Positions 1-48,914 of a stretch of 48,914 nt of DNA are shown here, in pieces. Made by a program: the position numbers and the translations under genes. Location: assembly GCA_021792335.1 (NCBI GenBank), contig JAJYUW010000004.1, positions 1-48,914 of the forward strand. Reading direction: 5' to 3'. The notes beneath the pieces are model-generated. The model searched no databases. It was not told the DNA's origin and was given only the letters and a program-made list of their open reading frames with translations. Source of the DNA: Pseudomonadota bacterium (GTDB lineage: Bacteria; Pseudomonadota; Gammaproteobacteria; Burkholderiales; Sulfuricellaceae). Within the stretch, counting starts at the first letter, position 1, and every line of letters begins with the position of its first letter.

Positions 1-270
1 GGCCCTGGCTTCCTTGAGCTGGTCTCGCGAGCCCTTGATGGACATTTGTTCGAGTGGCACGGCCACCATCCTGAAACGCACTTCCTTGAGGACGCTGTCC
101 ATTTCCTGCAACAGGGTCAGGGGTTGAACATTGTGTTCATAAACCTCGGCCAAAGCAGAAGTCCCCTGGCCGATGGAATACACGTTCATGCCGCCCAGAA
201 CAAAGATAATCAGGACGGCCAATAAGGAGGAGCTGAATAATTTGGCCTTGATGCTTAATTTATTCAGCAT
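1..270 (-). CDS. Methyl-accepting chemotaxis protein, N-terminal part (runs off the window edge)
   Basis: Reverse complement from 270 reads MLNKLSIKAKLFSSSLLAVLIIFVLGGMNVYSIGQGTSALAEVYEHNVQPLTLLQEMDSVLKEVRFRMVAVPLEQM..., an N-terminal TM helix plus 4HB-MCP-like sensor start; open to the edge. Confidence 0.7.
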   Translation of the reverse strand, partial: MLNKLSIKAKLFSSSLLAVLIIFVLGGMNVYSIGQGTSALAEVYEHNVQPLTLLQEMDSVLKEVRFRMVAVPLEQMSIKGSRDQLKEARA

Positions 271-525
271 GAAAGATCCTTTCGGGAGGAAGTTGAGTTT
301 TGTCTTTTGCTCGACGTGTAATATCGCGGGAACGTCATTTGCGCTTTCCCATCGAAAACCACTTTCACGAAGTATAACGGAAAATCCGGTGTTCTCATCT
401 CTGCCACAGGTGGCGAGTTTTGGCAATGAACTGGATCATCGCGATTGCCGCCAGCACCGTGTTCACGCGAAATCCCGTGTCGAATTTTTCCTTGTTGCAA
501 TTGCGATGTCTGTTTTTGAAGGGTC

Positions 526-550
526 GGCGGCCCTCATCGCGAGGGCCGCC
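526..550 (-). terminator. Strong hairpin downstream of the rhodanese gene, possible terminator
   Basis: GGCGGCCCTC-ATCGC-GAGGGCCGCC perfect 10-bp stem just past the stop at 566; no clean U-tract, so termination is uncertain. Confidence 0.45.
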
Positions 551-565
551 TCGACAGACAGGGGG

Positions 566-1030
566 TTATTCGATGGGCAGCTTGCGAGCTTTCCAGTCCG
601 GGAATCCGTTGCGGTACCAGTTCACGTTCTTGTAGCCGTTTTTGGACAGGACAACCGCAGCCTTGTAGGATTTCCAGCAGGTTCCGGCGTTGCAGAACAC
701 CACGATGGCGGCATTTTTGTCCTTCAGCTTATCCATGTTGAACTTGTCCTGGCTGGAATCGAAATCCGCGCTCTTGGCGCTTTTTTCGGGGTCATAGGGA
801 ACCGAAATGGAACCCTTGATGCTGCCCTCGCCAAACTCGGAAGCCTTGCGGGTATCGACTAAAAGCGCGCCTTTCGCTTGCAGGTCCTGAACCTGCTTGG
901 CGTCTACAAGGTGGACGCCGGCCGGTGCCGTGGTGGGGGTTTCAGGGGCATCCGCAGCATGGGCTGCGCCTGCCGCGGAAAAAAACCCAAGCGTGAAAAG
1001 GGCAATGGACAAGCGTTTGGTGATGTTCAT
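566..1030 (-). CDS. Periplasmic rhodanese-domain protein
   Basis: Signal peptide MNITKRLSIALFTLGFFSAAGAAHA; rhodanese-like VDTRKASEFGEGSIKGSISVPYD and VVFCNAGTCWKSYKAAVVL with active-site Cys. Confidence 0.85.
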   Translation of the reverse strand: MNITKRLSIALFTLGFFSAAGAAHAADAPETPTTAPAGVHLVDAKQVQDLQAKGALLVDTRKASEFGEGSIKGSISVPYDPEKSAKSADFDSSQDKFNMDKLKDKNAAIVVFCNAGTCWKSYKAAVVLSKNGYKNVNWYRNGFPDWKARKLPIE

Positions 1031-1326
1031 GGGATTGTCTCCTCCAAAAATTATTAGGGATTTATTTTAACTTGTAGCCACGAATTCCCCCGGTTGGAAA
1101 ATCGTGATCTACCCACCAGCGGGTAACCCATTCATTTTCGCTCTTAATGCTGCGATAAGCACAAATGCTTTGCTGAGTAGACGATAACTTTTTACCTTTT
1201 TTATTTTTTCAAGTCAATCGGATTATTGGGGGGGGGGGTGATAATTTGGCTTGATGATTGACTCACGGCGCCCGGCAGGGCTCGGACCCGGGCTTTAGAA
1301 TGTTATGGGTTTTTCTAACAAGGCTG

Positions 1327-2364
1327 CTAGGCGAACAATGCCGCGATTTTCTCCCGATCGGGTGCCGGTATGACGCCTTGCTCCGTAATCAGCGCGGTGA
1401 CCAGATCGGCGGGAGTGACGTCGAAGGCCGGGTTGCGTACCTGAACCCCCTGGGCTGCCCACTGGCACTCGCGGAAGCCGGTCACTTCCTCGGGGGCGCG
1501 CTCTTCGATCGGGATGTCCGCACCCGAGGCGATGCTCGAATCAATGGTGGAAAGCGGGCAGGCGACGTAAAACGGTATGTCGTGCCGCCGCGCCAGCACC
1601 GCCACCATGTAGGTGCCGATCTTGTTGGCGACATCGCCGTTGGCAGCCACCCGGTCGGTGCCGACGATCACCGCATCCACTTCGCCGTGCGCCATCAGGT
1701 GGCCGGCCATGTTGTCGCTGATCAGGGTGACCGGGATCTTTTCCTGCACCATTTCCCAGGCGGTGAGGCGCGCCCCCTGCAGGAACGGGCGGGTTTCGTC
1801 GGCGACGACGGAAATTTTCTTGCCTGCTGCCACCGCCGAGCGGATCACGCCCAGCGCCGTTCCCCAGCCTGCGGTGGCGAGCGCGCCGGCATTGCAGTGA
1901 GTGAGCACGCGCGCCCCGTCCGCCAGCAATGCCGCGCCGTATCCGCCCATGGCGCGGTTGATGCGGATGTCCTCGGCATGAATTTCGTGCGCTTCCTGCA
2001 CCAGCCGTTCGGCAACCGCTGTCTGGGTCGTGCTGCCCATGCTTTCCCACGCCTGGCGCATGCGCTTGAGCGCCCAGAACAGGTTGACCGCCGTGGGACG
2101 GCTTAATGCCAGCGTTTCGAAGCCCTTTTCCATGCCCGGACGGAACACATCAGGCGCGGTTTTTTCCAGGCGCCGCGCCTCCAGCGCCACGCCATAGGCG
2201 GCGGCGCAGCCGATGGCAGGCGCCCCGCGCACCACCATGGCGCGGATGCCGTGCGCGACGCTTGCTGCGGAGTCGTAGGAAAGGTACTCGAAGCGTGCCG
2301 GCAGCACGCGCTGGTCGATCATTTCCAGACGGCCGTCATGCCAGCGCAGGGTTTCTACATTCAT
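1327..2364 (-). CDS. mtnA: S-methyl-5-thioribose-1-phosphate isomerase
   Basis: 345 aa; MtnA motifs VRGAPAIGCAAAYGVALEA, LTHCNAGALATAGWGTALGVIRSA, VIVGTDRVAANGDVANKIGTYM. Confidence 0.95.
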   Translation of the reverse strand: MNVETLRWHDGRLEMIDQRVLPARFEYLSYDSAASVAHGIRAMVVRGAPAIGCAAAYGVALEARRLEKTAPDVFRPGMEKGFETLALSRPTAVNLFWALKRMRQAWESMGSTTQTAVAERLVQEAHEIHAEDIRINRAMGGYGAALLADGARVLTHCNAGALATAGWGTALGVIRSAVAAGKKISVVADETRPFLQGARLTAWEMVQEKIPVTLISDNMAGHLMAHGEVDAVIVGTDRVAANGDVANKIGTYMVAVLARRHDIPFYVACPLSTIDSSIASGADIPIEERAPEEVTGFRECQWAAQGVQVRNPAFDVTPADLVTALITEQGVIPAPDREKIAALFA

Positions 2365-2376
2365 GGGCGTTTTCCT

Positions 2377-3954
2377 TTAACCAGCATTCCTGGTGGGTGA
2401 AAGTTCCAGCAGCGGCTTGCAGGCCGCCGACAGGGTGTCGTTGGCGGAGATCAAAAGATCGATTCCGCCGAAGCGGCGTACCGCTCGATCCAGCATTGCC
2501 TTGATTTGGTCGTGGTCGGCCGTGTCGCAGATGAGGCCGAGATAGCCGGGACGGAGATGGAGCGACGTGACTGCCGGGTCGGCATCCAGACCGACCACGG
2601 CCGCGCCCTGGTCAAGCAGCGCCCGCACCTTGTCCCGGTTCGCCAATGCCGAGCCTACCAGCGCAACCTGGCCGGCCAGTGCATCTTTGCTGCGGACGGC
2701 CCGTTCGAAGCCGCCGTATTCGATTTCGGCGGCGAGGACCTCGCGCGGCGGCAGGGAAACGTATTTATCCAGCGCCTCTGCGCGGGCCTGGATCTTCATG
2801 CTGTGGCGGTAGATCTCGGCCGCAGCGTCGGCATGGAAGGCGTTTACGCCTGCGGCGATGAGACCCCATTCCGGGTCGAGAACGATGCGCGGCGCTGGAT
2901 CCGGCAGCCGCGTCGCATCCGCCGGGGCGTTTCCCGCCAGGTATTGCCGGTAGTCCTTGACGAAGCTTGCCACCTCGCATCCCAGCATCGGCAGTCGCTT
3001 GGTGAACACCGCATGCTGCGGCGTGGCCGGGCCGCGCCGGGAAAGCGAGGCCAGGTCGGGGCGGCGGGAAAAGGCGAGGCTGAACAGGTCGGAGGAAACC
3101 GTCATCACCATGGGAAAACCGGCGGCCAGGGAAATGTCCTGGCGCAGGGCGGCAAGCGCCAGCATGTCTTTACTCCTTCCCCCTTGAAGGGGGATGGTTG
3201 GGATGGGGGTGGCACCCCCGCCGGACCCCCACCCTGGCCCTCCCCCTTGAAGGGGGAGGGGAGAAGAGGATGGGAAACGCAGCGGAATGTCCCAGGCGTG
3301 GTGCGACTTGAGATAGTCCTCGGCGCGGCTGACCAGCGTGATCATGCGCTCGTAGGATTCCCGTGCCGTGTCGCCGAAGGCGAAGATGCCATGGTGCATC
3401 AGCACCATGCCGATGGTTCTGGGCGTGGCTGCACGGGTAAAAATATCGTGGCAGGCGTTGGCCAGTTCGAAGCCGGAGTGCCGGTACGGGACGATCAATA
3501 CGGCGTCGCCGTAAGCCGCCTTGACGTGCTGTTCGCCGTGGCGGGTATCGGCCACTGCCAGCACTGCGTCGGCATGGGTGTGTTCCACCCACTTGAACGG
3601 CAGGATGGCGTGGAGGAGGGTCTCTATCGAAGGCCGGGGCGAATCCGGGTTTTTCAGTGCGGCGCGGAACTCGGCGGCCATGCGCTCGTTGTCGAGCGCG
3701 TCCAGCCCGATCAGGCTTTTCACGGCTTCCAGCCTTAGCGGCGCGAAATTCTCTTTGGTTACGCGGGCCAGGTCGGAGCCCGAACCCTTGACGTAGAGGA
3801 CGTCCTCGCCGTCCTCGCGCAGCTTGACCGAAGTGTTGCCGCCGCCATACATCACCAGCGCCTTTTCGCTGCCGAGCAGGCGCGATGTCCAGGCGCGCAG
3901 TTCCAGCTCGCTGGCGCAGCGTCCGGCTTCCTTTTCGTCCCACAGGCTGTTCAT
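2377..3954 (-). CDS. Class II aldolase/adducin-domain protein with short C-terminal Rossmann-like (SDR-like) segment
   Basis: MNSLWDEKEAGRCASELELRAWTSRLLGSEKALVMYGGGNTSVKL...; HTHAD and HHG metal-binding motifs; C-terminal VALVGSALANRDKVRALLDQGAAVVGLDAD and FGGIDLLISAN. Start assigned at the internal Met at 3954. Confidence 0.85.
   Translation of the reverse strand: MNSLWDEKEAGRCASELELRAWTSRLLGSEKALVMYGGGNTSVKLREDGEDVLYVKGSGSDLARVTKENFAPLRLEAVKSLIGLDALDNERMAAEFRAALKNPDSPRPSIETLLHAILPFKWVEHTHADAVLAVADTRHGEQHVKAAYGDAVLIVPYRHSGFELANACHDIFTRAATPRTIGMVLMHHGIFAFGDTARESYERMITLVSRAEDYLKSHHAWDIPLRFPSSSPLPLQGGGPGWGSGGGATPIPTIPLQGGRSKDMLALAALRQDISLAAGFPMVMTVSSDLFSLAFSRRPDLASLSRRGPATPQHAVFTKRLPMLGCEVASFVKDYRQYLAGNAPADATRLPDPAPRIVLDPEWGLIAAGVNAFHADAAAEIYRHSMKIQARAEALDKYVSLPPREVLAAEIEYGGFERAVRSKDALAGQVALVGSALANRDKVRALLDQGAAVVGLDADPAVTSLHLRPGYLGLICDTADHDQIKAMLDRAVRRFGGIDLLISANDTLSAACKPLLELSPTRNAG
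3172..3270. repeat. Composite palindromic repeat inserted in frame in the aldolase gene
   Basis: Two copies of CCCCCTTGAAGGGGGA at each end, G/C-rich centre; encodes SSSPLPLQGGGPGWGSGGGATPIPTIPLQGGRS in the minus frame without a stop. Confidence 0.8.
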
Positions 3955-3982
3955 GGAGGTATTATCCTTGAAAAAGAATTTG

Positions 3983-4153
3983 AACCGCAAAGGCGCAAAG
4001 AACGCAAAGGAAACGGGGTAGGCAGGGATGGGCGGCTTTATCGCCCAACTCGCAAAAACAATGTGTTATCGGAATCTGCCTAGTCACCGGATAGGTGAAT
4101 ACCAGATAGATTTTATGTCCTGGTTTTCTTTGCGCCTTCGCGTCTTTGCGGTT
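3983..4153. repeat. Dispersed inverted repeat, ACCGCAAAG family (copy A)
   Basis: AACCGCAAAGGCGCAAAGAACGCAAAGG ... CTTTGCGCCTTCGCGTCTTTGCGGTT. Confidence 0.8.
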
Positions 4154-4214
4154 AATGAACTGCGGTTTTTAAGATTATACTTGCAGCCCAGTCTTTACAG
4201 GAGGATCTGTTTCC

Positions 4215-4853
4215 ATGAGCGATTGTTGCGACCACGACCATCCCGCGCAGCCCCCTGGCGGGGTGGGCATTCCGCGCACCGGAACCTTTGATGCCGCCGC
4301 ATTCGAGCAGGCCATTGCCGACCTGCTGCGCGCCTGCGGCGTTTCTCCAGTCAGTACGCATACCGGCAAGACCGCGCAGCGCGTGCGCGGACTGTGGGAA
4401 AAGCGCCTGCTCGGCGGTTACGACATGGATCCCGCCGAGGTGCTGGGGGAGGGCTTTGCCGACCCGCGCGAGGACATGGTGGTGGTGCGCGGCATCGCGG
4501 TGCATGGCGTCTGTCCGCATCATCTCGTGCCGTTTCGTGGCATCGCCCATGTCGCCTACATTCCCGGCGGGCGGCTGCACGGCTTCGGCCGCATCGCCCG
4601 GCTGGTGGACGCGATCGGCCACCGCTTCACCTATCAGGAATGGATGACGCGCGACATCGCCGATGCACTGGTGCTTCACGGCAAAGCCCAAGGTGCCGCC
4701 TGCGTGATCGAGGCCGAGCAGCTTTGCCTGCTGTTGGGTGAGGACCGGCGCGGTGATGAGCGTGTCTACACCCAGGCTTTTGCCGGCTGCTTCAAGGACA
4801 GCGACCAGTTCAGGATGGAGTTCCTGCGCGCCATCCAGGGCCGGCAACCCTGA
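4215..4853 (+). CDS. GTP cyclohydrolase I family protein (non-canonical active site)
   Basis: FolE fold signatures CPHHLVPFRGIAHVAYIPGG, FGRIARLVDAI, YQEWMTRDIADAL, VIEAEQLCLLL, FKDSDQFRMEFLRAI; Zn-ligand Cys/His retained. Confidence 0.85.
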   Translation: MSDCCDHDHPAQPPGGVGIPRTGTFDAAAFEQAIADLLRACGVSPVSTHTGKTAQRVRGLWEKRLLGGYDMDPAEVLGEGFADPREDMVVVRGIAVHGVCPHHLVPFRGIAHVAYIPGGRLHGFGRIARLVDAIGHRFTYQEWMTRDIADALVLHGKAQGAACVIEAEQLCLLLGEDRRGDERVYTQAFAGCFKDSDQFRMEFLRAIQGRQP

Positions 4854-5141
4854 GCAGGCGGCTTCTTGTGCCTGGTATTTTTCAGACTTAATCCAGCTTT
4901 AGATTAAATCTCTTTCATGAAAAATGCCCTGGAACACATTAAAAAATATGACATAATTTAACAAAAATTTTAATGGGACTGCCGTGTCTGCAAATCCATG
5001 CCTGGATGGGCAGCATACGGCGTGGCGGAATCCGCGCATCGCAATAGTCGCAAGCGGCTGGAAAGTGGGAGAATGTTGAAATTTAACCAATCCATAACAG
5101 GGCCAGGCTGTGCAACAGTCGTCCGGGAGGAGCCGCTCCCC

Positions 5142-6851
5142 ATGATGGATGCGGCTGATCTGGTAATTGCCTATCTGGAGCAGATAGGCGTCGAGTATGT
5201 GTTCGGGGTGCCCGGAGGCGGCATCGAGCCGCTTTACAATGCGCTCGCGCGCAGCGCCCGGCGCGGCGGGCCGCGCCCGGTCGTAGCCCGCCACGAAACG
5301 GGGGCCGCTTTCATGGCCGATGGCTACGCGCGTGAAACCGGCAGGATAGGCGTGTGCTGCGCCACTTCCGGCCCGGGTTCCACCAATCTCATCACCGGCG
5401 TAGCCTGCGCGTATGAAAACGAAATCCCGCTGCTGGTCATCAGCGGGCAGCCATCGTTGCACTTGCTGGGCAGGGGGGCGATGCAAGAATCCGCCGGCAG
5501 CGGCACCGGCATCGACACGGTGGCCATGTTTCGCAGCTGCACGCGCTACAGCGCACTGGTGTCCCATCCCGATCAACTGGAAAGCCAGTTGGTCAGCGCA
5601 CTGTTGAGCGCGCACCGGCCGACGCCCGGCCCGGTCCACCTGAGCATCCCGCTGGATGTTCAGCGCAGCCCGATGGGGTATGCACCGGCCCATGACCTGG
5701 CCCGCCTGCTGCTGCCGCCCTCTCCCGTCGATGACGCGGCGGTGCAGGCGTTACGCGCGCAACTGGAACGGGCGCGCCGCGTGGTGATACTGATAGGCAG
5801 CGGCTGCAGTGAGGCGGTCGACGCCATTCTCGATCTGGCGGAAACAATCGGCGCGGTTTTCGTCGTCACGCCCGACGCCAAGGGCTTTGTCAGCCCCCAT
5901 CATCCTCTGTACCGCGGTGTGTTCGGGTTCGCCGGGCATCATTCCGCCGTCGCGGTGATGAACGACAATCATGTAGACCTGATCCTGGCAGCCGGTTCCT
6001 GTATGGGTGAATTTAACAGCAACGGTTGGTGCCAATCGCTGCTGAACAGCCGGCTGGTGCATATCGATTCCTGCGAGGCGCATTTGTCGCGTTCCCCCAT
6101 GGCGCGGCTGCATGTGCGCGGCCGCATACGCGCGGTATTCGAGCGGCTGCTGGACCTGATGTGCCGGGACGGTGTGAGAGCGCTTGCCGCTGCCGCAGCG
6201 CGGAAGTCTGCGGAAGTCCTGGTGGCCGATTCCGACCAACGGGTGCAGGACGCCGCGCTTATCAAGCCCCACTACCTGATGCGCGAACTCGGCCGGCGCT
6301 GCCCATCCGATACGCGTTTCCTGGCCGATACCGGCAGCAGCATCGCGTGGGCAATCCATCACCTGGATCTGCACGATTACCGCCCCAGCCCGGGGGGTTG
6401 GCTGCGGGTCACCATGAATTTCGCTCCCATGGGCTGGGCTATCGGCGGGGCGGTCGGCACCGCGCTGGCCAACCCTGATGCGCCGGTAGTCTGCATCACC
6501 GGCGACGGCAGCCTGCTCATGAACGGCCAGGAAATGACCGTGGCGCTGACCGAGAAGCTCACCGTGGTATTCGTGATACTCAACGACGCCGCACTGGGCA
6601 TGGTAAAGCACGGCCAGCGACTGGCCGGCGCGGAGCAGGTCGGAGTCGAGCTGCCGCCGGTGGATTTCAGGCTGCTGGCCGAATCCATGGGCATTCCGGG
6701 CCATGTGATCCGCACCGCCGGGGATCTGGATGGTCTCGACCTGGACGTGATCCTGCGCAATCCGGGGCCGACCGTGCTGGACGTGCGCATCGATCCAGAG
6801 GAAGTGCCGCCCATGGGGCTGCGGCTGAAGATACTGGGTACGGCGAAATAA
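5142..6851 (+). CDS. Thiamine-pyrophosphate-dependent enzyme, acetolactate-synthase-like large subunit
   Basis: YVFGVPGGGIEPLYNAL, VVARHETGAAFMADGYAR (catalytic Glu), TSGPGSTNLITGVACAYENEIPLLVISGQ, TPP motif GDGSLLMNGQEM...ILND. Start at 5142 preferred because of GGAGGAG upstream; ORF opens at 4998. Confidence 0.88.
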   Translation: MMDAADLVIAYLEQIGVEYVFGVPGGGIEPLYNALARSARRGGPRPVVARHETGAAFMADGYARETGRIGVCCATSGPGSTNLITGVACAYENEIPLLVISGQPSLHLLGRGAMQESAGSGTGIDTVAMFRSCTRYSALVSHPDQLESQLVSALLSAHRPTPGPVHLSIPLDVQRSPMGYAPAHDLARLLLPPSPVDDAAVQALRAQLERARRVVILIGSGCSEAVDAILDLAETIGAVFVVTPDAKGFVSPHHPLYRGVFGFAGHHSAVAVMNDNHVDLILAAGSCMGEFNSNGWCQSLLNSRLVHIDSCEAHLSRSPMARLHVRGRIRAVFERLLDLMCRDGVRALAAAAARKSAEVLVADSDQRVQDAALIKPHYLMRELGRRCPSDTRFLADTGSSIAWAIHHLDLHDYRPSPGGWLRVTMNFAPMGWAIGGAVGTALANPDAPVVCITGDGSLLMNGQEMTVALTEKLTVVFVILNDAALGMVKHGQRLAGAEQVGVELPPVDFRLLAESMGIPGHVIRTAGDLDGLDLDVILRNPGPTVLDVRIDPEEVPPMGLRLKILGTAK

Positions 6852-6879
6852 ACAAGGAATCTATCCGCACCCGCATCTT

Positions 6880-7053
6880 GTTCCCCTCTCCCGTCTCGCC
6901 AGAGGGAGCAGCCTTGCTGCCGCTCTCGGCGGGGACACTCCTTGCGGGTGCAGGGAGAGGGGTTAGGGGTGAGGGGTTGTGCAATGGAATACATATCTCG
7001 CGGTACGCACAGCCCCTCATCCCCAGCCCTTGTCCCGCCTGCGGGAGAAGGGG
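6880..7053. repeat. Left palindromic repeat block flanking the DUF559 gene
   Basis: GGGGTGAGGGGTTGTG ... GCACAGCCCCTCATCCCCAGCCC and CCCGCCTGCGGG hairpin; same architecture as the right block. Confidence 0.8.
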
Positions 7054-7064
7054 GTAGGCCAGGC

Positions 7065-7484
7065 ATGGAAAATTACACGCCGCATCACCCTGCCAAATTG
7101 CCAGAAGATATTCGGGCTTGGGCCAGAGAAATGCGTGGTCGTATGACTGATGCGGAGGCTTTGTTATGGATGCTTTTGCGCAATCGCCGTATCGCTGGCG
7201 CAAAATTCAGGCGACAGCATCCTGTGGGACGCTACATCCTCGACTATTATTGTGTTGAAAACAAGTTGGGCATTGAACTTGATGGGGGGCAGCATGGCAA
7301 AGCGGTTGATTACGATCAGAACCGGGACAACTGGTTGCGTACGCAAGGAATTCTGGTGCTACGTTTCTGGAATAACCAGATGTTGACGGGGACAGAAGCA
7401 GTTATGGAAGCGATTTATCAAGCTGTTGTTGCTGCTGTACCGGTAACCACCCCTCTCCCGCAGGCGGGAGAGAGGCAGGGGTGA
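7065..7484 (+). CDS. DUF559 domain protein (Vsr-like PD-(D/E)XK endonuclease superfamily)
   Basis: AREMRGRMTDAEALLWMLLRNRRIAGAKFRRQHPVGRYILDYYCVENKLGIELDGGQH...NRDNWLRTQGILVLRFWNNQML is the DUF559 signature; last residues are encoded by the flanking repeat. Confidence 0.92.
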   Translation: MENYTPHHPAKLPEDIRAWAREMRGRMTDAEALLWMLLRNRRIAGAKFRRQHPVGRYILDYYCVENKLGIELDGGQHGKAVDYDQNRDNWLRTQGILVLRFWNNQMLTGTEAVMEAIYQAVVAAVPVTTPLPQAGERQG

Positions 7485-7565
7485 GGGGCTGTGGATTATG
7501 AATCGCATTTTCAGGTATGCACAGCCCCTCATCCCCAGCCCTTCCCCCGCCTGCGGGGGAAGGGA
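7450..7565. repeat. Right palindromic repeat block flanking the DUF559 gene
   Basis: CCCCTCTCCCGCAGGCGGGAGAG...GGGGTGAGGGGCTGTG...GCACAGCCCCTCATCCCCAGCCCTTCCCCCGCCTGCGGGGGAAGGG. Confidence 0.8.
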
Positions 7566-7591
7566 GTATGCCAGCGGGAGGGGGGAAGCAA

Positions 7592-8422
7592 ATGACTGAT
7601 ATCAAAACTGAATCCATACACACCCGCATTTGGCAGGAGGAGCCAGAGCCGGACAACGCCTTCGCGGCGGCGTCCTGTCATTGCCACGGCTACGATGTCT
7701 ATGGCGACTTGCTGCCCCATGCGAGCTGGATCGAGTACCTGTTCCTGCTGTTTCGCGGCGAGGCGCCGTCAGCGGAGCAGGCACGGCTGCTGGAGGGGCT
7801 GGCGCTGGCGCTGGCGAATCCGGGGCCGCGCGATGCGGCGGTGCATGCCGCCATGTGCGGCGGCGTCGGCGGTTCCACCTCGGCATCCTGTTTGATGGCG
7901 GCGCTGGCGGTGGGGGCGGGCGCATCGGGCGGGGCGCGGGAAGTGCGTCTCGCCATGGAAGACTGGCTGGCGCGCGGCACCGATACGGCCCTGTGGCAAA
8001 CGGGTCTGGCGGCAACGCCGGCGGATAATCCGGCGGACGTCTGGCCCGCCCCTGGCCATGCGCCCGGTTTCGATCCCCACGGGGTGCGCTGTGCCGGGCC
8101 GGTGCGGCAAACCCTGGCGCACCTCGCCGGCCTGGGTTGCGGGCCGTGCCTGCCCTGGCTGCAAGCCCAGCGGCCGCTGCTGGAATCCGCCGCCGGGCTG
8201 CCGCTGGCGATGACCGGCGTGGCGGCGGCAGCCTTGCTCGACCTCGGCTTCACGCCGGCGCAGGGCGAAATGCTGCATCTGCTGCTGCGGCTGCCAGGCG
8301 CCGCGGTGCATGCCCTGGAGCAAAAGGATTACGGCCACAAGAAATTTCCGTTTTTCCGTGTCGAACTGGAAAACGACCCCGCCCCCGCCGGGGCCGGCTT
8401 GAACACGGAGGACAGGGCATGA
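7592..8422 (+). CDS. Citrate synthase/citryl-CoA lyase-family protein, paralogue 1
   Basis: Family-like segments YGDLLPHASWIEYLFLLFRGE, GGVGGSTSASCLMAALAVGAGASGGAREV, GFDPHGVRC, TGVAAAALLDLGFTPAQGEMLHLLLRLPGAAVHALEQ; no significance search possible. Confidence 0.7.
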   Translation: MTDIKTESIHTRIWQEEPEPDNAFAAASCHCHGYDVYGDLLPHASWIEYLFLLFRGEAPSAEQARLLEGLALALANPGPRDAAVHAAMCGGVGGSTSASCLMAALAVGAGASGGAREVRLAMEDWLARGTDTALWQTGLAATPADNPADVWPAPGHAPGFDPHGVRCAGPVRQTLAHLAGLGCGPCLPWLQAQRPLLESAAGLPLAMTGVAAAALLDLGFTPAQGEMLHLLLRLPGAAVHALEQKDYGHKKFPFFRVELENDPAPAGAGLNTEDRA

Positions 8423-9222
8423 AGGGGCCGCAATTGCTGGAAGAACAGACCGGGCGGCTTGCCACCCGCATGGGAGCGTGTTTCCCAGGCGAACGCGTCG
8501 TGTTTCGCGGCCAGGATTTATTTACCTCGCTTAAGGACCTCGACTGGCTGGAACTCTATCTGTTCGGCATCACCGGCCGTCGCTATACGCCGCAGCAGAT
8601 GCGCGTGCTGCACGTAATCTGGACACACAACAGTTATCCAGACGCGCGCATCTGGAACAACCGCGTGGCGGCATTGGCGGGCACGGCGCGCAGCACTGGC
8701 CCACTCGGCATTGCCGCTGCGCTGGCCATATCCGAGGCGACGATCTATGGCGGAGCTTCACAACGGCGTTGCAGTGAATTTCTGACCCGAGCCAAAAAAA
8801 TGGTGGACGAAGGGGCGGATCTGGAAGCATTGGTGCGCACTGAACTCAAGGAAAAGCGCGGCATCGGCGGTTACGGACGGCCGATTGTTCCAACCGATGA
8901 GCGCATCGTTCCGATCATGGCGATCGTGCGTGAACAGGGTCTGGAGAATGGGCCTCATCTCAAGCTTGCGTTCGAGGTGGAAAAAATTCTGCTTGCCGGG
9001 CGCTGGCGCTGGCACATGAATAGCGTCGGGCTCACGGCGGCACTATGTGCCGATTTCGGCATGTCGCCGCGCGAGTATAATTTTTTCTGCATTCCTGCCT
9101 TCCTCGCCGGCATGCCGCCGTGCTATCTGGATGCGGCGGAAAAACCGGAAGGCCAATTGTTTCCACTGCCTTGCCGGATGATGCATTACGAGGGCGTTCC
9201 CCGCCGCCAGTGGGGGCGGTAA
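8419..9222 (+). CDS. Citrate synthase/citryl-CoA lyase-family protein, paralogue 2
   Basis: Start overlaps the stop of the upstream gene (ATGA); ELYLFGITGRRYTPQQMRVLHVIWTHNSYPDARIWNNRVAALAGTARSTGPLGIAAALAISEATIYGGASQ resembles the citrate synthase large domain. Confidence 0.7.
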   Translation: MKGPQLLEEQTGRLATRMGACFPGERVVFRGQDLFTSLKDLDWLELYLFGITGRRYTPQQMRVLHVIWTHNSYPDARIWNNRVAALAGTARSTGPLGIAAALAISEATIYGGASQRRCSEFLTRAKKMVDEGADLEALVRTELKEKRGIGGYGRPIVPTDERIVPIMAIVREQGLENGPHLKLAFEVEKILLAGRWRWHMNSVGLTAALCADFGMSPREYNFFCIPAFLAGMPPCYLDAAEKPEGQLFPLPCRMMHYEGVPRRQWGR

Positions 9223-9245
9223 TGGGTAATGCCGGGGGTGTAGTC

Positions 9246-11303
9246 ATGAATAGAGCGATAATGCGGGCAGTGGTCGCGGCACTGGCAGTGGCATGGGCCG
9301 CCGGCGCTTGCGCCAGCCAGGAGAGCGAGGAAGAGGATCTGGCGCTGGCCTACGGCGACAAGTCCTTCGTTACCATCGCTAGCGGCGCCCGGCAGCCCGT
9401 CGCGCGGGCGCCGTCGGTGGCCACCGTGGTCACCGCGGAGGACATCGCAGCCATCGGCGCGGCCGACCTGGACGAAGTGCTGGAAACCGTGCCCGGACTG
9501 CATGTGTCGCGTTCAGTCGCCGCCTACAACCCGATCTACACCATCCGCGGCATCTCCACCCAGTACAATCCCCAGGTGCTGATGCTGGTGAACGGCATTC
9601 CGATCACCGGCGTGTTCGTCGGCAACCGATCCCAAATCTGGGGTGGCATGCCGGTGGAGAACATCGCGCGCATCGAGGTGATCCGCGGCCCCGGTTCCGC
9701 GCTCTATGGCGCGGACGCCTTTTCCGGGGTGATCAACATCATCACCAGGACCGCCGCCGACATCAAGGGCACCGAACTCGGCGTGCGCGCCGGCTCGTTC
9801 AACAGCCGCGACGCCTGGGTGCAGCATGGCGGCGCCTGGGGCGGGTTCGACGTTGCCGCCTATCTGCGGGTGGGTGCCACCGACGGCCAGCGCGAGATGA
9901 TCGGCCGGGATGCGGCGACCGCCCTGGGCACTTCCCTTGCGCCGGGACCGGTCAACCTCGGCCGCGACGCCATCGATGCCCGCCTCGACCTGGCGCGCGA
10001 AAAATGGCGCCTGCGCGCCGGCTACCAGCAGCGCGACAACGTGGGCAACGGCGCCGGGGTGGCTTCGGCGCTGGACCCCAAGGGCGGCAATTTCGGCGAG
10101 CGGGTGTCCGCCGACCTTACCTGGCAGGACGCGAACTTCGGCCGCGACCTGGACGTGACCGCCCAGGCCAGCTATCTAAACATCACCGAGCGTTCCGATT
10201 TGACGCTTTATCCGCCGGGCTCATTCGGCTTCCCGGACGGCGTGATCGGCAATCCTTACAAGTGGGAGCGCCACTTGCGCTTCAACCTGTCGGCTTTTTA
10301 TACCGGGTTCCAGAGCCACAAGCTGCGCTTCGGCGCCGGAACGCAGGACGACGACCTGTACCGTACACGGGAAACCAAGAATTTTTCCACGCCAGCTCCC
10401 GGGGTATTGTTTCCGCTGGGATCGGTGGTGGACGTGAGCGACAGCGCGCCTTTCCTGCGCCCGCACAGCCGCCGCGTGAACCATGTCTACGTGCAGGACG
10501 AATGGGCTTTGGCCCGGGACTGGTATTTGACCGCCGGCGTGCGCCACGATCAGTATTCCGATTTCGGCGGCACCACCAACCCGCGCCTTGCCCTGGTATG
10601 GGAAACGGCTTACAACCTCACCAGCAAGCTGCTCTACGGCCGCGCTTTCCGCCCGCCGTCATTTTCCGAGCTCTACAATATCAACAATCCGGTGGGGGTG
10701 GGCAACCCCAACCTGAAGCCGGAAACCAACGAATCCGTGGAACTGGCTTTCGCCTGGCAGCCGGCCAGCACCCTGCAGACCAGCCTGAACCTGTTCCGCT
10801 ACCGGATGAAGGATATCCTGCGTTTCGTGCAGAATCCGGATGCCACGATTACCGCGCAGAATGCCGGAGAGCAGACCGGCCAGGGCCTGGAAGTCGAGCT
10901 TGCCTGGGAAGCGAGCGCCAGCCTGCGGCTGTCGGGCAATTACGCGCAGCAGCGTTCGATCGATGTGGCAACGGACCGCGATGCGGGCAACGCCCCCCGG
11001 CACCACGTCTATGCCCGTGCGGACTGGCGCTTTATGCCGGCCTGGACATTGAACGCGCAGCTCAACTACGTCGCCGACCGCAAGCGCGAGCCCTCGGATA
11101 CCCGCCCCGCTATCGCCGATTACCACACCGTGGACCTCACGCTGCGCAACAAGAAGCGTAGCGGCGACTGGGATTTCGCCTTTACCGTGCGCAACCTGTT
11201 CAACGCCGACGCACGCGAGCCGTCGCCGGCGCCGGGCCTGATTCCCAACGACTTGCCGCTGGCCCCGCGCGAGTGGCGCTTCGAACTGCGCCACCAGCTT
11301 TGA
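9246..11303 (+). CDS. TonB-dependent outer-membrane receptor
   Basis: Signal peptide, plug APSVATVVTAEDIAAIGAADLDEVLETVPGLHV, VIRGPGSALYGADAFSGVINIITR, TonB C-terminal strand ending PREWRFELRHQL. Confidence 0.93.
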   Translation: MNRAIMRAVVAALAVAWAAGACASQESEEEDLALAYGDKSFVTIASGARQPVARAPSVATVVTAEDIAAIGAADLDEVLETVPGLHVSRSVAAYNPIYTIRGISTQYNPQVLMLVNGIPITGVFVGNRSQIWGGMPVENIARIEVIRGPGSALYGADAFSGVINIITRTAADIKGTELGVRAGSFNSRDAWVQHGGAWGGFDVAAYLRVGATDGQREMIGRDAATALGTSLAPGPVNLGRDAIDARLDLAREKWRLRAGYQQRDNVGNGAGVASALDPKGGNFGERVSADLTWQDANFGRDLDVTAQASYLNITERSDLTLYPPGSFGFPDGVIGNPYKWERHLRFNLSAFYTGFQSHKLRFGAGTQDDDLYRTRETKNFSTPAPGVLFPLGSVVDVSDSAPFLRPHSRRVNHVYVQDEWALARDWYLTAGVRHDQYSDFGGTTNPRLALVWETAYNLTSKLLYGRAFRPPSFSELYNINNPVGVGNPNLKPETNESVELAFAWQPASTLQTSLNLFRYRMKDILRFVQNPDATITAQNAGEQTGQGLEVELAWEASASLRLSGNYAQQRSIDVATDRDAGNAPRHHVYARADWRFMPAWTLNAQLNYVADRKREPSDTRPAIADYHTVDLTLRNKKRSGDWDFAFTVRNLFNADAREPSPAPGLIPNDLPLAPREWRFELRHQL

Positions 11304-11321
11304 TCCTAAAGAACTTAATTG

Positions 11322-11449
11322 AACCGCAGAGACGCAGAGGCGCTGAGGAAAAACAATGAGCTATAGTATTTCACGATCTCACCCATTTGGAGAGACAGAA
11401 AATTGTTGTAACCCATTTATTCCTCTGCGCCTCTGCGCCTCTGCGGTTA
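11322..11449. repeat. Dispersed inverted repeat, ACCGCAAAG family (copy B)
   Basis: AACCGCAGAGACGCAGAGGCGCTGAGG ... CCTCTGCGCCTCTGCGCCTCTGCGGTTAA. Confidence 0.8.
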
Positions 11450-11486
11450 AGCAGTTGCCGTTTTTAGGTTGATCGGTCACTGCCCG

Positions 11487-12467
11487 ATGTTTTCACCGAC
11501 CACGCCCGGTTACACCCGTCGTGCCGAATTCAGAGGCCGGCTGGCGGCAGCGCTGCTGAGTGTCGTGCTGCTTGTCGCCACGGCGCCGGCACGGGGAGCG
11601 GGGGAAGCTTCGCTGGCGGTGGTTTATCCCGATATCGGCGAGCCTTACCGGGAAATATTCGAGAAGATCATCGAGGGCATCGAAAACAAGGCCGGCACGC
11701 CGGTAGCCAATTATCCGGTGAGGGCCAACACGGATATCGGCGCGCTGAAATCCAGCCTGCGCCGCCAGAATGCCAAGGTGGTGATTGCCCTTGGCCGGCA
11801 GGGCATGAAGACGGCGGCGGCGCTGGATCACGGCATGGGGATGGTGGTGGGCGGCGTGTTGACGGTGCCGGAAAGCGAGGCGCGCGGGCTGCCGGTGATC
11901 AGCCTGTCGCCGGACCCCGCGCTGTTGTTTGCCCGCCTGAAGGCGCTGATGCCGGCGGCGAGGCGTGTATTTGTCGTCTACGATCCCGGCTTCAACGCCT
12001 GGCTGATGAAGCTGGCCAAAGAAGCCGCTCGCGCCCAGGGCATGGAACTGGTGGCGTATGAGGCCCAGGATCTGCGCAGCGCGCTGCGGTTCTATCAGGA
12101 AATTTTCTCCGCGGCTGACAGCCGCAGGGATGCCATATGGTTGCCGCAGGATCCCACGGTGGAGGAAAGATCCATTCTGCCCTTGGTGCTGCAGGAGTCG
12201 TGGAATCAAGGCATGGTCGTATTTTCCAGCAATTTAAGTCATGTCCAGCGCGGTGTGCTGTTCTCGCTTTATCCCGACAACGTGGCGCTGGGGAAAAGCC
12301 TGGCCGGTCTGGCGCTGGGCATATTGGCCTCCGGCGACAACGGGAAGCGGGGCATGATGCCGTTGCGCGACGTGCAGATCGCGGTCAACCTGCGCACCGC
12401 CAAGCACCTTGGTCTCAATCTGGGCCATCAGCAGCAGAGTTTCGACATGGTATTTCCGGAGCCTTGA
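11487..12467 (+). CDS. Periplasmic ABC-transporter substrate-binding-like protein
   Basis: Signal peptide; type-1 periplasmic-binding fold pattern VYPDIGEPYREIFEKIIEGIENKAG, LMPAARRVFVVYDPGFNAWLMKLAKEAARAQGMELVAYEAQD, IWLPQDPT. Confidence 0.75.
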   Translation: MFSPTTPGYTRRAEFRGRLAAALLSVVLLVATAPARGAGEASLAVVYPDIGEPYREIFEKIIEGIENKAGTPVANYPVRANTDIGALKSSLRRQNAKVVIALGRQGMKTAAALDHGMGMVVGGVLTVPESEARGLPVISLSPDPALLFARLKALMPAARRVFVVYDPGFNAWLMKLAKEAARAQGMELVAYEAQDLRSALRFYQEIFSAADSRRDAIWLPQDPTVEERSILPLVLQESWNQGMVVFSSNLSHVQRGVLFSLYPDNVALGKSLAGLALGILASGDNGKRGMMPLRDVQIAVNLRTAKHLGLNLGHQQQSFDMVFPEP

Positions 12468-12475
12468 GACACCCT

Positions 12476-16936
<4,461 letters not shown>

Positions 16937-17020
16937 TGACGGTCTTCCCGTCTGAATGCGAGGGGCTTCGCAGTGAAGTAATATTGCGGGTTGCGGAAGT
17001 ACTTAAGCTAAAAATGGCTT

Positions 17021-17171
17021 TTAACAGGCTGTTGAAATTCGCCCGGAATACCCTTCGATACGCGCTTCGCGCTACTCAGGGCGAACGGTAATGTATTGAT
17101 TCCGTTCGTGCCGAGTAGGCGGCTTTGCCGCCGTAGCGAAGCACAGTAAGCGTTTTTCAACAACCGGTTAA
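17021..17171. mobile_element. 151-bp MITE-like element, copy 1
   Basis: TTAACAGGCTGTTGAAA ... TTTTTCAACAACCGGTTAA termini; near-identical to 42082..42232. Confidence 0.75.
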
Positions 17172-17201
17172 GAAAAACTTTTCTCGGACTCTTGACACAT
17201 C

Positions 17202-17217
17202 CATACCGGTTGGTATG
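17202..17217. promoter_or_regulatory. Putative TetR operator within the tetR promoter
   Basis: CATACC-GGTT-GGTATG lies between TTGACA (17192) and TATGTA (-10-like). Confidence 0.6.
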
Positions 17218-17227
17218 TAATGCGGTC

Positions 17228-17863
17228 ATGGATACAGCACGTCAACCCGATCTTACCCGCCAGGATATCCTGGACGCGGCGTTTTGCGAAATTCACCGCT
17301 GCGGCTTCCAGGCTGCCAGCATCGCCAATATCCTGGCCAATACCGGCCTGACCAAGGGAGCCTTGTATCATCATTTTCCGACCAAGCAGGCGCTGGGGCT
17401 GGCGGTGATCGACGAGGTCATCAGGGGGCGGCTGGAAGGGTTGATCTTCAAGCCGCTACGGGAAAGCGAACGGCCCGTTGAAATGCTGCTGGAGATTATT
17501 GCCACCATCGACAGGAAAGTGCCGTCGGACTTCGTCATGCTGGGCTGTCCGCTCAACAATCTGATGCAGGAAATGAGCCCGCTGGATGAAGCCTTCAAGG
17601 AACGCCTGGGCGGGGTGCTGGGGGTATGGCAGAAAACGGTTGAAGGCGCCCTCAAGCGCGGGCAGAAGCAGGGTGAGATCAGGGCGGAGGTGGATTACAA
17701 GGCGGCGGCGCTGTTTGTCGTTTCGGCCTGGGAGGGGTGCATCGGCGTGGCGAAAAGCATGCAGTCTCCCAAGGCCTTCAGCATTTGCATGAAGCAGTTG
17801 CACGGTTACGTGCAGGGGCTGATGACGGCTAAGGCTGAGAAAGGCCGGCACAAAGGCGGGTGA
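17228..17863 (+). CDS. TetR/AcrR family transcriptional regulator
   Basis: DILDAAFCEIHRCGFQAASIANILANTGLTKGALYHHFPTKQALGLAVIDEV HTH typical of TetR. Confidence 0.93.
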   Translation: MDTARQPDLTRQDILDAAFCEIHRCGFQAASIANILANTGLTKGALYHHFPTKQALGLAVIDEVIRGRLEGLIFKPLRESERPVEMLLEIIATIDRKVPSDFVMLGCPLNNLMQEMSPLDEAFKERLGGVLGVWQKTVEGALKRGQKQGEIRAEVDYKAAALFVVSAWEGCIGVAKSMQSPKAFSICMKQLHGYVQGLMTAKAEKGRHKGG

Positions 17864-17886
17864 GGCGTTTTTTTGTTGTTTACGAA

Positions 17887-17906
17887 CATACCGGACGGTC
17901 GGTATC
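17887..17906. promoter_or_regulatory. Second putative TetR operator upstream of the AhpD-like gene
   Basis: ATACCG-GACGGT-CGGTAT, same half-site as 17202..17217. Confidence 0.55.
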
Positions 17907-17920
17907 TGAAAGGAGAAATC

Positions 17921-18454
17921 ATGAGTATTATTTCTACAGTGGCACCGGAGCAGGCGAGCGGGAAAGTGGCCGAAGTATACGGGCAAATCCGGCAAATGAT
18001 GGGGCGGGTGCCGAATGCGTTTCAACTGTACAGCTCCAGTCCCGCATTGCTGGAGCAACAGATGCAGCAAATTGCTTACTTCAGGCAGCATCCCACCCTG
18101 AGCTTCCCATTGCTTGCCATGGTGCGCATGCTGGTGTCGCAGCACAACGACTGCCAGTACTGCGTCGGCTTCAACGAAAGCATGCTGATGCACATGGCGG
18201 GGCTGACCCCGGAGCAAGTGGCTGCAACCAGGCGCAACCCGGCAGATGCGCCCCTGCCGGAAAATGAAAAAGCCATGCTGCTGCTGGTGCTGAAGGCAAC
18301 CAAAACACCCGGGATGGTTGAAAAAGCCGACCTGGACCAATTGCGTGCGTTGGGCTGGGGTGATGGCGACATCATGGACGCGGTGTATCACGGCGCGCGC
18401 AACGTGGCGGTGGATATCGTGTTCAACGCCTTCAAAATAGAAAACGATTTCTGA
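17921..18454 (+). CDS. Carboxymuconolactone decarboxylase / AhpD-like alkylhydroperoxidase family protein
   Basis: LVSQHNDCQYCVGFNESML with the CxxC...H-like AhpD motif. Confidence 0.85.
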   Translation: MSIISTVAPEQASGKVAEVYGQIRQMMGRVPNAFQLYSSSPALLEQQMQQIAYFRQHPTLSFPLLAMVRMLVSQHNDCQYCVGFNESMLMHMAGLTPEQVAATRRNPADAPLPENEKAMLLLVLKATKTPGMVEKADLDQLRALGWGDGDIMDAVYHGARNVAVDIVFNAFKIENDF

Positions 18455-18480
18455 TTTGTATTTTTAACCTTAAAACCGTA

Positions 18481-18607
18481 ATTAACCACGAATGGCACGA
18501 ATAGTCACGAATGAACACAAATAGTTAACAACAAATATCGCCTCACCCAATAGGTGAATCGGGTGAATTTCGTTAATTCATTGATTATTCGTGTAAATTC
18601 GTGGTTA
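18481..18607. repeat. Inverted repeat (TTAACCACGAAT... / ...ATTCGTGGTTAA)
   Basis: TTAACCACGAATGGCACGAATAGTCACGAATGAACAC ... TTATTCGTGTAAATTCGTGGTTAA. Confidence 0.7.
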
Positions 18608-18654
18608 ATCGCTTTTTTTAGGTTTAATGCGTAAACTTTAATACAGGAGGCATC

Positions 18655-19260
18655 ATGAATGTTGCAGAAGCGATTGAGCTGCGCCGCTCGGTCAAGGCGT
18701 ATGACCCCAACCACCGCATGAGCGATAAGGAGATCGAGAAGCTGATGTCGCTTGCCATGCTTTCCCCCACCGCCTGGAATATTCAAAACTGGCGCTTCGT
18801 GCTGGTGAGCGACCCGGCGTTGCGCATGGAAATAAGGCAGGCTGCGTGGGACCAGGCGCAGGTCACTGATGCCTCGCTGCTGGTCGTACTGTGCGCAGAC
18901 CTCAAGGCGTGGGAAAATGAGCCGGGGCGGTATTGGAGGAACGCGCCGCAGCCGGTGCAGGATTTTATCGTGCCCGCCATCGGCCAGTATTATGCCGGCA
19001 GAGAGCGGGTTCAGCGCGATGAAGCCATGCGCTCGTGCGGGATCGCGGCCATGTCGCTGATGCTGGCGGCGAAGGAAATGGGCTACGACTCCTGCCCGAT
19101 GGACGGCTTCGACTTCGACGCGGTGGGAGGGCTCATCAATTTGCCGCAGGATCATGTGATCGCCATGTTTGTTGCAATCGGCAAGGGTGTCAAGGAGCCG
19201 TGGCCGCGCGGCGGCCAATTGCCGATGGGCGAGGTGGTGGTACGGAACCTGTTCGGCTAG
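18655..19260 (+). CDS. Nitroreductase family protein
   Basis: [52 protein letters not shown]-terminal VAIGKG pattern. Confidence 0.92.
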
Positions 19261-19934
19261 GTTTTCCTGAAGACGATATCCCACACCCCGTGGCCAAGCT
19301 TGATGCCGCGCTGCTCGAACTTGGTCGGCGGACGGTAGTCCGGCTTGGGGGCATAATCGGCAGCGGTGTTGGCGAGCCAGGGTTCCGCCGCAAGCACGGC
19401 GAGGATGTGCTCGGCGTATTCCTGCCAATCAGTGGCGGCATGGAGGTAGCCGCCGGGCTTGAGTTTTTCGGCCAGCAGCGCGACGAATTCCGGCTGGATA
19501 AGGCGGCGCTTGTGGTGTTTTTTCTTGTGCCAGGGATCGGGGAAGAAGATGTGCACGCCATCGAGTCTGTCCGGGGCAAGCATGTGCTTGAGCACTTCCA
19601 CCGCATCGTGCTGGATGACGCGCAGATTGGCCAGCCCCAGGGCTTCGATCTGGTTGAGCAGGCTGCCCACACCGGGGCCGTGAACCTCGATGCCGAGGTA
19701 GTCGTTTTCGGGATGGGCGGCGGCTATTTTTGCAGTGCTATCTCCCATGCCGAAGCCGATTTCGAGGATTTTCGGCGCGCTGCGGCCAAAGACTGCGTCA
19801 AGATCGAGCAACGATTCCTGATAGGGAATGCCCCAGCGCGGCAGCAGGGTTTCAAGTGCCCGCGTCTGCGCATTGGACATGCGGCCCTGGCGCAGGACGA
19901 AGCTTCTGATAGGTCGGTGAGAGGATGTATTCAT
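19257..19934 (-). CDS. trmB: tRNA (guanine-N7-)-methyltransferase
   Basis: [94 protein letters not shown]. Confidence 0.96.
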
Positions 19935-19939
19935 TTTTT

Positions 19940-20018
19940 TTACCGCAAGGGACGCAAAGGTACGCTAGGTAAATCTTTTTTGCTTTTCCTTCGCGAACCT
20001 TTGCGTCCCTTGCGGTGA
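19940..20018. repeat. Dispersed inverted repeat, ACCGCAAAG family (copy C)
   Basis: TACCGCAAGGGACGCAAAGG ... CCTTTGCGTCCCTTGCGGT. Confidence 0.75.
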
Positions 20019-20019
20019 A

Positions 20020-20802
20020 TTATTTTCCGATCAGGCCGCTGGTGGGCGAGCTCGGACTGGCGGAATACAGCTTCTTCGGCATGCGGCCGGCGCGGAAGGC
20101 TTCGCGCCCGGCCTGCACCGCTTTTTTCATGGCCGAGGCCATCAGCACCGGGTTGCTTGCCCCGGCGATGGCGGTGTTCATCAGCACGCCGTCGCAGCCC
20201 AGTTCCATGGCGATGGCGGCGTCGGAAGCGGTGCCGACACCGGCATCGACGATCACCGGCACCTTGGCGTTGTCGATGATGATCTGCAGATTCCACGGGT
20301 TGAGTATGCCCATGCCGGAGCCGATCAGCGAGGCCAGCGGCATCACTGCGACGCAGCCGATTTCTTCCAGCTGCCGGGCGATGATCGGGTCGTCGGACGT
20401 GTAGACCATTACTTTGAAGCCGTCTTTGACCAGGATTTCCGCCGCCTTGAGGGTTTCCACCATATTCGGGTAGAGCGTTTTCGGGTCGCCCAGCACTTCC
20501 AGCTTGACCAGGTCATGGCCGTCCAGCAGTTCGCGCGCCAGGCGCAGGGTGCGAATGGCATCGTCGGCGCTGTAGCAGCCGGCGGTGTTGGGCAGGTAGG
20601 TGTATTTCGAGGGCGGCACCGCGTCGAGCAGGCTCGGTTCGCCCGCGTTCTGGCCGATGTTGGTGCGGCGGATTGCCACCGTCACGATCTGCGCGCCACT
20701 TTCCTCGACGGCGCGCCGCGTTTCGTCGAAATCCCTGTACTTGCCGGTGCCGATCAGCAGCCGGGAGTCGTAGGCCTTGCCTGCGATAATGAGTTTGTCC
20801 AT
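20020..20802 (-). CDS. thiG: Thiazole synthase
   Basis: [90 protein letters not shown]. Confidence 0.97.
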
Positions 20803-20821
20803 GTTTATTCCATGAGGAGGG

Positions 20822-21031
20822 TCAGCCGCCGCCCACGGCGACGACTATTTCCAGCTTGTCGCCGTCAGCAAGCACTGTTTCCGGAAATCGGCTGCGCGGC
20901 ACGATATCGCCGTTGCGCTCGACTGCAATGCGTTTGCCGATCAGTCCCAGATGTTCCAGTAATTGAACAAGGCAGGGCGCTTGCTCGAAAAGAAGTGGGT
21001 CGCCATTGACCGAAAGTTGAACCACGCGCAT
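20822..21031 (-). CDS. thiS: Sulfur carrier protein ThiS
   Basis: 69-aa beta-grasp protein ending VVAVGGG, adjacent to thiG. Confidence 0.92.
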
Positions 21032-21113
21032 TAATTTCCAGGGTTGACTATGCGCCGGATTTTATCATGTTGCAGCGGTTCAATGATAGGCAGCGCCAAG
21101 CATGGTAGCCATA

Positions 21114-21207
21114 CATGTTGAATTTGCATGATTATCCTGTAGGGCCGAATTCATTCGGCCAGATGTGCGAATGAATTCGCACCTACAAAAAACATACGGT
21201 CGTTTCA
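21114..21207. repeat. Double-hairpin repeat, inverted copy of 28274..28364
   Basis: GGCCGAATTCATTCGGCC and GTGCGAATGAATTCGCAC hairpins, flanked by CATGTTGAATTTGC and CCTACAAAAAACATACGGTCGTTT. Confidence 0.85.
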
Positions 21208-21220
21208 AGCCGGCTGACGG

Positions 21221-22852
21221 CTAGACTTTGAAACGGCCAATAGTGTTCTGCATGGAGGCGGCCAACTGTTCCAGATGCTGGGCGGCATTCGCGGTTTCCT
21301 GCACTGCGGCACTGTTTTCCTCGCTCATCTGGGCGATTTTTTCCACGTTCTTGGCGATGTCATTGCTGGCCACGCTTTGCTCTTTTAGCGAGTTGGAGAT
21401 ATCGCCTACGACTTGAACCACCCGCGCCGCCTCGGTTTTGATCTGGGTGATCGAGCCTGCCGCTTCATTCGCCAGCGTCACCCCGTTGCTTACCCGTGCG
21501 ACGCCGCCTTCCATGCTGGCAAAGGCGCTGTGGGTGCCGCCCTGGATTTTTTCTATCATGCCGGCAATTTCCTGGGTGGACTTGCTTGTCCGTTCCGCCA
21601 GCTTGCGCACCTCATCGGCGACCACCGCGAAGCCCCGGCCTTGCTCGCCCGCGCGGGCCGCTTCGATCGCTGCGTTGAGGGCGAGCAGATTGGTCTGGTC
21701 CGCGATTTCCTTGATGACGTTGACGATGGCGGAAATTTCTCCCGATTGCTGTTCCAGCGCTGCGATGATTTGAGAGGATTCCTTGACGGAATCCGAAATC
21801 TGCGACATTTCCGCTGCCGCATTCTGGATCACGCCAGCCCCTTGTTCCGACAATTCGCCGGAGCGCCTGGAGAGGGTTCTTGCTTCATGGGCGTTTTCGG
21901 AAACCTGCTCGATGCTGACCGTCATTTCTTCGACTGCCGCAGCCATGGAAGAGGCGGCTTCGGACTGCTGCCGCGAGCTTTCCGCTACCTGGCTGGAGGC
22001 GGCGGCGAGCTCCGTGGCGGTGCTGGATACCTGGTCGGCGTCGGCAAGAATTCCGGCGATCATTTCCTTCAGCCTGGTCTGCATTTCCCTCATCGCAGCC
22101 AGCATGCTTCCGCTGTCGTTCGGCTTGGTGACCACTGTCATGGCAAGGTTGCCGGCGGCAATGTTGCGGGCAATTTCTGCCGCATAGGCCGGTTCGCCGC
22201 CGAGGTCGCGGGTGAGCGAGCGAATGATCAGGAAACCGGCGATCGCCACCGCGATCACCAGCGCGGAAGCAGCGATGGTAATGAGCAGGAAGGTACGTTG
22301 ATAAAGCGTTTGCGCTTCGGCGGCGGCATCATCAATCTGTTCGACCTGGTACGCGCTGAGCTCGTTCAGGGCTTGCATGTATCTGGCAAGCACCGGCCGG
22401 ATCTCATTGTTCAGGATGTCCTTGGCCTCGTTTTTATTTCCGGCTCGATTGGCTCCCAGCGCTTTTTGCACTAACAGGCGATAGGGTTCCCGTTGTTCCT
22501 TGACGGCTGTTAATAGTTGTTTGTCTTTTTCCGCGGCGGCGGTTTTTTCCAGCTTGCTTATGGTTTCGACTACTATTTTGCGTGACTTGGCCATGGAATC
22601 CATTTCCCTGGAAATGTCCTCCTCCTTGTCCAGCAGCAGGATGTCGCGCGCGGAAAGCATGTTCTGGTTGACGTTGTCGGTGACGGTTTTTGCCAGCAGG
22701 ATTTTGGGCACTCTGTCGGAGGCCAGCTTGTCTATGCTGTTCTTCAGCTCGTCGATTTTCCATAATGCAATGCCGGAGCCGACGATGAGGCCGAAACTCA
22801 GAATGGAAAAAATTGCGCCGAGGCGCATGGCAACGGTCATGTTCTTGAACAT
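21221..22852 (-). CDS. Methyl-accepting chemotaxis protein
   Basis: 4HB_MCP sensor and signalling hairpin [48 protein letters not shown]. Confidence 0.96.
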
Positions 22853-23124
22853 ATCGATTACTCCGGAGATAGAGGTTTTGCGCACAATGGGCGCCGCAAT
22901 CAAAGCGCCCTGTGACGGGTATTTGAGGCGAACTGATGTTATCACGCGGTATATGGCGTACTGTATACTGCATATCATCTATTGCTTTTTTCATGGATTT
23001 GTTTTAGTTCAAATACGTGGGGCGAGTTGGATCGGTTTGCGAATATCAAAAGGCGGTGTACCGGTTGCCGCCACGGGGACGAAAAGTATTCATTATGGAG
23101 GCTGACGGATGGAAGTGTGGTTTG

Positions 23125-23148
23125 TGTAACGGCGCGCGCGCCGTTACA
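23125..23148. repeat. Perfect 24-bp palindrome, intergenic
   Basis: TGTAACGGCGCGCGCGCCGTTACA. Confidence 0.85.
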
Positions 23149-23228
23149 TCCAATCCGGCACGCCGCTTAGCGGCTCATATAGCCTGAATCAGTGTAGAAT
23201 ATTGTCATTCCCATCGTTGTTACGGAAC

Positions 23229-25151
23229 ATGGCGATTATGAGCCCCCCCGCTCCGCTCTCAGCAAGCACGATCCAGGCGACGCTCGACCACCTGCGCCGT
23301 TTTGCCCCATTCGACCGGATGGAGCAGGAACACCTGGCATGGATGGCGCAGCGGCTTTCACCAGGCTATTACGCCAAGGGCGAGGTGATCGTGTCGCCAG
23401 AACAGGGGATCGTCTCGCATTTTTTCATCATCAAGCAGGGCGTGGTGCAGGGCGAGCAGAACGTCGCCCGCGCCGCCGAGTCCGGCACCTGGCTCGAACT
23501 CGTCGAGGGCGAATGTTTCCCCTTGGGCGCCTTGCTCGCCAAACGCGCCGTTTCCAGCATCTACCGCGCCAAGCAGGATACCTTCTGCTACGAACTTGAT
23601 GCCGCCGACTTTACCGAGCTGGTGCAGCTCAGCCCACCCTTCCGGGATTTCTGCACCCGCCGCATTGCGAATCTGCTGGAGCAGTCGAAGCAGGTGATCC
23701 AGGCCCAGTATTCCCGGTCCGGCACGGAACAGCAGTCCCTCTCCAACCCCTTGTCCGCCGTCATCCGCCGCGAGCCGGTGAGCTGTGCGCCAGATACGCC
23801 GGTCAGGGAAGTATTGGGGGCCATGCACACGCTCGGCATCGGTTCGATGATAGTGACCGAGCAGAAGAGACCGGTCGGCATCTTCACCCTGCACGACGTG
23901 CTGAACCGCGTAACGCTGGCGCAACTGGATCTGGATCAGCCGATCCGCTCGGTGATGAGCGGCAACCTCACCACGCTGCCGCCCCAGGCATTCGCTTATG
24001 AAGCGGCGCTGGAAATGGCCAAGCATGGTTTCCGCCATGTGCTGGTGACGGAGAACGGGCGGCTGGCAGGGGTCATTTCGGAAAAGGATCTGTTTACGCT
24101 GCAGCGGGTGGGCTTGCGCCAGATCAGTTCGGCGATCCGCAATGCCGACAATCTCGTAGCGCTGAAGCAGTCCGCCCGCGATATCCGGCAGTTGGTTCAT
24201 AACATGATGGCGCAGGGGGTGGCGGCGGAGCAGTTGACGCAGTTTATTTCCACCCTGAACGACCTGCTTACCGTCCGCATCATCGAGCTGGAATGCGCTG
24301 TTGCGGGAATCCAGGATAGTCCTTTGTGCGCTAGCGGATTCTGCTGGATTGCGCTGGGCTCCGAAGGCCGCTTTGAGCAGACGCTCAATACCGACCAGGA
24401 TAACGGCATTATCTTTGCCGCGCCGGAGGGAATGACGGCAGATCAGGTGCGGAAGCAGCTTTTGCCGGTGGCCCGCCGCATCAACGAGGCGCTCGATGCC
24501 TGCGGCTTTCCGCTGTGCAAGGGCAATGTGATGGCAAGCAATCCTCAGTGGTGCCTCTCGCTCGATGAGTGGAAAGGCAAATTCGCGGAATGGATCCACC
24601 GCGGCGACGCCCCCATGCTGCTCAATGCCGCGATTTTCTTCGACTTCCGGCCGCTGTTCGGCAAGCATGAGTTGGCGCAGGATTTGCGCAACTGGCTGCA
24701 CGCGGCCATCAAGGAGAACCGCCTGTTCCTCAAGCACATGGCGGTGAATGCGCTGGCCAACCGCCCCCCTTTGGGACTGGTGCGGGATTTCGTGGTGGGC
24801 GAGAAACATACGCTCGACCTCAAGTTCAACGGCATTACCCCCTTCGTCGATGCGGCGCGGATCTTCAGCCTTTATGCCGGAGTCGGCGAGACCAGCACGA
24901 TACGCCGCCTGCGCGCGTCAGGCACACAGTGGCGCGTCGAGCCGGCCGAACTGGAAGCCTGGATCGACGCCTTTCTCTTCATCCAGCTGCTGCGCCTGCG
25001 GACACAGCACGAACAGGGCCAACGTGGCGCAGCGCTATCCAACAAGATCGACCCCGACAGCCTCAACGACCTCGATCGCCGCATCCTCAAGGAAGCATTC
25101 CGCCAGGCGCGCAAGCTACAGGCGACACTGGAAAAATACTTCCAGTTTTAA
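23229..25151 (+). CDS. Cyclic-nucleotide-binding / CBS / DUF294 putative nucleotidyltransferase
   Basis: cNMP-like N-terminus (FAPFDRMEQEHLAWMAQRL...GVVQGEQNV), two CBS repeats, DUF294 GSEGRFEQTLNTDQDNGIIF motif. Confidence 0.92.
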   Translation: MAIMSPPAPLSASTIQATLDHLRRFAPFDRMEQEHLAWMAQRLSPGYYAKGEVIVSPEQGIVSHFFIIKQGVVQGEQNVARAAESGTWLELVEGECFPLGALLAKRAVSSIYRAKQDTFCYELDAADFTELVQLSPPFRDFCTRRIANLLEQSKQVIQAQYSRSGTEQQSLSNPLSAVIRREPVSCAPDTPVREVLGAMHTLGIGSMIVTEQKRPVGIFTLHDVLNRVTLAQLDLDQPIRSVMSGNLTTLPPQAFAYEAALEMAKHGFRHVLVTENGRLAGVISEKDLFTLQRVGLRQISSAIRNADNLVALKQSARDIRQLVHNMMAQGVAAEQLTQFISTLNDLLTVRIIELECAVAGIQDSPLCASGFCWIALGSEGRFEQTLNTDQDNGIIFAAPEGMTADQVRKQLLPVARRINEALDACGFPLCKGNVMASNPQWCLSLDEWKGKFAEWIHRGDAPMLLNAAIFFDFRPLFGKHELAQDLRNWLHAAIKENRLFLKHMAVNALANRPPLGLVRDFVVGEKHTLDLKFNGITPFVDAARIFSLYAGVGETSTIRRLRASGTQWRVEPAELEAWIDAFLFIQLLRLRTQHEQGQRGAALSNKIDPDSLNDLDRRILKEAFRQARKLQATLEKYFQF

Positions 25152-25203
25152 TAAAACTTTCGCTTTTCACAGCCAGAGTTCTCTGTTACCATTTGCCCGT
25201 TTT

Positions 25204-25355
25204 TTAATTGCGGAGACCCTCAGTGGGCATTTGTTCGAGTGACAGTAGTAGCCGATCCTTGATGGGCGGCAGCTTCTCGGCAAGATAACGCGCAGGCACT
25301 TCTCCTGCCGCCGTCTCGCCGAAGGCGGGAAGCGGCATCCAGACGCGGGAATTTC
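25204..25355 (-). pseudogene. Possible C-terminal remnant of a lost gene
   Basis: Minus frame reads NSRVWMPLPAFGETAAGEVPARYLAEKLPPIKDRLLLSLEQMPTEGLRN*, protein-like composition, no upstream coding in that frame. Confidence 0.3.
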
Positions 25356-25483
25356 ATCAGTCCGCGCCTTCAAAACTTCCACTCACTAGATTCTGACCGA
25401 GCATCCACGGATGCCTCGTGACGCATGCCCGCTGTGCGGCTCCACCTCGATCGACCCGATTTTTTGAGGATAGGGGAAACGTC

Positions 25484-28249
25484 ATGAACATTGCCTTCAT
25501 GAAAGAATTTTTCGCCGGATTCGTTCGCACCCGTGCCATCTCGCGGCACTTCCGCCGACTGGCGATTCTAGACGCGCTCAGGGGCGAAGGGGTGCCGCGC
25601 GAGGTGCCGCCGACGCTCGCCCATACTTTGCTTGAAGCTTCGCGCAGCGATGCCGACGCTTTGCTGGCGCGTCTCGACACGCACCTGGATGGCCTGAGCG
25701 AAGCCCAGGCCGAGAACATCCGCGATCGGGTCGGCCTGAACGAGGTCGAGCACGAGAAGCCGCTGCCCTGGTGGACTCACCTGTGGCACTGCTACAAGAA
25801 CCCGTTCAACCTGCTGCTGACGCTGCTCGCCGCCATCTCTTACTACACCGATGACATGAAGGCGGCCATCGTCATCTCCACGATGGTGGTGCTGTCGACG
25901 CTGCTCCGCTTCTGGCAGGAAGGGAAGTCCAACAGGGCTGCCGACAAGCTCAAGGAAATGGTCAGCAACACCGCCACCGTGCTGCGCCGCGATCTGGCCC
26001 AGGATGCCGCCGAGGAGGCGCGCCGCTACTTCCATGCCATGCTGCACCCCAGGGGGCCGCGCAAGACGGAGGTGCCGATCAAGCTGCTGGTGCCCGGCGA
26101 CCTGGTACTACTCTCGGCCGGCGACATGATCCCGGCCGATCTGCGGGCGCTTTCCGCCAAGGACCTGTTCGTCAGCCAGGCGGCAATGACCGGCGAATCC
26201 CTGCCGGTGGAAAAATTCGCCAGCCAGCGCATTGCGGGCGTGACCAGCCCGATCGAGCTCGACAACATCCTGTTCATGGGCACCAACGTGGTGAGCGGCA
26301 CGGCCATGGCGGTGGTGGTGACCACCGGCAACCGCACCTACTTCGGCGCGCTGGCCGCGCGGGCCACCGCCAGCGGGCGCGTGCAGACGGCGTTCCAGGC
26401 GGGCATCAACAAGGTGAGCTGGCTGCTGATCCGCTTCATGCTGGTGATGTCGCCGCTGGTCCTGCTCATCAACGGCTACACCAAGGGAGACTGGTTGGAG
26501 GCGTTCCTGTTCGCGCTGTCCGTCGCCGTCGGCCTGACGCCCGAGATGCTGCCGATGATCGTCACTTCGACATTGGCCAAGGGGGCGGTGCTGCTGTCGC
26601 GCAAGAAGGTGATCGTGAAGCGCCTCGATGCCATCCAGAACTTCGGCGCGATGGATGTGCTGTGCACCGACAAGACCGGCACGCTCACCCAGGACAAGAT
26701 TTTCCTCGCGCGTCATACCGGCGTGTTCGGCGAGGAATCCGACACGGTGCTGGAGTATGCCTATCTCAACAGCTACTACCAGACCGGGCTGAAAAACCTG
26801 CTCGACGTGGCGGTGCTGGAGCACGCCGAGGTTCATCGGGAGTTGGAGATCGCCACGGCTTTCCGCAAGGTGGACGAGATCCCGTTCGATTTCGTCCGGC
26901 GCCGCATGTCGGTGGTGGTCGCCGAGCATGACGAGCATCACCTGCTGATCTGCAAGGGTGCGGTGGAGGAAATCCTCTCTGTTTGCACCCGTGTCCAGCA
27001 CGCCGAAACGACTGAACCGCTGACGCCGGAACTGCTCGCCCAGCTGAGCGAGGTGACTTCAGCCCTCAACGAGGAGGGGTTGCGGGTAGTGGCGGTTGCC
27101 GCCAGGGAATTGCCGCCGGTCAAGGAAGTTTATGGCGTGGCGGATGAGGCTGAGCTTACCCTGGTCGGTTACATCGCCTTCCTCGACCCGCCCAAGGAAT
27201 CCGCCGAACCAGCGCTGGCGGCGCTGCGGGGGCACGGAGTCGACGTCAAGATACTGACCGGCGACAATGAGCGGGTGACGGCCAAGATTTGCCGCGAGGT
27301 CGGCCTGCCCGACGACAAGGTGCTGCTCGGCGCCGACATCGAAGCGATGAGCGACACCGAACTCGCCGCCGCGGCGGAGCAAAACCATATCTTCGCCAAG
27401 CTCAGCCCCACCCACAAGGAGCGCATAGTCCAGGCGCTGCGCCGCAATGTCCACGTGGTCGGCTTCATGGGCGACGGCATCAACGATGCGCCTGCCCTGC
27501 GCGCGGCGGATATCGGCATTTCGGTGGATACCGCGGTGGATATCGCCAAGGAGGCGGCCGACATCATTCTGCTGGAGAAAAGCCTGATGGTGCTGGAGGA
27601 AGGCGTGATCGAAGGCCGCAGGACCTTCGCCAACATGCTCAAGTACATCAAGATGACGGCCAGCTCAAACTTCGGCAACGTGTTCTCGGTGCTGGTGGCG
27701 AGCGTGTTCCTGCCGTTCCTGCCGATGCTGCCGCTGCATCTGCTGGTGCAGAACCTGCTCTACGACATCTCGCAGATCGCGATTCCCTTCGACAACGTCG
27801 ACGAGGAACAGGTCAAGCTGCCGCAACGCTGGAACCCGGAAAATATCGGCCGCTTCATGGTGTTTTTCGGGCCGGTCAGTTCGGTCTTCGACCTCACCAC
27901 CTACGCACTGATGTGGTTCGTTTTCAGCGCCAATACGCCGGCCTATCAGTCGCTGTTCCAATCCGGCTGGTTCATCGAGGGGCTGCTGTCGCAAACGCTG
28001 ATCGTGCACATGATCCGCACGCAAAAGATCCCCTTCATCCAGAGCCGTCCCGGCTGGCCGCTGCTGGCAACGACGATGGGCGTCATGATCGCCGGGACCC
28101 TCGTGCCGATGGGGCCGCTCGCCCACTATTTCAAACTGCAGGCGCTGCCGCCGCTGTACTTCGCGTTCCTGGCGGCAATCCTGCTCGGCTACATGGCGCT
28201 GACCCAGGCGATGAAAAGGTTTTACACTCGGCGCTACGGCTGGCAGTGA
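25484..28249 (+). CDS. mgtA: Magnesium-translocating P-type ATPase
   Basis: CTDKTGTLTQDKIFL phosphorylation motif, AMTGESLPVEK, GFMGDGINDAPALRAADIGISVDTAVDIAKEAADIILLEKSL; MgtA/MgtB-type architecture. Confidence 0.94.
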   Translation: MNIAFMKEFFAGFVRTRAISRHFRRLAILDALRGEGVPREVPPTLAHTLLEASRSDADALLARLDTHLDGLSEAQAENIRDRVGLNEVEHEKPLPWWTHLWHCYKNPFNLLLTLLAAISYYTDDMKAAIVISTMVVLSTLLRFWQEGKSNRAADKLKEMVSNTATVLRRDLAQDAAEEARRYFHAMLHPRGPRKTEVPIKLLVPGDLVLLSAGDMIPADLRALSAKDLFVSQAAMTGESLPVEKFASQRIAGVTSPIELDNILFMGTNVVSGTAMAVVVTTGNRTYFGALAARATASGRVQTAFQAGINKVSWLLIRFMLVMSPLVLLINGYTKGDWLEAFLFALSVAVGLTPEMLPMIVTSTLAKGAVLLSRKKVIVKRLDAIQNFGAMDVLCTDKTGTLTQDKIFLARHTGVFGEESDTVLEYAYLNSYYQTGLKNLLDVAVLEHAEVHRELEIATAFRKVDEIPFDFVRRRMSVVVAEHDEHHLLICKGAVEEILSVCTRVQHAETTEPLTPELLAQLSEVTSALNEEGLRVVAVAARELPPVKEVYGVADEAELTLVGYIAFLDPPKESAEPALAALRGHGVDVKILTGDNERVTAKICREVGLPDDKVLLGADIEAMSDTELAAAAEQNHIFAKLSPTHKERIVQALRRNVHVVGFMGDGINDAPALRAADIGISVDTAVDIAKEAADIILLEKSLMVLEEGVIEGRRTFANMLKYIKMTASSNFGNVFSVLVASVFLPFLPMLPLHLLVQNLLYDISQIAIPFDNVDEEQVKLPQRWNPENIGRFMVFFGPVSSVFDLTTYALMWFVFSANTPAYQSLFQSGWFIEGLLSQTLIVHMIRTQKIPFIQSRPGWPLLATTMGVMIAGTLVPMGPLAHYFKLQALPPLYFAFLAAILLGYMALTQAMKRFYTRRYGWQ

Positions 28250-28273
28250 TCCGCTAGTAGTCAGTCAACTTAA

Positions 28274-28364
28274 AACGGCCGCATGTTTTTTGTAGGTGCG
28301 AATTCATTCGCACAATTGGCCGAATGAATTCGGCCCTACAAGGCAATCACGCAAATTCAACATG
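28274..28364. repeat. Double-hairpin repeat, inverted copy of 21114..21207
   Basis: CATGTTTTTTGTAGGTGCGAATTCATTCGCACAATTGGCCGAATGAATTCGGCCCTACAAGGCAATCACGCAAATTCAACATG. Confidence 0.85.
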
Positions 28365-28372
28365 ACGGACTG

Positions 28373-29734
28373 CTAGATCGTGCCGTGGTGCGGGAAGCGC
28401 ACGGTGATCAGGGTCCCCTTGCCGCTCGCGCCGGACGAGAGGCTGATCCGCGCTTCGTGCAGATTAACCACTTCCCGCACGATCGCCAGCCCCAGTCCGC
28501 TGCCAGTCTGGCCGCTGCCGAGGATACGGTAGAAGCGCTCGAACACCCGATCCCGGCATTCCTCGGGAATGCCGGACCCGTTATCCTCGACGCGCAGCAC
28601 CGCCCCGCCTTCTTCGTAGCCGGCGCGCAGCGTCACCGTGCCGCCGGGCGGCGTATAGCGGATGGCGTTGTCGAGCAGATTGCCTATCATCTCCTGCAGG
28701 CCGATGGCATTGCCGCGCACCGGCAACACCCGGATCGAGCCTTCGAACCCGAGGTCGATATTTTTCTGCAGCGCCTCCGGCACCCAATGCATGACGGTTT
28801 CCTGCGCCAACCGGTTCAGGTTCAACATTTCGAACGAGCTGTAGGCCTGCCCGCCCGGTTCGTTGCGCGCCAGCGACAATAGCTGGTTCACCAGATGGTT
28901 GCAGCGCTCGGCGCTGGTCAGAATCTGCTGCAGCGCATGCCGCACCCGCCCGAGGTCTTCCTCGCGCAACGCCAGTTCGGCCTGGGTCTTCAGCCCGGCG
29001 AAAGGGGTGCGCAGCTGGTGCGCGGCGTCGGCGACGAAACGCTTCTGCGACTCCATCACCTGTTTCAAGCGCTGCAGCAGATCGTTGACCGCCTCGATCA
29101 GCGGCTGCACTTCCACCGGCGCCTTTCTCTCATCCAGCAGGCTCAGGTCGTCACGCGAGCGTTGCGCCACTTCCTGGCGCAGGTGTTCCAGCGGCATCAA
29201 TCCGCGCTTCAGGGCATACCACACCGCACCGCCCGCCATGATGATGAGCAGCAACTGGGGAATCACGATGTTGCCGAGAATACCCCGCGTCAATGCCTGA
29301 CGCTTGCCGGTGGTTTCAGCCATCTGGAACAGCGCGTAACTGTTCGAATCCGCCGGGTTGGTCTGGTAGCGCAAACTGACCGTGCGAACTTTCTGTCCCT
29401 TGAATTCGCCGTCGCTGAACACCGGCTCATTCCTGCTGGCCTTAAACACGGGCTGACGAGGCAGCGATGCATTGCCGGCGATGACACGCCCCTCCGCGTT
29501 AGTGACGGTGTAAAACGTGCGGTCGCCGGTTTCGGCAGGAGGCGCCTGTCCACCCAGATTCATTTGCCCCGCCATGGAGCGGGCCCGCTCGATCAGGGCC
29601 AGATCGTAAGGCTGGTTGGCGTAATTCAGGGTCGCCATGTAGCCCGCCGCCGTGCTGAAAATCCACAGTACGAACAGCGGCGTGAACAGCCAGTTCATCA
29701 GGTGGTTGCGCAGCGAAAGGATGTCTTTGTCCAT
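28373..29734 (-). CDS. Two-component sensor histidine kinase (TctE/QseC-like)
   Basis: FVADAAHQLRTPFAGLKTQAELAL H-box; NLLDNAIRYTPPGGTVTL; DNGSGIPEECRDRVFERFYR; GSGLGLAIVREVV. Confidence 0.95.
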   Translation of the reverse strand: MDKDILSLRNHLMNWLFTPLFVLWIFSTAAGYMATLNYANQPYDLALIERARSMAGQMNLGGQAPPAETGDRTFYTVTNAEGRVIAGNASLPRQPVFKASRNEPVFSDGEFKGQKVRTVSLRYQTNPADSNSYALFQMAETTGKRQALTRGILGNIVIPQLLLIIMAGGAVWYALKRGLMPLEHLRQEVAQRSRDDLSLLDERKAPVEVQPLIEAVNDLLQRLKQVMESQKRFVADAAHQLRTPFAGLKTQAELALREEDLGRVRHALQQILTSAERCNHLVNQLLSLARNEPGGQAYSSFEMLNLNRLAQETVMHWVPEALQKNIDLGFEGSIRVLPVRGNAIGLQEMIGNLLDNAIRYTPPGGTVTLRAGYEEGGAVLRVEDNGSGIPEECRDRVFERFYRILGSGQTGSGLGLAIVREVVNLHEARISLSSGASGKGTLITVRFPHHGTI

Positions 29735-29761
29735 GGTTAGGCACTTTCTGTTGTCAATGCC

Positions 29762-29838
29762 GTAGGATGTGGTGAGCGAAGCGAACCGCATCGGTTGAGA
29801 GCGTGGGTTGATGCGGTTCCTTCGTCACCACATCCTAC
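29762..29838. repeat. Palindromic repeat between two-component genes
   Basis: GTAGGATGTGGTGAGCGAAGCGAACCGCATC ... GATGCGGTTCCTTCGTCACCACATCCTAC. Confidence 0.8.
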
Positions 29839-29852
29839 ATACTGAAGAACCA

Positions 29853-30518
29853 TTAAATTTTATCCAGCAGATAACCCAGCCCGCGTATGGTGCGGATGGT
29901 AATGCCGGCCTCTTCGATTTTTTTGCGCAGGCGGTGAACATAAACCTCGATGGCGTTGCTGCTGGCCTCCTCGTCGTGGCTGTAAAGATGTTCCAGCAGC
30001 AGTTCCTTGCTCACTACCTTGCCCACCCGCGACAGCAAAATTTCCAGCACGCCCAGCTCGCGCGAGGATAGTTCGACGTGGGCGTCATCGATGGTCACAC
30101 GCCGCCCGACGCTGTCGAAGGCGAGCGCCCCGTACACCATCACCGGGCTGGCACCGCACTGCCCGCGCCGCAACAGGGCGCGCACCCGGGCTTCGAGCTC
30201 GGGCAGGTTGAAGGGCTTGGTGAGGTAATCGTCGGCGCCGAGGTCCAGCCCCTTGACGCGGTCTTCCACCCCATCGCGGGCGGTCAGGATGATCACCGGC
30301 ACATGCTGGTTATGCACGCGCAACTGTTTAAGCACGGAGAGGCCGTCGAGCTTGGGCAGCCCCAGATCAAGGATCACCAGGTCGTACAATTCGCCCAGCA
30401 GCATCTGGACCGCCTCTTTGCCGTTGCCGGCACAGTCCACCGCATAGCCGGACTGGCGCATGGAGCGGCTCAGCCCGTCGCGCAGCACCTCGTCATCTTC
30501 AGAAATAAGGATGCGCAT
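29853..30518 (-). CDS. OmpR-family response regulator (TctD/QseB-like)
   Basis: MRILISEDDEVLRDGLSRSMRQSGYAVDCAGNGKEAVQML; LVILDLGLPKLDGL; C-terminal winged HTH. Confidence 0.95.
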   Translation of the reverse strand: MRILISEDDEVLRDGLSRSMRQSGYAVDCAGNGKEAVQMLLGELYDLVILDLGLPKLDGLSVLKQLRVHNQHVPVIILTARDGVEDRVKGLDLGADDYLTKPFNLPELEARVRALLRRGQCGASPVMVYGALAFDSVGRRVTIDDAHVELSSRELGVLEILLSRVGKVVSKELLLEHLYSHDEEASSNAIEVYVHRLRKKIEEAGITIRTIRGLGYLLDKI

Positions 30519-30636
30519 GTCACTTTTTATCCGGCTGTAAGTTTTGTGTAAGGATGCAGGTATACCATAAAAAATAGCCTGCATGGGGTGGGCAGCAGAA
30601 ACCTAAGGACAATCAATTTTAGTGGGAGACGTTGAA

Positions 30637-30957
30637 ATGTCAAAACCAACCATGAACTGGGCCGCGATCGATGCGGACCCCCGGTTTCAGGCCTTGCACC
30701 GCAAGAAGACCACCTTTCTCTGGGGGCTGATGATTATATCGACGGTCTATTACTTCCTGTTGCCGATCGGCGCAGCCTATTACCAGGATTTGTTCAAGAT
30801 CAAGGTGTGGGGCGTGGTGAACGTCGGCATCCTGTTCGCGCTGTCGGAATTCGTCGTGGCCTGGACCATCGCCTACGTCTACTCGAAGAAGGCCAACGCC
30901 GAATTCGACGCCATGGCGCAGGAAATCATCAACGACGCGCACAAGATGGGAGCCTGA
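30637..30957 (+). CDS. DUF485 family small membrane protein
   Basis: MSKPTMNWAAIDADPRFQALHRKKTTFLWGLMIISTVYYFLLPIGAAY; directly upstream of an ActP-like symporter. Confidence 0.88.
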   Translation: MSKPTMNWAAIDADPRFQALHRKKTTFLWGLMIISTVYYFLLPIGAAYYQDLFKIKVWGVVNVGILFALSEFVVAWTIAYVYSKKANAEFDAMAQEIINDAHKMGA

Positions 30958-30958
30958 C

Positions 30959-32995
<2,037 letters not shown>

Positions 32996-33021
32996 TAACT
33001 TTAGCAGTTGTTCTCCATTTG

Positions 33022-33047
33022 CCCCGGCCGCAAGGCTGGGGTTTTTT
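33022..33047 (+). terminator. Rho-independent terminator
   Basis: CCCCGGCC-GCAA-GGCTGGGG followed by TTTTTT, 26 bp after the symporter stop. Confidence 0.8.
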
Positions 33048-33125
33048 ATTGCGCTTTTCCTTTGCGAATTCAAACTGGCGGAGCTATGATCAACGCCGGG
33101 TTTCAGCGTTTTCGTTACGATCATC

Positions 33126-33383
33126 ATGCCTCTATCCAAAACACACCAGGAATACTGGAACAAGAATCTGCGCATGACGGCGGCTTTGCTGCTGGTCTGG
33201 TTTCTGGCCACTTTCCCGGTGATCTGGTTTGTGCGCGACCTCAACATCCTGTCCTTCCTCGGCTTTCCGCTCGGTTTTTACATGGCGGCGCAGGGCTCCC
33301 TGATCATCTACGTCGCGGTGGTGTGGTTCTACGCCCGCTATATGAACAAACTCGATAAAAAACATGGCGTCGCGGAAGAATAA
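33126..33383 (+). CDS. DUF4212 small subunit of sodium:solute symporter
   Basis: YWNKNLRMTAALLLVWFLATFPVIWFVRDLNILSFLGFPLGFYMAAQGSLIIYVAVVWFYARYMNKLDKKHG. Confidence 0.92.
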   Translation: MPLSKTHQEYWNKNLRMTAALLLVWFLATFPVIWFVRDLNILSFLGFPLGFYMAAQGSLIIYVAVVWFYARYMNKLDKKHGVAEE

Positions 33384-35415
33384 CCACAAGATATTTTTCC
33401 TCAGCCTGTCCCGCTATTACGGTTTTTATACCGGCGGCTTCATCGGCTTCGTCACCCTGCTGGCGATTGCCGAACAGATGGGGATGCCCAACGCCTGGAT
33501 CGGCTATATCTTCATGGCCGCCACATTCGGACTCTATGCCGGCATCGGCGTGATGAGCCGCACCGCCGACATCTCCGAGTATTACGTTGCCGGACGGCGC
33601 GTGCCCGCCGTGTTCAACGGCATGGCCACCGGCGCCGACTGGCTGAGCGCCGCTTCCTTCATCGGCATGACGGGCACCTTGTATCTCTCCGGTTACGACG
33701 GCCTCGCCTTCATCATGGGCTGGACCGGCGGATTCGTCCTGGTGGCGCTGTTCCTTGCTCCCTATCTGCGCAAGTTCGGCCAGTTCACCATCCCCGACTT
33801 TCTCGGCGCCCGCTACGGCGGCAACGTGGTGCGCAGCGTCGGCGTCTTCGCCGCAATCCTCGCCTCCTTCACCTACGTGGTAGCGCAAATCTACGGTGTC
33901 GGCCTGATCAGCAGCCGCTTTCTCGCCATCGATTTCACCACCGGCATCTTCGTCGGCATCGCCGGCATCCTGGTTTGCTCCATGCTGGGCGGCATGAAAG
34001 CGATTACCTGGACGCAGGTGGCGCAGTACGTCATCCTGATCATCGCCTACCTGGTGCCGGTGGTGATGCTGTCGCAACGCATTACCGATGTGCCCGTACC
34101 GCAGCTGATGGCCGGCCAAGTGCTGCAGAAGGTAAGCGAGCGCGAGCAGGAAATTTTCAACGACCCCCAGCAGTTGAAGGCGCGCGAGCTGTTCAGCCAC
34201 AAGGCGGATGAAATCGATGCCAGAATCAAGGGGCTGCCCGGTTCCCTGACCGCCGAGCGGCACAATGCAGAACGTGGTTTGGCTCGCATCAAAGCGGCGG
34301 CTGCACCTGACGCTAGCGCCATCTGGGGTGCCGAACAGTCTCTCCAGAATTTGCCCCGGAACGAGATTGAAGCCAGGGAGACCTGGGAACGCGAAGCAGA
34401 CAAGCTGCGTGCCAGCGCCAAGGCGCCCCACCCCCATGCCGAGCCGTTCCCCGGCGAAAATGAAAAAGTGCGGGACACCGCCCGGCTCAACTTCATGGCT
34501 TTGGCCGCCTGCCTGATGATAGGCACCGCGGCGCTGCCGCATATCCTGATGCGCTTCTACACCACGCCCAGCGTGAAGGAAGCGCGCCAGTCGGTATTCT
34601 GGTCGCTGTTCTTCATTTTCCTGCTGTATTTCTCCGCGCCCGCGCTCGCGATACTGGTCAAATTCGAAATCTACACCAAGCTGATCGGCAGCAGCATTGC
34701 CGACCTGCCGGCCTGGGTCGCGGCCTGGGGCAAGGTCGGGCTGGTCAGGATCGACGACATCAACCGGGACGGCATCCTGCAGTTGGCCGAACTCACCCTC
34801 AACCCCGACGTGATCCTGCTCGCCACGCCCGAGATCGCAGGCCTGCCCTACGTCGTCTCCGGCCTGGTGGCGGCGGGCGGCTTGGCGGCGGCCCTCTCGA
34901 CCGCGGACGCGCTGCTGCTGACCATCGCCAATGCCTTGTCCCATGACGTCTACTACAAGATGATCGACCCCTATGCCTCGACCCCGCGGCGCATGATCAT
35001 TTCCAAAATTCTGCTCTTGCTGGTGGCGCTGGTCGCCGCTTATTGCGCCTCCCTCAAGCCCGACCACATCCTCTCCATGGTGGCTTGGGCCTTTTCGATT
35101 GCCGCCTCCGCGTTTTTTCCCGCGCTGGTGCTCGGAATTTTCTGGAAGCGCGCCAACAAATGGGGCGCGCTGGCCGGCATGGCAGTGGGCTTGGGCATGT
35201 GCCTGTACTATCTGGTCAGCGTCAAATTTTACGGCATGGCGCCCTGGTTCGGCATCAAGGACATTGCCGCCGGGGCCTTCGGCGTACCCGCCGGCATGTT
35301 CACCCTTGTTGTGGTCAGCCTGCTGACGCCGGCACCCGAAACAGAAGTGCAGGAGTTGGTGGAACACTGCCGCTACCCGCAGCTGATGGTAGATACCGGC
35401 GGCAAATCCGTCTGA
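33364..35415 (+). CDS. Sodium:solute symporter, VC_2705-like subfamily
   Basis: Overlaps the DUF4212 gene; SSS motifs ISEYYVAGRRVPAVFNGMATGADWLSAASFIGMTG; GTAALPHILMRFYTTPSVKEARQSVFWSL. Confidence 0.93.
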   Translation: MASRKNNHKIFFLSLSRYYGFYTGGFIGFVTLLAIAEQMGMPNAWIGYIFMAATFGLYAGIGVMSRTADISEYYVAGRRVPAVFNGMATGADWLSAASFIGMTGTLYLSGYDGLAFIMGWTGGFVLVALFLAPYLRKFGQFTIPDFLGARYGGNVVRSVGVFAAILASFTYVVAQIYGVGLISSRFLAIDFTTGIFVGIAGILVCSMLGGMKAITWTQVAQYVILIIAYLVPVVMLSQRITDVPVPQLMAGQVLQKVSEREQEIFNDPQQLKARELFSHKADEIDARIKGLPGSLTAERHNAERGLARIKAAAAPDASAIWGAEQSLQNLPRNEIEARETWEREADKLRASAKAPHPHAEPFPGENEKVRDTARLNFMALAACLMIGTAALPHILMRFYTTPSVKEARQSVFWSLFFIFLLYFSAPALAILVKFEIYTKLIGSSIADLPAWVAAWGKVGLVRIDDINRDGILQLAELTLNPDVILLATPEIAGLPYVVSGLVAAGGLAAALSTADALLLTIANALSHDVYYKMIDPYASTPRRMIISKILLLLVALVAAYCASLKPDHILSMVAWAFSIAASAFFPALVLGIFWKRANKWGALAGMAVGLGMCLYYLVSVKFYGMAPWFGIKDIAAGAFGVPAGMFTLVVVSLLTPAPETEVQELVEHCRYPQLMVDTGGKSV

Positions 35416-35540
35416 TCATTGACTCTCTCCGACTCAAGGAGGGGCGACCTTCTGCCGTGCCTTTTTTAATTGCATCTTACACATCGAAATCATCACGCTG
35501 TTGAGTAAAGGCTGGAAGCCACGTAGAATTCAGCTACACT

Positions 35541-35614
35541 GCGGGTGTAGTTCAATGGCAGAACGGCAGCTTCCCAAGCTGCATACGAGGGTTCGATTCC
35601 CTTCACCCGCTCCA
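35541..35614 (+). tRNA. tRNA-Gly (anticodon CCC), CCA encoded
   Basis: gcgggtgtagttcaatggcagaacggcagcTTCCCAAgctgcatacgagggttcgattcccttcacccgctcca; full cloverleaf with GCAGC/GCTGC anticodon stem. Confidence 0.97.
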
Positions 35615-35643
35615 GTATTCTTTCCCGCCTCACGATAATAACG

Positions 35644-37344
35644 ATGAACAACACCCTGAAATACGGATTGATTTCCATCGGTGCCATTCTCGGCGTTTTC
35701 ATTGTCGTGATCGCGCTGTTTTTCGCCACTTTCAATCCCAACGATTACAAGCCGCTGATCGTGAAGCTGGTGCAAGAAAAGAAACAGCGTACCCTGAAGC
35801 TGGATGGCGATATCAAGCTCACGTTTTTTCCCCGGATCGGCGCCGATCTCGGCAAAGTCTCCCTGAGCGAGCACAAGGGTGAAGAAGAGTTCGCCGCCGT
35901 CGACGGCGTCAGGGTTTCCCTCGCGCTGCTGCCTTTGCAGAAGAGGCGGCTGGTGGTGGACCGGATCATGATCGACGGGCTGCGCGCCAACCTGGTGCGT
36001 TTTCCGGACGGCACCAGCAACATCGATGATCTCCTGAAGAAGGAGGAAAAATTTGAACAGTTCAAGTTCGACATCGAGGGCGTGACGGTGACGAACGCCG
36101 CCCTGACGCTGGATGACCGGATGGGGGGCAGGAAGCTGGCGCTGAGCGACCTGAGAGTGAAGACCGGAAGGATCGCCACAGGCAAGCCGGGCGAGATAGC
36201 CCTCGCATTCAGGCTGCAGGGCGACAAGCCCGGAATGAATGTCGAGGTGAAGGCGGGCAGCGGCCTGTTGTTCGAACTCGACGCCAAGCGTTTCAAGCTG
36301 GACAGGATCGATGCCGAGGTGAACGGGGAAGTGGCCGGCATCGACAATCTTGCGCTAGGGCTGAAGGGTGGTGTCGATTTTGACGGCATGGCCAAGGCGC
36401 TGGTGGTGAAAGACCTGGCGCTGGCGGCAGCGGGCAAGCGCGGTGCGGACAAGCTGGATATCCGGCTGACGGCGCCCAGCTTGCACTGGGGCGGCGAAAC
36501 CATCCATGCCGAAAAGCTCAGTCTGGTGGCGCAACTCCAGCGGGCCGCCGGCAATGTCGACGTGACGCTCACTCTGCCGGCCCTGGAGGGGACGGCGAAA
36601 TCCTTCCATGGCGCCAAGTTCTCCCTGGACGTAAACGGAAAGCAAGGAGAGAGCGAGTTCAAGACCCGCCTGGTCTCGCCTGTGAACGGCAGTCTGGAAA
36701 GCGGGCGGCTGGAATTGCCGGCCCTGCAGGCCAGCGTGACGCTGATGAACCCACGCATACCGGCCACCCTGAAAGATGGCGGCAAAGGGTGGAGTGCGGA
36801 CATCAGCGGTTCTGCCCTGGCCGACCTGGAAGCGCAGAATGTTGCGCTGGACGCGGCGGCCAGGCTAGACGCCAGCAATATCAAGGCGAAGCTCGGCGTC
36901 CGCCGGTTCGATGCGCCGCATTACAGCTTCGATATTGCCATCGACCGGCTTGACGTCGACCGTTACCTGCCGCAGTACACAGCAGGGGAAGCGCCCCGGC
37001 CTGCGGTGCCGCTGGGTTTCTCCGCCCTGAAGAAGCTCGATGCCAGCGGCAGCCTGCGCATCGGCGAGCTCAAGGTGTCTAACATCAAGTCCAGCAATGT
37101 GCGCCTCGACGTCAAGGCCGCGGGCGGCAGGGTGGACGTCGATCCACTTACGGCCAAGCTGTATCAGGGCAGTGCCAGCGGTTCGCTGCGCCTGGACGCC
37201 GTCGCCGCCCCTCAAGCAGAAAGTGGAAGAGGAGAAAGAGGCGGCGAAGAGCAAGGTGGAGTAAGCGTTGCAAAAAGGCCTCAAAGGGCTGTTCAGGTAA
37301 TCATCCATGGACTTATTCGCCGAACGTCTGGTCCGCTGGCATAA
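35644..37344 (+). pseudogene. AsmA family protein gene, probably internally deleted and frameshifted at the 3' end
   Basis: MNNTLKYGLISIGAILGVFIVVIALFFATFNPNDYKPLIVKLVQEKKQRTLKLDGDIKLTFFPRIGADLGKVSL is AsmA-like; C-terminal AsmA-type tail LKQKVEEEKEAAKSKVE*ALQKGLKGLFR* lies in a different frame at about 37210-37300. Confidence 0.7.
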
Positions 37345-38362
37345 GCGGCACGGGCGCCACGACCTGCCCTGGCAGCAGGCCCGCGATCCTTACACGGTGT
37401 GGCTGTCGGAAATCATGCTGCAGCAGACCCAGGTCAGCAGCGTCATCCCCTATTTTCTGCGCTTCATCGCCCGCTTTCCCGATGTCGCCGTGCTGGCCGC
37501 CGCAGCGCAGGACGAGGTGCTGGCGCACTGGAGCGGGCTGGGCTACTACGCGCGCGGGCGCAACCTGCACCGCGCCGCGCAGTTGATCATGGAGCGGCAT
37601 GGCGGCGTCTTTCCCGATGATTTCGATCCGGTCGCGGCCTTGCCCGGCATCGGACGCTCCACCGCCGCCGCGATCCTGGCTTTCTCCTTCGGCCAGAAAC
37701 GGGCGATCCTGGATGGCAACGTCAAGCGCGTGCTGGCGCGCTGTTTCGGCATCGGCGGTTATCCTGGCGCAAAGCCGGTGGAAAATGCGCTGTGGCAAAA
37801 GGCCGAACAGCTCCTGCCCGATGCGGATATCGAAACCTATACCCAGGCGCTGATGGACCTGGGCGCAACGGTATGCACCCGCGCCAGGCCCAAGTGCGCT
37901 TCTTGTCCCTGCAACGGCAACTGCGTCGCCTACAATGAAAACAGGCTGGCGGAACTGCCCGCTTCCAGGCCGCGCAAGGTTTTGCCGCACAAGGAAACAG
38001 TGATGCTGATCCTGCTGCGTCAGGGCGAGGTGTTCCTGGAAAAACGGCCTGCGACAGGCATTTGGGGCGGCATGTGGAGCTTTCCAGAAGCAGCGCGGGA
38101 GGATGGGTTGCGGGATGTCTGCATGAGCCGGTTCGGATTCGGGGTGAGCGCATTGGACCCCTGGCCCGAATTTGAGCATGCGTTTACGCATTTCCGGCTC
38201 AATATCCTGCCCCGGCCCTTGCTGGTGACCGCTATCCAGCCGCAGGTGCGGCAGCCGGACGGCGTGTGGCTGCATCCCCTGGATGCGCTGGAGGCGGCAA
38301 TCCCGACGCCGGTGCGCCGCCTGTTGCGGCAGATGGGAAAGGATGGGGGATGCTACAATTGA
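37307..38362 (+). CDS. mutY: A/G-specific adenine glycosylase
   Basis: HKRHGRHDLPWQQARDPYTVWLSEIMLQQTQVSSVIPYF; CTRARPKCASCPCNGNC FeS cluster; C-terminal NUDIX-like domain. Confidence 0.97.
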   Translation: MDLFAERLVRWHKRHGRHDLPWQQARDPYTVWLSEIMLQQTQVSSVIPYFLRFIARFPDVAVLAAAAQDEVLAHWSGLGYYARGRNLHRAAQLIMERHGGVFPDDFDPVAALPGIGRSTAAAILAFSFGQKRAILDGNVKRVLARCFGIGGYPGAKPVENALWQKAEQLLPDADIETYTQALMDLGATVCTRARPKCASCPCNGNCVAYNENRLAELPASRPRKVLPHKETVMLILLRQGEVFLEKRPATGIWGGMWSFPEAAREDGLRDVCMSRFGFGVSALDPWPEFEHAFTHFRLNILPRPLLVTAIQPQVRQPDGVWLHPLDALEAAIPTPVRRLLRQMGKDGGCYN

Positions 38363-38368
38363 TGCACC

Positions 38369-39133
38369 ATGCTGATCGATACCCACTGCCATCTCGACGC
38401 CCTTGAATTTGAGCCCGACCGCGATGAAGTAGCGGCGCGCGCCCGTGCTGCGGGGGTGGAGAAGATGGTGGTCCCCGGCGTGGAACGCAACGGCTTCAAT
38501 GCGGTGCTGGCAACCTGTGAACGCTACCCCGGCTGCATCCCCGCGCTGGGGATACATCCCCTCTACGTTGGCCGGGCCCGGACTGAAGACCTGGCCGTGC
38601 TGCGCGAAATGATCGCCCGATACCGCCCGGCAGCGGTGGGGGAAATCGGGCTGGATTTCTTCGTGCCGGATTACGACCGCGAACGGCAGGAATACTATTT
38701 CGCCGAGCAGCTCAAAATCGCCGCGGAGTTTGACCTGCCGGTGCTGCTGCACATTCGCCGGGCGCAGGACACGGTGCTGAAATTCCTGCGGCGCTTCAAA
38801 GTGAAAGGCGGCATCGCCCACGCCTTCAACGGCAGCCGCCAGCAGGCCGAGGAATTCATCAAGCTGGGTTTCAGGCTCGGCTTCGGCGGCGCCATGACCT
38901 ATCCGCGCGCGACCAGGCTGCGCGAACTGGCCGCCACTTTGCCGCTGGAAAGCATCGTGCTCGAAACCGACGCACCCGACATGCCGCCGGAATTCATCGG
39001 CAAGGCGCGCAACAGCCCGGAATACCTGCCGCGCATCGCCGGGATTATGGCTGAATTGCGCGGCATCGGCCTGAATCAGGTGATCGAGGCGACCACGGCC
39101 AATGCCCGTGCGGTGCTGGGGGAAATTGCATGA
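38369..39133 (+). CDS. TatD family hydrolase
   Basis: MLIDTHCHLDALEFEPDRDEV; AVGEIGLDF; LPVLLHIRRAQ; HAFNGS; ETDAPDMPPEF. Confidence 0.94.
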   Translation: MLIDTHCHLDALEFEPDRDEVAARARAAGVEKMVVPGVERNGFNAVLATCERYPGCIPALGIHPLYVGRARTEDLAVLREMIARYRPAAVGEIGLDFFVPDYDRERQEYYFAEQLKIAAEFDLPVLLHIRRAQDTVLKFLRRFKVKGGIAHAFNGSRQQAEEFIKLGFRLGFGGAMTYPRATRLRELAATLPLESIVLETDAPDMPPEFIGKARNSPEYLPRIAGIMAELRGIGLNQVIEATTANARAVLGEIA

Positions 39134-39151
39134 TCTTGGCAAAAGCATCTC

Positions 39152-39278
39152 ACCACAGAGGCACAGAGACACAGAGGTTTTGTGTCAAAAAATCTTGCAA
39201 AGCCAGGAGGTCTCAGGGACGTGTTTTCCCAGATTCCTTGATCTTTGGTTTTCTCTGTGTCTCTGTGCCTCTGTGGTT
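39152..39278. repeat. Dispersed inverted repeat, ACCGCAAAG family (copy D)
   Basis: ACCACAGAGGCACAGAGACACAGAGG ... CTCTGTGTCTCTGTGCCTCTGTGGTT. Confidence 0.8.
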
Positions 39279-39287
39279 GTTCTCAAG

Positions 39288-40190
39288 ATGAATCACGCCA
39301 CCCTGCGCATGGCCTACTTGTCGATTGCTACCTCGATCGCGACGATGGGGCTGAAATTCGGCGCCTATTTCCTCACCGGTTCGGTGAGCCTGCTTTCGGA
39401 TGCCGTCGAGTCGCTGGTCAACCTCAGCGCCGGCCTGATCGCCCTGGCGGCGCTGATGATCGCTGCGCGCCCGGCGGATGTCGGCCACGCCTACGGCCAC
39501 GACAAGGTGGAGTATTTTTCCAGCGGCGCCGAAGGCGCGCTGATTCTGGTGGCGGCGGTATCCATTATTTACGCGGCGGTGGAGCGTTTTCTTCATCCCG
39601 CCCCGCTGGAAAACCTCGGCCTTGGCCTGACGGTGTCTTTGCTGGCGGCGGCGCTCAATTTCGCCACGGCGCGGGCGATGCTCAAGGTGGGGTACAAGTA
39701 CGACAGCATTACACTGGAAGCCGACGCCAAACACTTGCTGACCGATGTCTGGACTTCGGCGGGGGTGGTGGCGGGCTTGGGGGTGGTGATGTTCGCGCCG
39801 CCTTCGTGGCAGATTCTCGATCCATTGATGGCGGTGGCGGTGGGACTCCACATCATCGTCACCGGGATCCACCTGCTGCGGCGCTCCTGGAGCGGGCTGA
39901 TGGATGCCGCCCTGCCGGCCGACGAAGTGGCGCAGATCGAGGCGGAAATCAACAAATTATTGCCTTCCGGCACTTCCTTCCATGACCTGCGCACCAGAAA
40001 ATCCGGTCCGCGCCGCTTCATCGACTTTCATCTGCTGGTGCCGGGAGAAAGCTCGGTGAACCAGGCGCACGTCCTGTGCGACCAGATCGAGGATGCGCTT
40101 GAACAGGCCCTGCCCAATACCGCGGTGACGATCCATGTCGAGCCGCGCGAAACCCATACACCCTTTCAATCACCTGAACAGCAGATGTGA
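39288..40190 (+). CDS. Cation diffusion facilitator family transporter
   Basis: SVSLLSDAVESLVNLSAGLIALAAL, GHAYGHDKVEYFSSGAEGALILVAA, ADAKHLLTDVWTSAGVVAGL. Confidence 0.95.
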   Translation: MNHATLRMAYLSIATSIATMGLKFGAYFLTGSVSLLSDAVESLVNLSAGLIALAALMIAARPADVGHAYGHDKVEYFSSGAEGALILVAAVSIIYAAVERFLHPAPLENLGLGLTVSLLAAALNFATARAMLKVGYKYDSITLEADAKHLLTDVWTSAGVVAGLGVVMFAPPSWQILDPLMAVAVGLHIIVTGIHLLRRSWSGLMDAALPADEVAQIEAEINKLLPSGTSFHDLRTRKSGPRRFIDFHLLVPGESSVNQAHVLCDQIEDALEQALPNTAVTIHVEPRETHTPFQSPEQQM

Positions 40191-40197
40191 GGTTCTC

Positions 40198-40929
40198 ATG
40201 TTCCACGAAATGCCCCAATTTGAACGCGCCCGCATCCTCCTTGGAGAGGATGGACTGAGAAACTTGAGCGGGCGGCACGTATTTGTGGCCGGGCTGGGCG
40301 GCGTCGGCTCCTGGTGTGCCGAAGCTCTGGCACGGGCCGGAATCGGGCGGCTTACCCTGCTCGATCATGACGTGGTGGCGCCTTCCAACATCAATCGCCA
40401 GCTGCCGGCACTGCTTTCCACCGTGGGGCAGTCCAAGGCCAGGCTGATGGCCTTGCGCATCCATGACATCAATCCCGAGTGCAAGCTGAAGGTGCAGCGG
40501 GAATTTCTCAAAAGCGACAACGTCAACGAACTGGTGCCGGAGGATTGCGATTACGTGGTGGACGCGATCGATTCGCTGGCGTGCAAGGTGGCGCTGGTGG
40601 GGGAGAGCGTGAAGCGCGGCCTGAAAGTGGCATCCAGCATGGGCGCGGGCAACCGCCTCGACCCTGGCCGGATCAAGATCGCCGATATCGGCAAGACCGA
40701 GATGTGCCCGCTGGCGCGCCAGATGCGCAAGCGCCTGCAGCGCCATTACGGCATCCGCAAGGGTATCCTGACGGTGTATTCCGACGAACAACCGAGCGAC
40801 CCGCTGCCGCCCCAGCCGGTGGATGGGCCGGGGCGGCCACGCGCGATCAACGGCACCATCAGCTACATGCCGCCGCTGTTCGGTTTCATGCTGGCGGGGG
40901 CGGTGATTCAGCGACTGCTTGAGGATTGA
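40198..40929 (+). CDS. ThiF/E1-like tRNA threonylcarbamoyladenosine dehydratase (TcdA-like)
   Basis: RHVFVAGLGGVGSWCAEALARAGIGRLTLLDHDVVAPSNINRQLPAL; DYVVDAIDSLACKVAL. Confidence 0.9.
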   Translation: MFHEMPQFERARILLGEDGLRNLSGRHVFVAGLGGVGSWCAEALARAGIGRLTLLDHDVVAPSNINRQLPALLSTVGQSKARLMALRIHDINPECKLKVQREFLKSDNVNELVPEDCDYVVDAIDSLACKVALVGESVKRGLKVASSMGAGNRLDPGRIKIADIGKTEMCPLARQMRKRLQRHYGIRKGILTVYSDEQPSDPLPPQPVDGPGRPRAINGTISYMPPLFGFMLAGAVIQRLLED

Positions 40930-40981
40930 GTTTGCTCTTCGCCGGCGATACCCGGCGATGTATTTATGTATAATTATTAGC

Positions 40982-42070
40982 ATGTTCCATATCGTGCGTC
41001 TATTCTTCCGGCTGATGCCTATCCTTCTGCTTGCGGCCTGTTCCGTGGCACCGCAGCAGGGCGGAAAAACCTTGAAGGATCCCTTGATCTGGCCGCAGCC
41101 GCCCGATCAACCCCGCTTTGCTTACGAAACCGTGCTGCGTTCGCCCGCGGATATCGTCGTCGAAACCGAGCAGGAGCGCTTGCGGCGGACACTGACAGGC
41201 ACTGCGGTGTCTGACCGGCCGGTATTCGAGAAACCCGCCGCCATCGTGGCCCGGAAAGGCCGCATTTACGTTGCCGACATCGATACGCATTCGATCGTTG
41301 TGTTCGACGTGCCCCGCCGCAGGCTGTTCCGCTTCGGTTTGCGTGAATCCGGCGCGCTGCTCAAACCATCGGGACTCGCGCTGGATGCGGAGATGAATGT
41401 CTATGTGGCCGACGTCAAGCTGCGCCAGGTGCTGGTGTACGACAGCCTCGGACTGTTCCTGCGGGCGGTGGGCGGCCCGGAAGATCTGGAGCGGCCGACC
41501 GGCGTGGCGGTGAGCCGCGATGGCGAACGCATATACGCCATCGATCGCTCGGATAGCGAGAGCGACAACAACCGTGTGGTCGTCTACGACAAGGCGGGAA
41601 AAAAACTGAAGGTTATCGGCGCCAGCGGCAGACGTGAGGGCCAGTTCAACATTCCGCTGCAAGGCGCGGTCGCCCCGGATGGTACGCTTTACGTGCTTGA
41701 TTCAGGCAATTTCCGGGTCCAGGCCTTCGATCGCGATGGCAAATTCTTGCTCGCCTTCGGCCGTCCCGGCGCAAACCTCGGCAATCTGGCGCGGCCGCGC
41801 GGCATCGCCGTTGATGACGAGGGAAATATTTATGTCACTGACGCCAGTTTCAATAACTTTCAGATTTTCAATCCCGCCGGACAGTTGTTGCTGGCCATCG
41901 GCCAGCCTGGCCGCGACAGTAAGCCGGGGCGGTATGGCCTGTTAAACGGCATCGCCGTGGATGAAACCGGGCGTGTGTATGTGGTGGATCAGTTGTTCAA
42001 CAAGGTAGAAGTTTTCCGGCGCTTAAGCGACAGCGAGGGGCAGCTGATGCTGCAGCAGTCCGAACGATGA
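40982..42070 (+). CDS. NHL-repeat beta-propeller lipoprotein
   Basis: Lipobox LLLAACS; repeated PRGIAVDDEGNIYVTDASFNNFQIFNPAGQLLLAIG-type NHL units. Confidence 0.9.
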   Translation: MFHIVRLFFRLMPILLLAACSVAPQQGGKTLKDPLIWPQPPDQPRFAYETVLRSPADIVVETEQERLRRTLTGTAVSDRPVFEKPAAIVARKGRIYVADIDTHSIVVFDVPRRRLFRFGLRESGALLKPSGLALDAEMNVYVADVKLRQVLVYDSLGLFLRAVGGPEDLERPTGVAVSRDGERIYAIDRSDSESDNNRVVVYDKAGKKLKVIGASGRREGQFNIPLQGAVAPDGTLYVLDSGNFRVQAFDRDGKFLLAFGRPGANLGNLARPRGIAVDDEGNIYVTDASFNNFQIFNPAGQLLLAIGQPGRDSKPGRYGLLNGIAVDETGRVYVVDQLFNKVEVFRRLSDSEGQLMLQQSER

Positions 42071-42081
42071 GGCTCAAGGCT

Positions 42082-42232
42082 TTAACAGGCTGTTGAAATT
42101 CGCCTGGAATGCCCTTCGATACGCGCTTCGCGCTACTCAGGGCGAACGGTAATGTATTGATTCCGTTCGTGCTGAGTAGGCGGCTTTGCCGCCGTATCGA
42201 AGCGCAATGAGCCGTTTTCAACGGCCTGTTAA
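42082..42232. mobile_element. 151-bp MITE-like element, copy 2
   Basis: TTAACAGGCTGTTGAAA ... TTTTCAACGGCCTGTTAA; same orientation and length as 17021..17171. Confidence 0.8.
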
Positions 42233-42324
42233 TGAATTAATTTTTAAATTATTACGCCAACATTTTTTCTGCTATTATTATTTTTTGTATAGTGTCAGTA
42301 TATTACAAAAGAGGATATGCATAT

Positions 42325-43233
42325 ATGAATATCTTGAAAATCGTTTCGGCGGCGGCTTTACTCATCCTGGGATCGGGGCATGCCTACGCTGACGGCGATC
42401 TGCCTACAAAATTCCTGAACCAGGGCACCATCGGCAATACGCGCCATAACCTGACCCAGCGTCAGACTGCCGGCGGCGGCCCCAGCGGGCAGAACATGGA
42501 CCCGTACCGCAACGACTACGAAGAGGTCTGTGTCTACTGCCACACGCCTCATGGTTCAGCCACGTCTGTGAGTTTGCCGCTGTGGAACCGCACCATGAAG
42601 GCGACCTCGTATACGACATACAGCCAGCTCGGCACCACCACCCTGACGCAGCCGGTTTCGCAGCCGGGGATCAACTCCTTGTCCTGTCTCTCCTGCCACG
42701 ATGGCCAGACGGCGCTCGACTCTATCATCAACATGCCCGGTTCGGGACGGTATCAGGCCAGCCAGGAAACATCGCAGGACCTCGTATTCCTCAATGCATG
42801 GAACAATACACGGGGTCCGGACGCCACGGTGCACGGGGGATTGAAGATGGGCGAGTGCCTGTATTGCCACACGCCCAACGGATTTGTTGGTGCTGGCGCT
42901 CCCGATTTCACTATTGCTGCGATTGGTACCGACCTGCGCAACGATCACCCGGTGGGTATCGTCTATCCGCCAATCAACGGCCCGGGTACCGATTTCAACA
43001 CGCCGATAGGGGTAAAAGGCACTACCCGCTATTTCGACTTGAATGGTAACAGCGCAATGGATAGCGGCGATGTACGCTTATATGACACGGGAGGCTTGGT
43101 GAAAGTGGAGTGCGCTTCCTGCCACGATCCGCATGGAGTGCCTACGGCTGGCCCCGGTTCCACGTTCAGGCCGACGTTTTTGCGTGTGACCAATTCCGGC
43201 AGTGCGCTTTGCCTGACTTGCCATGTCAAGTAA
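42325..43233 (+). CDS. Secreted pentaheme c-type cytochrome, paralogue 1
   Basis: Signal peptide MNILKIVSAAALLILGSGHAYA; five CxxCH motifs CVYCH, CLSCH, CLYCH, CASCH, CLTCH. Confidence 0.93.
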   Translation: MNILKIVSAAALLILGSGHAYADGDLPTKFLNQGTIGNTRHNLTQRQTAGGGPSGQNMDPYRNDYEEVCVYCHTPHGSATSVSLPLWNRTMKATSYTTYSQLGTTTLTQPVSQPGINSLSCLSCHDGQTALDSIINMPGSGRYQASQETSQDLVFLNAWNNTRGPDATVHGGLKMGECLYCHTPNGFVGAGAPDFTIAAIGTDLRNDHPVGIVYPPINGPGTDFNTPIGVKGTTRYFDLNGNSAMDSGDVRLYDTGGLVKVECASCHDPHGVPTAGPGSTFRPTFLRVTNSGSALCLTCHVK

Positions 43234-43303
43234 AGTGAGGGGCGGGCTATCTTATTGCCCGTTCCGACGGAACCAGGTTATTGCCTATTTTAAGGATAAA
43301 AAT

Positions 43304-43327
43304 ACCGGCTTTAGCCGGTTGGTTTTT
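43304..43327 (+). terminator. Probable terminator after cytochrome paralogue 1
   Basis: ACCGGCTTTAGCCGGT hairpin followed by TGGTTTTT. Confidence 0.55.
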
Positions 43328-43706
43328 GGCTTGCTGTTTTAAAGAACCGCATCGCGCTGATTCCCGCTTTAGTCTCGGGGCAGAGGGCTTCAGTCTTCTG
43401 CAACCAGCCTGCTTTAGCAGGTGGTAAGTTCAGTTCTGCCGGTTCTCCAACAGCGCAACAACAGGGAGCGGCTCACATTTTGCGGGCGTTGCAATGTCAG
43501 GGTTGAGAACCACGTCTTGCCAGAAATGGTCGCCCGCCCCCTCGCTTTTGCACCCCCGTAGCGAACAAATCAGCCCCGCAATGGACCTTTTGTAACAGGC
43601 TCATTGCATACTGTTTTCCGCGATTACTCAAAGTGCAAAGATATTTTTCTACGGCCATTCAATAATTGCTCTTTGTGCGTTTCGAGCGCACAGAGGGTGT
43701 ACGTGT

Positions 43707-44615
43707 ATGAATATATTGAAAATCATTTCGGCGGCGGCTGTGCTCATCCTGGGTTCTGGTCACGCCTACGCTGCCGGCGATTTGCCTACAAAATTCTCGA
43801 ACCAGGGCAGCATCAGCAATACGCGCCATAACATGACGCAGCGCCAGGAATCCGGCGGCGGTCCCAGCGGGGCGATCATGGACCCGTACCGCAATGACTA
43901 CGAAGATGTCTGTATCTACTGCCACACGCCGAATGACGTAGTCACGGCGGTGGGTTTGCCGCTGTGGAACCGCACCATGAAGGTGACCACATATACCACT
44001 TACAACCAGCTCGGCACCGCCAGCCTGACGCAGCCGGTTTCGCAGCCGGGATTGAATTCCTTGTTGTGCCTGTCATGCCACGACGGTCAGACGGCGGTCG
44101 ACTCTATCATCAGCATGCCCGGTTCGGGGCGGTATCAGGTCAGCCAGGAAACATCACAGGACAATGCATTCCTCGATACATGGAACAATACGCGGGGTCC
44201 GGACGCTACGGTGCATGGGGGATTGAAGATGGGCGAGTGCCTGGTTTGCCACTCCCCTGGCACGTTCGTTGGCGCTAGCGCCCCCGATTTCAGGATTGCC
44301 ATGATAGGCACCGACCTGCGCAACGATCACCCGGTGGGGGTCGCTTTTCCGCAGGTCAATGGCCCGGGCACAAACTTCAACACGCCGTGGGGGGTTGAAG
44401 GCACGACCCGCTATTTCGACTCGAATGGCAACGGCACAATGGATAGCGGCGATGTGCGCTTGTATGACACGGGGGGCTCCGCGAAAGTGGAGTGCGGTTC
44501 CTGCCACGATCCGCATGGAGTGCCTTCGGCTGGCCCCGGTTCTACGTTCAAACCGACGTTTTTGCGTGTAGCCAATTTCGGTAGCGCGCTATGCCTTACT
44601 TGCCATATCAAGTAA
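43707..44615 (+). CDS. Secreted pentaheme c-type cytochrome, paralogue 2
   Basis: Signal peptide MNILKIISAAAVLILGSGHAYA; CIYCH, CLSCH, CLVCH, CGSCH, CLTCH; high identity to 42325..43233. Confidence 0.93.
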   Translation: MNILKIISAAAVLILGSGHAYAAGDLPTKFSNQGSISNTRHNMTQRQESGGGPSGAIMDPYRNDYEDVCIYCHTPNDVVTAVGLPLWNRTMKVTTYTTYNQLGTASLTQPVSQPGLNSLLCLSCHDGQTAVDSIISMPGSGRYQVSQETSQDNAFLDTWNNTRGPDATVHGGLKMGECLVCHSPGTFVGASAPDFRIAMIGTDLRNDHPVGVAFPQVNGPGTNFNTPWGVEGTTRYFDSNGNGTMDSGDVRLYDTGGSAKVECGSCHDPHGVPSAGPGSTFKPTFLRVANFGSALCLTCHIK

Positions 44616-44852
44616 GGGGCTATCTCTTAGTTCGTGCCGATAGACCCCGATGCGGTGATGGCAGCCGATATCGCCGCGCAGGCCTCGACCCGCGCCCTGC
44701 TCCTTCCTTCACTACCCATTTTCCTAAAAACGGTTATGATATTCGTACCGTGCGTGTGTCTCCGTGGCATTCGGAAGTTTCCGCTGCCATGATCTGTGCG
44801 CATGGGCTAAACTGTGGCGGATGTGGCGTAACCAGCCTCCTGGATATGTAAA

Positions 44853-45794
44853 TTGAACCTTGCGATCATTCTTGACCCTCTTGAGTCCCTGAAAACCTAC
44901 AAGGATTCCACCTATGCCATCATGCGCGAGGCCCACAGTCGAGGCCATGCCTTGTTCGTGCTGGAGCAGCGGGAACTGATTCTGGCAGAGGGCCGGGTAA
45001 GGGTGCATGCACGCAGGCTCGACCTCATCGACAACGATTTGCGCTGGTACACATTGGAGGAACCGGGCTGGCATGCCCTGACTGATTTCGATGTCACGCT
45101 GATGCGCAAAGACCCGCCCTTCGACATGGAGTATATTTACAGCACCTACCTGCTGGAGCTGGCGCAAGCCCAGGGCGCGCGCATCCTCAACCGGCCCGAG
45201 GCGGTGCGGGATTTCAACGAGAAGCTCTCCACCGCGAAGTTTCCGCAGTTCATGCCGCCCACGCTGGTCACGCGGCAGGAAGACCTGATCCGCGATTTCA
45301 TCGAGAAACACGGCGACATCATCCTCAAACCCCTGGATGCCATGGGCGGCAGCGGTGTATTTCGCATTCAGCGCCATGACCCCAACCTGAACGTGATCAT
45401 TGAAACCCTGACGCAACTGGGGGCCAGAACGGTCATGGCGCAACGCTACATTCCCGAGATTTCCCAGGGAGACAAGCGCATCCTGCTCATCGATGGCGAA
45501 GCGGTGCCCTACGCACTGGCGCGCATTCCGAAAGCGGGCGAAACCCGCGGCAATCTGGCGGCCGGTGGCAAGGGGGTGGCGCAGCCGCTCTCTGACCGGG
45601 ACCGGGAGATCGCCGCTGCGCTGGGGCCGAAGCTGCGCGAAGCGGGACTGTTTCTGGTCGGGCTGGACGTGATCGGCGACTGCCTCACCGAGATCAACGT
45701 CACCAGCCCGACCGGGATGCGGGAAATCGCCAGCCAGACCGGCTTCGACGTGGCGGGGATGTTCGTAAATGCGCTGGAGAGAGTATGTTCCTGA
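44853..45794 (+). CDS. gshB: Glutathione synthetase (apparent TTG start)
   Basis: IILDPLESLKTYKDSTYAIMREAHSRGH; LMRKDPPFDMEYIYSTYLLE; LKPLDAMGGSGVFRI; INVTSPTGMREI. Confidence 0.96.
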   Translation: MNLAIILDPLESLKTYKDSTYAIMREAHSRGHALFVLEQRELILAEGRVRVHARRLDLIDNDLRWYTLEEPGWHALTDFDVTLMRKDPPFDMEYIYSTYLLELAQAQGARILNRPEAVRDFNEKLSTAKFPQFMPPTLVTRQEDLIRDFIEKHGDIILKPLDAMGGSGVFRIQRHDPNLNVIIETLTQLGARTVMAQRYIPEISQGDKRILLIDGEAVPYALARIPKAGETRGNLAAGGKGVAQPLSDRDREIAAALGPKLREAGLFLVGLDVIGDCLTEINVTSPTGMREIASQTGFDVAGMFVNALERVCS

Positions 45795-45801
45795 GTTTTT
45801 T

Positions 45802-45874
45802 CACCGCAAAGACGCAAAGACGCGAAGATATGTTCTGGTCAATAAATCTCTGCGCCTTTGCGCCTTTGCGGTTA
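45802..45874. repeat. Dispersed inverted repeat, ACCGCAAAG family (copy E), overlapping the apbE 5' end
   Basis: CACCGCAAAGACGCAAAGACGCGAAG ... CTCTGCGCCTTTGCGCCTTTGCGGTTA. Confidence 0.8.
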
Positions 45875-46900
45875 GGAATGTTTTTTGCCGTGGCCGCGAT
45901 TTTGGCCGGCTGTGCCAAGGAGCAGCCGGTTTACCGCGAACAGAGTTTTGTTTTCGGCACTATGGCAGAGGTCACTATTTACGGCGAGGAACCGGCGCGC
46001 GCCAAGGAGCTGGCGGGCAAGGTGCTGGCCGATTTCGATTTCCTTCACCGCACCTTGCACGCCTGGGAGCCGGGCTCCTTGTCGCGCATGAACTCGGTTT
46101 TCGCACAAAGTCCGGCAAAAGCGGCGATTGTGCCCAGCATGGTGCCTATCATTCGCGATGCCACCCGGCTTTCTGAAATGTCGGGCGGGCTGTTCAATCC
46201 GGCTATCGGGAAACTGGTTGCCCTGTGGGGGTTTCAGGGGGACGAGTTCCAGCCCGTGCGCCCCGATCCTGCCGAAATCGAGGCCTTGGTCAAGGCCAGT
46301 CCGCGCATGACCGACATCGTGGTTGAGGGTATTCTTTTCTACAGCAAAAATCCTGCCGTGCGGCTCGACCTCGGTGGCTATGCCAAGGGTTATGCCATCG
46401 ATATGACTGCGGCGTATTTGCGCGGGCAAGGTGTGAAGGGGGCGCTGATCAACATCGGCGGCAACATCATGGCGATCGGCAGCCGCGGCGGCCAGCCCTG
46501 GCGTGTGGGCGTGCAGCATCCGCGCAAGGCGGGCGCGATCGCCTCGCTGGAGCTTCACGACGGTGAGGCAATCGGTACGTCGGGTGATTACCAGCGCTAT
46601 TTCATGCTCGACGGCAAGCGCTATTGCCACATCATCGACCCGCGCACAGGCTATCCGGCTCAGGGCGTACAGGCGGTGACGGTAGTGGTTCCCAAGGGAG
46701 AAAAGGCCGGTACGCTATCCGATGTGGCCTCCAAGCCGGCCTTTATCGCCGGGGTCAAGGGTTGGCGCGAGGCGGCAAAAAACATGGGGGTGGAAAGTGC
46801 CATGCTGATTGACGAACAGGGCGAAATCCATCTGACGGCGGCGATGAAAAAGCGCCTGGAATTTCAGGATAAAAACGTGATATTGCATGAAGTTCCCTGA
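45830..46900 (+). CDS. apbE: FAD:protein FMN transferase (lipoprotein)
   Basis: Lipobox ILAGC; FGTMAEVTIYG; DLGGYAKGYAIDMTAAYL; GDYQRYFMLDGKRYCHIIDPRTGYPA; start choice 45830 (or 45785/45878) uncertain. Confidence 0.93.
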   Translation: MFWSINLCAFAPLRLGMFFAVAAILAGCAKEQPVYREQSFVFGTMAEVTIYGEEPARAKELAGKVLADFDFLHRTLHAWEPGSLSRMNSVFAQSPAKAAIVPSMVPIIRDATRLSEMSGGLFNPAIGKLVALWGFQGDEFQPVRPDPAEIEALVKASPRMTDIVVEGILFYSKNPAVRLDLGGYAKGYAIDMTAAYLRGQGVKGALINIGGNIMAIGSRGGQPWRVGVQHPRKAGAIASLELHDGEAIGTSGDYQRYFMLDGKRYCHIIDPRTGYPAQGVQAVTVVVPKGEKAGTLSDVASKPAFIAGVKGWREAAKNMGVESAMLIDEQGEIHLTAAMKKRLEFQDKNVILHEVP

Positions 46901-46925
46901 CGTATACGGTAAAATCGCATTTTTG

Positions 46926-46945
46926 TTACCGGCAGGAGCCGGTAA
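46926..46945. promoter_or_regulatory. Perfect hairpin with AGGA in the loop just 5' of the PTS EIIA gene
   Basis: TTACCGGC-AGGA-GCCGGTAA, 9 nt before the start codon at 46955. Confidence 0.5.
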
Positions 46946-46954
46946 GAATTTTCT

Positions 46955-47362
46955 ATGATCAGTATTCTAATCATCGCGCACGGGACCCTGGGAGAAAGCC
47001 TGATCCACTGTGCCAGCCATGTATTCGGCGGTCTCCCTCCGCAGCTGCGACAGTTGGGGGTGAACGTCCACGATGACCCCATTGCGCTGTTGCCCGAAGT
47101 GCAAGACCTGGTTTCCGAACTGGATGACGGCAGCGGAGTGCTGATCATGACCGATATTTATGGCGCCACGCCGAGCAATCTTGCCTGCCGCCTGATCGAG
47201 CCCGGCCGGGTGGAGTGCGTCGCCGGGGTTAATCTGCCGATGCTGGTGCGGGCGCTCACATACCGCAATGAAGCTCTGGAGACTGTCGCGGAAAAGGCAT
47301 TTTCCGGCGGCCGCGAAGGCGTGGCCCATGTCACCCGGGAGGCCTGCGATGATGGAGCGTGA
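46955..47362 (+). CDS. PTS EIIA component, mannose/fructose (EIIA-Man) family
   Basis: MISILIIAHGTLGESLIHCASHVFG with phospho-His; VLIMTDIYGATPSNLACRLI. Confidence 0.92.
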   Translation: MISILIIAHGTLGESLIHCASHVFGGLPPQLRQLGVNVHDDPIALLPEVQDLVSELDDGSGVLIMTDIYGATPSNLACRLIEPGRVECVAGVNLPMLVRALTYRNEALETVAEKAFSGGREGVAHVTREACDDGA

Positions 47363-47618
47363 TGTTGAGATCGTTAACAAGCTCGGCCTGCACGCCCGTG
47401 CTTCAGCCAAGCTCACCCAGTTGGCGGGGCAGTTCAAGAGCGAGATCTGGATTTCACGCAATGAACGGCGCATCAACGCCAAAAGCATCATGGGCGTCAT
47501 GATGCTGGCGGCGAACAAGGGCAGCGCCATCCGTCTCGAAGTCGATGGCGAGGATGAAAAAGAAGCGATGGATGCCCTGCTTGCCCTGATTGCGGACCGT
47601 TTCGGCGAGGGCGAATGA
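47349..47618 (+). CDS. ptsH: Phosphocarrier protein HPr
   Basis: VEIVNKLGLHARASAKLTQLAGQF; INAKSIMGVMMLAANKGS. Confidence 0.95.
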   Translation: MMERDVEIVNKLGLHARASAKLTQLAGQFKSEIWISRNERRINAKSIMGVMMLAANKGSAIRLEVDGEDEKEAMDALLALIADRFGEGE

Positions 47619-47649
47619 TGAAAACTCGCCGCAGCGGGAGTCAGGCGCA

Positions 47650-48914
47650 ATGAGTTTTGCCATGCACGGCGTCGGTGTTTCCGGTGGCATTGCCATCGGC
47701 TATGCCCATTTGATCTCCCACGCCATCCTCGAGGTTCCCCTTTACGCCCTGTCCAAACCGCAAATCCCGAGCGAGATCGAGCGCTTCGAGGCGGCGATCA
47801 AGGCGACCCGTACCGAAATGGAGGGGCTGCGTGCGAACATTCCCGCAGGCTCTCCCGCGGAATTCGGCGCTTTTCTCAATCTGCACTTGCTGATCCTGGA
47901 GGACAGCACGCTTTCCAAGGCGCCGCTCGACCTGATCAAAAATCAGCATATCAATGCGGAATGGGCGTTGAAGCAGCAAATGGATGCGCTGCTCGCCCAG
48001 TTTGAGCAAATCGAGGATGACTATCTGCGCGAACGCAAGGCCGACGTCGTGCAGGTGGTGGAGCGCGTGCTTAAAGTGCTGCTCGGCCACCCCGGCGCAG
48101 CGAGCCAACCGGCCAGCGCCGACCTGAGCCGGATTCTGGTGGCACACGATCTTTCCCCGGCCGACATGATGCTGTTCAAGCAACAGCGTTTTGCCGCATT
48201 CATTACCGATGTCGGCGGCGCCACCTCACACACGGCGATTGTCGCGCGCAGCCTGAACATACCGTCGATCGTGGCGCTCCACCACGCACGCCAGCTGATC
48301 CGCGAAAACGAGCTGTTGATTGTCGATGGCCAGCAGGGCGTGGTGATCGTCAACCCGGACAAGCAGATCCTGGCCGAGTACCGTTTAAAGCAAAGCCAGT
48401 GGGAGATCGAGAGACAAAAACTCAAGCGGCTCAAGTCCGCCGTCGCCACCACGCTCGACGGAACGGTGGTGGAGCTTCACGCCAACATCGAGCTGCCGCA
48501 GGACATTCCCCAGGTAAAGGCGTCCGGGGCCACCGGTGTTGGCCTGTTCCGGAGCGAATTCCTGTTCCTTAACCGCGATGACCTGCCCGACGAGGAGGAG
48601 CAATTCGCGGCCTATCGCAAGGTGGCGCAGGATATGAGGGGCCTGCCGGTGACAATCCGCACCCTGGATCTGGGTGCCGACAAGCAGCTGCGCTTCGCCG
48701 ACCGCAGCGGCGACAACCCTGCCCTGGGGCTGCGTGCCATTCGCCTGTGCCTGTCCGAGCCGCAGATGTTCCACACCCAGTTGCGCGCGATATTGCGCGC
48801 CTCCCATTACGGCAAGATCCAGCTTTTGGTGCCGATGCTGTGCAGCTTGAGCGAGCTGCGCCAGACCCTGCACCTGATCGGGCATGCCAAGCAGGAGCTG
48901 GCCCAGGAGGGCAT
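47650..48914 (+). CDS. ptsI: Phosphoenolpyruvate-protein phosphotransferase EI (3' end beyond window)
   Basis: MHGVGVSGGIAIGYAHL; FAAFITDVGGATSHTAIVARSLNIPSIVAL (phospho-His); GVGLFRSEFLFLNRDDLPDEEEQF; open frame to the window edge. Confidence 0.96.
   Translation, partial: MSFAMHGVGVSGGIAIGYAHLISHAILEVPLYALSKPQIPSEIERFEAAIKATRTEMEGLRANIPAGSPAEFGAFLNLHLLILEDSTLSKAPLDLIKNQHINAEWALKQQMDALLAQFEQIEDDYLRERKADVVQVVERVLKVLLGHPGAASQPASADLSRILVAHDLSPADMMLFKQQRFAAFITDVGGATSHTAIVARSLNIPSIVALHHARQLIRENELLIVDGQQGVVIVNPDKQILAEYRLKQSQWEIERQKLKRLKSAVATTLDGTVVELHANIELPQDIPQVKASGATGVGLFRSEFLFLNRDDLPDEEEQFAAYRKVAQDMRGLPVTIRTLDLGADKQLRFADRSGDNPALGLRAIRLCLSEPQMFHTQLRAILRASHYGKIQLLVPMLCSLSELRQTLHLIGHAKQELAQEG

Follow-up and report, generated by a model that had tools for sequence, protein, structure and literature searches.

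An operon in the window, i.e. the whole stretch of 48,914 nucleotides analysed here, points to a "make it and sense it" system not described so far, in which a TPP enzyme and a pair of proteins with the citrate synthase fold, termed CSa and CSb, are accompanied by a receptor and a sensor kinase (Table 1). Judging from sequence comparison, the operon may act as a single functional unit that both makes and senses its own small molecule, a reading to which a probability of about 0.5 is assigned. The association of biosynthesis with sensing appears to be the strongest clue to function. In literature searches, no paper on this operon was found among open papers.

Table 1. Features of the operon and of the gene inserted in it
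Feature	Position	Strand	Supporting match
TPP enzyme	5142..6851	+	Pfam TPP N/M/C domains
Inserted DUF559 gene with flanking repeats	6942..7484	+	NCBIfam PRK09767 3.6e-34
CSa, citrate-synthase/citryl-CoA-lyase-fold protein without catalytic Asp and first His	7592..8422	+	
CSb, citrate-synthase-fold partner with Tyr for the first His, Arg for the second and no catalytic Asp	8419..9222	+	
TonB-dependent outer-membrane receptor	9246..11303	+	Pfam barrel 2.9e-44, plug 1.8e-24
Periplasmic ABC_sub_bind (PF04392) binding protein	11469..12467	+	PF04392 4.7e-10
Membrane hybrid histidine kinase	12476..16936	+	Pfam scan

All genes listed in the earlier note were found again at the same positions, and the operon comprises more than the TPP enzyme, CSa and CSb, with the PF04392 binding protein and the sensor kinase also present beside the TonB receptor. 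The TPP gene occupies an open reading frame spanning 4998-6851, and from the start at 5142 its product contains three Pfam TPP domains (E = 1.7e-39, 1.5e-31 and 2.3e-26). The overlap of the CSa stop with the CSb start, previously described as ATGA, is present at 8419-8422, its spacing recurring in 53 related loci, and the TonB gene starts 23-24 nt past the end of CSb, as had also been noted. The junction between the TPP and CSa genes is split by the DUF559 gene, which is no member of the system; a 98-nt direct repeat (6965-7062 and 7477-7574) lies around it, and among 80 loci compared it occurs elsewhere only in the close relative L026. Since 7477-7574 is one copy of this repeat, the start of CSa is probably 7592 and not 7517. 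In locus L034, the TPP and CSa genes overlap by 4 nt.

The class of the TPP enzyme was resolved by motifs, scores and phylogeny. Both the activating Glu motif, RHETGAAFMADGYAR, and the GDG...N motif were found. The best PDB matches were BbmA (311 bits) and CsmA (294), as against 231 for acetolactate synthase, and for each of four diverged versions of the operon enzyme the best solved relatives were again BbmA and CsmA. In the tree, the operon enzymes are set apart from acetolactate synthases by a split of 96/97 and group with the synthases BbmA and CsmA, both of which form long branches. Moreover, the enzyme falls under the equivalog cut-offs for acetolactate synthase (295 bits vs 509 and 293 vs 538) and has a C-terminal PPMG.R.K.L motif in common with CsmA. 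The description "carboligase/decarboxylase" in the earlier note is thereby narrowed, the nearest solved relatives being alpha-hydroxy-beta-keto acid synthases. These ThDP enzymes include BbmA, CsmA and CybE, of which the first two group with the operon enzyme as against acetolactate synthases. The chemistry of BbmA and CsmA is taken from papers that cite them. In known pathways, an acyl-CoA/ACP-using partner takes over the alpha-hydroxy-beta-keto acid: CybF combines it with coumaroyl-CoA, and CqsB1 uses it by decarboxylative condensation (PMC7466098). The partners of the operon enzyme are the CS-fold pair and sensor genes, whereas enzymes of the BbmA/CsmA/CybE type are partnered by CybF or a KASIII-like enzyme; in the carbazole pathway CqsB3/B1, CqsB1 is KASIII-like, unlike CSa and CSb. 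Furthermore, the consulted excerpts on the furanolide (cyanobacterin) genes CybC/E/F and on CqsB3/B1 mention no receptor or kinase, unlike the operon here.

AlphaFold models of CSa (pLDDT 84.8, pTM 0.82) and CSb (pLDDT 88.8, pTM 0.84) both gave 6hxp as the top Foldseek match, with TM values of 0.66 and 0.79, respectively, so that the modelled fold of both proteins is that of citryl-CoA lyase (large domain). With the citryl-CoA lyase/citrate synthase family (PRK06224; 6hxp; PF00285), the pair has in common the fold, a length of ~265-275 aa and several patterns, namely GYGxP...DxR in CSb and the C-terminal patterns AH..E in CSa and Y.G...R in CSb. It differs from that family in the replacement of His/His/Asp, in the obligate pairing of paralogues and in scores far under the curated cut-offs. 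Against the NCBIfam models of citryl-CoA lyase, CSa reached 1.3e-12 and 47 bits (cut-off 261) and CSb 6.5e-10 and 39 bits (cut-off 212), and the score of CSb against PF00285 was 18.6 (cut-off 27). The combination of an ordinary acetolactate synthase with a citryl-CoA lyase was ruled out by the scores below cut-off, the residue loss and the TPP tree. A stand-in for the housekeeping citrate synthase was likewise ruled out, the genome having two strong full-length PF00285 matches.

Catalytic positions were read against GltA of the same genome, which contains HGGAN, GFGHRVYKNFDPR and NVD, and the residues found there were tallied in 78 CSa and 83 CSb proteins. The earlier note had judged by eye that the catalytic His/His/Asp of genuine citrate synthase was replaced, and the alignment bears this out for both CSa and CSb as a conserved family trait. 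In CSb, Tyr occupies the first His position in 82/83 proteins and Arg the second in 83/83, while the Asp position is filled by A, G, V or S and by Asp in 0/83. In CSa, S, L or Y prevails at the first His position (His in 8/78) and S or T at the Asp position (Asp in 0/78). The His of GFDPH, described earlier as retained in CSa, is indeed kept in 57 of the 78 proteins but is replaced by Y or N in the others and hence is not invariant. The first His and the Asp are likewise missing from two citryl-CoA-lyase-like outgroup proteins, L012 and L114, so that such a loss does not by itself set CSa/CSb apart and may mean other things. With all three catalytic residues gone from CSb and most from CSa, the pair could be a non-catalytic heteromer that senses a ligand or acts as a scaffold and regulates the TPP enzyme, comparable with the regulatory subunits of acetolactate synthase, and two genomes that keep the TPP gene without the pair (G001 and G008) are consistent with this. 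Such a role is considered unlikely: CSb retains the substrate Arg of the DPR motif, as DER, in 83/83 proteins, besides the Arg at the second His position, and R30, D33, S72, D75, R77, W79, N80, N81, R82, R154, D160, E161, R162 and D212 are invariant or nearly so. These conserved polar residues argue for a working binding site and against a scaffold. In CSa, an Arg is invariant (78/78) where citrate synthase has its carboxylate-binding Arg, and proteins of this fold are mostly enzymes.

The pairing of CSa with CSb was followed across genomes. When 399 Pseudomonadota genomes were searched, strong CSa and CSb matches occurred together and adjacent in 10/10 positive genomes; the survey of co-occurrence proposed in the earlier note therefore yields a near-obligate pair, tied to the TPP enzyme. 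In the tree, CSa is one clade (99/98) and CSb another (100/99), with the same deep lineages separated in each, and by this phylogeny they are two distinct, ancient orthologous groups. Pairwise distances of CSa, CSb, the TPP enzyme, the TonB receptor, the binding protein and the kinase correlate (r 0.28-0.77), the value for CSa-CSb being 0.72, with 0/200 shuffles as high. Neighbours were tallied as raw counts at 52 related loci with long flanks: the TPP gene was present in 52/52, a histidine kinase in 50/52, a TonB receptor in 49/52 and a PF04392 binding protein in 39/52. The synthase genes are thus linked to a candidate cognate sensor, for which two unrelated kinase types are found. In L106-L109, the order is TonB-CSa-CSb-TPP-SBP-HK, with genes that abut or overlap. 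In L111-L113, TPP-CSa-CSb is kept, and a Ser/Thr kinase-AAA-GAF-histidine kinase of ~1,730-1,770 residues and a LuxR-type response regulator are found instead; the kinase of L110 is related to this type, and no TonB receptor or binding protein adjoins the core in L110-L113. Geobacter-type loci have a diverged TPP gene (~36% identity) on the opposite strand. G001 and G008 possess TPP, TonB, binding protein and kinase genes, with a sulfotransferase beside the TPP gene, and no CSb anywhere in the genome, implying that the pair is not needed for whatever their receptors sense. G057 is receiver-only, having the TonB receptor, binding protein and kinase but no CSb or matching TPP gene in the genome. 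A CSa-CSb fusion in L028 was rejected as a heterodimer template, for in this draft genome its CSa end reads frameshifted and its CSb contains undetermined residues.

The nearest solved relatives of the TonB receptor are the colicin I receptor and BtuB. The hybrid kinase contains HAMP, HisKA, HATPase, three receiver, Hpt, GGDEF and EAL domains. The PF04392 protein stands without a permease or ATPase, and neither a permease nor a conserved exporter was seen among the conserved neighbours. TonB receptors are more usual for uptake of metallophores or vitamins than of autoinducers, and this, like the missing exporter, weighs against the make-and-sense reading. In a metallophore system, TPP-CSa-CSb might make a small hydroxy-carboxylate chelator, with the receptor recovering the metal complex and the binding protein and kinase reporting its supply; the frequency of the receptor, its siderophore- and B12-receptor relatives and the many hosts that oxidise or reduce iron (Gallionella, Sideroxydans, Geobacter) would fit. 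This is nevertheless quite unlikely, since a check for a siderophore-type cluster found the TonB receptor but no inner-membrane ABC/MFS importer or exporter among the conserved neighbours, PF04392 is atypical as a metallophore binding protein, L110-L113 lack both receptor and binding protein beside the core, and Massilia, Rugamonas, Roseateles and Methylomonas are also among the hosts. In CqsA/CqsS and LuxS/LuxPQ, a sensor kinase, of either the periplasmic-binding or the membrane type, lies next to the biosynthetic enzymes or is their counterpart, and receiver-only genomes exist for such synthase and sensor-kinase pairs. The operon resembles them in both respects and differs in its enzymes, in the extra TonB receptor and in a ligand that is here only putative.

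For the product, the chemistry of CSa/CSb and a role as signal as opposed to nutrient or metallophore, we infer the following course. During the first step, the TPP enzyme would rather probably join two 2-oxo acids. During the second, a predicted CSa/CSb heteromer of the citryl-CoA-lyase fold might convert the unstable TPP product, likeliest by acyl-CoA condensation, a step proposed only tentatively. The nucleophile would arise as the beta-keto acid gives off CO2, so that the Asp/His pair serving acetyl-CoA enolisation in citrate synthase would no longer be needed; a decarboxylative step would account for the loss of those residues and not of the fold. Subsequently, an SDR, encoded in some loci, or a sulfotransferase, encoded in a few, would decorate the product. 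Finally, the extracellular product would cross the outer membrane through the TonB receptor and be bound by the PF04392 protein, and the hybrid kinase would report it, in the window to its GGDEF/EAL c-di-GMP domains, by a relay likened to LuxP-LuxQ or TorT-TorS. The reverse direction, in which the receptor and binding protein detect and import an external compound and the TPP enzyme and CS-fold pair cleave it by a retro-aldol or citryl-CoA-lyase-like route, draws on the C-C cleaving fold of the pair, on the frequency of such cleavage among TPP enzymes and on the presence of a binding protein, but is improbable given the missing catalytic His/His/Asp, the clustering of the TPP enzyme with synthases and a conserved neighbourhood that includes no CoA ligase, no permease of the inner membrane and no enzymes for further catabolism.

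If the make-and-sense reading is true, a signal or metabolite system would be widespread in Gallionella, Geobacter, Dechloromonas, Massilia, Rugamonas, Roseateles, Methylomonas and relatives, with citrate synthase folds turned into an obligate heteromer of different chemistry. A TPP class of known chemistry, a dedicated pair and a built-in receptor as product detector offer a testable path from sequence to product. New names would then be required in these genomes for genes labelled "acetolactate synthase" or "citryl-CoA lyase"; among plasmid-borne annotated relatives, there is a single distant citryl-CoA lyase.

The layout of the unit in the window is listed in the table below. The ATGA overlap between the two citrate-synthase-fold genes, CSa and CSb, reported at 8419 in the earlier note, was confirmed, with identical spacing in 53 related loci, as expected for translational coupling of the pair. 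The close relative L026 carries the same DUF559 insertion between the genes for the thiamine-diphosphate enzyme (TPP) and CSa. In the window sequence, the 32 nt at 6845-6876 are 75% like the start of CSa at 7598-7629, and the insertion looks as if the original 5' end of CSa had been duplicated or displaced.

Genes of the unit, and the insertion within it, in the window (forward-strand coordinates)
Feature	Position	Basis or nature
TPP enzyme	5142-6851	ORF tables, sequence, family scans
DUF559 gene with flanking 98-nt repeats	between TPP and CSa, within 6845-7629	insertion
CSa, first citrate-synthase-like gene	end at 8422	ORF tables, sequence, family scans
CSb, second citrate-synthase-like gene	8419-9222	ORF tables, sequence, family scans
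TonB receptor gene, after CSb	from 9246	ORF tables, sequence, family scans

In a single scan covering 84,980 species genomes, 201 CSb relatives were confirmed, from which 79 loci were kept; hosts include Gallionella, Sideroxydans, Sulfuricella, Dechloromonas, Azonexus, Massilia, Rugamonas, Collimonas, Noviherbaspirillum, Roseateles, Rhodoferax, Methylomonas, Geobacter, Pelotalea and a Fibrobacteres MAG. In 399 Pseudomonadota genomes, strong matches to both paralogues were found as adjacent genes in the same 10; the few remaining matches were weak, at the level of ordinary citryl-CoA lyase. ORF clustering across 80 loci gave a conserved set of TPP, CSa, CSb, TonB receptor, PF04392 periplasmic binding protein and histidine kinase. 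Where the flanks were long (52 loci), raw presence was 52/52 for TPP, 50/52 for the kinase, 49/52 for TonB, 39/52 for the binding protein and 21/52 for an SDR, which in part of the loci sits between TPP and CSa. Since this conserved set contains no inner-membrane permease, the PF04392 protein is more likely to work for the kinase than in transport. Diverged lineages put the unit to the test by rearrangement. The order in L106-L109 is TonB-CSa-CSb-TPP-binding protein-kinase, with genes abutting or overlapping. In L111-L113, TPP-CSa-CSb lies beside a Ser/Thr kinase-AAA-GAF-histidine kinase of 1,730-1,770 residues and a LuxR-type response regulator, TonB and the binding protein being absent at the locus; the L110 kinase is related to this large protein. 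In Geobacter-type loci, TPP is ~36% identical and on the opposite strand, with adjacency kept. Pairwise distances of all six components correlate. The core thus keeps a sensor kinase beside it throughout, the kinase being of one or the other of two unrelated types.

By score, both paralogues are distant citryl-CoA lyases (CSa, 47 bits against a curated cut-off of 261; CSb, 39 against 212). AlphaFold models built from the family alignments were of high confidence (pLDDT 84.8 and 88.8, respectively), and the best solved match of both was citryl-CoA lyase 6hxp, with TM 0.66 for CSa and 0.79 for CSb. CSa and CSb each form one clade (99/98 and 100/99), splitting off identical deep lineages (L106/L109, L110/L112, the rest). 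Judged from sequence, the two are ancient partners and not a recent duplication. In a Rhodocyclales MAG (L054, 7352-11817), the pair is amplified in tandem as CSa-CSb-CSa-CSb-CSb, 3' of TPP and SDR.

In citrate synthase, acetyl-CoA is enolised by an Asp and the first His, and the oxaloacetate carbonyl is activated by the second His. The window's genome also encodes genuine citrate synthases, including GltA with the expected HGGAN, GFGHR...DPR and NVD motifs, which served as the alignment reference; residues were counted over 78 CSa and 83 CSb sequences. In CSb, the first His position is Tyr in 82/83, the second Arg in 83/83 and the Asp position A/G/V/S, while the Arg of DPR is retained, as DER, in 83/83. 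In CSa, the first position is mainly S/L/Y (His in 8/78), and the Asp position is mainly S/T, with Asp in none of the 78. The earlier note's replacement of catalytic residues thus holds for the window and family-wide; the His it described as kept in CSa is not invariant, since only 57/78 sequences have one close to the second position. The first-position His is still present in CSa of the diverged lineage L110-L113, as is GFGHH in L109, alone among L106-L109; the loss of these residues therefore seems to have been stepwise in CSa, and in CSb to have come before the lineages diverged. The first His and the Asp are likewise missing from two citryl-CoA-lyase-like proteins outside the system, L012 and L114 (FVGS/ILGA; NATS/NVSA). 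Such loss alone is thus no mark of the TPP-CSa-CSb system. The PRK06224 'citryl-CoA lyase' annotation may cover several non-lyases.

If the nucleophile in CSa/CSb came from decarboxylation of a beta-keto acid instead of acetyl-CoA enolisation, the Asp/His pair would have no job, while sites for the CoA thioester and carboxylate would still be needed. This putative mechanism is proposed tentatively and is less likely than not. Among solved structures, the window TPP enzyme scores highest against BbmA (311 bits) and CsmA (294) and lower against acetolactate synthase (231); the Geobacter-, L106- and L112-type enzymes gave the same outcome. In a tree, all operon TPP enzymes, together with BbmA and CsmA, split from acetolactate synthases with support 96/97, although BbmA and CsmA sit on long branches. 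Catalytic motifs are conserved across the operon family. PMC12395478 describes CsmA and an enzyme it spells BpmA, which is taken to be the BbmA of structure records, as homologues of CybE, the products of which are alpha-hydroxy-beta-keto acids. CybE joins two 2-oxo acids, and what it makes is next coupled to coumaroyl-CoA by CybF. In carbazole pathways, according to PMC7466098, the acid comes from CqsB3 and is condensed with acyl-ACP/CoA by the KASIII-like CqsB1, with loss of CO2. The broader candidate reading, of a unit that both produces and detects a small molecule, has a probability of roughly 0.5; its rivals are a metallophore, the sensing of a catabolic substrate, and a non-catalytic role.

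Genomes with partial sets were also found. G001 and G008, of the window's own genus, have TonB, sulfotransferase, TPP (63% identity), binding protein and kinase, with no CSb match anywhere in the genome; G057 has TonB, binding protein and kinase, with neither CSb nor TPP at the threshold used, like a receiver-only genome. From these absences, CSa/CSb look like one of several ways of finishing the putative product of TPP, while the receptor genes can stand on their own. A sulfotransferase occurs in some loci, in L083 together with an APS kinase, which suggests a sulfated product in some hosts; in L083, both genes and one for a 305-aa protein lie directly 3' of CSb (10817-13699). In the diverged locus L110, CSb is followed by an AMP-binding acyl-CoA-synthetase-like gene (8057-9571), as would fit an enzyme that supplies the acyl-CoA partner.

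Elsewhere in the window, a 152-nt repeat, 92% identical, occurs at 17020-17171, just 3' of the kinase gene, and 25 kb away at 42081-42232, and a 111-nt inverted pair lies at 21114-21224 and 28254-28364. Two neighbouring genes at 42292-43233 and 43707-44615, multihaem c-type cytochromes by their doubled CXXCH motifs, have a common 300-nt stretch, 85% identical, and are a probable tandem duplication.
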